Origin: Syntrophobotulus glycolicus DSM 8271
Lineage (GTDB): Bacteria; Bacillota; Desulfitobacteriia; Desulfitobacteriales; Syntrophobotulaceae
Direction of reading: 5' to 3'
Assembly (NCBI RefSeq): GCF_000190635.1
Contig: NC_015172.1
Location: 1,054,001 to 1,118,000, forward strand
Length of the DNA: 64,000 bases
Below are positions 1 through 64,000 of this stretch, one piece after another. Position numbers and translations under genes: made by a program. The notes under the pieces are model-generated. The model saw only the letters and a program-made list of their open reading frames with translations, was not told the DNA's origin and searched no databases. Positions within the stretch are counted from its first letter, which is position 1, and the number at the start of each line of letters is the position of its first letter.

Positions 1-1
1 A

Positions 2-1133
2 ATTATCCGGACCATTCAACAGCTGCCCGCCAGTGTCCCCTTGGCAGCGACAACAGCTACGGCCAACCAAAGAGTTGTCGACGACATTAAGGCTCAGCTG
101 GGTGAGGGATTAGCGATCATTCGCGGTCCTTTAAGCAGAGAATCGCTCAGACTCCAAGTGATAAAATTAGCGGACCAAGCGGAACGGCTGGCCTGGCTTT
201 ACAAGAATCTTCCCCAAATGGATGGGTTCTGGATTATCTATTGCTCTACGACCTCGGACGGCAATAAGGTAGCGAAATGGCTACGGAGCAAAGGAATCAA
301 TGCTTTGGAATACCATGCAGGATTATCCAAGGATTTTGGCGAAAAGATCAGATTACTGCGCAAAGAGAAAAAGAATTGGCGGATATCAAACAGTTCGTTG
401 ATACCGAAGAATGCTATATGCGCTATATTTCTGCAAAGCTGGATGATCCGCATGGAAAAAACTGTGGAGAATGCAGCAACTGTCTCAATACAAAATTTTT
501 TCCAGAGGAAGTTTCCAGAGCAATTGTACTGGAAGCAATCAGGTTCTTAAAAGGGGATTATCAAGATATTGACCCCAGAAAACAGTGGCCTGCCGGTATA
601 GTGGATCAATCTGCGCGAAAAATATCGGAGGCGGAACAAAATTTCCCCGGCAAGATCTTAAGCACTTATGGAGATGCCGGCTGGGGAAGGGTGGTCGCCC
701 AAAATAAATATCAGGATGATTATTTCAGCGATGAACTTGTGGAGGCTTCCGCGGAATTGATTCGGGATACCATACTGAAAGAAGATTTAGAGTGGGTGAC
801 TTCCGTACTTTCACTTCGCAAACCCGAACTAGTCAAGAGCTTTGCGCAAAGGCTTGCCGGGAAACTTCATCTACCTTATTTGGAGGTGCTTGAAAAAAGC
901 GGCGACACTCCTTCGCAAAAGAAAATGGAGAATAGCTATCAGCAGTGTAAGAATGCTTTTCACGGTTTTACGGTCGTCGGAGACGTACCCGACTTACCGG
1001 TTCTTTTGGTAGATGATATCATAGATTCCGGTTGGACATTAACAGTTTGTGGGATACTGTTAAGAAGAGAAGGCTCGGCCCGGTGTACCCCTTCGCTTTA
1101 GCGAGAGCGTCGGTGGCGGAAGGTGGGGATTGA
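2..1133 (+). pseudogene. RecQ-family helicase fused to a phosphoribosyltransferase-like tail, broken and 5'-truncated by the window
   Basis: Frame 2 is open from the window edge and reads helicase C-domain sequence (TTATAN, CSTTSDGNKVAKWL, ALEYHAGLS). Near 350-380 the homology jumps to frame 1, which continues with the RecQ zinc-binding region (CYMRY...CGECSNC) and a winged-helix-like segment. The helicase motifs V and VI that belong between these parts are absent, so several hundred bases have been lost as well as the frame. The tail carries a phosphoribosyltransferase loop (VLLVDDIIDSGWT). A second shift near 1075 is needed to reach the expected ending (GPVYPFALARASV in frame 3, stop at 1131). 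RecQ proteins with a PRTase tail are known in Firmicutes and Actinobacteria. Two frameshifts plus a deletion argue against sequencing error alone. Confidence 0.8.
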
Positions 1134-1218
1134 ATGCATAGCAAAATAATATTTGAACGATCAAACGCAAGGGCTACAAAACATTTTGGTTTACCCTAAC
1201 ATACGGGAAAATATTTTC

Positions 1219-1256
1219 TTAAATTCCAGAAAAAAAATTCTTTAAATTCCAGAAAA
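1219..1256. repeat. Short direct repeat, 15 bases twice
   Basis: TTAAATTCCAGAAAA occurs at 1219-1233 and again at 1242-1256, start points 23 bases apart, in the AT-rich gap between the broken RecQ gene and the convergent DUF2357 gene. Only two units are present. I see no gene in 1134-1292. Confidence 0.6.
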
Positions 1257-1292
1257 TTAGTAAGCCGTTTGCTTCAGAAAAATCCATTCATA

Positions 1293-3779
1293 TCAGCAAA
1301 TCCCCGTTACCATCCCCCGTATCTCATTAAACAAACTTCTCGGCTTATTTTTGAAACTTTTAAGACTATAGGAATGATACCGCCCATCCGAGGTATGCAC
1401 GGCGATTTCACCGTTAGCAAGGCGGATAATGCTGTTATTAAATTCGAACCCTTCTACCTTATCCTGATCTCCATCAATCTTTACCACAGATGCTAGACGC
1501 TTCAACTCGGTATATAGACGTAGTTCTTCCGTAGACCGGATATATAATTCAGGAACGTACTCACTGTTCTCCAGAAGAAACTTGTTTGTAAAAATGTTTA
1601 CACGCGGTCCAAATTCTCGCACCTTGATCGGGCAATTCAGCTCGGTCCATTCCTGTACATCAAAACGATAGTACCATTCATCCTGCTTGCTCTTTGTAGG
1701 GATTTCCGTAATGTCTTTACGCTTGACTGTGCTACATCTGAGTACTGAACCATACAGACGGATGCCAGAATCATGACCAAAAATGTTATCAGATTGATAG
1801 AGTGCAATGTAATGTATAGGGAAGCGGTTATCTGCTATTCTCCTAACCGGAATATGATAGAACTTATAAGCAATATTCGCCTTTAACTGCTCCTTGCTGC
1901 GAACAACACCGACCATAACGTCACGGACACTTAAGTCATTATCAACAAGTTTTTCTGTGATCCCAACAGGTAAGGTGGCACGTTCAAATGCTGATTCTGG
2001 GGAGTCGGCAACAAGCTCATCGAGCAGATTGGCGACCATAGACGTGGCGCTAGGCAAGAATGGAAGCCCGCCGATATTGACTTGATCGATGCTTTGATAA
2101 AATTTGTGCTGAGAATATTCTACTTCATTTCCGTATGGGAATAACACGTAGGCGCCAAACATGGAACGTTCAAAATCTGGCCGGAGGGAATGTTCATGAA
2201 CCAAGGCATCGCGATAGCGGTGCATGGTGTTGATATCATCTTCTTCGGGGCCTGGGGTCGTATAGATCGCTCGATAGCCTGTACCCTCGAGGGCGGGATT
2301 AATCCGATATTTGGCATCAAAGATATACTGATATTTGGTTTTGGAGCCGTGCTTTTGTAAGCTCAACACGTTATCAGGCTTTTGGGCAACGGTGGGCAAT
2401 TTTTGCGATTTTGGATTATAGGATAGCTCGATCTGTTCACCTGTATCAGGGTTTTCATAAGTAACTTTTGAGGCAGCACCTTTGCGTAGGGAGACGAAAA
2501 GACCACGACCGTCGACTTTGATGATATCTTGTTTGATCAAACGATAGCGATTTTTCATAATACTATTTAGCTTGATAAAGCACCAATACTCATAGAGGAG
2601 AGCGAGGTCTTTGACAGAGATATGAAAGAGATCGCCATCCAAAGATAGTCCATGTTGCATCATTAAATAGTACTTGAATAATTCCTTGTATCCGGGAGCC
2701 ATTGTAAATACCAGGGAGACGCTAGCTGTAGAGTTGAACCGGGAGACCTCCCTGAAAAAGGTTTGATTTTTACGGCGCATAATACCATTAATCATCCGGT
2801 CGATCATGTTAATCATTTCATCGTCTTTATCTCGATGCAATCGTAAGTAGTGAGCACGGAGGTTCATCAGTTTCTTGGCAGTAGATTCTAAGATGAATTT
2901 CGCAAATTGGTTCTCCACTGTATCATAGGTGACTCGTTTTTTCGTAGTCAGGGCTTTCTCCGCAGCATAACCAGTTAGATGGGGGCGTACATACTCTGGA
3001 TGTCTCTCTAGCCAGCGGAGTGTTTGATTCTGGACTTGTTTTATTTTATGAGCAGGTAGAATCTCTGAAACGGTCGCCAAAGTATGATGTGGTTTATTCA
3101 CGATGATATCTGCTGCATTGATAAATTTGTCAAAGATCAGGCGTATGATGCTAAAGAACTCTGTCGGGCTATTGCCGGCTTTCTCATTGATCCTGGCCTC
3201 CAGGTAGGTTTTGCGCAAGAACTCAAAGGCTAAGTTATAAACTTCATCTGTAACATCCGCCATTAATTGTTGATAGTCTTCTTTATATTTGAGCTTGGAA
3301 GGGAAGATCTCCAAAATGATACGTAGATAAGGAATACCATTCAACTTGATGAGCAGATTGCTGAATCCGATTTCATTCCCAAAGTTGATGACCCCGGACA
3401 ACATTTTGCCAGACCTGCCCACGGGTCCAACTTTATTGCGAATGTTTATATTGTCGTGCCAAAATTCAACCACATATTTGGCGTTGCTTTCCATCACGAT
3501 TTCATAGTTCTGGTGTTCATAGAACAGGGGGGATGTTGGAAAGGAGCCTCGAAACATGCCGTTTGCTATTTGTGTGACATTTGTATCAACTTGAGCCTTA
3601 TTGGTTAGCTCTAGCTGGAAATGATCATTACAGGATACCTTGAGGTCAGACAACTGATCGGACGAGGTTGTAACACCAATGCGTGGAGAATAAGCGCTGC
3701 CTTTTATGGTAACGCTTAATTTGTCTGTGGTAATATAGACCAGTTCATCGTGATCAGAGCCAGTAGGATGTATAGCCAT
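1293..3779 (-). CDS. DUF2357 / PD-(D/E)XK nuclease-like protein, McrC-like partner of the upstream AAA protein
   Basis: About 828 residues. The protein matches the DUF2357 'restriction endonuclease-like' family by overall character. Near residue 485 the motif YIFDAKYRIN fits a PD-(D/E)XK core (D...xAKY), followed by a Thr/Pro-rich loop and INTMHRYRDAL. Homologues pair with an McrB-like ATPase as a type IV-like restriction complex in which this subunit supplies the nuclease. Its start overlaps the end of the AAA gene by 26 bases, so the two are translationally coupled. I chose the ATG at 3779, which has GAGGAAG just before it; a TTG at 3788 would add three residues. The cleaved modification is unknown. 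Confidence 0.8.
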   Translation of the reverse strand: MAIHPTGSDHDELVYITTDKLSVTIKGSAYSPRIGVTTSSDQLSDLKVSCNDHFQLELTNKAQVDTNVTQIANGMFRGSFPTSPLFYEHQNYEIVMESNAKYVVEFWHDNINIRNKVGPVGRSGKMLSGVINFGNEIGFSNLLIKLNGIPYLRIILEIFPSKLKYKEDYQQLMADVTDEVYNLAFEFLRKTYLEARINEKAGNSPTEFFSIIRLIFDKFINAADIIVNKPHHTLATVSEILPAHKIKQVQNQTLRWLERHPEYVRPHLTGYAAEKALTTKKRVTYDTVENQFAKFILESTAKKLMNLRAHYLRLHRDKDDEMINMIDRMINGIMRRKNQTFFREVSRFNSTASVSLVFTMAPGYKELFKYYLMMQHGLSLDGDLFHISVKDLALLYEYWCFIKLNSIMKNRYRLIKQDIIKVDGRGLFVSLRKGAASKVTYENPDTGEQIELSYNPKSQKLPTVAQKPDNVLSLQKHGSKTKYQYIFDAKYRINPALEGTGYRAIYTTPGPEEDDINTMHRYRDALVHEHSLRPDFERSMFGAYVLFPYGNEVEYSQHKFYQSIDQVNIGGLPFLPSATSMVANLLDELVADSPESAFERATLPVGITEKLVDNDLSVRDVMVGVVRSKEQLKANIAYKFYHIPVRRIADNRFPIHYIALYQSDNIFGHDSGIRLYGSVLRCSTVKRKDITEIPTKSKQDEWYYRFDVQEWTELNCPIKVREFGPRVNIFTNKFLLENSEYVPELYIRSTEELRLYTELKRLASVVKIDGDQDKVEGFEFNNSIIRLANGEIAVHTSDGRYHSYSLKSFKNKPRSLFNEIRGMVTGIC

Positions 3780-5982
3780 CTTCCTCAAATCTCCTTGTCA
3801 TGAACGCTACCTTTTCCGCGCTTTTTCGATATGGAACGCTCTCTTGGCGATTCAGATAATCAAACATGCTATCACTCGCTGCATTGTCCGCTGCTTGGTA
3901 TAGTTCATCCGCGTTACCGATACAGATCTTGAAAAGTTCAATCAGCATGGTTTTTATGGAACTGCTACTGCCTTGAATCCGAGGTAATATCTTCTGAAGG
4001 ATAGAAAGGTCTAAGGCATCGTGGTGATCAATCAAGGAGTATTTGGCGTTGTAGACCAGATAATAACAGATTTCATCGCGCACACGGTAACCTACTTGGG
4101 CATTGGCAACTTTGAGGGTCTCATTGATCTGTTTCAATATGGATACTGTACTGAAGATAATATCTTCGTATTCCGTGCATTCTCCCAATAACAGATATTC
4201 GCTTTGGAGAAAGCGATTGTCTAGTATGGCGGTCTTGGCGTTCCCAATTGGATTGATCGTATCGAGATTCACATACGAGAATTCGATGGTATTGGCTCGA
4301 TCAAGCACCTTTTTGCTAAAAGGAAACGTGGTTTCATCCATATTCACGGTGCCAACGATATAAAGGTTTTCTGGTAGGTAGAGATTGCCGTATTTGGTTT
4401 TGGCTGTCTCGTCACGACCAAAGACCTCAGTAGCAATCAGCGGATCGGTAATGATTTTCCCGCCTTCGGTCCGACGTGTTTCGATCACGGATAAAATATC
4501 ACAAAAATAGTATTCAACACGGGCAAGGTTCATCTCATCCAGGCACAAAAAATAAGGCTTATCTTGCTCTGCCATAGCCGCTTTGATGAAGTCGGTCAAA
4601 ACACCAGGAACATAGTGGCCATTCAGATCGACATGGCCAAATAAATCTGTGGAATCAGACCAATCGGGATGGACGGGAACCAGTTTTAACCTACCATTAG
4701 CAGTATTGGCTCCTAGCGCTTCAGCAAATAGCTTGACGAGTTTCGTTTTCCCAGTACCAGAGGTACCGGCGAGAAGGACAAAAGGCTTGGCTTTCAAGCT
4801 CAGATAGAAATTCGCAATGAGGTTGCCTTCATAGGAAAATCCTTTGGTGGCGATGTATTCAGCGATGCGTGTTAATTCATCGGAAACGATGTATTCTTCT
4901 ATGATCATAGGGGGTTCCTCTTTCTCAGGGATTTCTTCAATTGGGGAAGCTTGATCTGTTGCTGTCATGTTGTAATATTGCTGATAGATCTTCAGCATTT
5001 CCTTAAAATCGGCGATGAGTTCATCATTCGCGGGGACATTTTCTTTGGCGTATTCTTTATAAAAGATACTTCCCTGTTCGTAATATTCATTGCCAAGAAC
5101 GAAATCATTTTTGGCAATGAATCTGTCGGCTTTCATTTTAGAGCGGATGTCCTTGGCGATTTCTTGCATTTTTTGAATGGCTTTCTTTTTGCCAAGTTCA
5201 GCTATATATTTGGTACATCCCTGGTTAAAGGTGAGATAGAGCTTATCTCCTTTTTCTGAAAGTAGGTAGACAATATAAACACCATGTTGGGCTGTCATGG
5301 TGATCCGTTTATCAAAAACACAAATCCAGGGTACAGTGGCCCAATTGCCTTGTCCAATACTACCTTTTATGAGATAAGTATCACCATCGAAGGTCGGCAC
5401 TTTTTCCAGAATGGCAGGTGCTTTCTTGCGGAATAACTCACCGGTTGCATTGCCGGCAAATGCCTGACTTGTCCGGCTATCATAATAGCTATCGAGCATC
5501 CGATTGAATAGGGATTGCATATCAACGGCCATGGTATCGCCATCTATTCTGGAAAAATAGAGTTGGATCTTTTTTTCGATGATATTATTTAGGTTCGTGA
5601 TGTCTTCTGGGGTCAATTCTGCGACCAGGTCTGGCGAAAGGACAAAATAACTGATATCGTCAAATTCTCTTTGTTTGACAAAACCTTTCCCTGCAATTGC
5701 TTTATAGGGATTATCGAGGATCACGCTTAAAATGGAGGTGTTTGGTGTATGCTCAATATTTTCTATTCGAGCATCGACATTGGCATCCGGTAACTTTCCA
5801 GATTTTTTTCGTGCTATGTAGAAGGATTTAAACTGTTCGGTGACCTGAAAGGCTCCAGCTTTTCCTTCGGCATCCATGGTCGCCAATAGGCTTTTTAAGA
5901 AGACCAATTTATATGACCTGGAATAGGATGCTAGGCTATCTTCGGCCCCTATGTATTCGAAGAATTCTTTTTTCAATTGCAC
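3754..5982 (-). CDS. McrB-like AAA+ NTPase with DUF3578-type N-terminal domain
   Basis: 742 residues. The C-terminal half is an McrB-type AAA+ module: Walker A AGTSGTGKT near residue 405, Walker B CLDEMNLARVEYY near 478, and the sensor stretch GTVNMDETTFPFSKKVLDRA near 545. The middle (GQGNWATVPWICVF, HGVYIVYLLSE) resembles the MrcB/DUF3578 domain thought to read modified DNA. Before it lie about 150 residues (EYIGAEDSLASYSRSYKLVF...) that I cannot assign and that may be a further specificity domain. First gene of a two-gene minus-strand operon with the DUF2357 nuclease. By family it powers nuclease loading or translocation on modified foreign DNA. Both genes look intact. Confidence 0.85.
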   Translation of the reverse strand: MQLKKEFFEYIGAEDSLASYSRSYKLVFLKSLLATMDAEGKAGAFQVTEQFKSFYIARKKSGKLPDANVDARIENIEHTPNTSILSVILDNPYKAIAGKGFVKQREFDDISYFVLSPDLVAELTPEDITNLNNIIEKKIQLYFSRIDGDTMAVDMQSLFNRMLDSYYDSRTSQAFAGNATGELFRKKAPAILEKVPTFDGDTYLIKGSIGQGNWATVPWICVFDKRITMTAQHGVYIVYLLSEKGDKLYLTFNQGCTKYIAELGKKKAIQKMQEIAKDIRSKMKADRFIAKNDFVLGNEYYEQGSIFYKEYAKENVPANDELIADFKEMLKIYQQYYNMTATDQASPIEEIPEKEEPPMIIEEYIVSDELTRIAEYIATKGFSYEGNLIANFYLSLKAKPFVLLAGTSGTGKTKLVKLFAEALGANTANGRLKLVPVHPDWSDSTDLFGHVDLNGHYVPGVLTDFIKAAMAEQDKPYFLCLDEMNLARVEYYFCDILSVIETRRTEGGKIITDPLIATEVFGRDETAKTKYGNLYLPENLYIVGTVNMDETTFPFSKKVLDRANTIEFSYVNLDTINPIGNAKTAILDNRFLQSEYLLLGECTEYEDIIFSTVSILKQINETLKVANAQVGYRVRDEICYYLVYNAKYSLIDHHDALDLSILQKILPRIQGSSSSIKTMLIELFKICIGNADELYQAADNAASDSMFDYLNRQESVPYRKSAEKVAFMTRRFEEDGYTSYWL

Positions 5983-6422
5983 TCGCCGCCTTTTTGATTG
6001 TTTTATAGTTTTTACAGATATATCTCTTACGCTTTAGTAGATATTTGCTTTTGGCATTCGGGGCAATAGATTTAAGGTCATGGGCAAACTCCTTATGCAT
6101 ATACAAGTATTTTAGCAAATATTGCGTCAATATGGAATAATATGTGAATATTCGTATAGACCGGTTTGGACTTCATTCCAGGCTCAGCATAGGGAGCTCT
6201 TATGTAATAATCTCAAAGGAAAATATAGGGTATTTGGCGAATAATACAGATAAATCGGTTATTATGACTGACAACTATCCAGGAAATAAATAGAAGAAAG
6301 GGGCCTGTGATGTGGGGGATTAAAACTCCTTTCAGGAGAATGTATCCCTGTTGCTGATGTAAAGATGGAGCCGGTGGATTATTTCAGAGAGTATAAGACA
6401 ATTGTTATAGAAAGGATCTATC
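5983..6422. other. Spacer of about 440 bases between divergent defence genes
   Basis: No convincing intact gene. On the minus strand, upstream of the McrB-like gene, AAGGAG precedes an ATG at 6079 that opens only a 15-codon frame ending TAA. An overlapping frame reads YCPECQKQISTKA, which looks like the start of a zinc ribbon, so this may be a scrap of a lost gene or a leader. A TTGACG lies at about 6123-6128 and could be part of the operon promoter, but no good -10 sits at the right distance. Nothing recognisable was seen in 6140-6422. Confidence 0.4.
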
Positions 6423-6974
6423 ATGACGTATCGGAAAAATGGAATAAATCCGCATCTTATCAGTGTGGTAACAGGGCAAGATATTCGGGAGATACCGGAG
6501 AGCCCTACAGCCAGGCACTTGCCCGGGAAATATGCCAAAATGGTAACTAAAGCGTTGGCCCATATCCCCAAACACATTCCAGAAAGAAGACTGAAGCTGA
6601 CCTGTGCGGAATGCGGGCAAAGACGGGGAGGCGAAAGAAGTCCCCTGGCTGGAAAAGTACCAGTTTACCGGGTACTTTCGCTGCCGCTGCTGCAATTCGC
6701 CCGGGGCCTGGAAGCTTCCGGATATTTCCGGCATAGAGCTGCAACTTTTCATCATGGGCGCTGTGCTGCAGTTAAAAACAGGAAAGAAAAGTGACAGGGT
6801 TCTCTTGGGGAGCGAGCCTCGCCTCCTCCGACGGAAGATTTTCGGGACCTGATTCTGAAGTGGGCTTCCGACCAGCCCTCTGCCCGACGCCGGGAATTCC
6901 TAGACGCCTTAACCGTTTCGGCCCGGGAAAAACAGATCGAAGATTTGCAAAACCTGAAGGTTACTATTTCATAG
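6423..6974 (+). pseudogene. Frameshifted gene of unknown family with Cys-rich elements
   Basis: Protein-like sequence runs through three blocks in alternating frames: frame 3 from 6423 (ALAHIPKHIPERRLKLTCAECG), frame 1 from about 6604 (WLEKYQFTGYFRCRCCNSPG...), and frame 3 again from about 6795 to the TAG at 6972 (DFRDLILKWASDQPSARR, FLDALTVSAREKQIEDL). CAEC and CRCC pairs suggest a metal-binding module. Two compensating shifts restore the original frame, which fits decay of one gene of about 180 codons. I cannot name the family. It lies between the McrB-like gene and the helicase, so it may have been part of the same defence cluster. Confidence 0.5.
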
Positions 6975-7102
6975 CTGAGCAAGCTTTTGGAGGATGTGAA
7001 GGCGTCCAATTTTAAAACCTTGGCGTTTGATAAGCTATCTTTAACTGGATTGAATAGTTAAACCATCTATAAAACCTGGAAGGGTATATTGAGGAGAATT
7101 AG

Positions 7103-10072
7103 ATGACTTTTAAAACAAAAGAGATTACGGAATATTTCAGGAGTGCTGTAGCTGCGCAATCAAACAAGGAAATTGACTTTAAGAATGATAATTTTCAGAT
7201 CGTCCAAGTGGCAAAATTGCTGCAGGGAAAGATCGACCTGGAAGACACTCAAAAACTTTTTGCAGAGGCCAATAAAAAAGCCTCCGAGTATGAGGACGAG
7301 GACGAGTCAAAGAAAAAAGCCAAGGAAAAAACGTTGCTCAATGTCATAATCTGTGCCAAAACGATCAAAACAATTTTTGAAGCGAATGAAAAAGTCCAGG
7401 ATGAGCGTGATGAACTAACCGGATTTTACTTTATTCCAGCCCTTCTTAAATTAGATGGAACTCTGTTATTTAATGGGGAGGAAAGAAAACTTCCCTGGTT
7501 CCCGAGAGAGTTTCTGACCCCCATGGTAGAGCCTAAATTGGCGATTGGGCGGACGGAAGCAGTTGATGATTTCATGAGCAATCAAGTGGATCAGGCAATA
7601 AAGATTAAAGCCTGGCGGGAGTATGTCGAATTTTTTAAGATGTTCTATGAGAAAGTTACGGATTCTCAATTTGAGCAAAACACCATTCGGAACCTGGATG
7701 AAAAGGAGCCGTACTTCGAGCTGGAAAACAACGTCTATGTTTTTCTGGACAAGACTGTTTTTACCACTTTCCATATTATGAACTTATATAATGATCTCCA
7801 GAAAGACGAGCAGCCCAAAGCTCTTTACGATAATTTTCTATCGCTGAAAATACCGGAGACCAGCTCCCTTATCCAAAATACCTGGGCTCAGATGAAAGTT
7901 CACTGTGGCCAAATGGGGGGAGAATATCCTTTATCTCAGTCCCAAAGGGAAACGGTCAACCATTTTAACAGCATGACTGAGGCCGAGATATTGGCGGTCA
8001 ATGGTCCTCCCGGTACCGGAAAGACCACCCTGCTGCAGTCTATTGTTGCGGATATGTATGTAAAGCGGGCCTTGCAGAAAGAGAGAGCTCCCGTTATTGT
8101 GACGTCTTCCACCAACAATCAAGCGGTTACCAATATCATCGCTTCTTTCGGCAATATCAAAAAAATGGACTTGGCGAATCTGGAAGAACGGTGGATTGAG
8201 GGCGTGGACAGCTTTGCTGTCTATTTTCCCGCCGCCTCGAAAAGAAAGGAAGCAGAGAGCAGGGGGTATCAATATACCGATCAAAACGGCAAATTTTTTG
8301 TTGCCAAGATTGAGGATAAAGAAAACCTTAAAAAATCAAAGCTCAAACTCATGGAAAGTTGCAACAAGTATTTTGACAGCGCCTACAAAGACATTGATGC
8401 ATGCCAAAGCAGATTGCATGAAGAGTTAAAGTTTTTAGATGACAAAAAAGAAACGTTGCTTGAACTGGTTCAGGAAATTTCTGAATTGGGGCTGAATGGA
8501 GAGCCACTGGATGATTATATTCATAATTTGGAAGGAAGGATTAAACACCGACAAGAAGCGTTTGGGGAGATTCGTCGGAGAGTTCAGGAGTGGGAAGACT
8601 GCTTTAAGAAGATTCCCTTGATTTTCCGACTGCTTCGGTTTATAAAGATGTTCGCCCGAAAAATACAAACAGAATTCAGACTGTTTATTAATGAGGATGA
8701 GCAGGGCTTTCTCAACGAGTATATGAGTCTGGACGAAATCAAGGAAACATACAGCTACAAAAGTGAGGAATACAAGAAAATCCTTGCGGAGCTTAAAAAG
8801 AACAAAGAGAAGCTGGAACAGCTGAAAGGCCGATATGATCATGAGCTGGATCAATTAAAACATCATAATATTAGCTTGCCTAACAAAGGGGAAAGCAAAT
8901 ATCGGCTCGACCCTGACTATATCAACGGCCTTTTGGATACTAAGGTCAGATATGTGGAATTTTGGCTGGCGGTCCACTATTTTGAGTGCAGATGGGTTCA
9001 GGAAGAGGATCGGCCGGTCGGGAGACAGGGGGGGAAGACCTTCAAAAATACCTTGGACATGTTCTATCATCGACTCAGTATGATCGCACCGTGTTTCGTC
9101 ATGACGTTTTTCACGCTACCCAAACAATTTCGCGCCTATGGTGATCAAAAACACTTCTATTTATTTAACTTTATCGATTTGCTCATTGTTGATGAAGCAG
9201 GGCAAGTGTCTCCGGAAATTGCCGCCGGAGCATTTTCGCTGGCCAAAAAGGCAGTTGCCGTTGGGGATATTCATCAGATTGAGCCGGTGTGGGCTGTAAA
9301 TCGGGCCTTAGATAAAGCCCTGGCTTTTTCTAATAGGGCTATCCCCAGTCTAAACGAGTTTGAATTACTGGAACGGACGGGGTTAAACAGCTCTTGCTCT
9401 AGTGTAATGAAAGTTGCAGCCCAATGCTGCAAGTATATAAAATTCAACGAGAGGGGTCTGTTCTTAAGAGAACACCGCCGATGCTATAATGAAATTATCG
9501 CTTACTCTAATGAGCTGGTGTATAAAGGAAACCTGGACCCTATGAGGGGAGAGGGAAAATGCGATCCAAAGTTACCGCTTAAGCAATGGCCGCAAATGGG
9601 GCATATGCAGATTGAGTCCGAGTATTCGGTCAGAAAAAACAGCAGCCGATTAAATCCCACAGAAGCTAAACAGATTGCAGCATGGCTGAAAATTAACTAT
9701 GCATTCATCATTGATGCCTACCCTGGGGAGCTTCAGGAGAATCTAGTGGGTATTATCACGCCGTTTAAGGCGCAGGTTCAGGTGATCCGAGCGGAACTAA
9801 AAAAAGCGCTACCAGATTATGATTCGAAAATAAGTGTCGGCACAGTGCATACCTTTCAAGGTGCGGAAAGAAGGATTATTATCCTATCAACGGTATATGG
9901 CAAACAGGATGGCTGCTATTTCATAGACGCCAATGAGAGCTTAATGAATGTAGCAGTTTCTCGCGCTAAGGATCACTTTTTTGTCTTTGGCGACATCAAC
10001 TGCCTGCAGGGTCCCCCAAAGAGTGCGAGTGGACTGCTTAGGAGATATATAGGGTCCAATACCCTGGGATAA
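7103..10072 (+). CDS. Superfamily 1 (Upf1-like/AAA_11-AAA_12) helicase, probable defence protein
   Basis: 989 residues, start ATG with GAGGAG eight bases upstream. About 290 N-terminal residues are unassigned. The SF1 core follows: Walker A NGPPGTGKTTLLQ near residue 300, a long coiled-coil-rich insertion at about 400-620, Walker B LLIVDEAGQVSPE near 695, REHRRC near 795, and motifs V/VI GTVHTFQGAERR and NVAVSRAKDHFFVFGD near 915-955. All catalytic motifs look intact. Homologues act as DNA or RNA helicases or translocases and are frequent in defence islands. It lies 500 bases upstream of the STAND-nuclease gene on the same strand with only a broken gene between. The substrate is unknown. Confidence 0.85.
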   Translation: MTFKTKEITEYFRSAVAAQSNKEIDFKNDNFQIVQVAKLLQGKIDLEDTQKLFAEANKKASEYEDEDESKKKAKEKTLLNVIICAKTIKTIFEANEKVQDERDELTGFYFIPALLKLDGTLLFNGEERKLPWFPREFLTPMVEPKLAIGRTEAVDDFMSNQVDQAIKIKAWREYVEFFKMFYEKVTDSQFEQNTIRNLDEKEPYFELENNVYVFLDKTVFTTFHIMNLYNDLQKDEQPKALYDNFLSLKIPETSSLIQNTWAQMKVHCGQMGGEYPLSQSQRETVNHFNSMTEAEILAVNGPPGTGKTTLLQSIVADMYVKRALQKERAPVIVTSSTNNQAVTNIIASFGNIKKMDLANLEERWIEGVDSFAVYFPAASKRKEAESRGYQYTDQNGKFFVAKIEDKENLKKSKLKLMESCNKYFDSAYKDIDACQSRLHEELKFLDDKKETLLELVQEISELGLNGEPLDDYIHNLEGRIKHRQEAFGEIRRRVQEWEDCFKKIPLIFRLLRFIKMFARKIQTEFRLFINEDEQGFLNEYMSLDEIKETYSYKSEEYKKILAELKKNKEKLEQLKGRYDHELDQLKHHNISLPNKGESKYRLDPDYINGLLDTKVRYVEFWLAVHYFECRWVQEEDRPVGRQGGKTFKNTLDMFYHRLSMIAPCFVMTFFTLPKQFRAYGDQKHFYLFNFIDLLIVDEAGQVSPEIAAGAFSLAKKAVAVGDIHQIEPVWAVNRALDKALAFSNRAIPSLNEFELLERTGLNSSCSSVMKVAAQCCKYIKFNERGLFLREHRRCYNEIIAYSNELVYKGNLDPMRGEGKCDPKLPLKQWPQMGHMQIESEYSVRKNSSRLNPTEAKQIAAWLKINYAFIIDAYPGELQENLVGIITPFKAQVQVIRAELKKALPDYDSKISVGTVHTFQGAERRIIILSTVYGKQDGCYFIDANESLMNVAVSRAKDHFFVFGDINCLQGPPKSASGLLRRYIGSNTLG

Positions 10073-10099
10073 AAATTCCTTCAGCAGCTCACGGTAAGA

Positions 10100-10457
10100 T
10101 TTTATTTTGCTCGTATCATAGCGCCAGGAGAATCTTTGACTTATCGGAATATTACAGGGATGCCACCAATGATGATCTGAATACGTTTGTGAGCAGTGCA
10201 TTGTTGTCCTTTGAGGATTCCGATTGGTTTGTCGAAGTTGCGGACTCTACCATGCGCAAAAAGGTTGCTCTGTTTCAGAGAAACAAAGTGCTGGAAGAAG
10301 TAGGGATCGAAAATATTGAGGCACAGGCAAGAGTCCTGGGGATTAGCATAAAATTTTGCTCAAGAAACAGAGCAGGAAAATCAAATTTCCAAAAGATAAA
10401 AAAACAGTGAAGGAAATCATTGAGTTTCTTGATGAAAATTATTTTCTGGCCCCTTAA
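10100..10457 (+). pseudogene. C-terminal remnant resembling DUF4868 (KwaB of Kiwa), frameshifted
   Basis: Frame 1 reads ARRIFDLSEYYRDATND, then DWFVEVADSTMRKKVALFQR and IENIEAQARVLGISIKF. At about 10350-10378 the coding shifts to frame 3 and ends KIKFPKDKKTVKEIIEFLDE...FLAP with a TAA at 10455. The order (FD..EYY, a Met-Arg-Lys-rich helix, a basic FPKDKK segment, EFLDE near the end) resembles DUF4868, the family of KwaB. The N-terminal two thirds is absent and no membrane KwaA is nearby. Family assignment is from memory of the pattern only. Confidence 0.45.
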
Positions 10458-10572
10458 CACAACGGAAGTGTAAAACGAATTCGAAGCGGTATTTGGAGTA
10501 ATAAAGCAATTAAGTATACGAAATTAAAACCAGTACGGTGGATACAGGAAATCAACATATGAGGGTAAATGT

Positions 10573-13500
10573 ATGATTAAGTTCGATAACTGGAAACGAT
10601 ATTGGTGCCCCCGGGGCGGAGAAATAAGCCTGTCTCAGGATGGTTTCCTGTCCGATCCTGCTTCCGAATTTGGGAAATATATTAGCCCGCAGTTGAAGCT
10701 GTTGGAAGAACTTTTATCAATCCCTTGCTTGATTTTATTGGGAGAACCGGGTATCGGGAAGTCTACGGTGCTTGACGGACAAAGGCAGATGATCCAAAGC
10801 CAGGGAGAGACAACTGATTCGGCGGCGCTTTGGCTGGACCTGCGTTCTATTGGCAGTGAGCAACGCCTGGTTCAAAAACTGTTTGAGTCGGAGCCATTCC
10901 AATCCTGGCTGAAGGGTGAGCACACCCTTCATATCTTTCTCGACAGTTTGGACGAATGCCTGTTGCGGGTAGATACGGTCGGAGCCATACTGGCGGACGA
11001 ATTGCACGCGTATCCCGTAGAACGCTTATTTTTGCGTATTGCTTGCCGTACGGCTGATTGGCCGCTTTCCTTGGAGAATGACCTGAGGAGCTTATGGGGA
11101 GATAAGAACATTGAGGTTTTCGAATTGGCTCCTTTGCGGCGCAGCGATGTTGCCGAGGCTGCGGCAGCCTCTGGGATCGACTCAGAAGGGTTTATTCAGG
11201 CTGTGGAGCAAGTCGAGGCCATGTCGCTGGCGATTAAACCGGTGACACTCTCTTTTCTCCTCAATACTTACCGGTATAACCAGGGACTTTCCTCATCGCA
11301 AACATCACTGTATGCTGAAGGATGCGAATTGCTCTGCACCGAACCCAATCTGGGTCGCCGGGATTCAAGAAAGACAGGGAATTTAAGTCCCAGGCAAAAG
11401 CTGACCGTTGCTGCCAGAATGGCGGCAGTTACGATATTTTCCAACAAATATGCCGTATGGACCGGGGTCAATGCCGGAGATGTTGCCGAGGAAGATATTC
11501 CCTTGAACTGCTTAATTGGGGATACTGAAACATGTGATGGGGTAACTTTCGAGGTGGATGAGGCCTGCCTGTGGGAGACATTGGGAACCGGCCTCTTCTC
11601 TTCACGCGGTCCCAACCGCTTGGGCTGGGCCCATCAAACGTATGCAGAGTATTTAGCCGCCCGGTATTTAATTCAAGCCGGATTAGGCGTTGATCAAATC
11701 CTGTCATTGTTTAAACATGCTGGAGATAAAGAAGCAAAGGTCGTTCCCCAGCTTTCCGAAACAGCGGCCTGGATTGCCGCCATGAATTCGGAAATATTTT
11801 CTGAGTTCATGCGAACGGACCCGGAAGTTTTGCTGCGCAGTGATATTTTTTCTACGGATGCCCGATCAAAATCTGACCTGGCAGAAGCGCTTTTACGCTC
11901 ATTTGAAGAGGAAAAGTTACTGGACTGGGATTTTGAAATCCGCAAACGTTACAATAAACTGGACCACCCCGGGCTGGGCGTTCAACTTCGCCCCTATATC
12001 TGTGATCGGAGCAAAGGAGTCATAACCCGGCGGGTAGCCATTGATATGGCAGAAGACTGCCGGCAGTTCACCCTAATGGAAGACCTTGTCAAGATTGCAT
12101 TGGATCAGGCGGAAGAATACCCAATAAGAATTCAGGCCGCTTGTGCCATCTCTCGAATTGGTGATGACGCTGCGAAATCCAAGCTGCTTCCGTTGGCCAA
12201 GGGGGAGGCCGGAGATGACCCGGATGATGAACTGAAGGGGCATGCGCTCCAGGCGCTATGGCCGGGCTTGATCTCAACCAGAGAATTATTTTCTGTGTTA
12301 GATAAACCGAAGCGGGAGAATTTTAGTGGGGCCTATGTCTATTTTTTTGTTTTGAATTTTATTGATTTTGTACCGGACAGCGACATCATTTGGGCCTTAC
12401 AATGGGTGCAGAGTCGAGGGGAGCGGCATAGATTAAGCTTTAGCATTCTCAGGTGTATGGATGCGATTATGTTCAGGGCTTGGGATTTAATATCCGATCC
12501 CCAAATTACACAGGTATTTGGCCAAACAATCATTTCACGCCTGGAGAAATATGATCAGATTGCAGATGAGTATGAGGGTGTTCGGTTTCATGACCTGATC
12601 AGAGCGGAAAAAGAAAAACGCGCAATCCTTATTCATACCATGATTGACCTGCTGGAAGAAAATAAGGTTGATCTTCTCCTCTATCCAGGACATTTCATTA
12701 CCAAAGAGGATATGCCCTGGTTACTGGAAAGTCTAAAAGTTTCAAATAGTAGAGATACACAGCGGAAATGGGCAAAAATCATTGCCGGGATATTTGATGC
12801 CTCTGACCGGATGCAACTGGAAACGATCTATACGGGAATGCAGGAAAATACGATTTTGGCGGAACGTTTTCATACCATCTTTGCCCCTGTAGACTTAAAC
12901 TCCCCGCGTGCAGATGAACTCCGTAAATATCATCTTATGCATTTGAAGAATACTGAGACGCGAAAAAAGCCTCCCATCCAACCACCGGCGGAGAGCATAC
13001 GCATTCTTTTAGACAGACTGGAGTCCGGTGAGCTTGCCGCTTGGTGGTGGCTGAACCGGGAAATGACACGAAAGCCGGATAGTATATATTATGGCAATGA
13101 GCTTGAATCTGATCTTACCGTATTGCCCGGGTGGCAGGCGGACAATTCTGAAATCCATCAGCGTATCTTGGCAGGAGCCAAGACATACCTATTAAAAGCA
13201 GATCCGGAACCCTCAAAATGGCTTAGTACAAATACCGCATATTTTCCGGCGCTTGCAGGGTATCGCGCCCTAAGGCTAATCTGGCAATTTCAGCCGGAAT
13301 TTGTAGAAAAGATTTCTCCTGAAGTTTGGATAAGATGGGCTCCGATCATTTTGGCTTACCCAACAGCAAGCGGTGGGGAAAATAAGGACATTCATACAGC
13401 ATTGGTAAAAATGGCTTTTGAAGTATCCCCCCAAGAAATCATTAACACTTTAATGGTATTAATTGACCGGGAGAACAGGGAAAACAATCACGTTTTCATT

Positions 13501-14766
13501 ATCCGAAAAATGCATGAATGCTGGGGAACCGGCTTGCTCGAGGAGGCGCTGTTTACCAAGCTGAAGGACCCCAAGCTGAAGAGCCAGACTTTTGCCTGCC
13601 TGTTAAATGATTTATTGGAGCATGGTGTTGAAGAAGCGCGCTGTTATGCGGAATCCCTGCTTGGGAGTGATCAGCAGGAATTCGCTGTCATCGCGGCGGC
13701 ATGCCTCTTGTGTTACATCAACGAAAGAAGCTGGGGCGTTGTTTGGCCAGCAATCACCCAAGACAGTGAATTTGGAGAAAAGGTTATCTACGGCACGCTG
13801 GAGTTGTCCCGGCATGAAGGGGTAAACGTGATCCTGAGTCTTGATGAGAAAAAATTGTCCGCGCTCTATATCTGGCTGGAAAAGCATTTTCCGCGTTCTG
13901 AAGATCCCAACTTCGAAAATGAAACGATGGCCCACTTTGTGGGCCCCCGGGAATTTGTGGCAGAATGGCGGGACAACATCCTTCGCGTCTTGGAAAAACG
14001 GGGAACTAGGGAAGCGTGCGACGCAATTGCTGAAATACAGAACGAACTGCCCTATTTGAATTGGGTAAAGTGGTATTTACTGGAGGCCCAAACCAATATG
14101 CGTCGTAAAGCATGGGTACCAATAAAGCCGGGTGAACTGTTGACGCTCACGAAAATCAAGCGGTCGCGGTTTATTCAAAGCGGTGAACAGCTCATCGACT
14201 GTATATTGGAATCCCTGACCGGGCTTGAAGTGAAATTGCAGGGGGAAACGCCGGCTGCGATCGACCTTTGGAATCATGTTGACGGAAAGTATACTCCGAA
14301 AGATGAGAATACCTTTTCGGATTATGTGAAACGTTATTTGGATGAAGACTTAAAGAAGCGCGGCATTATCGTGAATCGGGAAGTTGAGATACGCCGTGGC
14401 CAAGGTGGGAGCCCTGGGGAACGCACGGATATCATTGTTGACGCGGTAGTAGTGGATAGGGGAAGCGCACCGACGGATGTCTTCTCTGTTGTGGTCGAGG
14501 TAAAAGGATGTTGGCATCCGGAGCTTTTAACGGCCATGCAGACCCAATTGGCCGAGCGGTATCTCCGCGATAATCAATGCCGATTCGGCCTGTACCTGGT
14601 TGGCTGGTTTAACTGTAAGCAATGGGATGACAGGGATTATCGATTAAAAGAATCTGGAAAGCTTAACCGGTCAGACCTTGCCGGTTATTTGACGAAGCAG
14701 GCCCAAGAGCTTTCGAAGCAAGGGGTGGTTGTCAGGGCTAAGGTCATAAAGGCTTCACTACGGTAA
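10573..14766 (+). CDS. Large STAND/NACHT-like NTPase with helical repeat region and C-terminal PD-(D/E)XK-like nuclease
   Basis: 1397 residues. Walker A is GEPGIGKST at residues 57-65 and the NACHT-style Walker B is HIFLDSLDECL at about 120-130, so the NTPase lies at the extreme N-terminus without an N-terminal effector. Residues from about 450 to 1200 are alpha-helical with HEAT-like repeats (AACAISRIGDDAAK, HALQALWPGL, FAVIAAACLLCYI), a likely sensor. Near residues 1283-1311, RTDIIVDAVVVD...SVVVEVKG fits a PD-(D/E)XK active site (D...ExK), followed by LTAMQTQLAERYLRD. Avs-type antiphage STAND proteins usually place the effector first, so this order is inverted. By analogy a phage product would trigger NTP-driven oligomerisation and DNA cleavage; that is inference. 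The gene looks intact and is flanked by defence genes and wrecks. Confidence 0.75.
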   Translation: MIKFDNWKRYWCPRGGEISLSQDGFLSDPASEFGKYISPQLKLLEELLSIPCLILLGEPGIGKSTVLDGQRQMIQSQGETTDSAALWLDLRSIGSEQRLVQKLFESEPFQSWLKGEHTLHIFLDSLDECLLRVDTVGAILADELHAYPVERLFLRIACRTADWPLSLENDLRSLWGDKNIEVFELAPLRRSDVAEAAAASGIDSEGFIQAVEQVEAMSLAIKPVTLSFLLNTYRYNQGLSSSQTSLYAEGCELLCTEPNLGRRDSRKTGNLSPRQKLTVAARMAAVTIFSNKYAVWTGVNAGDVAEEDIPLNCLIGDTETCDGVTFEVDEACLWETLGTGLFSSRGPNRLGWAHQTYAEYLAARYLIQAGLGVDQILSLFKHAGDKEAKVVPQLSETAAWIAAMNSEIFSEFMRTDPEVLLRSDIFSTDARSKSDLAEALLRSFEEEKLLDWDFEIRKRYNKLDHPGLGVQLRPYICDRSKGVITRRVAIDMAEDCRQFTLMEDLVKIALDQAEEYPIRIQAACAISRIGDDAAKSKLLPLAKGEAGDDPDDELKGHALQALWPGLISTRELFSVLDKPKRENFSGAYVYFFVLNFIDFVPDSDIIWALQWVQSRGERHRLSFSILRCMDAIMFRAWDLISDPQITQVFGQTIISRLEKYDQIADEYEGVRFHDLIRAEKEKRAILIHTMIDLLEENKVDLLLYPGHFITKEDMPWLLESLKVSNSRDTQRKWAKIIAGIFDASDRMQLETIYTGMQENTILAERFHTIFAPVDLNSPRADELRKYHLMHLKNTETRKKPPIQPPAESIRILLDRLESGELAAWWWLNREMTRKPDSIYYGNELESDLTVLPGWQADNSEIHQRILAGAKTYLLKADPEPSKWLSTNTAYFPALAGYRALRLIWQFQPEFVEKISPEVWIRWAPIILAYPTASGGENKDIHTALVKMAFEVSPQEIINTLMVLIDRENRENNHVFIIRKMHECWGTGLLEEALFTKLKDPKLKSQTFACLLNDLLEHGVEEARCYAESLLGSDQQEFAVIAAACLLCYINERSWGVVWPAITQDSEFGEKVIYGTLELSRHEGVNVILSLDEKKLSALYIWLEKHFPRSEDPNFENETMAHFVGPREFVAEWRDNILRVLEKRGTREACDAIAEIQNELPYLNWVKWYLLEAQTNMRRKAWVPIKPGELLTLTKIKRSRFIQSGEQLIDCILESLTGLEVKLQGETPAAIDLWNHVDGKYTPKDENTFSDYVKRYLDEDLKKRGIIVNREVEIRRGQGGSPGERTDIIVDAVVVDRGSAPTDVFSVVVEVKGCWHPELLTAMQTQLAERYLRDNQCRFGLYLVGWFNCKQWDDRDYRLKESGKLNRSDLAGYLTKQAQELSKQGVVVRAKVIKASLR

Positions 14767-14919
14767 AATGTTTACATTTTCTTACACAATATCGAGATAG
14801 GATTTCAAATACTCTCTCAAATTTTCACAGATGTATACATAAGGCCCTTCAATCTCTCCTGTGAGTAAACCGTCCTTGCAGGATAGAATCAATTATGATA
14901 ACGACAAAGTTTGTTAACA
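14767..14919. other. Spacer after the STAND gene with a minus-strand peptide scrap
   Basis: AT-rich. On the minus strand a start-less frame ending TAA at 14782 reads DGLLTGEIEGPYVYICENL, which is protein-like but not recognised. Nothing else supported. Confidence 0.3.
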
Positions 14920-15060
14920 AAGGACCCACATAATTTGAAAAATGAGTTTTTTTCTAATATATCAATCGTTGAGCTTGGGGGTAAACTTCCTTCAAACATC
15001 GTTGCTGATGCAGGATACGGAAGTGATGATTGTAAAGAGTGTCCTTACCGGGTGTTGCTG
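14920..15060 (+). mobile_element. DDE transposase remnant (IS1182-like)
   Basis: A frame-1 stretch reads GGKLPSNIVADAGYGSDDCKECPYR. 'ADAGYGS' and the Cys pair C-x2-C with PYR are typical of IS1182-type transposases, but the two motifs normally lie far apart, so this is an internally deleted scrap. It abuts the 3' end of a truncated DUF2922 gene on the other strand, suggesting the insertion removed that gene's end. Confidence 0.5.
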
Positions 15061-15194
15061 AGGATAAGCTCGATGACCACCTCTACTTCCGCAGCAGTTA
15101 AATCTTCCCGGGGAGTCGGCAGCGTAATGCTGAACGTGCTTCCGCTTTGGGTGGAGAAAACCATTCTTAATACTTTATTCGTTGTCGTCGCCAT
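15045..15194 (-). pseudogene. Truncated DUF2922 gene
   Basis: 49 codons starting MATTTNKVLRMVFSTQSGST and ending at a TAA in the transposase scrap. The sequence is almost the same as the first half of the intact 79-residue DUF2922 protein at 16522-16761, and the GGGGGGG ribosome site is in place. The last 30 residues are missing. There is no adjacent DUF1659 partner. Confidence 0.75.
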
Positions 15195-15270
15195 CTAAGC
15201 ACCCCCCCTTTTATTTTCAATGTGCAAAGTTTAAAACCCCCGCCATATTACTCAAGAAGAGGTGAGTAGT

Positions 15271-15397
15271 ATGGTTGACTATAGAAAAAGTAATCATGCG
15301 ATCTATGATATTAAATATCACATAATCTGGATTACAAAATAAATATAGATATAAGGTAATCAAAGGAGAAATAGCGCTAAGGTTAAGAGAACTTATG
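15271..15397 (+). mobile_element. IS200/IS605 TnpA (Y1 transposase) remnant
   Basis: From ATG 15271 the frame reads MVDYRKSNHAIYDIKYHIIW and ITK before stopping. A different frame then carries KYRYKVIKGEIALRLREL, the next conserved TnpA segment. The catalytic HxH and Tyr parts are absent. A GAGGTGAG ribosome site is preserved. This is the 5' fifth of an IS200-type gene with a frameshift; no TnpB is nearby. Confidence 0.75.
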
Positions 15398-15489
15398 GGA
15401 GTTCCAACATGGCTTCATTGCAAAAAGGATTTGGACTGAATATAATGGATTTAAATAATTTAATAACAAATTATGGAAAGTGATATAAA

Positions 15490-15514
15490 TATTATACTCG
15501 GAAATGGTATAATA
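15490..15514 (+). promoter_or_regulatory. -10 region and operator-like inverted repeat of the VapBC-type module
   Basis: TATTATAC (15490-15497) and GTATAATA (15507-15514) are perfect inverted arms; the right arm contains a consensus -10 TATAAT at 15508. The site lies 40 bases upstream of the antitoxin start, as expected for an autorepressed toxin-antitoxin promoter. No clear -35 is seen. Confidence 0.5.
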
Positions 15515-15553
15515 AATTAGGATGTATTGAACGGTAATGGGGGTGTGTGAAAA

Positions 15554-15775
15554 ATGTCTGTGGTAATATTTAAAGCTGATCAATTGAATCTTCCTGAACA
15601 CATTGCCAAGAAGCTCAAAGGGCGTAAAATTGAATTTGTTGAAACAAACGAAGGAATACTTCTTAGGCCGGTAGAAGACCCTATCAAAGAACTCAGGGGC
15701 TTTCAAGAAGGAAGCAAGTTTACAACCGAAGCATATCTACAACAAAAGCGTCAGGATAAGGAGTTGGAACAGTGA
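15554..15775 (+). CDS. VapB-like antitoxin (AbrB-type)
   Basis: 73 residues, ATG preceded by GGGGGTG. The N-terminal half (ADQLNLPEHIAKKLKGRKIE, then EFVETNEGILLRP) has the beta-rich swapped-hairpin character of AbrB/MazE-type DNA-binding domains. The C-terminal tail is charged (QQKRQDKELEQ) and would wrap the toxin. Its TGA overlaps the GTG start of the PIN gene (GTGA), so production is coupled. By family it neutralises the toxin and represses the operon at the inverted repeat upstream. Confidence 0.8.
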   Translation: MSVVIFKADQLNLPEHIAKKLKGRKIEFVETNEGILLRPVEDPIKELRGFQEGSKFTTEAYLQQKRQDKELEQ

Positions 15776-16188
15776 GCGCGGTATATGTTTTAGATGCCTG
15801 TGCGCTGTTGGCCATTATCAATAATGAACAGGGAGCTGACAGGGTTGAAGGTATTTTGAGAGAAGCCCTTGAAGGAAACACTGTAGTATATATGAATAAA
15901 ATTAATCTATATGAAGTCTATTATGGTATTTATCGTGTTGATGGACAAACAAATGCTGATAAAGTCTATCAAATAATACAAAAACAGCCAATAGACATTA
16001 TTGATGTCTTTAGTGATGATGTATTTAGAGAAGCAGCGAGACTGAAGGCTAAATACAAGATATCTCTTGCTGATTCGATTGCTCTTGGCGAAGCTTCTAT
16101 GAGGAATGCATCACTACTGTCATCCGATCATCATGAGTTTGATATTGTTGAGCAGCAGGAAAGTATTAAATTTGATTGGATACGCTGA
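15772..16188 (+). CDS. vapC: PIN-domain ribonuclease toxin (VapC family)
   Basis: 138 residues, GTG start coupled to the antitoxin. PIN acidic residues are visible: VYVLDACALLAIINNE at the N-terminus, NLYEVYYG in the middle, and KYKISLADSIALGEA plus SSDHHEF near the C-terminus, giving the usual four-acid Mg2+ site. VapC toxins cleave tRNA or rRNA when released from VapB. Intact; together with the preceding gene it forms a complete type II module inside the accessory region. Confidence 0.88.
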   Translation: MSAVYVLDACALLAIINNEQGADRVEGILREALEGNTVVYMNKINLYEVYYGIYRVDGQTNADKVYQIIQKQPIDIIDVFSDDVFREAARLKAKYKISLADSIALGEASMRNASLLSSDHHEFDIVEQQESIKFDWIR

Positions 16189-16190
16189 GT

Positions 16191-16212
16191 TTGACCTGGG
16201 GCCCCAGGTCAA
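16191..16212. repeat. Perfect 22-bp palindrome
   Basis: TTGACCTGGGG and its exact complement CCCCAGGTCAA are fused without a loop, two bases after the VapC stop codon. No T-tract follows, so it is not a standard terminator. It could be a protein-binding site or a small inverted-repeat element. Confidence 0.7.
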
Positions 16213-16281
16213 GTCTACTCAGAGATAAAGATATACAAGAAAAATACCAAGCAGAAAATCAATTTTGCGAAAGATTATTGA

Positions 16282-16345
16282 CACTACCGAGCGATAAGAG
16301 TAAACCTGTCCAAAGACAGGGACGCAAAGCTATAGGGTCTAGGTG
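16282..16345 (+). ncRNA. Cyclic di-GMP-I (GEMM-I) riboswitch aptamer
   Basis: The signature GACGCAAAGCTATAGGGTCT at 16321-16340 is the 3' half of GEMM-I. It is preceded by GTAAACCTGTCCAAAGACAGG, a small hairpin with the expected AAAG loop, and closed by CAC (16282) pairing with GTG (16343). GEMM-I aptamers bind c-di-GMP and control motility, surface or wall genes. Downstream only a 36-codon frame and a terminator follow, so the regulated gene seems lost or very small. Confidence 0.85.
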
Positions 16346-16453
16346 CTTACAGTTCAAAAGTCAGTTATTAACACTTTCGAATTAAACACTAAAGATTTCC
16401 AAGGGCAAAAGTTTTCAACTGTACAGATTGTAGACAGCCCCGGTTTTAAATAG
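16343..16453 (+). other. 36-codon open frame between riboswitch and terminator
   Basis: GTG 16343 opens a frame that reads VINTFELNTKDFQGQKFST then VQIVDSPGFK before TAG. The composition is protein-like, but there is no good ribosome site, the start lies in the aptamer closing stem, and the stop lies in the terminator. It may be a remnant of a deleted riboswitch-controlled gene or may not be translated. Confidence 0.25.
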
Positions 16454-16476
16454 TATAAAATCGGGGCTGTTTTTTT
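16435..16476 (+). terminator. Intrinsic terminator downstream of the c-di-GMP riboswitch
   Basis: Arms CAGCCCCGGTTTTA (16435-16448) and TAAAATCGGGGCTG (16456-16469) pair over 14 bases with one G-U, followed by seven T. It lies 90 bases after the aptamer. Whether it is the riboswitch expression platform or the end of a lost gene cannot be told. Confidence 0.85.
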
Positions 16477-16521
16477 AGGATAAAGCTATTTGTTCTGCCG
16501 ATTACACTTCAGGGGTGCGCT

Positions 16522-16761
16522 CTAAGAGGGGATCGGGTCAAAGAGATCCGTGGTGGTTGTATCCACTATCTTGAGGTCTCTTTTCCCTGTAAGGTCCCCT
16601 CCGGAGGTTGTGAATATATTTTTGCTGATAACGAGGTCCATGACCGTCTCTGCTTCGGCAGCAGTTAAACTTTCACGGGGTTGCGGCAGCGTAATGCTGA
16701 ATGTGCTTCCGGTTTGGGTTGAGAAAACCATTCTCACGATTTTATTCGTAGATGTCGCCAT
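16522..16761 (-). CDS. DUF2922 family protein
   Basis: 79 residues, beginning MATSTNKIVRMVFSTQTGST with AAAGGGG six bases before the ATG. It contains the family core TFSITLPQPRESLTAAE and a C-terminal half (GGDLTGKRDLKIVDTTTTDL). Small Firmicute proteins of this kind occur with DUF1659 proteins in a two-gene operon, as here (31 bases downstream). Function is unknown; no signal peptide or membrane segment. A truncated close paralogue lies at 15045-15194. Confidence 0.85.
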   Translation of the reverse strand: MATSTNKIVRMVFSTQTGSTFSITLPQPRESLTAAEAETVMDLVISKNIFTTSGGDLTGKRDLKIVDTTTTDLFDPIPS

Positions 16762-16792
16762 GGCGTTACCCCTTTCATCATGTTTTTGCGGG

Positions 16793-17017
16793 TTATTCCT
16801 TACTTAGCAATATGCGGTTGTCCCGGCGCACCTGTATCAGCGGGTATTCTACTATTCCGAACAAGGCCTCAGCCACGTCATAGACATCTTCGCTTGTGGC
16901 GGTTGCCTTTACGCCGGACAGGCTTTTTTGCCGGAGTATGGGGGCGCCGTCCACGGAAACCCCGGTCTGATAGCGCGCAACCAGCAAGGAGTTATCATGG
17001 GTTTCCACAACAGCCAT
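16793..17017 (-). CDS. DUF1659 family protein
   Basis: 74 residues from ATG 17017 (MAVVETHDNSLLVARYQTGV); the tail YPLIQVRRDNRILLSKE is typical. AGGAGG lies only two bases before this ATG; a GTG three codons in would have better spacing, but MAV is the usual family start. First gene of the pair with DUF2922. Function unknown; both are small soluble proteins common in spore-forming Firmicutes. Confidence 0.8.
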   Translation of the reverse strand: MAVVETHDNSLLVARYQTGVSVDGAPILRQKSLSGVKATATSEDVYDVAEALFGIVEYPLIQVRRDNRILLSKE

Positions 17018-17170
17018 CACTTCACCTCCTTTCCCGGGTGGCAAGCTATTTCCTTGGAAGCAGCTTGTCCTTGTGTATTATATTCGGCCTGTCCGGGAAG
17101 GGTTCCAGGAATCATGCTTTTTTAAAGCGCCTCAGGATCTGCCATGAGCTGAGGCAGCTGCCGCCTAGAC

Positions 17171-18013
17171 TTAAAGGCTTGGCTCCGGCAAGGTTTTCTT
17201 TATACGTCTTAAGCGCTGGGACGCCTCCGAAATAAACTGGTCGGTCTGTTCGAAATAAAGCTTGAAAGCCTCCGGGTCCGTCGCGGCCATTTCCTTGATC
17301 TCCATAACCAGATCGTCGAATCCTTTGGTGATCAGATCGTAGCGGGCGTCGGCCCGGGCCATGGATAGGTTGATCCTGGCGATCTTAGTTTCACGTTCCA
17401 GTGCGGCGATGCTTTGGGCGATCGCGCTTTTATCTTTTAAGGCGTCAAGCTCACGCTGCAGGATCGTGACTTTTTCCTGCTCGGCCCAAAAAGATGTTTT
17501 CTTTTCTTCTTTTTCTTTGTTGGCCTCAGCGAGTTCGCCGGATAATTTGGAGATTTTGCTTTGCTGAGTGTCACGCTCTTTCTGCAGCGCTGTTTTTTCG
17601 GCAAGGGTTTTTTTTCTGTCCGTAACCGCCTGCTGGAGCTCGCGGACGGCCATGTTCTCTATATCAAGCTGTGTAATGAATTCCGCCCGTTCCTCCGCCG
17701 GGAGTCCCAGGAGGATAAGCGCCTGGGTATAGCCCAGCCTGGCAAACGATTCTGTTTGTGACAGTCCGGGACCGTATTCTTCCGCGATGCGTATCAGCCG
17801 GTAGGCCGTGGTCTCGGAATATTGTACCGCTTCTTTCAGCCAGGCGGTAAACTCACCATACGGGATCTTTTCCTTGACTTCAGCAAGGCGGCGTCCGATT
17901 TCCACGGCGCTGATGAGCAGATATTTTTTGGTTTGTTCTTTGATCAAGGTTATTTCATCGGCAATCCGGTCGGGGGTTCTTTCCGGTATACCGGTAAGCG
18001 CACTTTCATCCAT
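17171..18013 (-). CDS. DUF3102 domain protein with coiled coil
   Basis: 280 residues. The N-terminal 110 residues match DUF3102 (IGRRLAEVKEKIPYGEFTAW, then SETTAYRLIRIAEEYG), an HTH-like fold often seen on plasmids and phage-derived islands. A long coiled coil of Lys/Glu-rich heptads follows (about 125-220), then an amphipathic C-terminus. Start ATG with GGAGG upstream. Role unknown; DNA binding combined with oligomerisation is the likely mode. It sits downstream of, but not overlapping, other minus-strand genes. Confidence 0.75.
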   Translation of the reverse strand: MDESALTGIPERTPDRIADEITLIKEQTKKYLLISAVEIGRRLAEVKEKIPYGEFTAWLKEAVQYSETTAYRLIRIAEEYGPGLSQTESFARLGYTQALILLGLPAEERAEFITQLDIENMAVRELQQAVTDRKKTLAEKTALQKERDTQQSKISKLSGELAEANKEKEEKKTSFWAEQEKVTILQRELDALKDKSAIAQSIAALERETKIARINLSMARADARYDLITKGFDDLVMEIKEMAATDPEAFKLYFEQTDQFISEASQRLRRIKKTLPEPSL

Positions 18014-18206
18014 GGTTCATCATCCTCCCGGGCTTTTCCCTTTGCTCGCATCATACGTGGCCAAGCCTTCAGATGTGAATCTTCCATGAGACAAAATTTC
18101 TTGATTTGAAGCATCTGTCAGCGTCGACAAATGCTTCGGTTGTTGAAATTAACACATTCCCCACGCCCGTCATATATTGTACAGGGCAACCAAGGGGAGG
18201 ATCAGT

Positions 18207-18602
18207 ATGAAAAAATATGTTTTCACGGCCAATATTGGGAAGGATGAAGTGACCGGTAAGTATAAGGCTTCTTTCCCGTATTTTCCGGACTGCAGCGTTG
18301 GTGGGGATACCTTCCTGGACACTTATTTTATGGCCTGGACTATGTTGGAACGTTATCTCTACGATCTGGTCAAAGCTGACATGCCAATCCCTGAAGAGTC
18401 GTACATTTCGGATTCACCACGGCAGGCTGCGGTTCCAATGGAAGTCGATATGCTGGAAATCCGGCGCAAATACGACAAAGATCTCATCAATAAAAGCATA
18501 CGGATTCCAAGGCGGTTGGATGATATGGCGAAAGCCGAAAAAATTAACTTCTCGCAAACTCTGCGGGAAGCACTGGAAGAGAAGCTGGAAATTAACGATT
18601 GA
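18207..18602 (+). CDS. HicB-like antitoxin or regulator, orphan
   Basis: 131 residues from ATG 18207, which follows GGGGAGG. The N-terminal domain has the HicB partially degraded RNase H-like fold signature (YKASFPYFPDCSVGGDTFLD, then AWTMLERYLYDL). The C-terminal part NKSIRIPRRLDDMAKAEKIN plus FSQTLREALEEKL is a ribbon-helix-helix DNA-binding domain. No HicA toxin gene is found on either side. The last 11 bases overlap the convergent pseudouridine synthase gene. It may act as a free-standing repressor. Confidence 0.75.
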   Translation: MKKYVFTANIGKDEVTGKYKASFPYFPDCSVGGDTFLDTYFMAWTMLERYLYDLVKADMPIPEESYISDSPRQAAVPMEVDMLEIRRKYDKDLINKSIRIPRRLDDMAKAEKINFSQTLREALEEKLEIND

Positions 18603-19503
18603 TTGACTGGTTCCCCAGATAGTCAACAGCTGTTTGCATGTCTTGCGCTAAGGGGATATCTAAAATGACTTCTTTGCCGCTGCGGGGGTGGGTGAAACGT
18701 ATCCTGTCGGCGTGCAGGGCTTGTCGTTTTATCAAAGGGGAAGCAAATCCGTACAGGAGGTCACCGCTTACCGGGTGACCGATGTAACTCAGATGAACCC
18801 GTATCTGATGGGTGCGGCCAGTCTCTAACTTTAGTGACAAGAGGGTGTGGTCAGGATACCTGTCAAGCACCTGATAATGGGTTGTCGCTGCTTGGCCGGC
18901 TGGATGGACAATTCGCCGGCGCTTATTCGCATCCGGCCGGGCGATGGGTTGGTCAATATGACCATGATCTCTGGTCAGCGCTCTCTCTACCAAAGCAATA
19001 TACCTTCGGTCAATCTTGTGTTGCTTTAGCTGATTGAAGATTCCCTGGTGGGCAAACTGACTTTTCCCTATGAGAACCAAGCCGGAAGTGTCCTTATCAA
19101 GGCGGTTAATCGGGCGGAAAAGGATGTTCCTTCCCAACCCCTGCCAGTGATAAGTTACCGCATTAGCCAAGGTGCCGGTGCCCCCCAGGCGGGATGGGTG
19201 AATGGACATACCCGCAGGCTTGTTCACTGCCACAAAGTCTTCATCTTCGTAAACGATGTCCAGAGGAATCGACTCCGGAATGATATTGTTCTCCTCGCTG
19301 AGGTCAATATTTATAGTGACAAAATCTCCCGCTTGGAGGCGATAGTTGGTATGGACCAACTGCCCGTTCACCTGTATTTTGTTCTGGTGCTTCAGGCGGA
19401 CAACCAAAGAATGGGACAACAAAAGTTTTGAGGCGAGCAGGTCGCGCAAAAAAGTATTCTCATCTTGTGCACCTGCTGTGTATGTTAGCGGTGTATTATT
19501 CAA
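18592..19503 (-). CDS. RluA/RluD-family rRNA or tRNA pseudouridine synthase
   Basis: 303 residues. An S4-like N-terminal domain (KQNKIQVNGQLVHTNYRLQA region) is followed by the catalytic domain with the family motif RPINRLDKDTSGLVLIGKS near residue 135, where the Asp of RLDKDTSG is the nucleophile. Further conserved stretches are LETGRTHQIRVHLSYIGHP and GDLLYG. It isomerises uridine to pseudouridine in structured RNA. The precise target (23S rRNA or tRNA) cannot be told from sequence. Complete, housekeeping-type gene. Confidence 0.9.
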   Translation of the reverse strand: MNNTPLTYTAGAQDENTFLRDLLASKLLLSHSLVVRLKHQNKIQVNGQLVHTNYRLQAGDFVTINIDLSEENNIIPESIPLDIVYEDEDFVAVNKPAGMSIHPSRLGGTGTLANAVTYHWQGLGRNILFRPINRLDKDTSGLVLIGKSQFAHQGIFNQLKQHKIDRRYIALVERALTRDHGHIDQPIARPDANKRRRIVHPAGQAATTHYQVLDRYPDHTLLSLKLETGRTHQIRVHLSYIGHPVSGDLLYGFASPLIKRQALHADRIRFTHPRSGKEVILDIPLAQDMQTAVDYLGNQSINR

Positions 19504-19570
19504 TTTCCCCTCACAGCTTATGGTTAATTATTTATAACTTACAGTTTCAAACCCTTTTTTGTTATCTCTT

Positions 19571-20629
19571 TCACGCTTTCATTATATCATCCAAATCTAC
19601 TTGATAATACTTGCCTTCAAACATCAAAGTCCGGGTGCGTTTATCATAAACCATAAAGTTTTGCCCCCTATTTTCGGGAAAACCCTTTTGCAAAAGCTCG
19701 ATCCCATAAATATTTGCTTCCTCTTGGGGGACCCATTCCTCTAAAGCCTCTTTGATCCGTTTCACTCCTGCGGTATCCTGCTGGATTAAATTCTCAGACT
19801 TTAAGGAATTGACTAATATTTGAAAATCATCAGGACTTAAAGGACGCTTTTCCTGCACCTCATCTTCGCTATTCACTGTCGCGGCATTTACCACGCCGGC
19901 CTGATCATAATGATGAATATCAGCCGATTCCTCCAAAGCTTCTTCTAATAAATGCTCAAGCTTAGGATTACCATAGTAAGCGATTCTCTCTCCTGCAACA
20001 TGTTCTTCAAACATGCCCTGGGTATAGCTTAATAGTTTTGAATACCATTTACCGTCTGTCTCATAACGAATCCACATGGTTAAAGAGGACGCATCACTTT
20101 TTCGTTCTTCTCTGAGCGTTACTTCCTTTAATTCCATTTCCCGGATTCCTTTCCCGAAATCATCTAAAAAAGGCTCTGTAACAGAAATGGATTTCTCTAT
20201 ACCGCTTGCTGAGGATGAACCGGTAGCAAACATGATGGAATTGCCTTCCCTGCCTAATCCGATGTTAACTTCCGCAGGGGTCGTATCTTCTGCCTTGGTC
20301 ACCAAGCTTACAGCATGGACCCTAAAAATGCCTGCAATGATAAAGGGTGCTATGATCAGCAAAGCAACGGCGATGAAGTAGCTTTTTTTATAAAGTGTAA
20401 CGCTCCTTTTTTCTACTATAAGATTAAAGAATAGATAAGCAAGAATCGCCAAGATTACGGCTCCCATCATAGGTTCATAGATATCCGGAAGGTGGCGGTC
20501 GTTAATTGGCGGCAATATTTTTACCAGATGAGTTCGAATAAGACCCCGGAAGAGAGAAATACCCAAGTAATACCCCAAAAAACCTGCTCCCAATAAGGTG
20601 ATGATTTTATCTCGTAAAACTTTAGTCAT
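19571..20629 (-). CDS. Membrane protein of unknown function in an ECF sigma operon
   Basis: 352 residues. Three hydrophobic segments lie in the first 115 residues (LLGAGFLGYYLGISLF, MMGAVILAILAYLFFNLIV, YFIAVALLIIAPFIIAGIF), followed by a long hydrophilic domain, probably extracytoplasmic. No catalytic motif recognised. It overlaps the anti-sigma gene by eight bases and ends the operon. By position it probably senses or transmits the envelope signal, or is a target of the sigma factor; both are inference. Confidence 0.7.
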   Translation of the reverse strand: MTKVLRDKIITLLGAGFLGYYLGISLFRGLIRTHLVKILPPINDRHLPDIYEPMMGAVILAILAYLFFNLIVEKRSVTLYKKSYFIAVALLIIAPFIIAGIFRVHAVSLVTKAEDTTPAEVNIGLGREGNSIMFATGSSSASGIEKSISVTEPFLDDFGKGIREMELKEVTLREERKSDASSLTMWIRYETDGKWYSKLLSYTQGMFEEHVAGERIAYYGNPKLEHLLEEALEESADIHHYDQAGVVNAATVNSEDEVQEKRPLSPDDFQILVNSLKSENLIQQDTAGVKRIKEALEEWVPQEEANIYGIELLQKGFPENRGQNFMVYDKRTRTLMFEGKYYQVDLDDIMKA

Positions 20630-21590
20630 TTTTTTTCCCTCCTAAGACGCCATTGATATATTCCAGCTTTTCAGGCGGAATCAAATAGGCGCTGCCATTT
20701 TTCACAATCATTTCCCCGCTATCCCTATCCAAGTAAATGGGAATTGTTCCTCCTCCGGAGAAGCTTACCAACATTTCGTAACCATTCTTCGCTTGCGGAT
20801 AAATCTTTGCTGTCACTTTCTCTGCTTCAGAGATGATCGCCACAAGCTTGGTATATTTTTCATCCCTGAAAGCATCTTGATCAATTCTGATCAACCAAGA
20901 GGTGCTGTTTTTTTCAGCGGTATAAACGGTCAGGGCTTTAATCCCCTCAAGGTTGTTAATTTTGCCTAAGGCGTGGTTATAGGTGCCGTAAAGCGTACCG
21001 GTCCAAACCAGGAATATAATGAACCAAGTTACCAGGAACTTCAGAATGTTTTGGCGGCGGAAGACCCTTTTATCACTCAAAAAATAACCAATCATGACAG
21101 CCATAAATGAGGCAATGATCGCCGGGGTTACAGTCGTTGCCAAAAAGTCAAGCAGGGGGTGGTACGGAAAAAAGCCCATCCCTCCTTGATAATAATAATA
21201 CATTCTGTCTCCAGATAGGACGACATTTCCCGAGAAGAAGATACCGAGAACAAATTCCGCCAATTTATAGGGTAACGCCATCATTGCTTTGGTTAAAAGA
21301 AACTCATCCAGGGTATAAAACCTGGAAAACAACCCCAGGATAAAGCCTAACAGGCCGTAGAGGATAATTCGCCTCATGCCTTTTATCCTGGCCTTTATTT
21401 TACGAACCAAAACCTCGTCTTCCACATCTGGGGGCTTTACTTCCAAGCTTAGCTTAGGATCAAGGTATTTATCCAATTCCGCCTGACACTCCGCACAGCT
21501 CTCCAGGTGTTTTTCCATGGTTTCCATCTCCTTTGGGGGGAGTTTTTCTTCTAAATAGTCTTTGATTTTTTCTCTGTAAATACAGGACAT
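20622..21590 (-). CDS. Membrane-anchored zinc-finger anti-sigma factor
   Basis: 322 residues from ATG 21590, which sits one base past the sigma stop codon with GGAGG nine bases upstream. The N-terminus has an anti-sigma zinc motif (MEKHLESCAECQAELDKYL, H-x3-C-x2-C). A first membrane segment follows (IILYGLLGFILGLFS) and others near residues 150-215 (FLVTWFIIFLVWTGTL). The C-terminal 100 residues are extracytoplasmic. Zinc anti-sigmas bind and hold the ECF sigma until released by a signal. Confidence 0.85.
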   Translation of the reverse strand: MSCIYREKIKDYLEEKLPPKEMETMEKHLESCAECQAELDKYLDPKLSLEVKPPDVEDEVLVRKIKARIKGMRRIILYGLLGFILGLFSRFYTLDEFLLTKAMMALPYKLAEFVLGIFFSGNVVLSGDRMYYYYQGGMGFFPYHPLLDFLATTVTPAIIASFMAVMIGYFLSDKRVFRRQNILKFLVTWFIIFLVWTGTLYGTYNHALGKINNLEGIKALTVYTAEKNSTSWLIRIDQDAFRDEKYTKLVAIISEAEKVTAKIYPQAKNGYEMLVSFSGGGTIPIYLDRDSGEMIVKNGSAYLIPPEKLEYINGVLGGKKND

Positions 21591-21591
21591 T

Positions 21592-22101
21592 TCAAAGATC
21601 CTCCAGTTCTTCATAAATTTTCTGAAACTCTCTTCTCCCTCTGAAAATACCCGTTTTAACAGCGTTTAACGTCATTTCCGTAATATCGCTTATTTCTTTG
21701 TAGGATAGATTCTGGATATCCCGAAGGATTACAAGCATCCGGTATTTTTCATTCATTTGATGGAAGGTTTTGGAAATAAGCTCCCTGTTGGCCAGATTAA
21801 CGGCATGTTCTTCCGGACTTATGCCTTTGTCTTGGATTTCTTGAGCACAAATTTCTATAGTATCAATTGGCGCTTCTCTCTTGCGGGCTCGAACATGGTC
21901 AAGATATGTATTCTTTGCTATTTTGTAAATCCAGGTCTTAAAACTGGACCTGTTTTCAAATTTGGCGATATTTAAGTATACCTTTAGGAAAACATCCTGG
22001 CATATTTCCTCAGCAACCGCTCTGTCTCCGGCAAGATAAAAGATATAAGAGAATAGGGGGTTTTTATATTTCTGATATAAAGCAGAAAATTCAGCATCCA
22101 A
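21592..22101 (-). CDS. ECF-type sigma-70 family RNA polymerase sigma factor
   Basis: 169 residues from TTG 22101 (MDAEFSALYQKYKNPLFSYI) with AGGAAAG upstream; an open frame extends to 22179 but would run into the likely -10. Region 2 is clear (AEEICQDVFLKVYLNIAKF, SFKTWIYKIAKNTYLDHVR) and region 4 follows (MLVILRDIQNLSYKEISDI, then TLNAVKTGIFRGRREF). It directs transcription of its own operon and other envelope-stress genes, held by the anti-sigma encoded directly downstream. Confidence 0.88.
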   Translation of the reverse strand: MDAEFSALYQKYKNPLFSYIFYLAGDRAVAEEICQDVFLKVYLNIAKFENRSSFKTWIYKIAKNTYLDHVRARKREAPIDTIEICAQEIQDKGISPEEHAVNLANRELISKTFHQMNEKYRMLVILRDIQNLSYKEISDITEMTLNAVKTGIFRGRREFQKIYEELEDL

Positions 22102-22143
22102 ATAAATCTTTCCTTTCACAGGTACCGGTAAACCTCTTTCCCA

Positions 22144-22176
22144 ATTATAGACTATTTGGCTGATGAAAAAGTTACA
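22144..22176 (-). promoter_or_regulatory. Candidate ECF autopromoter
   Basis: On the minus strand TGTAACTTTTTC (from 22176) is followed by GTCTATAAT (-10 at 22149-22144). The TGtAAC-type -35 and GTC/TATA -10 resemble ECF promoters, but the spacing of 18 to GTC is slightly long. A start point near 22137 would require translation from 22119 or 22101 rather than 22179. Confidence 0.4.
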
Positions 22177-22485
22177 CAAAAAAGAGACTTTTTTAAAGTC
22201 TCAGTCAAAAGGAAATTCGGTTAATCATAGAGAATAATACCATTTTAAGACTCATTTTGATTGGCCTTTGTTGCTAATGGCGGCCTGGGCTGCTGCAATC
22301 AAACTAGACCAATCGTCTTTTTTGCACATTATGGAAATATAAGTTCTCTTTGTTTCACATTTTTCTACTAATGTTCATCATAACATATCTTTATATACTT
22401 TTGTTTTTTTAGTATATTGCCCAAACCACTACCAACTTCCACTTGATTAACTAAGATTAACCATATGGGTAAAAATATTTTGTAA

Positions 22486-22581
22486 AGATATACCACCGTT
22501 TTCCTTAGTCCAGATAAACCGAAACGGGAGAATTTTAGTGGGTCCTTTGGTATGCAGCCCCTATTCTCCATAGATGATTGA
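22486..22581 (+). pseudogene. Scrap of a STAND-type gene, near-copy of part of 10573-14766
   Basis: Bases 22513-22542 match 12301-12330 of the STAND gene at 29 of 30 positions, in the same reading sense (DKPKRENFSG). The surrounding frame TTVFLSPDKPKRENFSGS, then FGMQPLFSIDD, diverges. The flanks are not similar, so this is a leftover of a paralogue or of a small copying event. It lies 9.7 kb from the intact gene. Confidence 0.6.
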
Positions 22582-22607
22582 CAAGCTGTTTCTTCTTATA
22601 GTAATAT
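22578..22607 (+). promoter_or_regulatory. Sigma-A promoter of the Mn riboswitch transcript
   Basis: TTGACA at 22578-22583, spacer of 18, TAATAT at 22602-22607. The predicted start is around 22614, just before the aptamer at 22621. Confidence 0.65.
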
Positions 22608-22620
22608 TATATGCATAGTT

Positions 22621-22710
22621 AAAGGGGAGTAGTTTTAATTACAAGGTCAACATGCACTGGGGAGATCATATCGAACCTGGCTTTGTAACCGAATTCGGTA
22701 ACGAGACTTT
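22621..22710 (+). ncRNA. yybP-ykoY (Mn2+) riboswitch aptamer
   Basis: The 5' strand AAAGGGGAGTAG (22621-22632) and 3' strand ACGAGACTTT (22701-22710) form the family P1. The internal block AACCTGGCTTTGTAACC and the closing CGGTAACGAGAC are the conserved yybP-ykoY core; ACAAGGTCAACATGCACTGG also fits. These riboswitches sense Mn2+ and turn on Mn exporters or related membrane proteins. Here the next gene is a zinc-ribbon protein followed by a kinase, which is unusual for the family. Confidence 0.85.
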
Positions 22711-22754
22711 TAACATAATCCATGATGGGGGTTATGTTAAAGGTCTTTTTATTT
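22705..22754 (+). terminator. Riboswitch expression-platform terminator
   Basis: GACTTTTAACATAA (22705-22718) pairs with TTATGTTAAAGGTC (22732-22745) over 14 bases with one G-U, followed by TTTTTATTT. The left arm includes the last six bases of the aptamer P1, so aptamer folding and termination are mutually exclusive, giving an ON switch with Mn2+. Confidence 0.85.
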
Positions 22755-22802
22755 ACCTTCACATAGCCCATCTATCATGAAATGAAAAAGAGGTGTAAAA
22801 CG

Positions 22803-23162
22803 ATGAGTTTTTTCTCAAGGTCGTCGAAAGGAAAGCATTATAAGAGAGGAAATCAGGGGAGTGACCACTACCAAAAGAAAGGATTTTTTGGGGATTTATT
22901 TAAGATGATTGCTTCGAGAAGCGGGTCTGGTGGTCATTACAATAATCATGGGAATCAATACCCCAATACGCCGGGGCAAAATCAACCCGTTGCAAGTGCA
23001 GTCATTTGCGGTAAATGTAACGCCCAAATTCCGGCAGGTTCAAAATTCTGCTTAGAATGTGGGGAAAAGGTTAGTGAATCATTGTTTTGCACAAACTGCG
23101 GAGAGAAATTACCTGCAAACGCAAAATTCTGTCTGAAGTGCGGCAATAAAGTAAACGGGTAG
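22803..23162 (+). CDS. Double zinc-ribbon protein
   Basis: 119 residues from ATG 22803, with AGAGGTG seven bases upstream. Residues 1-70 are basic and rich in Gly, Ser and His (SSKGKHYKRGNQGSDHYQKK, GSGGHYNNHGNQ), probably disordered. The C-terminus has two zinc ribbons: CGKCNAQIPAGSKFCLECG and CTNCGEKLPANAKFCLKCG (CxxC pairs). No membrane segment. It lies directly under the Mn2+ riboswitch and four bases before the kinase gene, so it is probably the kinase's partner, substrate or scaffold. Similar zinc-ribbon/kinase fusions exist in bacteria; here they are separate. Confidence 0.75.
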   Translation: MSFFSRSSKGKHYKRGNQGSDHYQKKGFFGDLFKMIASRSGSGGHYNNHGNQYPNTPGQNQPVASAVICGKCNAQIPAGSKFCLECGEKVSESLFCTNCGEKLPANAKFCLKCGNKVNG

Positions 23163-23166
23163 AACG

Positions 23167-23889
23167 ATGTGGTTATGGAGAGCAAAAAGATACTCCGGTA
23201 AACAACTCGATCAATACACCATTGAAAGACCCCTTGGTGAAGGCAGATATGCAACGTGTTTTCTTGCCAGGACAGGCAGTGGTAATGTCGTTGTCATCAA
23301 GAAGTTCAAACCAAGCATTTTGAAAAAGAATTCAAAGAAAAATATGTATGAGGCAATAATCCTATCAAAGCTCAAGGATAAAAGAGTCCCTGAGCTTTTA
23401 GGCGTGATCAATCAAAAAGGGTTCTATGGATTTATTTTGGAATTTAAGCATGGACATACCGTAAAAGACCTGCTTTTTAAAGATAAACATAAATTTACGA
23501 ATGAAGAATTTTATCATACAGGGAATCAGCTCATCAGAATTATTAGGTATCTTCATGAAAATGGTGTTGTGCACAGAGATATCAGAACACCTAATGTTTT
23601 GATGGATAACGGAGAGGTATATCTTATAGATTTTGGGCTGGCAAGATGGGCCGATCACAATCAATATCCGTATGATTTGGACTTTTCTTACTTAGGAGAT
23701 TTTCTATTATATTTACTTTATTCTTCCTATGAAAAAAGAGAAAAACATCAAAAATTGCCATGGCATAAAGAATTAGAGCTGACATGTGAACAAAGGTTGT
23801 TGTTGAAAAGGTTATTGGGTATTGAAGCAGGATATAAAAATATCTGCGACATCGAAACAGATTTTATCAACGCTTTTAAACCACAGTAA
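23167..23889 (+). CDS. Small Ser/Thr-type protein kinase
   Basis: 240 residues, all kinase domain. Gly loop LGEGRYATCFLA (about residue 23), catalytic Lys in VVVIKKF, HRD motif as VVHRDIRTPNVLM near 137, and DFG as LIDFGLARW near 155. The usual HRDxKxxN is HRDIRTPN, with Arg in place of Lys. The C-lobe is shortened. No transmembrane or PASTA part, so it differs from PrkC/Stk1. Co-transcribed with the zinc-ribbon gene under the Mn2+ riboswitch; kinases of this type use Mg2+ or Mn2+, which could explain the link. Substrate unknown. Confidence 0.85.
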   Translation: MWLWRAKRYSGKQLDQYTIERPLGEGRYATCFLARTGSGNVVVIKKFKPSILKKNSKKNMYEAIILSKLKDKRVPELLGVINQKGFYGFILEFKHGHTVKDLLFKDKHKFTNEEFYHTGNQLIRIIRYLHENGVVHRDIRTPNVLMDNGEVYLIDFGLARWADHNQYPYDLDFSYLGDFLLYLLYSSYEKREKHQKLPWHKELELTCEQRLLLKRLLGIEAGYKNICDIETDFINAFKPQ

Positions 23890-24192
23890 ATTTTTAATCA
23901 GGGGGAAAATCTTCTGTAATTGTAACCTTTAGGTAAGTGGAGATCAATTGCCTCCTCCTGAAGTCGGGGATATGATGAGCTTTTCTAGTAAATTTGGACA
24001 AGTCGTTAAACAATGCAACACAAAAATTAGAAATGGATTTAAACCGGGAACAGGAAAGAGAGGGTGAACCCTCAGAAAGCAAAATCCTGCTCATGTGAAT
24101 CCCCTTTCTTGTATATCATATTGGCAGAAGCTTTCCGGATGGAAGGAAAACCTGGTTTCGTGAAGAATTCCTTGGGAAAGGATGTGATAGCC
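23890..24192. other. Spacer of about 300 bases
   Basis: No gene I can support. Minus-strand frames near 23894-24094 contain a protein-like tail but show no start or family. No terminator with a T-tract was seen directly after the kinase. Confidence 0.4.
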
Positions 24193-24480
24193 ATGCTTGA
24201 TAAAAACGTATTTGAAAAGTTACAAGAATATAAACCGATCCTTGAAGAACGGTATTCTGTTGGGAAGATCGGTGTATTCGGGTCGTATGCGCGCAATGAG
24301 CAGAAAGAAGACAGTGATATTGATATTATTGTTGAATTTACCCGACCGGTAGGGTTTCAGTTCATCGACCTGAAACTGTATTTAGAGGAAATACTGGAGC
24401 GAAAAGTTGATCTGGTTACCCCTAATGCCCTTAAATCTCAGATTAGGGAGCAGGTACTGAAAGAGGTAACATCCCAATGA
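24193..24480 (+). CDS. MNT-type minimal nucleotidyltransferase antitoxin
   Basis: 95 residues from ATG 24193. The nucleotidyltransferase motif is KIGVFGSYARNEQKEDSDID followed by IIVEF (GSxxR...SDxD), with a further acidic position at KVDLVT. MntA antitoxins AMPylate the HEPN toxin HepT. The ATG lacks a strong ribosome site at normal distance (AAAGGA is 12 bases away), and the frame is open further upstream. The adjoining HEPN gene is reduced to a scrap, so this antitoxin is now alone. Confidence 0.8.
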   Translation: MLDKNVFEKLQEYKPILEERYSVGKIGVFGSYARNEQKEDSDIDIIVEFTRPVGFQFIDLKLYLEEILERKVDLVTPNALKSQIREQVLKEVTSQ

Positions 24481-24538
24481 TCCAGAGATAGTCTGGGAAA
24501 TAATAAAAAGTGATTTGCCCAGAACTAAGCCTTTATTA
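24476..24538 (+). pseudogene. C-terminal scrap of a HEPN (HepT) toxin gene
   Basis: The frame overlapping the MNT stop codon reads NDPEIVWEIIKSDLPRTKP, which matches the conserved C-terminus of HepT proteins (VW.II...LP.L). The HEPN helices and the RX4-6H active site are gone. It probably results from an internal deletion that fused the MNT 3' end directly to the end of the toxin gene. Confidence 0.6.
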
Positions 24539-24610
24539 CTCCTAATGTTAAATCAGTTGAAAGAAACAGGAAATCTATATATGCGGCTTTCTGCCGGGTG
24601 TGCATAATGG

Positions 24611-24660
24611 AAAGGGAAAGGGTACAGAGAATACAAAAGTATACTGTATCCTTTCCCTTT
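24611..24660. repeat. Inverted repeat, 17-base arms
   Basis: AAAGGGAAAGGGTACAG (24611-24627) and CTGTATCCTTTCCCTTT (24644-24660) pair with one G-U mismatch around a 16-base spacer. There is no T-tract, so it is not a plain terminator. It may be the ends of a small non-autonomous element or a folded RNA. Confidence 0.65.
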
Positions 24661-24796
24661 GTCCGAATGTTACAGCAAAGGCGGAACATGGAGCGGCGCC
24701 ACCGAGAAGTTGCGGGGCAAATGGGTGCCGTTGTTTACAGACAGGAGGATATCGCACCGGAAGGCAATGACAAGATGATATGAGTTTAGGAGGATG

Positions 24797-24940
24797 ATGA
24801 ATAAAAGCGGCCATTCTCATAAAAAATATACGCTTGAAAGAGAAAATTCCAAGGAAATTCCAAGAATGATATCCGATAAAAGAGAAAAAGGGAATTTTAT
24901 CAGGACACCTAAAAAATTAACATTGTATGGATGCAAATAA
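24797..24940 (+). CDS. Possible 47-residue basic protein
   Basis: Frame reads MNKSGHSHKKYTLERENSKE and onwards, Lys/Arg-rich, ending TAA at 24938. AGGAGG is present but only three bases before the ATG (and directly before another ATG at 24794), poor spacing. No homology recognised. The rest of 24539-25036 contains the inverted repeat and no other supported gene. Confidence 0.3.
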   Translation: MNKSGHSHKKYTLERENSKEIPRMISDKREKGNFIRTPKKLTLYGCK

Positions 24941-25036
24941 ATGTGCCTCGGTAAGTGTGTCATTGACCTCTTCGCGACGGACATTTATTCCTTATGGAGA
25001 AGGAGGGATTCTTTATGTGCTGATCGGAGAATGTAA

Positions 25037-25732
25037 ATGACGTATCAGGTATATCTTGTTGTGCATGAGATGAATTTAAATCATTTGCTTTCTTTATACC
25101 TGCAAAAGGAAGGCCTGGCCATCACATCTTTTGTTCAGGGGGAGAAAGCGTGCAAATATATCGATAAGAATCCCCATATGTGGATTGTCGACAGCGGCAT
25201 CCCCGATATCGACGGCTATCAGATTTTAAATGAGGTGAAGGAAAAATACCCTGAGACTCCCGTGATCATGATTTCGGAGAGAAGTTCCAATACAGACAGG
25301 GTGATCGCCCTGGAAATCGGCTGTGATGACTACCTGCCCAAGCCGTTCCTGCCGAAGGAGCTGGCCTTAAGGGCCAAGAAAATGCTGGAGCGCACCTATG
25401 GCAGCCCGGATATCCAGGGAAGCCCGCCGGTGCACCGGCTTCTGCCCTATAGGATTGACGAGCTGGCCCGGATTGTCCAGGAGGATACGGCGGTGATCAA
25501 CCTGACGGCAAAGGAATTTGACCTCCTGCTTCTGCTGGCGAAAAACCCCTTTCGGACCTTTTCCAGGGAGCAGATTTTAAAATATGTCTGGAATGAGGAG
25601 CATTTCGGCTCGGACCGTTCGGTAGACGATCTTGTCCGGAGGCTCCGGCGCAAAATGAGCTGTCTGCGAATTGAATCCGTATATGGATACGGGTACAGAT
25701 TGCTGACCAATCCATTGGCCGATATCAGATAA
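25037..25732 (+). CDS. OmpR/PhoB-family response regulator
   Basis: 231 residues. The receiver domain has phospho-acceptor Asp52 (MWIVDSGIPDIDGY), and the conserved Lys in CDDYLPKPF. The acidic pocket usually formed by two residues near position 10 is VVHEMN, so only one acidic residue remains. The C-terminal winged helix is complete (LTAKEFDLLLLLAKN, SVDDLVRRLRRKM, VYGYGYRL). No histidine kinase is adjacent. It lies just upstream of flgD, with its own terminator between, and may regulate the flagellar operon; that is inference. Confidence 0.88.
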   Translation: MTYQVYLVVHEMNLNHLLSLYLQKEGLAITSFVQGEKACKYIDKNPHMWIVDSGIPDIDGYQILNEVKEKYPETPVIMISERSSNTDRVIALEIGCDDYLPKPFLPKELALRAKKMLERTYGSPDIQGSPPVHRLLPYRIDELARIVQEDTAVINLTAKEFDLLLLLAKNPFRTFSREQILKYVWNEEHFGSDRSVDDLVRRLRRKMSCLRIESVYGYGYRLLTNPLADIR

Positions 25733-25810
25733 AAGGCCCGCTGAGGGATCTCTCAGGGGGGACATCTCCGAAGGGTTTGACAGGAAGAGAAAAAAAGATG
25801 AAAGCAAAGT

Positions 25811-25838
25811 GCGGTTCTGCGGGACCGCGTTTTTTTTT
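25811..25838 (+). terminator. Terminator after the response regulator
   Basis: GCGGT (25811-25815) and ACCGC (25824-25828) form a short GC stem followed by nine T. It separates the regulator from flgD. Confidence 0.7.
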
Positions 25839-26014
25839 GTCTTTTTTCAGCTTTTTTGGGGAGAGCGGCCAGGCCTCCTTTTTTCATTATTTATCACGAT
25901 TGACCGCAAATTCCCATATTGAACCATAAAAAACCATAATCTATCCCTCATTATTCTGTTTTTGTTTGTTATCATCCGGTCAAATGAGCAAGCAGGAAAA
26001 AAGAGGTGATCAAG

Positions 26015-26806
26015 ATGAGCGTCAGTTCGGTAAACAGTACATCCTATACGACGGCCGGCACGGCTTCGAGCAGGGATACATCCACCAGCCTGGACAAAGA
26101 GGATTTTCTGAATCTGCTGGTCACACAGCTCAAATATCAGGACCCGTTAAATCCTTCGGACAGCACGGAGTATGTCTCCCAGCTGGCCCAGTTCAGCCTC
26201 CTGGAACAGATGACCAATATGAATACCAGTCTGGAGGCCCTGGAAGCGCTGACCATGACCGGAAAATACATCACCGCTTCGGTCACCGGCAGCTCCGGGG
26301 AAACGACGACCGTGGAAGGAACGGTCGATTCGGTCACCATGAGCAATGGGGAGGCGGCCCTGGTGGTCGGCGGGAAAAGCATTGAGCTTTCGGACGTCTG
26401 CGCTGTCTATGATTATGACCGCTCCAGTCTGTACAGTCTCAGTGCGATGATCGGCAAAAGCTGCGAGGGATATATCTATAACGCGGAAACCCTGGATGTC
26501 ATCAATGTGGCCGGGACCATCGCAGGCGTCGTCAAAGGCAGCTATGAAGATTACGCTCTGGTCGACGGTGTCCAGTGTACGCTCGGTTCCATAACCTCGG
26601 AGGATTACCGGAGCGCGGACGATGAAGCGGACTATTTAAATGAACATCTCGGCGAGGAAATCAGCGCCACGGTTGTGGACAGCGACGGCAAGGAAGTAGA
26701 GATCAGCGGGGTGCTGGAAAGCGCCACAGAGGAAGAGGACGGCAGCATGACCTTAATCATGAACGGGGTGAAGATTCCGGTTGACGGCATCTACAGCATC
26801 AGCTGA
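26015..26806 (+). CDS. flgD: Flagellar hook assembly (hook-cap) protein FlgD
   Basis: 263 residues from ATG 26015 after AAGAGGTG. The N-terminal motif LDKEDFLNLLVTQLKYQDPL with NPSDSTEYVSQLAQFSLLEQ is diagnostic of FlgD. The C-terminal part is beta-rich with two similar repeats (TVEGTVDSVTMSNGEAALV, EISGVLESATEEEDG), longer than in Bacillus. FlgD caps the growing hook and is replaced by FlgK. First gene of the flagellar operon; flgE follows 30 bases later. Confidence 0.93.
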   Translation: MSVSSVNSTSYTTAGTASSRDTSTSLDKEDFLNLLVTQLKYQDPLNPSDSTEYVSQLAQFSLLEQMTNMNTSLEALEALTMTGKYITASVTGSSGETTTVEGTVDSVTMSNGEAALVVGGKSIELSDVCAVYDYDRSSLYSLSAMIGKSCEGYIYNAETLDVINVAGTIAGVVKGSYEDYALVDGVQCTLGSITSEDYRSADDEADYLNEHLGEEISATVVDSDGKEVEISGVLESATEEEDGSMTLIMNGVKIPVDGIYSIS

Positions 26807-26836
26807 AAAAATTGAGCGGGAAAGGGGGAGTTCTTG

Positions 26837-28180
26837 ATGATGCGGGCATTATTTTCCGCGGTTTCCGGACTGCAGGCCCACCAGAAAAAGATGGATGTCA
26901 TCGGCAACAACATCGCCAATGTGAACACTGTGGCGTATAAGGCTTCCAGGGTGACCTTCAGTGATATTTTGAGCCAGACCCTGAGCAGTGCCACAGGCGC
27001 CGATTCCACGAGCGGCAGGGGAGGCAGCAATGCCAAACAGATCGGCCTCGGTGTCGGGATAGGGTCGATTGACACCCTGATGACAGCCGGCAGCACGGAA
27101 AGCACCGGCAATTCAACAGACCTCAGTATTGACGGGGACGGCTTTTTCATCGTGAAAAACGGAAGCACCGGCACGTATATGTTTACCAGGGCCGGGAATT
27201 TCTCCATTGACGACAGCGGCAATCTGGTGACCAGCGACGGCCTCAATGTCTATGGCTGGTTGAATTACACCGTCAATACGGACGGAACCTATACCTTTGA
27301 TACGGACAGCGAGGTCGAGGCGATCAATCTTTATTCCGACGAGGATAACGGCAACAAACAAATCCTGAAAGCGCAGGCGACCGCCAACGTTAGCCTGAGC
27401 GGGAACCTGGACGCCGGCGAGTCGGCTGTCGGCTCCGGGTTGAGCGACATCGGCTCAAGCGACCCGGAAGCCCAGTATACGACCACGATGACGGTTTATG
27501 ACAGCTTGGGCAATGAGCATGAGCTGACCGTCAGCTTTACCAAATGCTATGTGGACGCCAGCGGCACTGATCCGGTCACGACCTGGTATTACAGTGTCGC
27601 GGCCGATTCCGGCGACGCGGCGCTTACCGATGCTTCCGGCTATCTGCAATTCGACAGTAACGGCAAGCTGGTCACCGATGATTCGTCCTACAGTCCGACC
27701 GCGACGATGACCGTCACGCCCTCCTCCGCCTCGGGGGCCGGTGAGTATGAGATCGAGCTTGATTTTTCCAATCTCAGCACATCGGCGGATGACGGCTCGG
27801 TAGAGACAAAGGGAGTTGACGGATACCCGTCCGGAACCTTGGAGGATATCTCCATTGATTCCAACGGGATCATTTTGGGGGTTTACTCCAATGGGATCGA
27901 GCAGCCTCTGGGCATGATCGCCCTGGCCCGCTTCGCCAATCCCTCCGGCCTCTTAAAGACCGGTTCCAATTACTATGTGGCTACGGCCAATTCCGGGGAA
28001 TTCACCAACGGGGTGATGGCCAACGGAGCTTTGTCTTCCGGGACCCTGGAAATGTCCAATGTGGATCTTTCCACGGAGTTCAGCCAGATGATCACCACCC
28101 AGAGGGGCTATCAGGCCAACAGCAGAATGATCACCACCGCCGATGAGATGCTGGAAACCATTATCGAGATGAAACGGTAA
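26837..28180 (+). CDS. flgE: Flagellar hook protein FlgE
   Basis: About 447 residues, with GGGGGAG six bases before the ATG. The N-terminus ALFSAVSGLQAHQKKMDVIG followed by NNIANVNTVAYKA is the rod/hook family signature. The C-terminus STEFSQMITTQRGYQANSRM and ADEMLETIIEMKR is the matching helix. The middle carries GDGFFIVKN and TRAGNF motifs and a variable Ser/Thr/Asp-rich region. It polymerises into the hook outside the cell through type III export; there is no signal peptide, as expected. Confidence 0.95.
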   Translation: MMRALFSAVSGLQAHQKKMDVIGNNIANVNTVAYKASRVTFSDILSQTLSSATGADSTSGRGGSNAKQIGLGVGIGSIDTLMTAGSTESTGNSTDLSIDGDGFFIVKNGSTGTYMFTRAGNFSIDDSGNLVTSDGLNVYGWLNYTVNTDGTYTFDTDSEVEAINLYSDEDNGNKQILKAQATANVSLSGNLDAGESAVGSGLSDIGSSDPEAQYTTTMTVYDSLGNEHELTVSFTKCYVDASGTDPVTTWYYSVAADSGDAALTDASGYLQFDSNGKLVTDDSSYSPTATMTVTPSSASGAGEYEIELDFSNLSTSADDGSVETKGVDGYPSGTLEDISIDSNGIILGVYSNGIEQPLGMIALARFANPSGLLKTGSNYYVATANSGEFTNGVMANGALSSGTLEMSNVDLSTEFSQMITTQRGYQANSRMITTADEMLETIIEMKR

Positions 28181-28222
28181 TCAAAACGGGAAGCAGAGCT
28201 TTTTCCCGGAGGAGGGAACAGG

Positions 28223-29746
28223 ATGGGCTCATCCTTTGCCGGCATAGCGACAGCGACATCAGGACTGAGCGTCAGTCAAAGTCAGCTGAATACGACAGGA
28301 CACAATATTTCCAATGCCGATACGGCAGGCTATGTCCGCCAGCAGGTCGTGCAGACAGATGCCTCTTATCTCAAATCCGGTCAGTACCAGGTCGGTACGG
28401 GGACACGGATCGAAACCATACGCCAAATCCGCAGTGTATTTCTGGACAGAATGTACCGGAACGAGCAAAGCACGCTCAGCTACTGGCAGATCCGGTCCAG
28501 CACTGTTGAAAGCATTGAGGCGGCCATGAATGATCTGGCTGATGACGGCGGTGTCCAAACCGCGCTGGACGAATTCTTCGCCGCCTGGGAAGAGGTTGGC
28601 AAGGACCCGGAAAGCTCCTCGGCAAGAGCCTCTCTTTTGGGGTATGCCGGTTCCCTGGTGGAATTGTTCAACCAGCTTGAGACCCAGCTGGATCAGATTC
28701 AGACCAATCTTGACGAGCAGATCGTGTCCATGGTGGAGGATATCAATACGATCGCCGGGCAGGTGGCGGCGTTAAACAAAATCATCGCCCGCTGCGAGGT
28801 CAACGGCGATCGGGCCAATGATTACCGGGATGAGGTGAATTCCTTGTTGGACACCCTGTCCCAATATGTGAAGATCAATGTCACAACGGACAGCAACGGC
28901 ATGTACAACGTGTCTGTCGGGGGAGTCAGTCTCGTGAACGGGACAAGTGTCAGTGAGCTGTCCTGTGCGGCCAATCTCGCAAACGGGTCCTTTCACACGG
29001 TTTTCTGGGCGAACAGCGGTCTGGAGCCGGACCTGAAAAGCGGGATGCTGCTCAGCCTGATGGAAGCCCGGGGGGACGTGGACGGAAGCGCGGGCAGCGC
29101 CGGAAACGGTTCCCCGCTGGAATCCGGGGCAGAAGAGGAGGACGTTGACGCGGACGCCGCTGTCTATGATTTCACGGGAGAAAGCGAGAACCTGATCGCC
29201 GAGCTGCGCAGCGGCCTCAACATCATGGTCAGTCTCCTGACGCGGAAAATCAATGCCCTGCACAGCGGCGGGGAGGGTCTGGACGGCAGTACCGGAATCG
29301 ACTTTTTTGTCAAAATCGATGAGGATCTCCCTTTTGAGATCGGCAATATTCAGGTTAACCCGCAATTGGAGGAGACAGACCTGATCGCGGCCTCCAGTAT
29401 CGGCGGCGGAAACGACGGGGCTGTTGCCGCCGAAATCGCGGCCTTTGCCGAGACGGAGTATTTTCACTGTGACGGACTGGCCATGACCATCAGCGCCTAT
29501 TATTCCGAGCTGGCAGGCTGGCTGGGGACGGAAGGCGAGGAGGCCGAAAGCGCCGCCGCCAACCAGGAGACTCTGGTCGAGCAGGCTGAATCCAGCCGGG
29601 AATCCCTATCGGCCGTGTCTATGGATGAGGAACTGGCGAATTTGCTCAAATACCAGCACGCATACAATGCCAGTGCCAGGGTGATGTCCATGATCGACGG
29701 CATGCTGGGTAGACTGATTGAAGAAACGGGACTGGTCGGGAGGTAA
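28223..29746 (+). CDS. flgK: Flagellar hook-associated protein FlgK, copy 1
   Basis: 507 residues. N-terminus GLSVSQSQLNTTGHNISNAD plus TAGYVRQ and C-terminus MDEELANLLKYQHAYNASAR with VMSMIDGMLG are FlgK signatures. An Asp/Glu-rich variable loop lies near residues 285-315 (GAEEEDVDADAA). It forms the hook-filament junction. Immediately followed (5 bases) by a second flgK that is only distantly similar outside the termini. RBS GGAGGAGGG. Confidence 0.92.
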   Translation: MGSSFAGIATATSGLSVSQSQLNTTGHNISNADTAGYVRQQVVQTDASYLKSGQYQVGTGTRIETIRQIRSVFLDRMYRNEQSTLSYWQIRSSTVESIEAAMNDLADDGGVQTALDEFFAAWEEVGKDPESSSARASLLGYAGSLVELFNQLETQLDQIQTNLDEQIVSMVEDINTIAGQVAALNKIIARCEVNGDRANDYRDEVNSLLDTLSQYVKINVTTDSNGMYNVSVGGVSLVNGTSVSELSCAANLANGSFHTVFWANSGLEPDLKSGMLLSLMEARGDVDGSAGSAGNGSPLESGAEEEDVDADAAVYDFTGESENLIAELRSGLNIMVSLLTRKINALHSGGEGLDGSTGIDFFVKIDEDLPFEIGNIQVNPQLEETDLIAASSIGGGNDGAVAAEIAAFAETEYFHCDGLAMTISAYYSELAGWLGTEGEEAESAAANQETLVEQAESSRESLSAVSMDEELANLLKYQHAYNASARVMSMIDGMLGRLIEETGLVGR

Positions 29747-29751
29747 ACGAA

Positions 29752-31290
29752 ATGAATTCATTTTTTGGGTTAACGGTCGGACTGAAAGGCCTCACCGCCA
29801 GCCAGGCCGCATTGAATACCATCAACCACAACATCAGCAATGCCGGCACGACCGGCTATTCCAGACAGGTTGTCGCCCAAAAGGCTTCCCGGGCCCTTGC
29901 TGCCGCCAATGGCGCCGGGATGGTCGGGACAGGGGTGGACATCACCACGATTGTCCAAATCCGCAACGTGTTTCTGGATCGCCGTTACTGGCAGGAAAAT
30001 GCCCAATATGGGGAGTGGCAGGTGAAAAGCTCCTCTCTTTCCGAGCTCCAGTCCCTGCTCAGCAGTTCTTCCACCGACGGGCTGGATGATGCCTTAAGCA
30101 GCTTCGTGTCCGCTCTGGAGGATCTTGCCGGCGATCCCAGTGATGATTCGGCCCGGTCGTCGGTTAAGGCCGAGGCCGAGGCCTTTTGCACATATTTAAA
30201 CAATATGGCCTCTACGCTGGAGGATCTGCGCTCCGAAGCCAACAGCGCGGTCAAAACCAAGGTAGATGAGATCAATTCTCTGGCCGGCCGGATTTCCGCC
30301 TTGAATCAGCAGATTTACAAGGCTGAGCTGACCGGAGGCACGGCCAATGACCTGCGCGACCAGCGAACGGTATTGGTCGATCAGCTTTCGGAGATCGCCA
30401 GTATTGAAGTCAGTGAGACAGCGGTCGGAACCTTGGCTGACGGACAGGAAGACTTGCGGTTCAGCATCAAAATCAACGGAGTGAGCTTAGTCAATCATTT
30501 CAGTGTGAAAAAGCTGGAATGCTCTGCCATCAGCGACGGCTCGGCCAGCGACGGCCTGTATGAGGTCCGCTGGGCCGAGACCGGAAACGAGGTAACCTTC
30601 ACAGGCGGGGAGATCAAGGGTGATCTGGATATGGCCGGCGGGGACGGTCAGGACGGGGCGTTCAAAGGCATTCCCTATTACCTGGGCCAGCTGAATACCT
30701 TTGCCCAGACTCTGGCCAAGGCCTTTAATGAAGGGGTCTACGCCGATGGAGAAACTTACGGCAGCGGGCACGCCGGCGGGGTCGGCCTGGATGACGGCAC
30801 GGGAATCCGGTTTTTTTCCTATGACGGATTATCCTCGGAGGAGCTCATGGCGGGCGGAACAGATCTGGCCTCGATTTATGGCAAGATTACCGCGGCCAAT
30901 ATCTCCCTGAGCGCGGAGGTGGAAAATGATCCCGGTCAGATCGCGGCCTCTTCCGTGAGCGGGGAAACGGAAAACAGTGCCAACCTTACTGAATTGATCG
31001 CCATGTTCAGTGATTCCGGGGTGTTTGCCAACGGCTCTCCGGAAGAGTTCATCAATGCCATCTACACCACGATAGGGGTGGAAACCTCTCTGGCGGGACG
31101 GATCTCAACCCTGCACGAAAACATCGCCGCTCAGATTGACACCAACCGGACTGCGGTAGCGGGAGTTTCGCTGGACGAGGAAACCTCCAACCTGATCAAA
31201 TACCAGCTGGCCTATAACGCGGCGGCCAAGGTGATGAGCGTGATGGATGAAGTTCTCGATGTGACGATCAACTCTTTATTCGCGGATTGA
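29752..31290 (+). CDS. flgK: Flagellar hook-associated protein FlgK, copy 2
   Basis: 512 residues. N-terminus GLKGLTASQAALNTINHNIS followed by NAGTTGYSRQVV, C-terminus LDEETSNLIKYQLAYNAAAK with VMSVMDEVLD. The body (TGVDITTIVQIRNVFLDRRY) is closer to canonical clostridial FlgK than copy 1. Both copies are full length. Two FlgK-type proteins may form a mixed junction or be used in different filament states. RBS GGGAGG. Confidence 0.92.
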   Translation: MNSFFGLTVGLKGLTASQAALNTINHNISNAGTTGYSRQVVAQKASRALAAANGAGMVGTGVDITTIVQIRNVFLDRRYWQENAQYGEWQVKSSSLSELQSLLSSSSTDGLDDALSSFVSALEDLAGDPSDDSARSSVKAEAEAFCTYLNNMASTLEDLRSEANSAVKTKVDEINSLAGRISALNQQIYKAELTGGTANDLRDQRTVLVDQLSEIASIEVSETAVGTLADGQEDLRFSIKINGVSLVNHFSVKKLECSAISDGSASDGLYEVRWAETGNEVTFTGGEIKGDLDMAGGDGQDGAFKGIPYYLGQLNTFAQTLAKAFNEGVYADGETYGSGHAGGVGLDDGTGIRFFSYDGLSSEELMAGGTDLASIYGKITAANISLSAEVENDPGQIAASSVSGETENSANLTELIAMFSDSGVFANGSPEEFINAIYTTIGVETSLAGRISTLHENIAAQIDTNRTAVAGVSLDEETSNLIKYQLAYNAAAKVMSVMDEVLDVTINSLFAD

Positions 31291-31303
31291 AAGAGGTGCC
31301 AAG

Positions 31304-32680
31304 ATGAGAATCACCAATACGATGATCATTCAAAACACGATTGCCAGGATTAATGATAACCTGGTCAGGCTTTCCAAGCTGCAGGCCCAGGCCTCGTCCC
31401 AGAAAAAGATCGAGGTTCCTTCCGATGATCCGGTAGTGGCCTCCAGGTCTCTGAAGCTGACCAGCTATGTCGCCAAGATCCAGCAGCAGCAGAAAAACGC
31501 CGAGGACGCCGGCTCCTGGATGACCTATACGGACTCCGCCCTGGAACAGATCGGCGATATCTTAACCACCATCCGGGAAAAGACAGTAGAAGCGGCAAAC
31601 GGAACCCTCACCGCCGAGGACCAGGCCAAAATCCTGGCGGAAATCGAGGAGCTGGAGAGCGGGATCATTGAGATCGCCAATTCCGCTTACGGGGGCAGGT
31701 ATGTCCTGGCCGGCTACAGTACGGATGAAGCGCCGGTAGAGGCCGTCTCCACCGCGGTGGGGGACATGATCACTTACAACGGAAAATATTTATCCCTTGG
31801 CGGCGTGGTCTCAGCTTCGGTTTCCGACAGCGATCTGGAGGCTTTTTATTTGGACAATATGGATCACATCAGCGGCCAGGCGGAGCTCACTTCAGCTGTC
31901 TTTACCAACTATACGGCGGCTTCACCGGCCCTGAGCTTTACCGTAACCCTGGACGGAGTCAGCCAGACCATCAGCCTGACGGACGGGACCACCTATGATC
32001 CTGATTCTCTGGCGGCAGCCCTGCAGAGCGGGCTGAACAGCGCTTTCCCTTCCTCCTCCGGCCAAGTCAGCCCCCTGATTGAAGTCAGTCAGACCGGCGG
32101 AAAAATCGTGCTTACGGTTCAGGATGGCGACAGGATAGCGATCAACAGCGGGACGCTCGAGGTCAGTGAGCTGGGGTTTGCCGATGGGATGACCTCCGCG
32201 GCCGGGGACAGCGAGGAGATTCGTTATAAAGTGGGGACCAACAACTGGGTGACGGTCAATGTGGAAGGCTCTGACGTTTTGGGCGAGGGGACGGACAACC
32301 TCTTCAATACGCTCGCCAAGCTCAAGCTGGCCTTGAGCGGGGAAACCCAGTATAAGACGGCAGCCTATGACCAGACGAGCGGTGTCTCTGTTGTGACGGA
32401 GGATCTGGACCTATCCGGACTGCTGGCGGATCTGGATGACGACATCAACCGGGTTCTGGTGGCCAGAGCCGAGCTGGGGGCCAGAACCGGCTATGTGGAG
32501 CTGACCCAGACCCGGTTGGACAACAATGAGCTGACCTATACGGAATTGCTTTCCCAAAATGACGATGCCGATCTGGCCGAGGTCAGTATTCATCTGGCCA
32601 GCGCCCAGGCGGCCTATGAAGCCACTTTAGCGGCCGGGGCCAAGGTCATGCAAAACACTTTGCTGGATTATATCAAATAG
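31304..32680 (+). CDS. flgL: Flagellar hook-filament junction protein FlgL
   Basis: 458 residues, ATG after AAGAGGTG. N-terminus MRITNTMIIQNTIARINDNL and SQKKIEVPSDDPVVASRSLK are the flagellin/FlgL signature; C-terminus ASAQAAYEATLAAGAKVMQN. Larger than the roughly 300-residue Bacillus FlgL because of a central beta-rich insertion (about 190-300). It follows flgK copy 2 by 13 bases and bridges FlgK and the filament. Confidence 0.92.
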   Translation: MRITNTMIIQNTIARINDNLVRLSKLQAQASSQKKIEVPSDDPVVASRSLKLTSYVAKIQQQQKNAEDAGSWMTYTDSALEQIGDILTTIREKTVEAANGTLTAEDQAKILAEIEELESGIIEIANSAYGGRYVLAGYSTDEAPVEAVSTAVGDMITYNGKYLSLGGVVSASVSDSDLEAFYLDNMDHISGQAELTSAVFTNYTAASPALSFTVTLDGVSQTISLTDGTTYDPDSLAAALQSGLNSAFPSSSGQVSPLIEVSQTGGKIVLTVQDGDRIAINSGTLEVSELGFADGMTSAAGDSEEIRYKVGTNNWVTVNVEGSDVLGEGTDNLFNTLAKLKLALSGETQYKTAAYDQTSGVSVVTEDLDLSGLLADLDDDINRVLVARAELGARTGYVELTQTRLDNNELTYTELLSQNDDADLAEVSIHLASAQAAYEATLAAGAKVMQNTLLDYIK

Positions 32681-32693
32681 GAGGGAGCGCCCG

Positions 32694-34595
32694 ATGACGA
32701 GCATCAGCAGTTATTCCACGACAACCCGGATCACCGGACTGGTCAGCGGTTTGGATGTCGACGGCATTGTGGAATCCTTAATGGAGGCCGAGGAAATCCC
32801 TCTGGAAAAGTTAAAGCAGAAGCAGCAGCTGCTGGAATGGAAACAGGATGCCTACAGGGAAGCAGCCAATTTATTGAGGGCTTTCGCCGATCAATATCTC
32901 AATTACGCCAACTCCTCCTCCAACATGCTTTCCCAGTCCGCTTACCGGCAATACGCCCTGAGCTCCAGCGACGAATCCGTGGTAACCATCACCGCCGGCA
33001 CGGAGGCGGCCGCCGGTTCACATACCGTTTCGGTCCAGAACCTGGCGGCGGCCGCCTCGTACAAAAGCGCCGCGGCGGTGACCAGCCCGATAACGGCCTC
33101 CGCCGCCGCCGATTTCACGGCGGCGGCGGGAGGGGACTTTATCGTGGAGCTTGACGGGACCCAGTACCGGGTCAGCCTGGCTGAAGGGACGACCGGTCCG
33201 GAGGATCTGCAGGAAGCGATCGATGAGGCGGTGGGAAGCGGCAAAATTAAGGTCTCGGATACCAATGGAGACGGAACCGGGAGGATCACCCTGACCAAGG
33301 CTGAGGACAGCGGGATCGGCACGATCACCCTCAGTGACGCCGGTGATAGCGGCACCCTGGCCGCCCTGGGCTTTTCCGGGGAGGATAGTCTGACCAATTA
33401 TCTGGATACCACGGCCACCCTGGAGGAAATTTCCGCCAGACTGGCGACGCCGATTTCCTTTGATGCCGGGGGAGAGGTCAGCCTGACCATCAACGAGGTC
33501 AGCTTTACCTTTTCCCAAAGCACCACACTTGCCGGGATGCTGGAGGAGATCAATGCCTCCGGGGCCGGAGTGACCATGACCTACAGCACAGACAGCGACA
33601 GCTTTGTCATCACGGCCGATCAGACCGGGGCGGGCCGGACGCTCAGCCTCAGCGAAACGGACAGCGCCTTTCTGGAGGCCACCGGGCTCAGTGTCTATAC
33701 GGCGGGAGAGGACGCGGTGGTCCTGATCGACGGTCAAAAATACACCCGCAGCGGCAATTCCCTGACCGTAAGCGGCATCACCTATACCCTGAAAGCGGAA
33801 AGCACCGAGACACAGACCGTAGCGGTGACCCAGGATACCGCCGCTGTCTATGAAAAAATAAGCGGCTTCGTGGAAGCCTACAACACCCTGATTGATTCCA
33901 TCAACAGCATGATTTCCCAGGAATACGACCGGGACTATCAGCCGCTGACCGCTGATCAAAAGGCCGAGATGTCTGATGATGAGATCGAGGCCTGGGAGAA
34001 AAAGGCCAAAACCGGAATGCTGGAAAACGATTCAACCCTGGCCGCTCTGCTGCGAAATATGCGTTCGGCCCTGTATACATCGGTGAGCGGGGTTTCCCTT
34101 CATCTCACAGAGATCGGGATCACGACCAGCAGCGCTTATGAAGACAAGGGCAAGCTGATCATTGACGAGGAAGCGCTGAAGGAGGCGATCGAATCCGATC
34201 CGGAAGGGGTGATGGACCTGTTCGCCCAGGAATCGCAATCCTATTCCGGGACGACGACGGTCGTCAACCTGACAGCGGAAAAAAGAAAGGTGCGGACGAG
34301 TGAAGAGGGACTGGCCTACCGGATCTATGATCTTCTTCAGGACAATATTTCCACTTATACCGGAATTGACGGGCAAAAAGGACTGCTGATCGAAAAAGCC
34401 GGCCTGGAAGGCGACGGCTCGGAATATGACAACACCCTGACCGCCCGCCTGGAAAAATACGGAGAAGAGGTGGACGCCATGCTGGCCAGACTGGAGGAGA
34501 AGGAAGAGTATTATTATGAAAAATATTCGGCCATGGAGACCTATATCAGCCAAATGAACACCCAGCTGGAAACTCTCCTGTCCTACCTGGAATAG
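32694..34595 (+). CDS. fliD: Flagellar filament cap protein FliD
   Basis: 633 residues, ATG after GGAGGG. The N-terminus TRITGLVSGLDVDGIVESLM, then EAEEIPLEKLKQKQQLLEWK, is the FliD N domain. The C-terminal domain ends with a long coiled coil (LEEKEEYYYEKYSAMETYIS, QMNTQLETLLSYL). The middle (FTAAAGGDFIVELDGTQYRV) is a variable beta region. It caps the filament and folds exported flagellin. Confidence 0.93.
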   Translation: MTSISSYSTTTRITGLVSGLDVDGIVESLMEAEEIPLEKLKQKQQLLEWKQDAYREAANLLRAFADQYLNYANSSSNMLSQSAYRQYALSSSDESVVTITAGTEAAAGSHTVSVQNLAAAASYKSAAAVTSPITASAAADFTAAAGGDFIVELDGTQYRVSLAEGTTGPEDLQEAIDEAVGSGKIKVSDTNGDGTGRITLTKAEDSGIGTITLSDAGDSGTLAALGFSGEDSLTNYLDTTATLEEISARLATPISFDAGGEVSLTINEVSFTFSQSTTLAGMLEEINASGAGVTMTYSTDSDSFVITADQTGAGRTLSLSETDSAFLEATGLSVYTAGEDAVVLIDGQKYTRSGNSLTVSGITYTLKAESTETQTVAVTQDTAAVYEKISGFVEAYNTLIDSINSMISQEYDRDYQPLTADQKAEMSDDEIEAWEKKAKTGMLENDSTLAALLRNMRSALYTSVSGVSLHLTEIGITTSSAYEDKGKLIIDEEALKEAIESDPEGVMDLFAQESQSYSGTTTVVNLTAEKRKVRTSEEGLAYRIYDLLQDNISTYTGIDGQKGLLIEKAGLEGDGSEYDNTLTARLEKYGEEVDAMLARLEEKEEYYYEKYSAMETYISQMNTQLETLLSYLE

Positions 34596-34607
34596 GAGGG
34601 AGCTGTG

Positions 34608-35039
34608 ATGGAGCGGGAAATACAGGACAGCGGCGGTCTGCGGGAAGAGCTGAGGATTCTGGGGGAGATCCGGCGCAACTGGCTCCGGCAATCCGAGGCT
34701 CTGGAGCGGGGGGATGCCGGGCTGCTCGCCAGCTTGCTGGCCGAAGGCCAGGGCTATCTGGACGAGCTGGCCCGGGGAGGACAGCGGGAGAACCTTTCGG
34801 GAGAGGCGGATTCAGGAAAAGAGGAGGACGACAGCAAGGCGCGGGAGGAGATTCTCTCTCTGCTCCGGGAAATCATTGCCCTCAGCCGGGCCGTCTCGGA
34901 AAAGGCCTCCAGGCAAAAAATGCTGGCCGCCGAAAGCTTACGGCGGCTGCAGCTGAACAAAAAAGCGCTCCGTGAAGGATATCTCAAAAAAGTCCCCCAG
35001 TCGTACGGCTATTTCATCGACAAAAAGATCGGCCGGTAG
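34608..35039 (+). CDS. FlgN/FliT-like flagellar export chaperone
   Basis: 143 residues from ATG 34608, with AGGAGGG seven bases upstream. Almost wholly alpha-helical and charged, with a central acidic linker (SGKEEDDSKAREE). The C-terminus ALREGYLKKVPQSYGYFIDK is the kind of ending seen in clostridial FlgN proteins, and the position after fliD fits FlgN (for FlgK/FlgL) or FliT (for FliD). Which of the two cannot be decided from sequence. Confidence 0.65.
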   Translation: MEREIQDSGGLREELRILGEIRRNWLRQSEALERGDAGLLASLLAEGQGYLDELARGGQRENLSGEADSGKEEDDSKAREEILSLLREIIALSRAVSEKASRQKMLAAESLRRLQLNKKALREGYLKKVPQSYGYFIDKKIGR

Positions 35040-35146
35040 GCAATAACCCGTGAGGAAGTGAACGCTGATGCGGAAAAAAACCCAATCTGATTGATGAACG
35101 GCAGGGAATGCCGAGAGCGGATGGGAAGCGTCAAGGAGGGATACTG

Positions 35147-35395
35147 ATGCTGGTAGTCGGAAGAAAGCCCGGCGAGTATGTGATGATCGACGACACCATC
35201 AAGATCAAGGTCGTAAGAACGGAAGACGGCTGTTTGCGGCTGGCGATCCAGGCCCCGCGGGAAATGAGAATCCTGCGGGGCGAGATATACGAGAAAGAAA
35301 AGCGCAAAAAAGTCAGATTGTCCAGGGCAGAGTGTTTCAGGACAGATTACGGTATTTGGACAGACGGCAACCCGGGAGCCGGAAGTCAAATATAA
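35147..35395 (+). CDS. csrA: Carbon storage regulator CsrA
   Basis: 82 residues from ATG 35147 with AAGGAGGG upstream. The sequence MLVVGRKPGEYVMIDDTIKI followed by KVVRTEDGCLRLAIQAPREM and ILRGEIYEK is CsrA with its RNA-binding strands; the usual L-R-R/R is conserved as R at position 6 and near 44. About 20 extra C-terminal residues are present. CsrA represses flagellin translation in Bacillus and is antagonised by FliW. No fliW gene is found beside it. Directly before flagellin. Confidence 0.93.
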   Translation: MLVVGRKPGEYVMIDDTIKIKVVRTEDGCLRLAIQAPREMRILRGEIYEKEKRKKVRLSRAECFRTDYGIWTDGNPGAGSQI

Positions 35396-35412
35396 AAAAA
35401 ACTGAATAAAAA

Positions 35413-35450
35413 GGCGGAAAAGGAAGTCCGCCGGAGGAAAAACAAGGAGG
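35413..35450 (+). promoter_or_regulatory. CsrA-type operator in the flagellin leader
   Basis: GGCGGA (35413-35418) and TCCGCC (35427-35432) form a hairpin whose 8-base loop AAAGGAAG shows GGA, the preferred CsrA contact. Two further GGA follow, at 35433 and in the AGGAGG ribosome site (35445-35450), nine bases before the flagellin ATG. This matches the two-site CsrA repression of hag in Bacillus. No sigma-28 promoter was seen in the gap. Confidence 0.6.
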
Positions 35451-35459
35451 TAAACCACC

Positions 35460-36701
35460 ATGAAAATCAACAGCAATATCGCGGCCCTCAACACGTTGAA
35501 CCAACTGACCCAAAACGAGAAAAGCACCAACAGCTCCTTAGCCAAATTATCTTCAGGCTTGCGGATCAACAGTGCGGCCGACGACGCGGCGGGCCTGGCG
35601 ATCAGCGAGAAAATGAAGGGCCAGATTCGGGGCCTGGATCAGGCCAGCAGCAACGCGGAAGACGGGATTTCCCTGGTCCAGACCGCGGAAGGAGCCCTGT
35701 CGGAGACCGAGAGCATCCTGCAAAGAATGAGGGAGCTCGCCGTCCAGGCCGCCTCTGATACCAATACCAATGCCGACAGGGTCAATATCCAGGATGAATT
35801 ATCCCAGCTGATCGATGAAGTGGACCGCATCAGCCAGACCACTCAGTTTAACACCAAGAACCTGCTGGACGGTTCGATGAGCGGCATCGTGGCGGCGGAC
35901 TCGGCCAATGTCCTGACCAACACCCAGCTTTCAACAACAGCAAGCACGGATGTCCTGACGGCCTTAACCGATGACAACGGGGACAACCTGGGCATAGAAG
36001 AAAACGATACGATCAAGGTATCCTGGTCGGTCAACGGGGAATTGCAGACCGCTTCCCTGACCGTAGGCAGCAGTGACACTCTGGCCACCCTGTTTGGGCT
36101 GGCTGATCTGGCCGCCGACGGCACGGCCGTCGTTGACGCCTCGACAGGGGATATCGCCCTGACGGCCTTTGGAGCCGGGTTTGCGGGCGCGATCGGAGCG
36201 ATAACCGTTGAGGTTTACGGTGCGGACGGGAAGGAAAACGCGGAGGCGTCCAGCATCCTTTCTTCCTTCAGCGAAACCACCGCCGCCCAGGAAGGCAAGG
36301 CCACAGACGGACGGTGCGTTCTGCAGATCGGGGCCAACTCCGGTCAGACCATGAATGTGACCATATCGGATATGGGGGCCGACGCTCTTGGGATCGCCAA
36401 TCTGGATGTGTCCAGCCAGGACGGGGCCAATATCGCGATTTCCGTGATTGATCAGGCCACCTCAAAGGTATCTGCTCAGCGCTCCTATCTGGGGGCGGTG
36501 CAGAACCGTCTGGAGCATACCATCAATAACCTGGACACGGCCGCGGAAAATCTGAGCGCGGCCCAGTCCCAGATCGCCGATGTCGATATGGCGGCGGAAA
36601 TGATGGAGTACACGAAGAACAGCGTGCTGACTCAGGCCGCCACGGCCATGCTGGCCCAGGCCAATCAGCAGCCCCAGCAGGTGCTGACCCTGCTCCAATA
36701 A
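35460..36701 (+). CDS. hag: Flagellin
   Basis: 413 residues. The N-terminal D0/D1 is canonical (MKINSNIAALNTLNQLTQNE, SLAKLSSGLRINSAADDAAG, DRVNIQDELSQLIDEVDRIS) and so is the C-terminal helix (ADVDMAAEMMEYTKNSVLTQ, AATAMLAQANQQPQQVLTLL). A 130-residue middle domain replaces the short Bacillus one. Exported without signal peptide and polymerised as the filament. The leader contains a CsrA-type hairpin and a strong terminator follows. Confidence 0.95.
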   Translation: MKINSNIAALNTLNQLTQNEKSTNSSLAKLSSGLRINSAADDAAGLAISEKMKGQIRGLDQASSNAEDGISLVQTAEGALSETESILQRMRELAVQAASDTNTNADRVNIQDELSQLIDEVDRISQTTQFNTKNLLDGSMSGIVAADSANVLTNTQLSTTASTDVLTALTDDNGDNLGIEENDTIKVSWSVNGELQTASLTVGSSDTLATLFGLADLAADGTAVVDASTGDIALTAFGAGFAGAIGAITVEVYGADGKENAEASSILSSFSETTAAQEGKATDGRCVLQIGANSGQTMNVTISDMGADALGIANLDVSSQDGANIAISVIDQATSKVSAQRSYLGAVQNRLEHTINNLDTAAENLSAAQSQIADVDMAAEMMEYTKNSVLTQAATAMLAQANQQPQQVLTLLQ

Positions 36702-36726
36702 AAAAACGCTGCAAATCATCTGTCCG

Positions 36727-36760
36727 GGAAAAAGGCCTTAGGTTTCTAAGGCCTTTTTCC
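36727..36760 (+). terminator. Terminator after flagellin
   Basis: GGAAAAAGGCCTTAG (36727-36741) and CTAAGGCCTTTTTCC (36746-36760) form a perfect 15-bp stem with a four-base loop, the right arm containing the T-run. It works in either direction. Confidence 0.9.
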
Positions 36761-36795
36761 GTAGGGAGCGGATGCGGAAAGGAGCCCCGGCGGCA

Positions 36796-37200
36796 ATGAG
36801 CATGCTTCAAAAACAATACCGGCAAAACTACCTGCAGGCGGCCGTTTTCACAGCGAGTCCCGAAAAATTAACGTTATTGCTATACACCCATCTGGTCCAG
36901 GCGCTCAGGCAGGCCGGGCAGGCCATGGAAAAGAAAGATCCTGAAAAAACCCATCACTGGATCCTCAAAGCCAAAAAAATTCTCCTCTACCTGGAGAACA
37001 CCCTTGATCAAAAATATGAAATTTCCGCAAGCCTGTCCCAGTTGTACACCTGTATGTACCGGCTTCTGACCGGGGCCAATGTCAAAAAGGACCGCGAGGC
37101 TCTGGAGCAGGTCCTGCATCTGGCCGGAGAGCTCAGAGACACCTGGGCCCAGGCCAGCGAGCTTGCCGGGGGCGGCCGCCCGGCAAACGACGGAAAGTAG
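36796..37200 (+). CDS. fliS: Flagellin chaperone FliS
   Basis: 134 residues from ATG 36796, after AAAGGAG at 11 bases; an ATG at 36772 is an alternative. The motif MLQKQYRQNYLQAAVFTASP followed by EKLTLLLYTHLV matches FliS, and HWILKAKKILLYLENTLDQK is the usual central helix. It binds the C-terminal helix of flagellin in the cytoplasm. It follows the flagellin terminator, so it probably depends on readthrough or its own promoter. Confidence 0.9.
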   Translation: MSMLQKQYRQNYLQAAVFTASPEKLTLLLYTHLVQALRQAGQAMEKKDPEKTHHWILKAKKILLYLENTLDQKYEISASLSQLYTCMYRLLTGANVKKDREALEQVLHLAGELRDTWAQASELAGGGRPANDGK

Positions 37201-37329
37201 AGGGAGGAGGGCCGGGCTGCCGTTTCCCTCAAGAGTTGTCTTGCGGGATGAGGCCGGATTGCGCTATGATGGAACAAATGGCTGCGCAGGGAACCGGAGT
37301 CAACGCGCAGAGAGAGGGGAGGCGGAGGA

Positions 37330-39339
37330 GTGCGGCCCGGAACCATGATTTCTGAACATAAGCTGGCGGCGGTCCTGCTGGCGGCCCTGCTGACGATAGC
37401 CGCCCTGGCTTTTCTGGTCAGGCTGCCGGGGATGATCGGCGGCGCGCCCGCCAGTGTGACCGTGAGCGAACAAAACGGGGTCTACGACCTGTCCGCTCTT
37501 ACGGACCTGGAGGGAACTGTGATCCGCCTGGCGCCCGGGACAACCTACTATCCCAATACCTACCTGGCGCCGGAAAACCCCGGGGCCGCCCAGCCGGAAA
37601 GCGTGGAGCGCTACGCCCAGCTGCGCGCCGACTACCTGTCCCAGCGCTTCGTTCTGAAGCTGCCCGCGGGCAGCGGCGTTTATGCCCTGACCTTTAAGCT
37701 TTCCGGACGGCACGCCCTGCGGGTCTATGTCAACGGCGAGCCGGCCGGGCAGACCGGCAGCTTGGGGACCACCCGGCAGGACACCGAGGTTTGGGAGAAC
37801 AATATCACCTGCTACGCGGCCCCGCAGGACGGTCAAATGGACATTATCCTGCACAGCGCCCAGTTTTACCATGCCAAACGCGGGGCCTCCCTGGCCCAGC
37901 TCAGCCTGGTGAAAACCGGACCGGCAGTCCAGCCCGGCTTATCGGCGCAGAGCAAGGGCTTCTTGGTCATGGGCGCGCTGCTGTGCGCCGCCCTGTTTTT
38001 GCTTTGCATCTTTCTGCTGCAGCCGGGCAGCCGGGCCACCCTCTGGTTTGCCCTGGCCTGCCTGGCCATGGTCTTGCGGGAGGGCTTGCAAAGCCAGGCC
38101 TGGACCTATTTTTCCTTTATTCCGGGCCGCCTGTCCTTTATGCTGGAATACCTCAGCGTGGTGCTGCTGACCGTCTTTTTGTCCCTTTATCTGGGGCAGT
38201 ATATCAACGGCCGCTTCCTGCGCGCCGTTCAAGCCGCGGCGATCACCGGCTCCGGAATTTACGGCCTCGTCCTGCTCTTGACCGGTCCCGTTTTTTACAC
38301 CTCCGTGCTCAAATATTACCAGGCCTTGCTGGTCGGGTGCATCGTGGGCGGGGTGACGGGGCTGTTCTGGCAGATGCGCCGCCCCGCCGGGGAGCAGGCC
38401 GCCGCTTTATACGGGATCGCCGTCTTTTACCTGGCCGCCGTGGGGGATATCCTGATGTACAGCAATCTCTTCGGGGGAACGCACCTCAACGTCCCGGTCA
38501 GCGAGGCCGCCATGCTGATCTTTGTCCTGGCCCAGACCGTCTCCCTTTTCCTCATGAACAACCGGGTGCTCGCCGAGGCCAGAGCGGCGGAGCAAAAGCT
38601 GGCCCTGGAAAAGGAAGTCCTGGCCGGGCTGAACCGGATGAAAACGGAATTTTTGGGTAATGTTTCCCATGAGCTGAAAACCCCGCTTACTGTGGTCAGC
38701 AGCCATAGCCAGCATGCCGCAAGCAGCCTGCCCCAGCGGCCCGAGCTGGCGGAAGCGGCCCGCTCCCTGCGCCTGATCGAAGGGGAGGCGGCCCGGATGG
38801 CCCTGATGGTTTCCCAGCTTCTGGATGTCAGCCGTATTGACGAGAGCCGGATGGTCATGGAAAAGAAAAGAGAATCGGCCCTGGAAATCATTCAGGCTGC
38901 CCTGGACGATTACTATCCCGTATTCTCCAAAAACCACAACACCTTGAAGTTGAAAAAGGAGGGGAACATTCCCCCGGTCCTCTGCGACCGCAGCCGGATC
39001 ATTCAGGTTCTGGTCAATCTGCTGACCAACGCTGTCCGCCATACCCGGGACGGGGAAATCACCGTCACCGTCCGGGGCGGGGAAGGAGAGGCCGCGGTCA
39101 CGGTGGCCGATACCGGCGAGGGCATCCCGCCCGAAAGCCTGGCCCGTCTCTTCGAGCGCTATCACAGCCGTCCTTCCGGCATGGAAAAAGCCCGGGCCGG
39201 CGGGGATACCGGCACGGGCCTCGGGCTGTACATCTGTAAATATATCATCGAAGCCCACGGCGGGGAGATCAGCGTGGAGAGCGCCCCCGGCCGGGGAACC
39301 CGGGTCAGGTTCACCCTGCCGGCGGACGACGCTCCGTAA
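37330..39339 (+). CDS. Membrane sensor histidine kinase, 7TM-type
   Basis: 669 residues from GTG (GGGGAGG seven bases before); ATG 37345 is an alternative. After a first membrane segment there is an extracellular jelly-roll-like domain (about 40-200) as in 7TMR-DISM sensors, seven hydrophobic segments to about 410, then a kinase core: H box NVSHELKTPLTVVS near residue 446, N box VLVNLLTNAVRHT, G boxes ADTGEGIPP and GTGLGLYICKYIIEAHGG. Its probable partner is the convergent regulator at 39415-40101. A partial, internally deleted copy lies at 46688-46899. Confidence 0.9.
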   Translation: MRPGTMISEHKLAAVLLAALLTIAALAFLVRLPGMIGGAPASVTVSEQNGVYDLSALTDLEGTVIRLAPGTTYYPNTYLAPENPGAAQPESVERYAQLRADYLSQRFVLKLPAGSGVYALTFKLSGRHALRVYVNGEPAGQTGSLGTTRQDTEVWENNITCYAAPQDGQMDIILHSAQFYHAKRGASLAQLSLVKTGPAVQPGLSAQSKGFLVMGALLCAALFLLCIFLLQPGSRATLWFALACLAMVLREGLQSQAWTYFSFIPGRLSFMLEYLSVVLLTVFLSLYLGQYINGRFLRAVQAAAITGSGIYGLVLLLTGPVFYTSVLKYYQALLVGCIVGGVTGLFWQMRRPAGEQAAALYGIAVFYLAAVGDILMYSNLFGGTHLNVPVSEAAMLIFVLAQTVSLFLMNNRVLAEARAAEQKLALEKEVLAGLNRMKTEFLGNVSHELKTPLTVVSSHSQHAASSLPQRPELAEAARSLRLIEGEAARMALMVSQLLDVSRIDESRMVMEKKRESALEIIQAALDDYYPVFSKNHNTLKLKKEGNIPPVLCDRSRIIQVLVNLLTNAVRHTRDGEITVTVRGGEGEAAVTVADTGEGIPPESLARLFERYHSRPSGMEKARAGGDTGTGLGLYICKYIIEAHGGEISVESAPGRGTRVRFTLPADDAP

Positions 39340-39414
39340 AAAGACGGAGGCCCTCGGCGTATCCCATATATGATAAACAGAATTTTTAGAATAAGAATTT
39401 GCCGGGGAGCCGTC

Positions 39415-40101
39415 TCAGGGCGCGTAGACCGTTCGCAGGAAAATGTAATTCTGACCGGCGGCGGACAGCTCGAAAGCGCTGCCCTCATCCAGCCGCAGCT
39501 TCTGGCGCAGGCGGGAGACATGCATCCGCACTGTATTGCCCATCGTTTCCGGGGGAGCGCTCCAGACCGCTTCGTAGATCCCGGCCTGGCTCAGCTCCTG
39601 CCCCCGGTTTTCCACCAGGTAGAGCAGCAGCAGGAATTCCTTGCGGGTGAGGTCGATCGTCTCCCCGTTCAGGCGGACAAGGCCGGAGGTCAGGTTGATC
39701 TGCAGGGGCGGGAGGGAAATTTCCCCCGTGACCGTCCCCCGCCGCCGGAGCTGAGCCGCCACCCGCGCCTGGAGGACGGAAAAGCTGTACGGTTTGATGA
39801 TATAATCGTCCCCGCCCCGGTCCAGGCCGGTCACGATATGGCCGTCCCCGCCCATGCAGGTGAGGAAAATCACAGGCACCAGAGAGATCTCCCGGATTTC
39901 CCGGCAGAAATCATAGCCCGAGCCGTCCGGCAGCAGGACATCCAGCAGGACCAGATCGGGCGGGCTTTCCCACAGGCAGTTGCGGGCCTCCCGCAGGGTC
40001 TCCGCGCAGCACACCTCATAGCCCTGCTCCTCCAGAAACGCGCGGTTGACCTGGAGCACATCGGTTTCATCCTCCACCAGCAGAATCCGCGTCTTCTTCA
40101 T
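39415..40101 (-). CDS. OmpR/PhoB-family response regulator, convergent with the sensor kinase
   Basis: 228 residues. Receiver: acidic pocket ILLVEDETD, phospho-acceptor Asp54 in DLVLLDVLLPDGSGYD, Lys in DYIIKPYSF. Winged helix with LTRKEFLLLLYLVENRG, NTVRMHVSRLRQKL, YIFLRTVY. All key residues are present. It is encoded tail-to-tail with the kinase, 75 bases apart, an unusual layout for a two-component pair. Long antisense frames over it are shadows. Confidence 0.9.
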   Translation of the reverse strand: MKKTRILLVEDETDVLQVNRAFLEEQGYEVCCAETLREARNCLWESPPDLVLLDVLLPDGSGYDFCREIREISLVPVIFLTCMGGDGHIVTGLDRGGDDYIIKPYSFSVLQARVAAQLRRRGTVTGEISLPPLQINLTSGLVRLNGETIDLTRKEFLLLLYLVENRGQELSQAGIYEAVWSAPPETMGNTVRMHVSRLRQKLRLDEGSAFELSAAGQNYIFLRTVYAP

Positions 40102-40216
40102 CCTACCCCGCCTCCCGGACCGTCCCTCTGCAAGCAGGGGCGGCTTTTCTTTTTGTTCATTATACCATACCTTCCCCTAGGATCAGCCCGCAAACCGGCG
40201 GAAAACGAAAGGGGGT

Positions 40217-40268
40217 CTGAGGCTTGTCCCAAATTCGTCACCGGTGACGAATTTGGGACAAGCCTCAG
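40217..40268. repeat. Perfect 52-bp palindrome
   Basis: CTGAGGCTTGTCCCAAATTC then GTCACC is followed without loop by its exact complement to 40268, giving two 26-base arms. GGGACA-type arms followed by AAAGGGGACAGGTCC recall the small palindromic units seen as scattered repeats in Firmicutes and Desulfo-type genomes. There is no T-tract directly after it. It lies upstream of the CWB2 remnant. Confidence 0.85.
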
Positions 40269-40346
40269 GCAGAAAGGGGACAGGTCCGGCATGCGCGCGG
40301 GCTTGTTTTTTTGGGAATTTGTTATCTTTAATACCGGCAGAAGGCC

Positions 40347-40442
40347 ATGAACGGCCAGGTGAGGGAACTGCGCCTGATCGGCGGCTCCCGGGCCGTCCCC
40401 GCCTCGATGGCGGCAGCGCTGAAGGATCTTCTGGGACTGTAA
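40347..40442 (+). pseudogene. C-terminal remnant of a CWB2 cell-wall protein
   Basis: 31 codons reading NGQVRELRLIGGSRAVPASM and AAALKDLLGL. 'IGG...AVPAS...LK' is the end of a cell-wall-binding repeat 2, as in the full gene at 41774-46597 (IIGGTGSVSAGIETKLK). It is followed by a terminator whose stem (GAGGCAGCCCG) resembles the one behind the intact gene. The N-terminal remainder is absent. Confidence 0.6.
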
Positions 40443-40475
40443 GCGGGAAACCGATCGAAAAGGATAATTTGCATC

Positions 40476-40514
40476 AAGGAAGAGGCAGCCCGTCCGGGCG
40501 GCCTCTTCCTTTAG
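40476..40514 (+). terminator. Terminator-like hairpin after the CWB2 remnant
   Basis: AAGGAAGAGGC (40476-40486) and GCCTCTTCCTT (40501-40511) are perfect arms, with GCCCG/CGGGC inside extending the stem; a short TTT follows. Confidence 0.65.
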
Positions 40515-40530
40515 ATTACCTTTAAATTAA

Positions 40531-40569
40531 TATCAACATATTGATAACTCATTTCATATGTAATATAAT
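40531..40569 (+). promoter_or_regulatory. Promoter and operator of the RelBE-type module
   Basis: TTGATA (40541-40546), spacer of 17, TATAAT (40564-40569). TATCAA (40531-40536) and TTGATA (40541-40546) form an inverted repeat across the -35, a likely site for antitoxin repression. The antitoxin ATG is 34 bases further. Confidence 0.75.
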
Positions 40570-40603
40570 TGCACTACAAATCCAATGAAATGAGGTTGTG
40601 TTT

Positions 40604-40891
40604 ATGGCAAAGACCATTCAGGTCCGAGTGGATGATAAGTTAAAAGATTCTGCCGACGCGCTGTTTACATCGTTGGGGCTCGACACATCAACGGCAATCC
40701 GGATGTTTTTGGTGGCCTCTATGGAAGCAGGTGGTATTCCGTTCGCTGTAACTCATGTCACTGATCATGATTCGGCTATTCGCGAGGCGATTGAATATCG
40801 CAAAGCAGGAGGACATTTTTATACCAAAGATGAATTTCTGACACATATGAGAGAAGCTATCGCAGAGGGTACAAAAAATGCCGACTCATAA
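40604..40891 (+). CDS. RelB/DinJ-family antitoxin
   Basis: 95 residues from ATG 40604 (MAKTIQVRVDDKLKDSADAL). The N-terminal ribbon-helix-helix (IQVRVDDKLKDSADALFTSL, GLDTSTAIRMFLVASM) is DinJ-type. The C-terminal part (EAIEYRKAGGHFYTKDEFLT) is the toxin-wrapping tail. It overlaps the toxin gene by 14 bases. By family it binds its own operator together with the toxin; the inverted repeat at the -35 fits. Confidence 0.85.
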   Translation: MAKTIQVRVDDKLKDSADALFTSLGLDTSTAIRMFLVASMEAGGIPFAVTHVTDHDSAIREAIEYRKAGGHFYTKDEFLTHMREAIAEGTKNADS

Positions 40892-41192
40892 ATTTTCGGT
40901 GCAGGTTTCCGATGCCGCATACGGCCGAATGTATTCACACGTTGAATTTCTTGCACGAGTCAGTGTTGCGGCGGCAGAGCGACTTTATTTGGAATTGGAA
41001 AAAGCCCTTGTATTTCTTGAGGACAGCCCAAAAAGCTGTCCGGTTTATATACCCCAAACACCTATTGATGCCGAACTCAGGTATAAATTGTTTAGCGGAC
41101 GATATCACTGCGTCTTTGAAATAATCGGTGATGCAGTTTATGTTTATGATATTCAAGACTGCCGCCAGGATACAGACAAAAGTCTCCTTTAG
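40878..41192 (+). CDS. RelE/ParE-superfamily toxin
   Basis: 104 residues. The sequence KFSVQVSDAAYGRMYSHVEF, then VSVAAAERLYLELEKALVFL and RYKLFSGRYHCVFEIIGDAV followed by VYVYDIQDCRQD, has the ParE/RelE fold order (two helices, then four strands with R-Y and the V-x-V-x-x-I-x-x-x-R ending). Whether it cleaves mRNA (RelE) or poisons gyrase (ParE) cannot be decided. Complete with antitoxin upstream. Confidence 0.82.
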   Translation: MPTHKFSVQVSDAAYGRMYSHVEFLARVSVAAAERLYLELEKALVFLEDSPKSCPVYIPQTPIDAELRYKLFSGRYHCVFEIIGDAVYVYDIQDCRQDTDKSLL

Positions 41193-41498
41193 CCGGAACA
41201 AAAGTATCATAAAACAATGGCAGAATTAGAAGCAATGGAAAAAGAGTAACTTTGAGTCTATACCGGCATCCATAGGAAGGACTTGGAGACCCGGAGCCGT
41301 TAAACGGCGTAAAAATCACGATAAGGACAGGAGCTGTAAAGCTCCTGTTTTATTTGCAATCAAAATTTGCGGATAACAGCTTTGTTATCCCCGCCCATCC
41401 TTCCCGGAAAATTTGCTATCTTTAAGACCGGCGGAAAGGCCAAACGGAAAATGCCCGCCTTGACGGCGGGCAAGCCAAATTCTATGGGACAGGAGGTT
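41193..41498. other. Spacer of about 300 bases with two hairpins
   Basis: CAGGAGCT/AGCTCCTG at 41328-41347 followed by TTTTATTT is a terminator for the toxin-antitoxin pair. GGATAACA/TGTTATCC at 41371-41390 is a second perfect hairpin. The stretch 41404-41440 (TTTGCTATCTTTAAGACCGG and onward) resembles 40318-40345 before the CWB2 remnant, so it belongs to a duplicated upstream region. Confidence 0.6.
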
Positions 41499-41750
41499 AT
41501 GGCCATATTGACAATTACCCGCGTGGACACCCTGGATAACCAAACCCTGGACATCGAGCTCAGCAATGGCAGTCTGATCCTGTTCAACCTCAGGCCCCTG
41601 CTGGACGAGGACCCGGCCTACGCCTGCCTGCGGGCGGAAGCCTTGCTGCCGCGGCCCCGCACCGACGGGAAAAGTATCTTCTGGCCCGGCGGCCCCCGCC
41701 TGGCCCTGGGGGAAATCATGACCCTGCTCAACCGGCAGGGGAGCATTTGA
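41499..41750 (+). CDS. DUF2442 family protein
   Basis: 83 residues from ATG 41499, with AGGAGG only two bases upstream. The sequence ITRVDTLDNQTLDIELSNGS, then LILFNLRPLLDEDPAYACLR and DGKSIFWPGGPRLALGEI, is the compact DUF2442 fold (beta-rich, with 'ILFNLRPLL' and 'IFWPGGPRL'). Some members bind DNA or accompany toxin modules; the role here is unknown. It lies 23 bases before the CWB2 gene. A scrap of a paralogue lies at 47692-47733. Confidence 0.75.
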   Translation: MAILTITRVDTLDNQTLDIELSNGSLILFNLRPLLDEDPAYACLRAEALLPRPRTDGKSIFWPGGPRLALGEIMTLLNRQGSI

Positions 41751-41773
41751 AAAGACGAGGAGGAGAAAGAGAA

Positions 41774-44700
41774 ATGAGAGCAAAAGGAAGAAAAATCCTG
41801 GCCCTGCTGCTGGCGGCCTGCCTGCTGCTGGGCCTGCTGCCGGCGGCGGTATGGGCGGACGAGCTGACCCAGGCGGAAACGACCCTGGACGTTTCCCGGC
41901 TGACGCGGGATTATCCTAACAGTGACGGGCACAAGTGGTCGTACTATGACAGCGCCAAAACGCTCCAGATTTACGGCGGCGATGGGAGCAGCGACAACAC
42001 GTTCACCCTTACGGGTACAAACAGCGGGCTGAAAAAGATAGCTGTCGCCAACAGCAGTGTTCATCTGGTGCTCGACGGGGCGGAGATCACCGTTTCCGCC
42101 GGCAGCGGCATCGCCACAGCGATTTACGCAGCAGGCGAGCTGACTGTCCGAAACGGCAGCACGGTCACAGCTGTATGCAGCGAATTCGGCTACGGCATTC
42201 GTGTTGAAGGAGACATGAACGTCAAGGGGAGCGAGGTCCGGGCCGAAGGAATCGATCAAAGCGAGGGGATTTATGTCAAAGGCGGTCTGACGCTGGAAGA
42301 CAGTACGGTCACCGCTTCCAGCAAGGGCGCATTATGGGCGAATGGTGACCTGTATGTTGAAGGGGATCTGACGGTTGATCACAGTACCCTCACCGCGCAG
42401 GGGGAAAGCAGAAGTAACGGGATTGAGGTAGGGAAAGCCTATTCGGCCATTCCGGCCGATCTCATCATTAAAAACGGCAGTGCGGTTATGGTCTCCGGAT
42501 CACCAAAAGTCGCAGGCACTGCCATTCAGGTCCCGAATGGGGCGGTCAGCATAGACGGCAGCACGGTGACCGCGCCCGGGTCGATAGGCGGAATTTATGC
42601 GGAACAGGACATGACCATCGAAAACGACAGCACGGTTTCCGCCTCCGCCGACAGTATAAGTGCATGCGGCATCTGCGCCAAGTTGGGCCGCTTGACCATT
42701 AAGGACAGCGCGATCACGGCCGAAAGCCTGGGTACGGGCGGCAAAGGCCTCCAACCAAGCGGAAAGCTTACGGTTGCCGGCACAAGCACGATCACGGCTT
42801 CCGGAGGCGGCTCCGGAATTTACGCTATTGGGTCAAGCCTCAGTGAGCAGGAACCCCACCTCGCGGTCAGCGGCGGCACGCTGGATATTACCGGGGGGAC
42901 AGGGGCGGTTCAGTGGAACATCGGGAATATCGTGATCAGCGGCGGCAGTGTTAAAGCAAACGGCGCGCTGGCTCCCGCCCCGCAAAATGCCGCCGGCACC
43001 CCTGTCTACCTGACCACCCTGACCCTGAGCGGAGCGGGCGCGGCTCAGGCGGTGACCGGCACGGTCACTCCCGCTTCGGGCAGCTACAGCCTGGACGGCG
43101 TAAAGACCGCTGCGGACGGCAAGCTCTACTTCTGGCTGCCGGAGGGCGCGGCGGACGTCGACCTGACGGTGGAGGGCGTACGCTACACCGGCAATCTGAA
43201 TGTAGAGGCAAACAACAGCAATGCGCTTGTGCCGAATCCACACTATTTCCAAGGGGCGGGGACGTCGGCTGAGGACCCCTACCTGATCGGAAGTGCCGCC
43301 CAGCTGGCCCGCTTGGCGCAACTGATCAACGCGGGCAATACCGCTTATCAGGCGGCCTATTACCGGCTGACCGGCCCTTTGGACCTCTCCGCTTATGCCG
43401 AAGGCGCGGGCTGGACCCCCATTGGAACGGACGTGGACAACTCCTTCCGGGGAAGCTTTGACGGCAATCACCAGACCATCAGCGGGCTGACCATAAGCAG
43501 ACCGGCGACGGCGACCTACAGCGGGCTGTTCGGCTATGTCAGGAACGGAACCGTCGAAAACCTCGGGCTGACGGGCGTCAATATCAGCGGCGGTGAAAGC
43601 ACCGGCGGGATAGCGGGGGTACTGCTCAAGGTTCCCGATACAGCCACAGCGGCTGCCATTACCAATTGTTCTGTCACGGGAACGGTGAGCGGCAGCGTAA
43701 AGGTCGGCGGCATCGCCGGTTCCATGAGCCAGGCCGTCGATACGGCTTCCATTGAACAATGCTATGTGACCGCCACGGTGCAGGCCACGGGAGATAAGGC
43801 CGGAGGCATCGTGGGAGACATTCTTAACGGCACGGTCAGGAACTGCTACGCCACCGGTACCGTAAGCGGCGCAAGCTATGCCGGCGGCATCGCGGGCAAT
43901 GTGGTCCCCGGATATCTGGAGGCCTGCTATGCCATGGGGGCCGTGAACGGCGATATCTCCTACGGCGAATACGTGGGCGGGATCGCCGGCTACTGGTACG
44001 GCATCGGCAGCTTCAAAAACTGCGCGGCCCTCAACCCCTCGGTTGCCGGGAAAACGAATGTCGGGCGCGTGGCGGGGAATTCCGGAGGAATAAACAACCA
44101 CGCCTTTGCGGAAATGAGTGTGACCACAGGCAGCACCACGCAAAACAACGTCATCGGAGCGGCCAATGGAGCAGACCTGAACGGAGCAAACGCCGACCCG
44201 GCAGCGCTCAGAACCGCGGCTTTCTGGACCACGACCCTGGGCTGGGATGGCGCGATCTGGACGCTGGCCAACGACCGGGCGCCTGTGCTGGCGGGGCTTA
44301 ACGGCCAGGACGGAGCGCTCGGGGATCATCTGAAGAGCACCCCGGCGGCAGGGGATCTGCAATTTACCCTGCCCACTGACCATATCTACACAGGCAGCCC
44401 CCGGGGCATCGGCACTGTGACCGCCAAAAGCGGTGTAAGCGGCCTGGGAGAGATCACGGTCAACTACAACGGCAGCGCAACCGTTCCCGCCAATGCCGGT
44501 ACCTACGCGGTGACGGCGGATATCGCCGCGGGCACGGCTTATCGGGCCGCAACGGGCGTGAGCCTTGGCGATTATACCATCGGCAAGGCCACTGTGAGCG
44601 GGATCAACCGGACCCTGAAAGTGGAAACCGGCCTCGCGGCCAGCTACCCATTTGACTTGACGGACCTGCTGCCGGAGGTATCCGGCCTGAACAACGTGGT

Positions 44701-46597
44701 CTATAGGATCGAGACGGTGAGCAACAGCGGGGACGGACTGCTGAGCAGCGAGCCGTCCTCCGGCCCGGTCACCTCCCCCCTGACCCTGGAAGTGGAGGAC
44801 GTGGCGGAAGCGGACAAAACCGCGACCGTCTCCGTAATCGTCTCCAGTGACAACTACGAAGATTTCACAGCGGTGATCACCGTAAGAAGCGCGATCAAAA
44901 GTCAGGTCACGGTGACCGGCGGCAGCGGCGGCGGAGAATACGCCTCCGGGGATACGGTCACCCTCACGGCCGGCCAGCCCCCCTCCGGCAAGCGCTTTAA
45001 AGGGTGGAGCATCAGCCCGGACGTCACTTTCGTGGAAAGTACGGACAGGACCAGCCAGACGGTCAAATTCACCATGCCGGAACAGGCCGTGACGGCAACA
45101 GCGGAGTTTGAGGCGATCCCGCAAAGTTCGGGAGGCGGCGGAGGAGGAGGGAGCACCAGTTCGGGAACCGAGGCCGGAGCAAGCATCAATCAGGCCATTA
45201 ATAACGGACAGAGCCAGGCCAACGTCACCCTGGCCAGGGGAGCCAACGCTGTGTTCAGCGGTTCCGACCTCAGCCGGCAAAACAGCGGCGGTCTCACCGT
45301 CAGCCTGCAATACCCCGGAATGCAAATCGCCCTGCCTCCCAACACCGTGCCGCCCATGAGCACGGGAAACAGCCTGCGGATCGGGGCCGAGCCCATTAGC
45401 GGAGCGTCCGCTCTCGGCGCGCTCCACGAGGAGGCTCCGGATCTCAGGGGGATCGGAGTGGCTTATCAGGTCACCTTCAATCAGGTGAGCAACGGGGGGA
45501 GCGCGTCCATTACCCAGCTCAGCGGGCCGCTCACCCTGACCTTCGATATCCCCGGGGCGGCGCTGAGCGGAATCGACCCGGCTTCCTTACGTGTTTACAA
45601 GACAGATGATCGTGGGCACAGCGTGGAATTGGGCGGACAATACCAGAACGGCAGGATCACGGTCAGCACCAGCCACCTGTGCAGCTTCTTCATCATGGGG
45701 AAGGTCGCCAAAGAACGGATCTCCGGTCAGGACCGCTATGAAACGGCCGCCGCTGTCAGCCAAAAGGGCTGGGAACAGGCGGAGAGCGTTGTCCTGGTCA
45801 GCGGGGAAGCCTATGCCGACGCCTTAAGCGGCTCGGTCCTGGCGGGCGTCCTGGAGGCGCCGGTACTCCTGACGGGCCAGGAAACTCTGAATCAGGCCGC
45901 CCTCAAAGAAATCGAGCGCCTGCAGGCGAAGACGGTCTACATCATCGGGGGAACGGGCAGCGTTTCAGCGGGCATTGAAACAAAGCTGAAAGAGAAATAC
46001 CAGGTCGAACGCCTCCAGGGAAGCGACCGTTACCGGACAGCGGTGGCGGTGGGCGCCAAGATCAGAACCCTGCAAACCTTTGACAGCGTTATTCTGGCGA
46101 CAGGAGAAAACTACCCCGATGCGCTGGCTGTGGCTCCATTCGCGGCCGGGCAAGGAACGCCCATTCTGTTTACGGACGGTAACAGCTTAAATGAAGCAAG
46201 CAAACAGGCCTTGAAAGACTGGGGAATCCAAAGCATCGTCATTGTGGGCGGCGAGGGAGCCGTGACAGCATCGGCGGCGGGAGAGATCACCGGGCTGGGA
46301 ATCAAGGCCGAACGTTTAAGCGGAGCGGACCGTTACTTGACGGCGCTGGCCGTCGCCCGGCACTACGGAGCGGACACGGAGGCGAAGCAAGTCGTCGTCA
46401 CCACAGGGGAAGGCTTTGCCGACGCCCTGGCGGGAGCTCCGCTGGCGGCGAAGAACGGCTATCCGGTGCTCTTAACGGAAAAAACCCGGCTCAGAGAGGA
46501 AACCGCGGCCTATATCAGAAGCCTGACCCTGGACAGTGTTCTCATCCTGGGCGGGGAAGGAGCGGTATCCGCTGAAGCGGCGGACGCCATCAAGTAA
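41774..46597 (+). CDS. Large secreted cell-wall-anchored protein with three CWB2 repeats
   Basis: 1607 residues from ATG 41774 after GAGGAG. Signal peptide (KILALLLAACLLLGLLPAAV, cleavage near AVWA-DEL). Residues 50-480 are a right-handed beta-helix-like region of short repeats (ITVSAGSGIATAIYAAGE, TVTASSKGALWANGDLYVEG). Around 490-830 are GLUG-type repeats (YVGGIAGYWYGIG, AGGIAGNV). A ligand-binding MBG-like domain follows (TYAVTADIAAGTAYRA), a bacterial repeat domain near 1045, a Gly-rich linker near 1120, and three CWB2 repeats from 1313 (RISGQDRYETAAAV, RLQGSDRYRTAVAV, RLSGADRYLTALAV). CWB2 attaches proteins to the wall. Adhesion or surface sensing is likely. Terminator follows. Confidence 0.85.
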   Translation: MRAKGRKILALLLAACLLLGLLPAAVWADELTQAETTLDVSRLTRDYPNSDGHKWSYYDSAKTLQIYGGDGSSDNTFTLTGTNSGLKKIAVANSSVHLVLDGAEITVSAGSGIATAIYAAGELTVRNGSTVTAVCSEFGYGIRVEGDMNVKGSEVRAEGIDQSEGIYVKGGLTLEDSTVTASSKGALWANGDLYVEGDLTVDHSTLTAQGESRSNGIEVGKAYSAIPADLIIKNGSAVMVSGSPKVAGTAIQVPNGAVSIDGSTVTAPGSIGGIYAEQDMTIENDSTVSASADSISACGICAKLGRLTIKDSAITAESLGTGGKGLQPSGKLTVAGTSTITASGGGSGIYAIGSSLSEQEPHLAVSGGTLDITGGTGAVQWNIGNIVISGGSVKANGALAPAPQNAAGTPVYLTTLTLSGAGAAQAVTGTVTPASGSYSLDGVKTAADGKLYFWLPEGAADVDLTVEGVRYTGNLNVEANNSNALVPNPHYFQGAGTSAEDPYLIGSAAQLARLAQLINAGNTAYQAAYYRLTGPLDLSAYAEGAGWTPIGTDVDNSFRGSFDGNHQTISGLTISRPATATYSGLFGYVRNGTVENLGLTGVNISGGESTGGIAGVLLKVPDTATAAAITNCSVTGTVSGSVKVGGIAGSMSQAVDTASIEQCYVTATVQATGDKAGGIVGDILNGTVRNCYATGTVSGASYAGGIAGNVVPGYLEACYAMGAVNGDISYGEYVGGIAGYWYGIGSFKNCAALNPSVAGKTNVGRVAGNSGGINNHAFAEMSVTTGSTTQNNVIGAANGADLNGANADPAALRTAAFWTTTLGWDGAIWTLANDRAPVLAGLNGQDGALGDHLKSTPAAGDLQFTLPTDHIYTGSPRGIGTVTAKSGVSGLGEITVNYNGSATVPANAGTYAVTADIAAGTAYRAATGVSLGDYTIGKATVSGINRTLKVETGLAASYPFDLTDLLPEVSGLNNVVYRIETVSNSGDGLLSSEPSSGPVTSPLTLEVEDVAEADKTATVSVIVSSDNYEDFTAVITVRSAIKSQVTVTGGSGGGEYASGDTVTLTAGQPPSGKRFKGWSISPDVTFVESTDRTSQTVKFTMPEQAVTATAEFEAIPQSSGGGGGGGSTSSGTEAGASINQAINNGQSQANVTLARGANAVFSGSDLSRQNSGGLTVSLQYPGMQIALPPNTVPPMSTGNSLRIGAEPISGASALGALHEEAPDLRGIGVAYQVTFNQVSNGGSASITQLSGPLTLTFDIPGAALSGIDPASLRVYKTDDRGHSVELGGQYQNGRITVSTSHLCSFFIMGKVAKERISGQDRYETAAAVSQKGWEQAESVVLVSGEAYADALSGSVLAGVLEAPVLLTGQETLNQAALKEIERLQAKTVYIIGGTGSVSAGIETKLKEKYQVERLQGSDRYRTAVAVGAKIRTLQTFDSVILATGENYPDALAVAPFAAGQGTPILFTDGNSLNEASKQALKDWGIQSIVIVGGEGAVTASAAGEITGLGIKAERLSGADRYLTALAVARHYGADTEAKQVVVTTGEGFADALAGAPLAAKNGYPVLLTEKTRLREETAAYIRSLTLDSVLILGGEGAVSAEAADAIK

Positions 46598-46656
46598 GGC
46601 AAAGAATAAGACCGAGCAAGAATAGACCGAGCAAGAATAAGACCGATCACAGAAGA

Positions 46657-46685
46657 GGCAGCCCGCTCAGCGGGCTGCCTTTTTC
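46657..46685 (+). terminator. Terminator after the CWB2 gene
   Basis: GGCAGCCCGC (46657-46666) and GCGGGCTGCC (46670-46679) form a 10-bp stem with three-base loop followed by TTTTT. A similar stem follows the CWB2 remnant at 40476. Confidence 0.9.
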
Positions 46686-46687
46686 GA

Positions 46688-46899
46688 CCGGCAAGCAGCC
46701 AGGCCTGGACCTATTTTTCCTTTATTCCGGGCCGCCTGTCCTTTATGCCGGAATACCCCAGCGTGGTGGTGCTGACGGTCTTTTTGTCCCTTTATCTGGG
46801 GCAGTATATCCGCGGCCGCTTCCTGCTCTTTACCGGCCCCGTTTTTTATACCTCCGTGCTCAAATATTACCAGGCATTGCTGGTCGGGTGCATCGCAGG
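46688..46899 (+). pseudogene. Partial duplicate of the 7TM sensor kinase gene
   Basis: Bases 46690-46830 closely follow 38093-38222 of the kinase (shared runs such as GGCCTGGACCTATTTTTCCT), including the protein sequence around WTYFSFIPGRLSF. About 45 bases of the original are then missing, and the copy resumes at CTGCTCTTTACCGGCCCCG, matching 38273 onward to VLKYYQALLVGCI. The copy has no start, and is followed by the VapBC promoter. Confidence 0.85.
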
Positions 46900-46908
46900 A
46901 ACATTCCG

Positions 46909-46946
46909 TTGACTTCACACATACAAATGTGTAAAATGTTACACAT
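46909..46946 (+). promoter_or_regulatory. Promoter and double operator of the second VapBC module
   Basis: TTGACT (46909-46914), spacer of 17, TAAAAT (46932-46937). ACACAT/ATGTGT (46917-46932) and ATGTGTAA/TTACACAT (46927-46946) are overlapping perfect inverted repeats covering the spacer and -10. Such sites are typical for antitoxin binding. AAAGGGTGATG leads to the ATG at 46964. Confidence 0.8.
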
Positions 46947-46963
46947 AGAAAGGGTGATGTTTC

Positions 46964-47161
46964 ATGGCGACAAATTTGTCTATTGATTCGGAACTATTGG
47001 ATGCCGCCCTAAAGGCAGGCGGCCTGAAAACAAAAAAAGATACGGTCAACCTGGCCTTGGAGGAGTTTATCAAGAGACGTAAAGCAGCGGATATTATCGC
47101 CCTCTTCGGCAAAATTGAATATGACAAAGATTATGACTACAAAAAAGAGAGGCAGCGCTGA
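46964..47161 (+). CDS. vapB: VapB-type antitoxin (DUF2191-like)
   Basis: 65 residues. The sequence MATNLSIDSELLDAALKAGG followed by LKTKKDTVNLALEEFIKRRK is a ribbon-helix-helix DNA-binding domain of the VapB/DUF2191 type; the charged tail (EYDKDYDYKKERQR) contacts the toxin. Two bases separate it from vapC. Preceded by a strong promoter with overlapping operators. Confidence 0.85.
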   Translation: MATNLSIDSELLDAALKAGGLKTKKDTVNLALEEFIKRRKAADIIALFGKIEYDKDYDYKKERQR

Positions 47162-47163
47162 AG

Positions 47164-47553
47164 ATGAAAGTACTGGTGGACACATCCGTGTGGTCTCTTG
47201 CTTTGCGGCGCCATGAACAAGGCGAGTTTGCCCAAAAATTGTCCGGGTTGATCAGGGAAGCGCTTGTGGTGATCATTGGACCTGTTCGGCAGGAGCTTTT
47301 ATCCGGGATTTCCAATGAAGCGGTCTTTTCCGATCTGAAAGAAAAGCTGGGGCAGTTTGACGATCTGCCGATTACGACCTATGATTATGAAACTGCCGCT
47401 CAGTATGACAATATTTGCCGGAAACATGGCGTGCAGGGTTCCCATATTGATTTTCTGATTTGCGCGGCAGCCGGCAATCATGACCTCCTGATTTATACGA
47501 CCGATCAGGACTTTAAGCATTTTGCCGCATACCTGCCGATACGCCTCTTATAA
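47164..47553 (+). CDS. vapC: PIN-domain ribonuclease toxin VapC
   Basis: 129 residues. The PIN acidic quartet is visible: VLVDTSVWSLALRR, IGPVRQELLSGI, GVQGSHIDFLICAAA and IYTTDQDFKHFA. This is a different VapC subfamily from the one at 15772. The gene is intact. A bidirectional terminator lies 30 bases after its stop. Confidence 0.9.
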   Translation: MKVLVDTSVWSLALRRHEQGEFAQKLSGLIREALVVIIGPVRQELLSGISNEAVFSDLKEKLGQFDDLPITTYDYETAAQYDNICRKHGVQGSHIDFLICAAAGNHDLLIYTTDQDFKHFAAYLPIRLL

Positions 47554-47581
47554 AGAAGGAAAATAAAAAAGGATAACTGAT

Positions 47582-47634
47582 AAAAAATCCTCCCCGGCTG
47601 TTCGGAATTCTGAACAGTTGGGGAGGATTTTTTT
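47582..47634. terminator. Bidirectional terminator between vapC and the convergent ABC operon
   Basis: AATCCTCCCC..CTGTTC and GAACAG..GGGGAGGATT pair over 18 positions with one interruption; A-runs on the left and T-runs on the right make it functional on both strands. Confidence 0.85.
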
Positions 47635-47676
47635 GCTGCCCTTAACCAGGCGTTTTATTTCCTGGTTAAGGGCAGC
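47635..47676. repeat. Perfect inverted repeat, 16-base arms
   Basis: GCTGCCCTTAACCAGG (47635-47650) and CCTGGTTAAGGGCAGC (47661-47676) with a 10-base spacer. It lies right behind the bidirectional terminator. No T-tract follows on either strand apart from the neighbour's, so it may protect the 3' end of the ABC operon mRNA. Confidence 0.75.
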
Positions 47677-47691
47677 AGCATATCCGGGGCG

Positions 47692-47733
47692 CTGAGAATC
47701 ACCCGTGTGGACACCCTGGATAATCAGCTCCGC
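47692..47733 (+). pseudogene. Fragment of a DUF2442 gene
   Basis: The 42 bases encode LRITRVDTLDNQLREI, matching the start of the DUF2442 protein at 41499 (LTITRVDTLDNQTLDI) with long identical DNA runs (GTGGACACCCTGGATAA). The rest is absent. Only five bases separate it from the last gene of the ABC operon. Confidence 0.75.
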
Positions 47734-47737
47734 GAGA

Positions 47738-48457
47738 TTATCCTTTCACTCCGTCTATTTTTGCCTCGCGATTCCTGAGCCGTTTTTCAAGGAGGGCAAC
47801 CAGCCGTTCCAACAGCAAACAAATTACCCAGTAAATGATCGCGGCATCAAAATACATTTCTAAAAACCGGTATCCTTCAGAGGCAATGATTTTGGCGACC
47901 GCCATGATCTCCACCACTTTAATGGCAAAGACAACGGCCGATCCTTTAATTAATCCGATAAAGACGTTGACAAAGTTGGGCAGGGCGATGATCAAGGCCT
48001 GCGGCAATATCACACGGCAGATCCCCTGGGCAGTGGTCAGCCCAACGGAATAAGCAGCTTCGATCTGACCGGAATCGATCGAATTCAAGGCCGAGCGGAT
48101 ATATTCGGAATGATAGGCGGAAGCATTGATGGTATAGGCCAATAAGGCACAAGCCAAAGGGGGGATCTCATCGGGAAATATTCCGGCAAACTCCCGGTTA
48201 AGAAAGCCAAGGGCGATCGGAGTCCCGTAAAAAAAGACATAAAGCTGGACTAAAATCGGGGTTCCTCTGATAAATGAAACATATACGGCAGCTATTTTAG
48301 ACAGCACCGGTACCTTATAGATTCGGCACAGGGCAATCAGCAGCCCCAAGATCATGCCCAAAAACATGGAAACAACCGCAATGAGGAGTGTCACCGGCAC
48401 CGCGCTCAATACCGCGGGAAATTGCTTCAGGGCAAAATCCAGACTGAAAATATTCAA
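47738..48457 (-). CDS. Polar amino acid ABC transporter permease
   Basis: 239 residues with five hydrophobic segments (VTLLIAVVSMFLGMILGLLI; VYVSFIRGTPILVQLYVFFY). The His/Glu/Gln permease signature is clear: SFIRGTPILVQL, and the EAA loop SGQIEAAYSVGLTTAQ with ALIIALPNFVNVF. Last gene of the minus-strand operon, following the second permease by 15 bases. The two permeases probably form a heterodimer with the GlnQ-type ATPase encoded at the operon's start. Confidence 0.9.
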   Translation of the reverse strand: MNIFSLDFALKQFPAVLSAVPVTLLIAVVSMFLGMILGLLIALCRIYKVPVLSKIAAVYVSFIRGTPILVQLYVFFYGTPIALGFLNREFAGIFPDEIPPLACALLAYTINASAYHSEYIRSALNSIDSGQIEAAYSVGLTTAQGICRVILPQALIIALPNFVNVFIGLIKGSAVVFAIKVVEIMAVAKIIASEGYRFLEMYFDAAIIYWVICLLLERLVALLEKRLRNREAKIDGVKG

Positions 48458-48472
48458 CGATTCATCACTCTC

Positions 48473-49174
48473 CTACCTGGAAAGACCGATATGAATTTTG
48501 GCATATCTCTTTTCCATATAAGCGACACCACGCTCAATAGCAAGACAAAGGAGCCAATAAAACAACGAGATCAGCAGATAAACCCCAAACATGTTCATCC
48601 CATAGTGAATTTGCAAATAAACCTGAGCCTGTCCCATGATGTCCACTAACCCTATCGTAAAAGCAACAGAGGTTTCTTTCAGTAAGATCAGGGCATTATT
48701 GCCCAAAGTAGGCAAGGAAAGATTGAGGACCTGCGGCAGCATAACTAGGCGCAGAGCCTGAAAATCGTTCAGGCCGATGCTGTAAGCCGCCTCCAGCTGC
48801 CCGTTGCCGACCGCCAGATAGGAGGATCTGATGGCTTCCGATAAAAAGGCCGCAATATGTAAGGAAAAGGTGATGATGGCAAAGATCGCCACATTCCAGT
48901 CATTGATATCAATATTCAGCAGAAGCAGCAATTGCGGCAAGCCGTAAAAAATTAAGAAAAGCTGAACCAAAGCAGGTGTCCCGCGCATAAAAGACACGTA
49001 AAGAGTAGCGATTGCATAAGGTACAGGCCTTTTTTTGATTCTGACGAGAGCAATAACCACGCCCAATGCAAGGCCGAACATAAAGGATAATGCCGCCACG
49101 AATATGGTCACCGGCAGTTTTTCAGCGATTTGCAGTACGAGCTTGCCCAGGCCGTCTATCCCGATATTTTCCAT
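48473..49174 (-). CDS. Polar amino acid ABC transporter permease
   Basis: 233 residues from ATG 49174 (MENIGIDGLGKLVLQIAEKL). SFMRGTPALVQLFLIF and the EAA loop NGQLEAAYSIGLNDFQAL followed by LRLVMLPQVLNLSLPTLG are diagnostic. Related to but distinct from the other permease. Downstream of the substrate-binding gene by 75 bases. Acts in the cytoplasmic membrane. Confidence 0.9.
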   Translation of the reverse strand: MENIGIDGLGKLVLQIAEKLPVTIFVAALSFMFGLALGVVIALVRIKKRPVPYAIATLYVSFMRGTPALVQLFLIFYGLPQLLLLLNIDINDWNVAIFAIITFSLHIAAFLSEAIRSSYLAVGNGQLEAAYSIGLNDFQALRLVMLPQVLNLSLPTLGNNALILLKETSVAFTIGLVDIMGQAQVYLQIHYGMNMFGVYLLISLFYWLLCLAIERGVAYMEKRYAKIHIGLSR

Positions 49175-49248
49175 CACGTTTCCACTCTTTCCGTCTAGAA
49201 AAATGGAGCGCTGCGTCTCTTGCACCCGCAAACGCAGCGCTCATGAAA

Positions 49249-50097
49249 TTACTGGTGATTTTGATAGGCTTTGGTTACCGTATCAAGATCCTGGAACAAA
49301 TCCAAATTAAACCATTTTTCAGAAAGCTTCGTCAATGTGCCGTCTTTCGTCATTTCTGCCGTGGCCGCGTCTATTTTTTTGGCCAGCTCAGTCTGGCTTT
49401 GATTAAACACAACATAAACCGGCTCTTTGGATACGATTCCGCTGATCTTCAAGTCCAGCTTCAGGTTTTTATTCACCTCTTGAAAAGTGATTGCGTTCAA
49501 AAAGCTGGCGTCGGCTTTCCCGTTGGCAACCGTTTTCAGATTTTCGGCATGAGAGGGATTGTCAATACTTTCGATAGCCACCTGTTTATCCGGATGAGTA
49601 CTGTTGTAATGATTGATGATGCCGCGCAGCCCCCCGCTTGCCGCCATGGGTGTCAATTTCTTGCCGACCAAATCTCCAAAGCTCTGGATGTCATTCCGGT
49701 CGGTTTTGGTGACCAGCGCCGTTGCGGAGTATCCGTAGGGATTCTCCGGATAAAGGAATTTTTGGGCCCGTTCGGCATTTTTAAAATAAAAATTGATGGC
49801 AAAGGCATACTTCCCTGTACTCGTGCCAATCAGCTGGGTTTCATCTCCGCCCAGCTCATATTGGAACTGATATTCCGGCAGCTTCTTTTGGAGCTCATTG
49901 AGGTAATCCATATCATACCCGATCGGCTGCTTCTGATCATCCAGCAACAGGAACGGCGGCGAAAACTCATTGCCTATTCCGACTTTTACAACGGTCTTGC
50001 CATCTTGGGCAGTTTCCGCGGGCGCGGCCTGTTTGGCGCATCCGGCAAAACTGATGGAAATGGCCAGTACCAAAAGAAAGGATAACCACTTTTTCAT
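49249..50097 (-). CDS. Amino acid ABC transporter substrate-binding lipoprotein
   Basis: 282 residues from ATG 50097, with GAGGAG eight bases upstream. Lipoprotein signal MKKWLSFLLVLAISISFAGC, with Cys20 as the lipidated residue. SBP_bac_3 fold: KVGIGNEFSPPFLLLDDQKQ, DMDYLNELQKKLPEYQFQYE, GKLTPMAASGG-like hinge, and TKDGTLTKLSEKWFNLD at the end. It captures the substrate outside. The specific ligand is not predictable, but the operon suggests a sulfur or gamma-glutamyl amino acid. Confidence 0.9.
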   Translation of the reverse strand: MKKWLSFLLVLAISISFAGCAKQAAPAETAQDGKTVVKVGIGNEFSPPFLLLDDQKQPIGYDMDYLNELQKKLPEYQFQYELGGDETQLIGTSTGKYAFAINFYFKNAERAQKFLYPENPYGYSATALVTKTDRNDIQSFGDLVGKKLTPMAASGGLRGIINHYNSTHPDKQVAIESIDNPSHAENLKTVANGKADASFLNAITFQEVNKNLKLDLKISGIVSKEPVYVVFNQSQTELAKKIDAATAEMTKDGTLTKLSEKWFNLDLFQDLDTVTKAYQNHQ

Positions 50098-50221
50098 TGC
50101 ATTCTCTCCTCTAAGATAGATGTATTGGTTTATATGAAAAGACGAAGTAAACATTCCTTTGTTTTTTGCGGTGAATGACTGTCGTCTTGAGTATTCGGGA
50201 GGCTCTTCCGGGCGCGGAGGA

Positions 50222-50722
50222 TCAGCTCTTATTCTTCATTTGTTGAACAATGGTATGACAATGGGGATCACCCTGGAGAAGATTGGTGAATTGCCGCAGA
50301 TCAAAACAGGGATTATAGCTTTGACGCATGCAAAGATCCTGTTCGCAATAAATCAGCCCGAGTTGTTCACCGCCCAGCGCCTTCCACTCTTCGGCAAACG
50401 GACAATAGGTCACTTTTTTTTCCAGACAATTTTCTTCCTGGCGAATCTTTTCGGAAATCCAGGCCAGCGGTAAAGGCAAATCATAATATTTAGAAAGATT
50501 CTCCACAGTCAAAGGCAAGCCCAAGGCGGCGACTTCTTCCCGGATCTTTTCCCCGCGCAGCTTGCCATATTGATGAATGGCCCGGCGCACCGCCTCTTCT
50601 CCTTTGCTGCCGAAATCGGCAACCACCTCGCTGCTCAGGAAATGATACAAAAGCGCTAAGGTTCTGGCCATTTTATCGACAATATCCCGCACTTCACTTT
50701 GGGAAAACTGCTTTTCTTCCAT
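50222..50722 (-). CDS. L-2-amino-thiazoline-4-carboxylate (ATC) hydrolase family protein
   Basis: 166 residues from ATG 50722, with AAAGGAG seven bases before. Conserved features of the ATC_hydrolase family as I know them: FGSKGEEAVRRAIHQYGKLR near the N-terminus and a Cys-rich C-terminal half, KVTYCPFAEEWKALGGEQLG then LIYCEQDLCMRQSYNP. Pseudomonas ATC hydrolase opens the thiazoline ring on the way to cysteine. Many anaerobe members have other, unknown roles. In this operon it lies between the oxidoreductases and the transporter, supporting a small-molecule hydrolysis step. Confidence 0.7.
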   Translation of the reverse strand: MEEKQFSQSEVRDIVDKMARTLALLYHFLSSEVVADFGSKGEEAVRRAIHQYGKLRGEKIREEVAALGLPLTVENLSKYYDLPLPLAWISEKIRQEENCLEKKVTYCPFAEEWKALGGEQLGLIYCEQDLCMRQSYNPCFDLRQFTNLLQGDPHCHTIVQQMKNKS

Positions 50723-50746
50723 GACAGGACTCCTTTCCATTCAGAT

Positions 50747-51868
50747 TCAGATCATTTTTTCCACCAGATCAGCGATGAGGGTACCGGTGATCGGAGCCAA
50801 AGCGATGCCGTCTCCTTCGTGCCCGGTGGCCATGATCAGGCCCGGCAGGCTTTCCACCGGACCGATGACCGGCATGCCGTCCGCGGTCTTGGGCCGCAGG
50901 CCGGAAAAGGTACGAATGATATTGACCTTTCCCAAGCGGGGGAACAGCTTGACCGCATGCTCCGCCACACTTTTTATCCCCTCCAGGGTGGTCTCGTCAT
51001 TGAAACCGGCGAATTCCCGCGTGCTGCCGATCAGCAGCTGGCCGGCAGCCGTTTGCTCAATCACTGTTCCTACCCCCAGCCGGTGATGGCGATTATTCCT
51101 GTCCAACAGCTCCGGATGGTGCTTTGCCGCAAGATAACAGGCGCAAAGCACGATGTGATTGATCAATGGCGGCAGCGGTTCGCTGACCAGAATTTGACCG
51201 CGCCGGGGAACGAGGGAGGGCTCATAACCGTGGGGGGCGGTAAGCGCGGACGCCCACACTCCGGCAGCGTTTACCACACAATCGGCATAGACAGGCCCTT
51301 CACTTGTCATGACCCCCCGAACCTGACCGCTTTCCACAAGCAGGCTTGTCACGTTGACACCAACCCGGATGCCGGCGCCAAGTCTGGCCGCCGCCCGGCT
51401 GTAGGCCCGGGCCACCAAAATCGGATTGACCTGTCCGTCCGCCTCGCTGTAAGCGGCTCCCCACAGATTTTCGCTCAGCAGCGGCTCCAATTCGCGGGTT
51501 TCTTTAATGTTAAGCAGATCAACCTTCAAGCCGAAAGACCGTTGCTTTTCGATGGTATTTAGCATAATAGCGGCCTGCTGTTCATTTTCAATAACGACCA
51601 GCCCGCCTCTTTCTTCATATTCAACGTCGTAGCCGAGGGTTTCCGATAAGGAGGCATATAAAGCTCTGCTTTGCAGGGCCATTTCCAATTTCGGCCCCGG
51701 GGCTTTGGATTGCATGATCACCGTTCCCTCACAAGCGCTTGAGGTTCCGCCGGCGATATTCTTCCGTTCCAGCAAAACAGGCCGGTATCCCCTGGCGGCA
51801 AGATAATAGGCAATCGCGGTGCCGATAATCCCGCCGCCGACCACAACGACTTTTGGGATGTCACTCAT
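50747..51868 (-). CDS. FAD-dependent amino acid oxidase/dehydrogenase (HcnC/OoxB/glycine oxidase-like)
   Basis: 373 residues from ATG 51868 (MSDIPKVVVVGGGIIGTAIA); an open frame further upstream overlaps the previous gene. Dinucleotide-binding GGGIIGTAIAYYLAARGYRP, then ERKNIAGGTSSACEGTV. The DAO fold motifs VVNAAGVWAS, VPRRGQIL, and the C-terminal FSGLRPKTADGMPVIGPVES and MATGHEGDGIALAPITG are present. Family members oxidise secondary or alpha-amines of amino acids. It overlaps the ferredoxin gene by eight bases and is the probable catalytic beta subunit of a flavin/Fe-S complex. Confidence 0.85.
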   Translation of the reverse strand: MSDIPKVVVVGGGIIGTAIAYYLAARGYRPVLLERKNIAGGTSSACEGTVIMQSKAPGPKLEMALQSRALYASLSETLGYDVEYEERGGLVVIENEQQAAIMLNTIEKQRSFGLKVDLLNIKETRELEPLLSENLWGAAYSEADGQVNPILVARAYSRAAARLGAGIRVGVNVTSLLVESGQVRGVMTSEGPVYADCVVNAAGVWASALTAPHGYEPSLVPRRGQILVSEPLPPLINHIVLCACYLAAKHHPELLDRNNRHHRLGVGTVIEQTAAGQLLIGSTREFAGFNDETTLEGIKSVAEHAVKLFPRLGKVNIIRTFSGLRPKTADGMPVIGPVESLPGLIMATGHEGDGIALAPITGTLIADLVEKMI

Positions 51869-52631
51869 TCTCTTCACCTCCGGCCAAGCTGCCCAGCGGT
51901 ACCGGCCGGACCGGGGGCCGTACTGTTGCGGGGAAAAGCTCATCCAGGGGCCGGCCTGTTTCTTCAGCAATGATCTGACTGATTTTCTTGCGGCAGGTCA
52001 GTCCCTGACATAAACCCATTCCGGCTCTGGTGGCCAACTTAACGTCGGTTACAGTTTTGGCCCCTTCCCGGACCGCCTGGCGAATTTCCGCCGCCGTAAT
52101 TTCTTCACAGCGGCAGACGAATTCCCGGCGCTCTTGCTCCTTTGCCGGGGCAAAGCTGCGGACCTCATGCATAAACTGTTTCAGCACAGCCAGGGTAATC
52201 ACTGCCGTGGCAGTATTTTTTTCCAAAGTGTCAACGTGAATAATCCGGGCCTCCGTAACGGGATGTCCTGCCCGGTCCAGGCCCTTGACCAGATCACCGG
52301 CCGCCGGCAGCGGCCAGTATTCATAAGGCAGGGAAATCGCGGCCTCTGTCTCGCTGTAAGCCGCGTCAACAAGAAAAATTGCCAAGCCGGGACAGCCGCT
52401 GACGCACAAACCGCAGCCCCGGCATTTGCTCTGGTCGAGCACAGGCAAGGCGGTAAGCTCTTCCCCGATGGTGATCGCGCCGAAAGGGCAGGCGCTTTCG
52501 CACGGATTGCACGGAATGTTTTGGGTACATTCAATGACGGCGACAGGGCCTTTCGCCATCCGCTCAGGGGACGGCAGCAGCGCTCTGACTTCATCGTCGC
52601 TCAAAAAGCCGGTATAAGTTAAGCCCTTCAT
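51861..52631 (-). CDS. Ferredoxin-type electron-transfer subunit with 2x[4Fe-4S] and BFD-like [2Fe-2S] domains
   Basis: 256 residues. Two 4Fe-4S motifs: CNPCESACPFGAI and CRGCGLCVSGCPGLAI. C-terminal BFD-like [2Fe-2S] domain: EFVCRCEEITAAEIRQA with TRAGMGLCQGLTCRKKI. Such a fusion is found in anaerobe dye-linked amino acid dehydrogenase complexes, where it passes electrons from flavin subunits to a ferredoxin. Coupled by four-base overlap (ATGA) to the upstream flavoprotein. This part is absent from aerobic HcnABC. Confidence 0.88.
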   Translation of the reverse strand: MKGLTYTGFLSDDEVRALLPSPERMAKGPVAVIECTQNIPCNPCESACPFGAITIGEELTALPVLDQSKCRGCGLCVSGCPGLAIFLVDAAYSETEAAISLPYEYWPLPAAGDLVKGLDRAGHPVTEARIIHVDTLEKNTATAVITLAVLKQFMHEVRSFAPAKEQERREFVCRCEEITAAEIRQAVREGAKTVTDVKLATRAGMGLCQGLTCRKKISQIIAEETGRPLDELFPATVRPPVRPVPLGSLAGGEENE

Positions 52632-53728
52632 CCTGCTGATCCCTCCCGCTGCTTGAAGATTTCCGTTTTGGCCAGACGGCGTGCCGCGCCAAAGGGCCCT
52701 GACCGTAACGTTTCCATCCGGGCCCGGACAGCTTCCTTTTGGGCGGCCGCTGTTTTCTGATCAGAGAAACCCAGCGCTTCGGCCGCCGCAATCCCGGCCA
52801 GCCGGCCTTCCTCCATCGCCGTGCTGGCTTCCTCCACCCCGGCAATATCCCCCGCGACATATAAACCGTCCACCGAGGTTTCCATATTGCTGTCGTGAAG
52901 AGGAAGATGTCCGCCCAATACTGGTGAAAAAACAAACGCGCACCCGCAGGTCCAGGCTAATTCCGCCAAAGGAGTAAGGCCTGCCGCCATCCCCACTGTG
53001 TCCGCGTTTAAAATCCATTCGCTCCCGGCAAGCGGTCTCTGATCCTGATCCAGCCGCACCAATTCAACGCTGTGGACATGGTCCTGACCAAGAGCTTGCT
53101 GAATGGTTGCCCCGACAATAATCGGAACGCCGGCCCGTCTGAGCTTCGCCGCATGCACTCCGTAGCCGCCGATCTGCGGTCTGGCTTCCACGATGGCCGC
53201 CACTTCAAGGCCGGCCTGGAGCAGCTGATAAGAAACAATCAGCCCGACGTTGCCGGAGCCCAGCATGACCACGCGCTTGCCCGGAGAAACCCGGTGAATG
53301 TTGATCAGGGTTTGAAGCGCCCCGGCGCCCATGACACCGGGCAAGGTGGAGCCCGGGAAGGTAAGGGAATTTTCCGTCGCCCCGGTAGCCAGAATGATTT
53401 TGGCCGCTTTGACGCTGAGCTGGCTGCTGTTATTGCGGAGGATGGCGGCGGTTTTGTCGAAGATCCCCCAAACCACACTATTCAGCCAAACCTCCACCCC
53501 GAGCCTTGTCGCCTCGGACAGGAGCTCTTCACCGATGGCAAAGCCCCGAATCCCGGCTTTGTGGGAATGGGAACCGAAAAATTGATGAATTTGCTTGAAC
53601 AGCTGCCCGCCGGGACGGGAATGTTCATCGACGACCAAAACCCTGGCCCCCAGCCCGGCCATTTCGATGGCGGCACTCAGTCCGGCCGGTCCGGCGCCGA
53701 CCACAAGAGCGTCATAGGAATCACTCAT
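52628..53728 (-). CDS. NAD(P)/FAD-dependent oxidoreductase (HcnB/OoxA-like alpha subunit)
   Basis: 366 residues from ATG 53728 (MSDSYDALVVGAGPAGLSAA). FAD motif GAGPAGLSAAIEMAGLGARV and DEHSRPGGQLF; second nucleotide-binding motif VVMLGSGNVGLIVSYQLLQA; ATGATENSLTFPGSTLPGV; C-terminal VDGLYVAGDIAGVEEASTAM. The family forms the second flavin subunit of opine, HCN or proline dehydrogenases. It overlaps the following [2Fe-2S] gene's stop region and the ferredoxin start, indicating one protein complex. Confidence 0.88.
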   Translation of the reverse strand: MSDSYDALVVGAGPAGLSAAIEMAGLGARVLVVDEHSRPGGQLFKQIHQFFGSHSHKAGIRGFAIGEELLSEATRLGVEVWLNSVVWGIFDKTAAILRNNSSQLSVKAAKIILATGATENSLTFPGSTLPGVMGAGALQTLINIHRVSPGKRVVMLGSGNVGLIVSYQLLQAGLEVAAIVEARPQIGGYGVHAAKLRRAGVPIIVGATIQQALGQDHVHSVELVRLDQDQRPLAGSEWILNADTVGMAAGLTPLAELAWTCGCAFVFSPVLGGHLPLHDSNMETSVDGLYVAGDIAGVEEASTAMEEGRLAGIAAAEALGFSDQKTAAAQKEAVRARMETLRSGPFGAARRLAKTEIFKQREGSAG

Positions 53729-54041
53729 CGGCGGTGTCCCCCCTTTGCCCGGCAAAGTTTGAAGTGATCACCATGCCTTCCTGGACCTCGGTCACACAGG
53801 TCCGGACATTGGGACTGCCGTTTACCGTCATCACACAGTCTGTGCATCGTCCGATTGCGCAAAAGATCCCCCGCGGCTGCCCATAACGCGCCGTGTGACG
53901 CAGGATATGCCGCCCGTTGGCGAGCAGAGCGCTGGCGATGGTTTCCCCCTGCAGCGCGGTTAGCTTCTCCCCATCGGCCCAAATTGTCACCGTCTGTTTT
54001 AGGGATAACTGGCCCAAAATGGGATGATTGATAATTCTCAT
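53721..54041 (-). CDS. [2Fe-2S]-binding subunit (HcnA-like)
   Basis: 106 residues. Cys motif GIFCAIGRCTDCVMTVNG with a fourth Cys in VRTCVTEVQEG; the N-terminal half LKQTVTIWADGEKLTALQGE, then TIASALLANG, is the sarcosine oxidase alpha/HcnA-like ferredoxin fold. It overlaps the next gene by eight bases. By family it transfers electrons from the flavin subunits. Confidence 0.88.
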   Translation of the reverse strand: MRIINHPILGQLSLKQTVTIWADGEKLTALQGETIASALLANGRHILRHTARYGQPRGIFCAIGRCTDCVMTVNGSPNVRTCVTEVQEGMVITSNFAGQRGDTADE

Positions 54042-54132
54042 CAGTAAATCCTTTCTGCTTGCTGCAACTGAGCAGGATGCACCATTTTCGACAAAAAAGA
54101 GATTAAAGTAGAAACAGATTCAGGACTGTTTT

Positions 54133-55740
54133 TTACCAGACGGCCACAGTCCCGTCTGTCCGGGGCTCGGTGGCCCCCGTCAGAACGCCCCGGTCATCCC
54201 GCCAAATCAGCTGACCCCGCCCGAAGGTGGTGGCTCCGGCAGGGCCGCGGACAATCTGGTGGCCGCTTTGCAGCAATTCTTCAGCCAAAGAGTCAGGAAA
54301 GGATGCTTCCACTTCCACTTTATTTCCCTCCAGCCATTGCCAGCGGGGAGCGTCTAAAGCCGCCTGCGGATTGAGGCCAAAATCCAGGATATTCATCAGC
54401 ACCTGCACCTGAGCCTGGGGCTGGATATATCCGCCCATGACCCCGAAGGGCCCGACCGGCCGGCCGTCCTTGGTGATGAAGCCCGGAATGATGGTATGAT
54501 AGGTTCTCTTGCCCGGAGCCAAACAATTGACGTGCCCGGGATCGGCGGAAAAATTATAACCGCGGTTTTGCAAGCTGATTCCCGTTCCTGGAATGACCAC
54601 CCCTGAACCAAAACCGTGAAAATTACTTTGAATAAAGGAGACCATATTGCCCTCGCCATCGGCAGAGGCCAAGTAAACCGTACCGCCATTGTGCGGACGG
54701 CCTGAGCCCGGAATTTGAGCCGTTTTCGTTATCTGCTTACGGCGCTCGACGGTATAAGCTTCCGATAAAAGGGTTTCAATATTGATGTGCATCATTTTCG
54801 GATCGGTAATATGCGCCAAAGCATCGGCAAAAGCCAGCTTAACGGCTTCAATTTGGCGATGACAGGCCGTCAGGCTTTCCCTCCCGGTAAAATCAAAGCC
54901 CTGGAGAAGATTCAAGGCCAGGAGAACAACCAGCCCCTGACCATTGGGCGGAAGCTCCCAAACGTCATACCCGCGGTAATTGACGCTTAAGGGCTGAACC
55001 CATTCCGGCTGAAAAGCAGCCAGATCCTCCACCGTAAGAAATCCCCCGTGTTCTCGGGCAAAGGCCGAGATTTTCTCGGCCAGCACTCCTCCGTAAAGGG
55101 CCTGGCCCTCAGTCTCGGCAATCAGGGCCAGCGAAGCCGCCTGCTCGGGCGACCGCCAGATTTCCCCCGCTTGGGGCGGCCGGCCTTGCGGGGCGAAAAG
55201 ATCAAACCAGGGCCTGATGGCCGGATCGGTTTGGGCTTGATACAAATCAAAGGAGTTTTGCCACAACCGGCTGATGACCGGAGAAACGGCAAAGCCCTGT
55301 TCAGCGTACTCAATCGCCGGTTTCAGCAATTGGGGGAAGGGCAGCCGGCCAAACCGCCTGGAGAGAGCAGCCCAAGCGGCGGGAGCGCCCGGAACAGTCA
55401 CCGGAATGAGGCCGAACTTGGGAATCCGGTCATAACCGGCTTTTTTCAGGGCCTCAATGGTCAGGGACCGCGGCGCCGGTCCGCTGGAATTCAGGCCGTA
55501 CATTTTTTTATCCATATGGACAATCGCAAACGCATCGCTGCCAATTCCGTTTCCAGACGGTTCAACAACAGCCAGACAGGCGGCCGCGGCCACCGCCGCA
55601 TCAACGGCATTGCCGCCTTGTTTCAGCATATCCAGCCCGGCCTGAGCGGCCAGCGGCTGTGAAGTGGCGACCATACCCTTGGCCCCGTAAACCAGGCTGC
55701 GTCTTGAGGCATACGGATAGGCCAGCGGATCATAATTCAT
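54133..55740 (-). CDS. Gamma-glutamyltransferase-family Ntn hydrolase, cytoplasmic form
   Basis: 535 residues, no signal peptide. Large-subunit motifs: GGNAVDAAVAAAACLAVVEP, GIGSDAFAIVHM. The self-cleavage/nucleophile Thr lies in NGGTVYLASADGEGNMVS near residue 345. Further PGTGISLQNRGYNF, PGKRTYHTIIPGF, GGYIQPQAQVQVL. GGT proteins split gamma-glutamyl bonds (for example in glutathione) by an N-terminal Thr after autoprocessing. Location inside the cell and beside a dehydrogenase set suggests hydrolysis of an imported gamma-glutamyl compound; inference. Confidence 0.88.
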   Translation of the reverse strand: MNYDPLAYPYASRRSLVYGAKGMVATSQPLAAQAGLDMLKQGGNAVDAAVAAAACLAVVEPSGNGIGSDAFAIVHMDKKMYGLNSSGPAPRSLTIEALKKAGYDRIPKFGLIPVTVPGAPAAWAALSRRFGRLPFPQLLKPAIEYAEQGFAVSPVISRLWQNSFDLYQAQTDPAIRPWFDLFAPQGRPPQAGEIWRSPEQAASLALIAETEGQALYGGVLAEKISAFAREHGGFLTVEDLAAFQPEWVQPLSVNYRGYDVWELPPNGQGLVVLLALNLLQGFDFTGRESLTACHRQIEAVKLAFADALAHITDPKMMHINIETLLSEAYTVERRKQITKTAQIPGSGRPHNGGTVYLASADGEGNMVSFIQSNFHGFGSGVVIPGTGISLQNRGYNFSADPGHVNCLAPGKRTYHTIIPGFITKDGRPVGPFGVMGGYIQPQAQVQVLMNILDFGLNPQAALDAPRWQWLEGNKVEVEASFPDSLAEELLQSGHQIVRGPAGATTFGRGQLIWRDDRGVLTGATEPRTDGTVAVW

Positions 55741-55788
55741 TTACCTGATTCCTCCATAACATTTTTTTCCTCCGCAATGAGTTCCAGC

Positions 55789-56541
55789 TCAAATGCAATA
55801 GGTGATTTCGGGCAAGACCCTTCTGAGGAACTGTTTCGTTCTTTCCTCTTGAGGATTGCGAAAGATATCCTGCGGGCTTCCTTCTTCCACGATCACTCCT
55901 CCGTCCATAAAGATCACGTGATTGGCTACATCTTGGGCAAAAGACATTTCATGGGTCACGACCAGCATGGTGGTCCCTTCCTGAGCCAATTTTTTCATGA
56001 CGTCCAAAACCTCGCCGATCAATTCAGGATCCAGGGCCGAGGTGGGCTCGTCAAATAAAATAATTTCCGGATTCAAGGCGACGGCCCTGGCGATTCCCAC
56101 TCTCTGCTGCTGGCCGCCGGAAAGCTGAGCCGGATAAACCTGATACTTTTCGGTTAAGCCTACTTTATCCAGGGCTTTTCTGCCGATTTCCTCCGCTTTC
56201 TCCTTCGGGATCTTCCGGCCGACAATAAGCCCCAGGGTAACATTCTCCAGTGCTGTTTTATGATGAAACAGGTTGTAATTTTGAAAAACAAAGGCCACTT
56301 TCTGCCGGATATCATGAACCTGTTTTTTGGACGCCGTTTTTAAATCCACATCAATATCACCGAACCGGGCGTGCCCTTCATCGGCTTTTTCCAAGAAGTT
56401 CAGGCATCTTAACAAGGTTGTTTTTCCCGAACCGCTTGCGCCCAGGATGACCACAACATCTCCTTTTTCGATTCTTAAATTGATCCCCTTTAATACTTCG
56501 CTTTTGCCAAACCTCTTATGGATATTTGTCATTTCCAGCAT
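55789..56541 (-). CDS. Polar amino acid ABC transporter ATP-binding protein (GlnQ-type)
   Basis: About 250 residues from ATG 56541 ([20 protein letters not shown]); a GTG at 56553 is an alternative. Walker [22 protein letters not shown]-loop [13 protein letters not shown], signature [20 protein letters not shown], Walker [19 protein letters not shown]-loop [13 protein letters not shown]. First gene of the operon, unusually far from its permeases, which lie at the operon's end. Drives import by ATP hydrolysis. Confidence 0.9.
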
Positions 56542-56603
56542 AATCTTAAGCACCTTTGCGATAAAATATTTTCAAGCCTCATCTATTATTCATGATGGAC
56601 AGC

Positions 56604-56648
56604 AAAAAAGGTCAGACTAGATCCTTGGGAAAAAAATCTAATCTAACC
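56604..56648 (-). terminator. Leader terminator/attenuator before the ABC operon
   Basis: On the minus strand GGTTAGATTAGAT (56648-56636) pairs with ATCTAGTCTGACC (56622-56610) over 13 bases with two G-U, followed by TTTTTT (56609-56604). It lies 63 bases before the first gene and about 70 after the expected transcript start. TCTAAC upstream could pair with GTTAGA of the first arm as an antiterminator. Confidence 0.65.
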
Positions 56649-56726
56649 TTCAGTTTTCTGATCAGTTAGAGGAAAATCAAGCGATTCAATTGTTTGACGG
56701 AAATACTCCTGAAAAAAACTATACTT

Positions 56727-56755
56727 ACTATACTTTAGAACGTTTATTTCGTCAA
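56727..56755 (-). promoter_or_regulatory. Sigma-A promoter of the ABC/dehydrogenase operon
   Basis: On the minus strand TTGACG (56755-56750), spacer of 17, TATAGT (56732-56727). Predicted start near 56720, giving a leader of about 180 bases that contains the terminator-like hairpin. Confidence 0.75.
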
Positions 56756-56965
56756 TAACCTGTTTGTTATTTCTTGAACCTGTTTGTTCTTTCTTGAGAT
56801 CAGGCTGCCCCTTTGCCGGGCCGTCTTTTCGTCCAGGCCTGGGTATGGTATAATTTGGACAACTGGGCAAGGGAAAAGCAGGCGATGCAAAGAAAAGGGA
56901 AAGAAAAGAAATCCGGCTTGACAGTACAGGAAGCCTTATGGTAAATTGACAACCAGACAGAAGGG

Positions 56966-57085
56966 ATGAAAAACACGATGGACGACAACCCTGGGGACAA
57001 ACGAGGCCGCAAAACGCCGGCCGACAGGGCATTGAAAATAAACTTTGGGGCGAGAAAACGCTTTGACGAACGAAAAAGGCCTTAG
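56966..57085 (+). CDS. Possible 39-residue basic protein
   Basis: Frame MKNTMDDNPGDKRGRKTPAD onward, Lys/Arg-rich, stop TAG at 57083 inside a terminator hairpin. A promoter TTGACA (56918-56923), spacer of 18, TAAATT with extended TG lies upstream, and AAGGG is directly before the ATG (poor spacing; the second Met has 12). Promoter plus terminator suggest a small transcript; coding is uncertain, and it could be a small RNA. Confidence 0.35.
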   Translation: MKNTMDDNPGDKRGRKTPADRALKINFGARKRFDERKRP

Positions 57086-57117
57086 CAATCCGCAAGAAGG
57101 GATTGTTATGCCTTTTT
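57073..57117 (+). terminator. Terminator of the small transcript before the CorC-like gene
   Basis: AAAAAGGC...AGCAATCC and GGATTGTT...GCCTTTTT form an interrupted 16-bp stem ending in a T-run. Confidence 0.6.
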
Positions 57118-57240
57118 GTTTTTTCGGTCAGGGAAAGGGCGCGTATGATTTCGCCCGGCCCCGTATTCTCAAGAATAAAAAACAGGTTTCATCAATAAAT
57201 ATTTATGCGGTAATGAATGAGGGAGGACTGAGCTGTCTTA

Positions 57241-58533
57241 ATGATCATATTGCTGAACATCATCCTTGTCATCTTTTTTGTCCTGATGAACGCCTTCTTT
57301 GTGGTCGCCGAATTTGCCCTGGTCAAGGTCAGAAAAACCCAGATTGAAATCCTGGCGGCCGGAGGGAGTGTCGGAGCGAGATACGCCCATCGGGTGGTCA
57401 ATCATTTAAACGCCTACCTGTCGGCGTGCCAGCTGGGGATAACGCTCGCTTCTCTGGCTCTCGGCTGGATCGGCGAGCCGGCGGTCTCCAAAATGATCGG
57501 TCCCTTTTTGCATTTCCTGGGCCTGCCCGAAAGCGCCATTCATACCATTTCCGTTGTCGCCGGTTTTTTCGTGATCACAACCCTGCATATCGTCCTGGGG
57601 GAGCTTGTCCCCAAATCACTGGCCATCATCAGCGCGGAGCGGTTTTCCGCAGCCACCGCCATGCCGCTGGTCTTTTTCTACCGGGCTACCTATCCGGTGA
57701 TGTGGCTCTTTAACCATACCACCAATTTCTTGTTAAAGCTGATGGGGTATTCCATGGTGGAGGATCATGAGGCCGCCCATACGGACGAGGAGATCAAAAT
57801 CCTGGTCGAGGAAAGCTATAAGCACGGCCTGATCGAAAAATCCGAATATACCTATGTCGACAACATTTTTGAATTCACGGATAAAAATGTCCGGGATATC
57901 ATGATCCCCCGGATGGACATGGTCTGCGTGTTTAAGGACGATTCCTTTGACCGCATCCTGGAAACGGTCATGAAGGAAAAATACACGCGCTACCCGGTAT
58001 GCGAGGGAGACAAAGACAATGTGATCGGCTTTATCCATATCCGGGATTTATACGAGCAGAGAATCCAGTCCGACATCAAGAATATCGACGGCATTATGCG
58101 CAGCCTGATTTCCGTTCCCGAAAGCATGCCGATCAATGATATGCTGAAAAGATTCCAAAAGGGCAAGGAAAATATCGCGGTCGTGATTGACGAGTACGGC
58201 GGCACCGCCGGCATCGTGACCGTAGAGGATATCCTGGAAGAAATCGTCGGCAGCTTAAAGGATGAGTATGACGAAGAGGATAAAGAGATTGAAATCATCG
58301 ACAGCAATACCTTTCTGGTCCAGGGCATGGTTCACCTGGAAAGAGTGGAGGATTTGACAGGCGTCAAGCTGCCGGTGGAAGAATATGATACACTCAACGG
58401 CTTTCTGACGGGCCAGATGGGCAGGATACCCGCCGCTGCCGAGAAGCCTCAGATCGAGTATGACGGGCTCCTGTTCAAGGTGGAAAAGATCAAAGACAGG
58501 CGGATTACCCTCGTGAAAATATGCCGGGCATAA
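57241..58533 (+). CDS. Hemolysin-C/CorC-type membrane protein with DUF21, CBS pair and CorC_HlyC domains
   Basis: 430 residues. DUF21 domain with membrane segments at 1-25 (LLNIILVIFFVLMNAFFVVA), 60-85 and 100-125 (VVAGFFVITTLHIVLGELVP). Cystathionine-beta-synthase pair from about 205 (RDIMIPRMDMVCV, YTRYPVCEGDKDNVIGFI; IAVVIDEYGGTAGIVTVEDI). C-terminal CorC domain (EEYDTLNGFLTGQMGRIP). Members act as Mg2+/Co2+ efflux or transport regulators. Preceded by GGGAGGA at a long distance of 13. Confidence 0.9.
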   Translation: MIILLNIILVIFFVLMNAFFVVAEFALVKVRKTQIEILAAGGSVGARYAHRVVNHLNAYLSACQLGITLASLALGWIGEPAVSKMIGPFLHFLGLPESAIHTISVVAGFFVITTLHIVLGELVPKSLAIISAERFSAATAMPLVFFYRATYPVMWLFNHTTNFLLKLMGYSMVEDHEAAHTDEEIKILVEESYKHGLIEKSEYTYVDNIFEFTDKNVRDIMIPRMDMVCVFKDDSFDRILETVMKEKYTRYPVCEGDKDNVIGFIHIRDLYEQRIQSDIKNIDGIMRSLISVPESMPINDMLKRFQKGKENIAVVIDEYGGTAGIVTVEDILEEIVGSLKDEYDEEDKEIEIIDSNTFLVQGMVHLERVEDLTGVKLPVEEYDTLNGFLTGQMGRIPAAAEKPQIEYDGLLFKVEKIKDRRITLVKICRA

Positions 58534-58655
58534 AAGCCCGGCTGACCGCGTTGACTTCTGCCCTGTAAGCAAAAAATTTATTTATTCGTATTCAACCCTC
58601 CCGGCTGAAATAGGATCCGCCATTTGCGGCAAACTAGAAACGGGAGGGATGCACA

Positions 58656-59657
58656 ATGAATATGCGTTTTGATGCCGTGTATTACGAGCCGGACGCCCTG
58701 AATTATGAGCTGGGACAGGAGCTGCGGGGCAAGTACGCCGGCCTGCCCTGGGTGCGGATCGACAATCATAACCGGATACCGGAGCTGACGGCCGCGGACA
58801 ACCGGGACTTTCCAAAGCTGAAAAGCCATCTGATCGTCGGAGTGAGAAAAACCCACCGGTATGTGCCGAACCATAAGGTTTCGGACTGGCTGGTGCCCTA
58901 CACCTCCTCAGGCTGCAGGGCGATGTGCCTGTACTGCTATCTGGTCTGCAATTACAACAAATGCGCCTACCTGCGCCTGTTTGTCAACCGTGAGCAAATG
59001 CTGGACAGACTGCTGAAAAAGGCCGCGGCGGCTCCTGTGCCCCAAACCTTTGAGATCGGCAGCAACAGTGATCTGCTCCTGGAAAATACCGTAACGGATA
59101 ATTTGCCCTATACCATCGAGCGGTTTGCCCGCGAAGGCCGGGGGAAGCTGACCTTCCCGGCGAAATTCGATATGGTGAATCCCCTGCTTAAGCTTGACCA
59201 CAGGGGGAAGACCATCTTTCGGATGAGTGTCAATCCCCAGGACATCATCAGCCGCGTAGAGCTGGGCACCTCTCCGCTGCCCGCAAGAATCCGCGCTCTC
59301 AACGACATGGCGGAAGCGGGATATCCGGTGGGACTGCTGATTGCCCCCGTGATCCTGCAGGGGGACTGGAAGCGCCTCTACGGGGAATTGATCGGGCTTC
59401 TGGCCGGTGAGCTGAGCGAAAAGGTCACCCAAAACGGCTTTATCGAAATCATCCTGATGACCTACAGCTTCATCCAGAATGCCATTAACACGGAGGCCTT
59501 TCCCAATGCCATACAGCTTTTGGACCGGGAAACGATGACCGGGCGCGGGCGCGGCAAATACTGCTACCGAAAGGATATCCGCGCAGAGGCGGAAGCCTTT
59601 TTCCGGGAAAAGCTCTCCCGGCAGCTTAAGACGATGCCCATCTGGTATATTTCATAG
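58656..59657 (+). CDS. splB: Spore photoproduct lyase (radical SAM), divergent
   Basis: 333 residues, ATG with GGGAGGG seven bases upstream. Radical SAM Cys motif CRAMCLYC at Cys87, Cys91 and Cys94, followed by YLVCNYNKC. The region VPYTSSGCRAMCLYCYLVCN fits SPL, and GRGKYCYRKDI near the C-terminus as well. The enzyme repairs the spore thymine photoproduct during germination. The Cys that Bacillus SPL uses as H-atom donor (in FEAACTSD) is Ser here (TFEIGSNSDLL), so another residue must serve, or the activity differs. Confidence 0.85.
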   Translation: MNMRFDAVYYEPDALNYELGQELRGKYAGLPWVRIDNHNRIPELTAADNRDFPKLKSHLIVGVRKTHRYVPNHKVSDWLVPYTSSGCRAMCLYCYLVCNYNKCAYLRLFVNREQMLDRLLKKAAAAPVPQTFEIGSNSDLLLENTVTDNLPYTIERFAREGRGKLTFPAKFDMVNPLLKLDHRGKTIFRMSVNPQDIISRVELGTSPLPARIRALNDMAEAGYPVGLLIAPVILQGDWKRLYGELIGLLAGELSEKVTQNGFIEIILMTYSFIQNAINTEAFPNAIQLLDRETMTGRGRGKYCYRKDIRAEAEAFFREKLSRQLKTMPIWYIS

Positions 59658-59693
59658 GGGGCCGGGGAAGAAAATACAATGTGGTCCTTTCCG

Positions 59694-59722
59694 TTGACAA
59701 AAGACGCAAGCCTTTTTACAAT
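59694..59722 (+). promoter_or_regulatory. Sigma-A promoter upstream of the AbrB-like gene
   Basis: TTGACA (59694-59699), spacer of 17, TACAAT (59717-59722), 100 bases before the gene start. Confidence 0.75.
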
Positions 59723-59821
59723 AGAAACAAGGAAACAAAGAAAAAGGTATCTCTTTGTAGAACACCGATCATATAAAAAAGGCAATAATATGGAACGGGC
59801 GACCGTCAGGAGTGAAACGAT

Positions 59822-60166
59822 ATGGAAAGAAAGATCATCAGTGTCTCAGTCAAGCGGCAAGTGACAATTCCCCAAAAGTATTTTGAAACCCTTGGCTTTC
59901 ATAACGAAGCAGAGTGCATTCTTCGGGAAGACGGCATCCTGATCAAACCAGTTCGGGATATCAACAGCGGGGAATTCTCTGAACAAATACTGGCCGAGTT
60001 GATTTCTCAGGGACTTTCAGGGCCTGAGCTGCTGGAACGGTTTAAGGAGCAGAGGAAAAAAGTGCGTCCGGCGATCAAGAAGCTCATTGCGCAAGCGGAT
60101 GATCTGGTAAAAAGCGGTGAAGGGAAAATATCACTGGATGAGATGTTCGGAGCAGAGGATCAGTAG
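59822..60166 (+). CDS. AbrB-like antitoxin
   Basis: 114 residues from ATG 59822. N-terminal SpoVT/AbrB domain: ISVSVKRQVTIPQKYFETLG then AECILREDGILIKPV. C-terminal 60 residues are helical and basic (LLERFKEQRKKVRPAIKKLI), typical for antitoxins partnered with a RelE-like toxin. The toxin gene that should follow is truncated to 21 codons, so this gene is now single. Confidence 0.75.
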   Translation: MERKIISVSVKRQVTIPQKYFETLGFHNEAECILREDGILIKPVRDINSGEFSEQILAELISQGLSGPELLERFKEQRKKVRPAIKKLIAQADDLVKSGEGKISLDEMFGAEDQ

Positions 60167-60232
60167 ATGGATGAACTTCGCTTGATGAAAGCAGCAGAAA
60201 AGGATTTCAAAAAGATCAGGGAAAAGGATTGA
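60167..60232 (+). pseudogene. Truncated RelE/ParE-type toxin gene
   Basis: ATG one base after the antitoxin stop opens MDELRLMKAAEKDFKKIREK, ending TGA after 21 codons. This is the typical N-terminus of a RelE-like toxin, but the strands with the catalytic residues are missing. A further frame just downstream (LKSGLAGTRENFYNELKRYI) is not clearly related. Confidence 0.6.
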
Positions 60233-60604
60233 AAAGCGGCCTTGCCGGAACACGAGAAAATTTCTATAACGAACTAAAACGCTATATAAAGGAATAAGGG
60301 AAATATCAACAAAAATTGGATATCCATTTAAGTGAATTTTAGGAATCTCACTTCTTAAATCGGACAGGAAAAAGATGCTTTCCAGTGAGGAAGGGATTGC
60401 GGAATTGAGGAAGATGCCGGGTGAAAGGCTGCCCGAACGGTTAAAGGCGGAGGCCTTTATTTTTTTTGTTTTCAGAAGAGGTTGTCCTGAGAATAAAAGT
60501 GAAAATATTTCCGTAAAGATTAACTAATGAGGACTAATCTTAATAGATTAAACTGAGCTTATTTTTATCGGACAAATACAGGAGAGACGAGGTGGAAAGC
60601 ACAG
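60233..60604. other. Spacer of about 370 bases before prkA
   Basis: No gene supported apart from the short unassigned frame ending near 60297. It contains the terminator at 60442 and, further on, AAGATTA/TAATCTT (around 60515-60541) as a weak inverted repeat before the prkA start. A sporulation promoter is expected here but I cannot identify one securely. Confidence 0.4.
60442..60468 (+). terminator. Terminator upstream of prkA
   Basis: TAAAGGC (60442-60448) and GCCTTTA (60453-60459) around GGAG, followed by eight T. Confidence 0.8.
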
Positions 60605-62527
60605 GTGGAATTTAAAGATTTCATTGATCAGGATAGAGAGACAAGAAAAAAGTACGCCTTTGAAGGCAGCTTCCTGGACTATCTGGAGATACTGGAGGCT
60701 GATCCGGCGGTCGCCAAGCTGGCCCACCAGAGGATGTACGATCAGATCAGCCAAAGGGGCGTGCAGGTCCTGAAGCCGGAGGAAAATGAGAGAATCCGCC
60801 GGCTGTACGGCAACCAGCAGATCATGAAAAAGTATGACTTTTTCGCGGACTTTTATGGGATCGATAAAACCGTCATGAAAATCGTGGAATATTTTCATTC
60901 CTCGGCCATGAAGGGCGAAGAGGCCAAACAGGTGCTATACCTGGTCGGTCCGGTCGGTTCAGGCAAATCCTCCATTATGGAGGTCCTGAAAAAAGCCCTG
61001 GAAGAGTGCGAACCGGTGTATGCCCTTAAGGGCTGCCCGATGCGGGAAGAGCCGCTGCACCTGGTGCCCAAGCACATGCGCCGGCATTTTGAGGAAATCC
61101 TGGGCGTGAAGATCGAGGGTGACCTCTGCCCGGTCTGCCGCTACCGCTTAAAAGAGGAGTATCAGGCCAAATTTGAAAATTTCCCGGTCGTGACCGCCGA
61201 TTTTTCCATCCGCTCCAAAAAAGGGGTGGGGGTGGTGCCCCCGGTCGATCCCAATAACCAGGATACCTCTGTCCTGATCGGCTCAGTGGATATTTCCAAA
61301 ATGGACCTTTATCCGGAGGACGATCCCAGGGTGTTTTCCCTGAACGGGGCCTTTCATGTCGGAAACCGGGGCATTGTGGAATTCATCGAGGTTTTCAAGA
61401 ATGAAGTGGAGTACCTGCATACCATTATCACGGCAACCCAGGAAAAATCGATTCCTTCACCGGGCAAGGGCTCGATGATTTATTTTGACGGGGTAATCCT
61501 GGCCCATTCCAATGAAGCGGAGTGGAACCGCTTTAAATCCGATCATACCAATGAAGCGATCCTCGACCGCATCGTCAAAGTGGATGTCCCTTATTGCCTG
61601 GAACTGAATGAGGAAATCAAGATTTATGAAAAGATTCTCCGGAGGAGCAATTTCAAATCCCATATCGCCCCCCACAGTATTGAAATCGGAGCGATGTTCG
61701 CCATTCTGACCAGGCTGGCCCCCTCCAACAAGGTTGACCCCCTGACCAAAATGAAAATTTACAACGGGGAGGAAATCGTGGAAAAGGGGATGACCAAGAA
61801 GGTGGATATCATGGAGCTGCGGGAAGAAGCGGGCATCAGGGAAGGGATGTCCGGGATTTCCACCCGTTTTGTGATCAAGGCGATCGATACGGCCCTCACC
61901 AATTCCGAGCATCACTGCGTCAATCCCCTCAGTGTTCTGGAAAGCCTGATCCGGGCGGTCAAGGATCTGGATATCCCGGACGACCAGAAAAAAAGGCACC
62001 TGGCCTTTCTGCAGGATACCATCCGCAAGGAATACAACAAGATCCTGGAAAAGGAAGTCACCGCGGCCTTTATCCACAGCTACCAGGAGCAGGCTGAAAC
62101 CCTGTTCAATAATTACCTGGATCATGCAGAGGCCTTTGTCAATCAGACCAAGCTCAAGGACCGGTCCACCGGGGAACAGCTGGACCCGGACCTCCCGTTC
62201 CTGCGTTCCATTGAAGAGCATATCGGGATTTCGGAAAATTCAGCGGGCGGCTTCCGGACGGATGTGACCTCCTATATGTTTTATCTGATCCGCAAGGGGA
62301 GCCGGATTGATTACAGCTCCTATGAACCGCTCAAGGAAGCGATCGAAGGCAAATTAACCGTTTCGGTCAAAGAATTGTCCCGGGTCATTACCCAGTCCCA
62401 GGTCAGGGATAAAGAGCAGAATGAGAAATATAACGCCATGGTCCTGCGGATGAAAGAAAACGGCTATTGTGATCATTGCTGCAATGTGATCCTGAAATAC
62501 GCCGCCAATAATGTCTGGAAGGAATGA
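60605..62527 (+). CDS. prkA: Serine protein kinase PrkA
   Basis: 640 residues, GTG start. AAA-type Walker [21 protein letters not shown] near 115 and the PrkA hallmarks [40 protein letters not shown] and [20 protein letters not shown]. The C-terminal PrkA kinase part ends with the Cys-containing [20 protein letters not shown]. In Bacillus it acts in the early spore programme. It begins a conserved three-gene operon with yhbH and spoVR. Confidence 0.95.
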
Positions 62528-62531
62528 GGTC

Positions 62532-63728
62532 ATGGCCATTTTCAGAGATTTGAGCCCCATAGACCACGACCGCTCGGTGGAGGACCGGAGAAGGCACCGC
62601 CGGCTGGTGGAGAACTCGATCAAAAAAAACCTGGCCGACATTATTTCCGAAGAAAGCATCATCGGCGAGAGTAAAAATAAAAAGATCAAGATCCCGGTCA
62701 GGGGGGTCAAGGAATATGAATTTATCTACGGCAAAAACAGCGGCGGAGTGGGCAGCGGCGACGGCAGCGAAAAAAGAGGGGATAAAATCGGCAGTGCCCG
62801 GGAAAGGCGGCAGGGCGGGGACGGGGGAGCAGGCAATCAGGAAGGGGAGGACATTTACGAGACTGAAGTGACGATCGAGGATGTCATCAACTATTTGTTT
62901 GAGGATCTGGACCTGCCCGACCTGAATAAAGCCAAGGCCTCCGAAGAAATCCGCGCAAGCGCCAGGAAAAAATCGGGCTATCAGCGCAAGGGCATCCCGC
63001 CCAGACTGGCCAAAAAGCGCTCCATGGCCGAAAAGATCAAACGCCGGCAGGGCCTGAAAAAAGCGCTGCGGGAGGAAAACCCGGCCGAGGACGACCGGGA
63101 AGGCCGGGAAAACGCCGAAGCCGAAAGGTTCCCCTTTATCGAAGAGGACCTGCGCTATCAGCGGATGAAAGAAACCGTCAGAAAGAAATCCAATGCGGTG
63201 GTGTTCTGCCTGATGGATGTTTCCGGGTCCATGGACCAGACCCGCAAATACCTGGCCCGCTCATTTTTCTTCCTGCTCTGCCAGTTTATCCAAATGAAAT
63301 ATGACGGGGTGGACGTAGTGTTTATCGCCCATACCACGACAGCGGCCGAGGTCAGTGAGAGAGAATTTTTTCACAAAGCGGAATCAGGGGGAACGAATAT
63401 TTCCAGCGCCTACGCAAAAGCCCTGGAAATCATTGAGAAAAGATATCCTGTTGAGCAATGGAATATCTATGCCTTTCATGTCAGTGACGGCGAAAACTGG
63501 GAGCAGGATAATGAGAAGGCCGTGAGGTACGCGCAGGAGCTGTGCCTGCTCTGCAATTTATTTGCCTTCGCCGAGGTCCTGCCGAGCGCGTATTACACGG
63601 ATACCATCATCAAGGTCTTCAGGGCGCGGATCAAAGCGGACCATTATCTGACGGCCTCCATTCAGGAGAAGGAAGACCTGTGGCCGGCCCTGAAAAAAAT
63701 CCTCAAAAAAGAACTGGAGGCGGGATGA
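62532..63728 (+). CDS. yhbH: YhbH/DUF444 protein with von Willebrand-like domain
   Basis: 398 residues from ATG 62532, five bases after the prkA stop. N-terminus [20 protein letters not shown], an acidic/Gly linker, then a VWA-type metal site: [18 protein letters not shown] (DxSxS) with [15 protein letters not shown] and [16 protein letters not shown]. Always found with PrkA and SpoVR. Exact function unknown; role in sporulation or stress. Confidence 0.93.
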
Positions 63729-63731
63729 GCC

Positions 63732-64000
63732 TTGCAATATACCCTAGCGGAGATCGAAAGCTGGAATGAAAGGATCGAAGAAATCGCCCGGAGCCTGGGT
63801 CTGGATTATTACCCCCAGGAATTTGAGCTGGTCAATTACGAGGATATGCTTTCCTATGAGGCTTATATCGGCATGCCCTCCAGGTACCCGCACTGGAGCT
63901 TCGGCAAGTCCTATGAAAAGCTGAAAACCTTATACCAGTATAATTTAAGCGGCCTGCCCTACGAGATGGTCATCAACTCCGATCCCTGCATCGCCTATTT
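63732..64000 (+). CDS. spoVR: SpoVR family protein, N-terminal part
   Basis: TTG 63732 is the first start after an in-frame stop at 63726, with GGAGG 11 bases upstream; the frame is open to the window end (about 89 residues). MQYTLAEIESWNERIEEIAR followed by LGLDYYPQEFELVNYEDMLS and MPSRYPHWSFGKSYEKLK is the SpoVR signature. In Bacillus it is needed for the spore cortex. Incomplete at the window edge. Confidence 0.95.
   Translation, partial: MQYTLAEIESWNERIEEIARSLGLDYYPQEFELVNYEDMLSYEAYIGMPSRYPHWSFGKSYEKLKTLYQYNLSGLPYEMVINSDPCIAY

Follow-up and report, generated by a model that had tools for sequence, protein, structure and literature searches.

A Mn2+ riboswitch upstream of a partner-kinase gene pair in Syntrophobotulus glycolicus, with probable loss of an intervening exporter

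The window analysed here is the whole stretch of 64,000 nucleotides from Syntrophobotulus glycolicus DSM 8271, and it contains a yybP-ykoY riboswitch followed by a small partner gene and a Hanks-type kinase gene. The most probable account is that this Mn2+ ON switch once belonged to an exporter operon and now feeds the partner-kinase pair, as part of a metal-excess phosphorylation response. The component parts, their order, the homologous arrangements in other genomes and the purifying selection on the genes were read directly from the sequences. In the proposed mechanism the 5' leader would act as a transcriptional Mn2+ ON riboswitch: binding of Mn2+ at high free concentration would stabilise P1, the overlapping terminator could then not form, and by this antitermination the polymerase would read into a two-gene unit. 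Expression of the small metal-binding partner and of the Hanks-type kinase would thus depend on the metal, and the kinase is predicted to be active on a protein target. The ancestral unit was probably composed of riboswitch, GDT1 exporter, partner and kinase, and a deletion between two AAATGAA repeats may have taken the exporter together with a promoter-like site. Because this deletion would have removed the exporter, the switch would now feed the partner-kinase pair alone, and Mn export is presumably carried out by other riboswitch-linked genes of the genome. As the kinase family is a recurrent passenger of Ni/Co or Mn riboswitch efflux operons, it probably serves in a phosphorylation response that is induced by an excess of metal.

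Exporters are the main targets known for activation by metal riboswitches. If a kinase family recurs behind two such classes that are unrelated to each other, a surplus of metal would set off a phosphorylation response as well, and the riboswitch-kinase link would provide a direct route to function, by way of metal induction and then the phosphorylated targets. A literature search returned no association of a kinase with Mn or NiCo riboswitches, and earlier mention in the primary NiCo or Mn riboswitch papers is possible; in one review the genes linked to such riboswitches are those of exporters and transporters (PMC7266159).

The riboswitch leader and its terminator

The features of the locus are as follows, L002 being the closest relative described below.

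22578..22607, + strand: sigma-70-like promoter TTGACA-18-TAATAT, 10/12 by consensus scan (consensus match only)
22616..22716, + strand: yybP-ykoY (Mn2+) riboswitch aptamer, found with the order-specific model R1
22618-22625 / 22707-22714, + strand: P1 of the aptamer
22624-22632, + strand: L1 GGGGAGUAG, intact
22646-22653, + strand: L3 GUCAACAU, intact
22703..22754, + strand: intrinsic terminator, 19-bp stem (22703-22747) followed by a T run, -24 kcal/mol, shuffle z = -7.3
22780..22786, + strand: AAATGAA, inferred deletion junction, the same 7-mer being present at L002 150-156 and 1123-1129
22787..22795, + strand: ribosome-binding site AAAGAGGTG of the zinc-ribbon gene, read from the sequence
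22803..23162, + strand: partner protein of 119 aa, Ser/His/Gly-rich N-terminal domain and double zinc ribbon (Pfam Zn_Ribbon_1, E 5e-15; DZR)
23167..23889, + strand: small Hanks-type Ser/Thr protein kinase of 240 aa (Pfam Pkinase, E 3e-26)

The aptamer was identified with R1, a covariance model constructed from an alignment of 20 other riboswitches of the window's order with the window left out. The R1 search of the window gave 22616-22716 (+) with 58.3 bits and E = 2.1e-13, which supports the conserved junction fold (P1, P2/P3, P4). The L1 and L3 loops are of the RF00080 type, and in the alignment L3 GUCAACAU is identical to the Rfam consensus at the same place. Two-sided changes were observed in 17 of the 27 pairs of the order alignment. 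Among the nucleotides invariant in the other 20 riboswitches a single one is changed in the window, where CC of P1 became CU and gives a G-U pair; P1 was still formed when the aptamer was folded by itself. The Infernal check with RF00080 proposed in the sequence-only reading gave a different picture from R1: the Rfam search at the gathering cut-off reported nothing at the window leader, and RF00080 reached 9 bits at 22612-22772, under the cut-off of 45 bits. This cut-off is uninformative for the window's order, because the search of 74 genomes of the order gave 23 RF00080 matches and every one lies under it, including those preceding TerC-like and GDT1 genes. Dismissal of the riboswitch on the Rfam gathering cut-off alone was rejected, since no yybP match of the order attains it.

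The whole 3' strand of P1 (22707-22714) falls within the 5' arm of the terminator, so the expression platform competes with P1. The two structures are thus predicted to be mutually exclusive, as in a Mn2+ ON switch; this overlap agrees with a published mechanism, where P1.1 is stabilised by Mn2+ so that the terminator is blocked (PMC6754395). In a scan of the + strand 3' of the terminator, the sole promoter-like match was at 22914 (9/12, chance level), and none convincing was found between terminator and genes. The terminator read-out of the riboswitch is so positioned that it would govern both the zinc-ribbon gene and the kinase gene. The sequence-only reading had described a yybP-ykoY aptamer with its own promoter and a terminator overlapping P1, upstream of a zinc-ribbon gene (22803) and a kinase gene (23167), and had asked whether the kinase has a promoter of its own after 22754. 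All of the proposed elements were recovered, the promoter as a consensus match and the two genes by Pfam, and the only match after 22754 is the chance-level one.

Of the five Mn riboswitches in the window's genome, the four outside this locus stand ahead of three TerC-like genes and one GDT1 exporter gene. Most of the checked Mn riboswitches of the order also precede TerC-like, GDT1-like or other membrane-protein genes (named by eye from sequence). The window copy shares with RF00080 riboswitches the L1 and L3 motifs and the P1-terminator competition, and its sister copies in the genome stand ahead of TerC-like and GDT1 genes; whereas the window copy itself lies ahead of a partner-kinase pair without an exporter and scores far under the Rfam cut-off.

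Several other riboswitch contexts were recorded. In the order, Mn riboswitches are followed directly by an HtpX-type membrane protease-like gene at L084, L089 and L090 (by eye). At L087, L088, L092 and L093 they precede the gene of an uncharacterised protein (MFGYVVANIDKLTAEEKLHYRSCYCGLC...), which is conserved across four genomes of a single genus. A PspA/IM30-like gene at L103 (by eye) has a Mn-riboswitch-like element about 400 bp upstream of it. The window also has a second R1 match at 20365-20454 (21.6 bits), within an opposite-strand gene, and a c-di-GMP-I riboswitch at 16289-16372 (39.9 bits, Rfam).

The kinase and its partner

The catalytic motifs of the kinase (VVIKK, HRDIRTPN and DFG) are intact. 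Its AlphaFold model has a kinase fold with a mean pLDDT of 90.6, and PDB kinases matched it with E about 1e-13; with the ATP-binding Lys, HRD, DFG and the fold it belongs to the Hanks-type kinases. The Pkinase fold and the intact VxIK, HRD and DFG are common to the bacterial Ser/Thr kinases of this type; whereas the window kinase has 240 aa and is without a sensor or membrane domain, and it apparently receives its input through the riboswitch of its mRNA. The PDB sequence and fold searches with the kinase returned generic kinases only. A defence function suggested by the best PADLOC/NCBIfam matches (MAD6, PD-T4-6) was rejected, as these are generic kinase-domain matches in the kinase part of longer profiles and far under the NCBIfam cut-off. 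A gene with a nucleotidyltransferase domain (NTP_transf_2) lies 3' of the kinase at window 24142-24480.

The partner and kinase genes are separated by 4 bp, and of the 18 loci compared 17 have a partner gene ahead of the kinase, the exception being L072. The Ser/His/Gly-rich N-terminal domain is common to the partner proteins. A zinc ribbon is present in 5 of the 17 partners (window, L002, L068, L076 and L077); it is dispensable in this family, because the other 12 are without it. Zinc ribbons paired with a kinase or phosphatase are also found in the 4-Cys prefix and zinc-ribbon-linked kinases/phosphatases (NF045510, NF011149); however, the ribbon is there part of one protein, whereas in the window it belongs to a separate protein, and the match is weak (25.5 bits). 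The kinase dN/dS was 0.12-0.33 across twelve pairs, with 0.17 between the window and L002, and the partner gave 0.20 for the latter comparison. These values show that kinase and partner have both been kept functional, though a large part of the divergence may be older than the loss of the exporter.

Metal riboswitches at the kinase loci

The kinase was sought in whole genomes, and about 5 kb on each side was read at 17 further loci. With L079 set aside (a distant kinase, 30% identical) and the window and L002 included, 18 loci were compared; searches around G158 and G162 added no further kinase members. A same-strand upstream metal riboswitch was found at 14 of the 18 loci (12 NiCo; 2 Mn, the window and L002), which are not 14 independent events because most come from one genus. 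Two of the twelve NiCo riboswitches, G054 (35.4 bits) and G052 (34.1 bits), are just below the 37-bit cut-off. The NiCo model R2 was trained on most NiCo sequences of the kinase loci, and only L072 and L067 are for this reason independent of it; the Rfam NiCo model supports the rest. No convincing riboswitch was seen at L067, L073, L074 and L078. A possible decayed NiCo remnant lies ahead of partner and kinase at L067 4500-4577 (14.8 bits, E 0.0067).

Among 20 other kinase loci of the same genomes, none had an Rfam match at the cut-off, and among 24 other kinase loci neither the Mn model nor the NiCo model gave a match (0/24 each); the control is narrower than the test, because the control loci carry about 1.5 kb on each side. 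The 74 genomes of the order yielded 41 NiCo matches, and 11 of these are at this kinase, which is present in 13 of the genomes. The sequence-only reading had looked to relatives for the order riboswitch, zinc ribbon and kinase. The association of kinase and metal riboswitch is retained in them; however, the order is interrupted by GDT1 in L002, and most of the partners have no zinc ribbon.

The fate of the exporter differed between the loci. It is kept at six (GDT1 at L002; CDF at L063, L068, L069 and L070; P-type ATPase at L077), a frameshifted CDF remains at L065, and no exporter is present at seven riboswitch-kinase loci (window, L064, L066, L071, L072, L075 and L076). Alignment to the intact operon placed the breakpoints differently at L064, L066, L071 and L075. 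In the kinase tree L064 lies beside L065, where the CDF remains, and L066 lies outside the pair, whose support is only 93/71; the deletions at L064 and L066 look independent because of this placement. Exporters of the CDF, P-type ATPase and GDT1 families have been repeatedly deleted or frameshifted while riboswitch and kinase stayed.

The five zinc-ribbon loci (window, L002, L068, L076 and L077) group in the kinase tree with support of 94/92. As three of this group are NiCo and the sisters window and L002 are Mn, the simpler reading would be that a Mn sensor has replaced a NiCo one. Compared with NiCo (czcD) riboswitch operons (RF02683), in which a metal riboswitch likewise stands before a CDF or P-type exporter, the window differs in the metal sensed and in the aptamer family, and the literature covered there mentions exporters, not kinases; whereas at the 12 NiCo loci of this study the last genes of the operon are the partner-kinase pair also seen in the window. 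A broader proposal, held tentatively, is that partner (Ser/His-rich, often without a zinc ribbon) and small soluble kinase might form a two-protein module that uses the metal riboswitch on its own mRNA as sensor and turns Ni/Co or Mn excess into protein phosphorylation. Such a module would swap riboswitch class and exporter between lineages; its retention after exporter loss might then mean that the kinase output, and not export alone, has been selected.

Several genes adjoin these loci. A small membrane gene that codes for a conserved short protein (LLLFSLMSVYMPHSLVE...) precedes the exporter in most NiCo loci (for example L063 1370-1861 and L068 7810-8178); its protein had no Pfam match, and one copy was also without an NCBIfam match. 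A second conserved kinase-like gene (MTWHIA.QELSKVKV...) is located 3' of the NiCo operon at L069 +1835, L070 +1836 and L130, and another copy in G054 is near a NiCo riboswitch, the small membrane gene and a CDF fragment. VTT-domain (DedA-like) genes adjoin the kinase loci L063, L065, L069, L070, L073, L074, L075 and L077 (Pfam for two, the rest by eye); in the window's own genome, one at L001 adjoins a TerC-like gene that has a Mn riboswitch.

Comparison with the closest relative and alternative readings

The closest relative, L002 (Bacillota SKS3.bin19), has a kinase 82% identical to that of the window, and its order is riboswitch, GDT1 divalent-cation antiporter (Pfam), promoter-like site, partner and kinase. 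It is the sole relative with the Mn form; its contig, from a metagenome-assembled genome, has low coverage and begins within the aptamer. The riboswitch of L002, terminator included, is 85% identical to that of the window, and R1 gave it 38.3 bits though it is clipped by the contig end. Just before the partner gene of L002 is the promoter-like site TTGACA-17-TATTGT with TG, which is missing in the window. The two AAATGAA copies of L002 bracket the exporter and this site; the window aligns on both sides of the gap and has one copy. This is best explained by a 973-bp deletion between 7-bp direct repeats, which would have removed exporter and promoter-like site from the window. The window is taken as the derived form because the exporter behind the riboswitch is absent there and present in L002, and since L002 keeps it, the riboswitch originally served an exporter. 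The locus would thus show a riboswitch passing from gene to gene by deletion of the intervening gene.

The sequence-only reading had proposed metal-dependent expression of a kinase with a metal-binding partner as a new output of the riboswitch family, unless an exporter lay directly behind the riboswitch in relatives and had been deleted here. Just this was found in one relative, so the arrangement did not originate as a free-standing new output; the tie between kinase and metal riboswitches does extend beyond the locus.

The present riboswitch-partner-kinase arrangement could also be a recent accident. The main rival explanation, rather unlikely in our judgement, regards it as a deletion scar: the riboswitch belonged to the lost exporter, its fusion to the pair is recent and functionless, and the pair is silent or depends on a weak internal promoter. 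The exporter of L002 and the loss in the window of the promoter-like site before the partner agree with such a scar, as does a GDT1 gene (73% identical) elsewhere in the window's genome, which is under its own Mn riboswitch with a terminator resembling that of the window; three TerC-like genes of this genome are under Mn riboswitches as well. Against a scar, kinase and partner remain open and under purifying selection, with dN/dS of 0.17 and 0.20 in the comparison with L002, though much of this divergence may be older than the deletion. The terminator is also intact, as is most of the aptamer core, and exporter loss with the riboswitch retained recurs at several Ni/Co loci.

It is improbable that the aptamer is a yybP variant sensing a divalent metal other than Mn2+, in which case the metal signal driving the kinase would differ. 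Such variants are thought likely (PMC7266159), and other kinases of the family are under Ni/Co riboswitches; whereas L1 and L3 are canonical here, and elsewhere in the order riboswitches of the same subtype precede GDT1 and TerC-like genes. Very improbable is the reverse order of events, an ancestral riboswitch-partner-kinase unit with the exporter inserted in L002 by a 7-bp target duplication: this would also give the repeat at both ends, and G052 has a riboswitch directly before the partner, but the extra L002 segment has no transposase or other mobile-element gene, riboswitch-GDT1 pairing is found elsewhere in the order (L082, L101 and L108), and the part that in L002 runs up to the ribosome-binding site of the exporter is retained in the window.

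Between the hexamers of the promoter-like site of L002 (1020-1048) lies a GTGAA-GCT-TTCAC palindrome, a possible operator.
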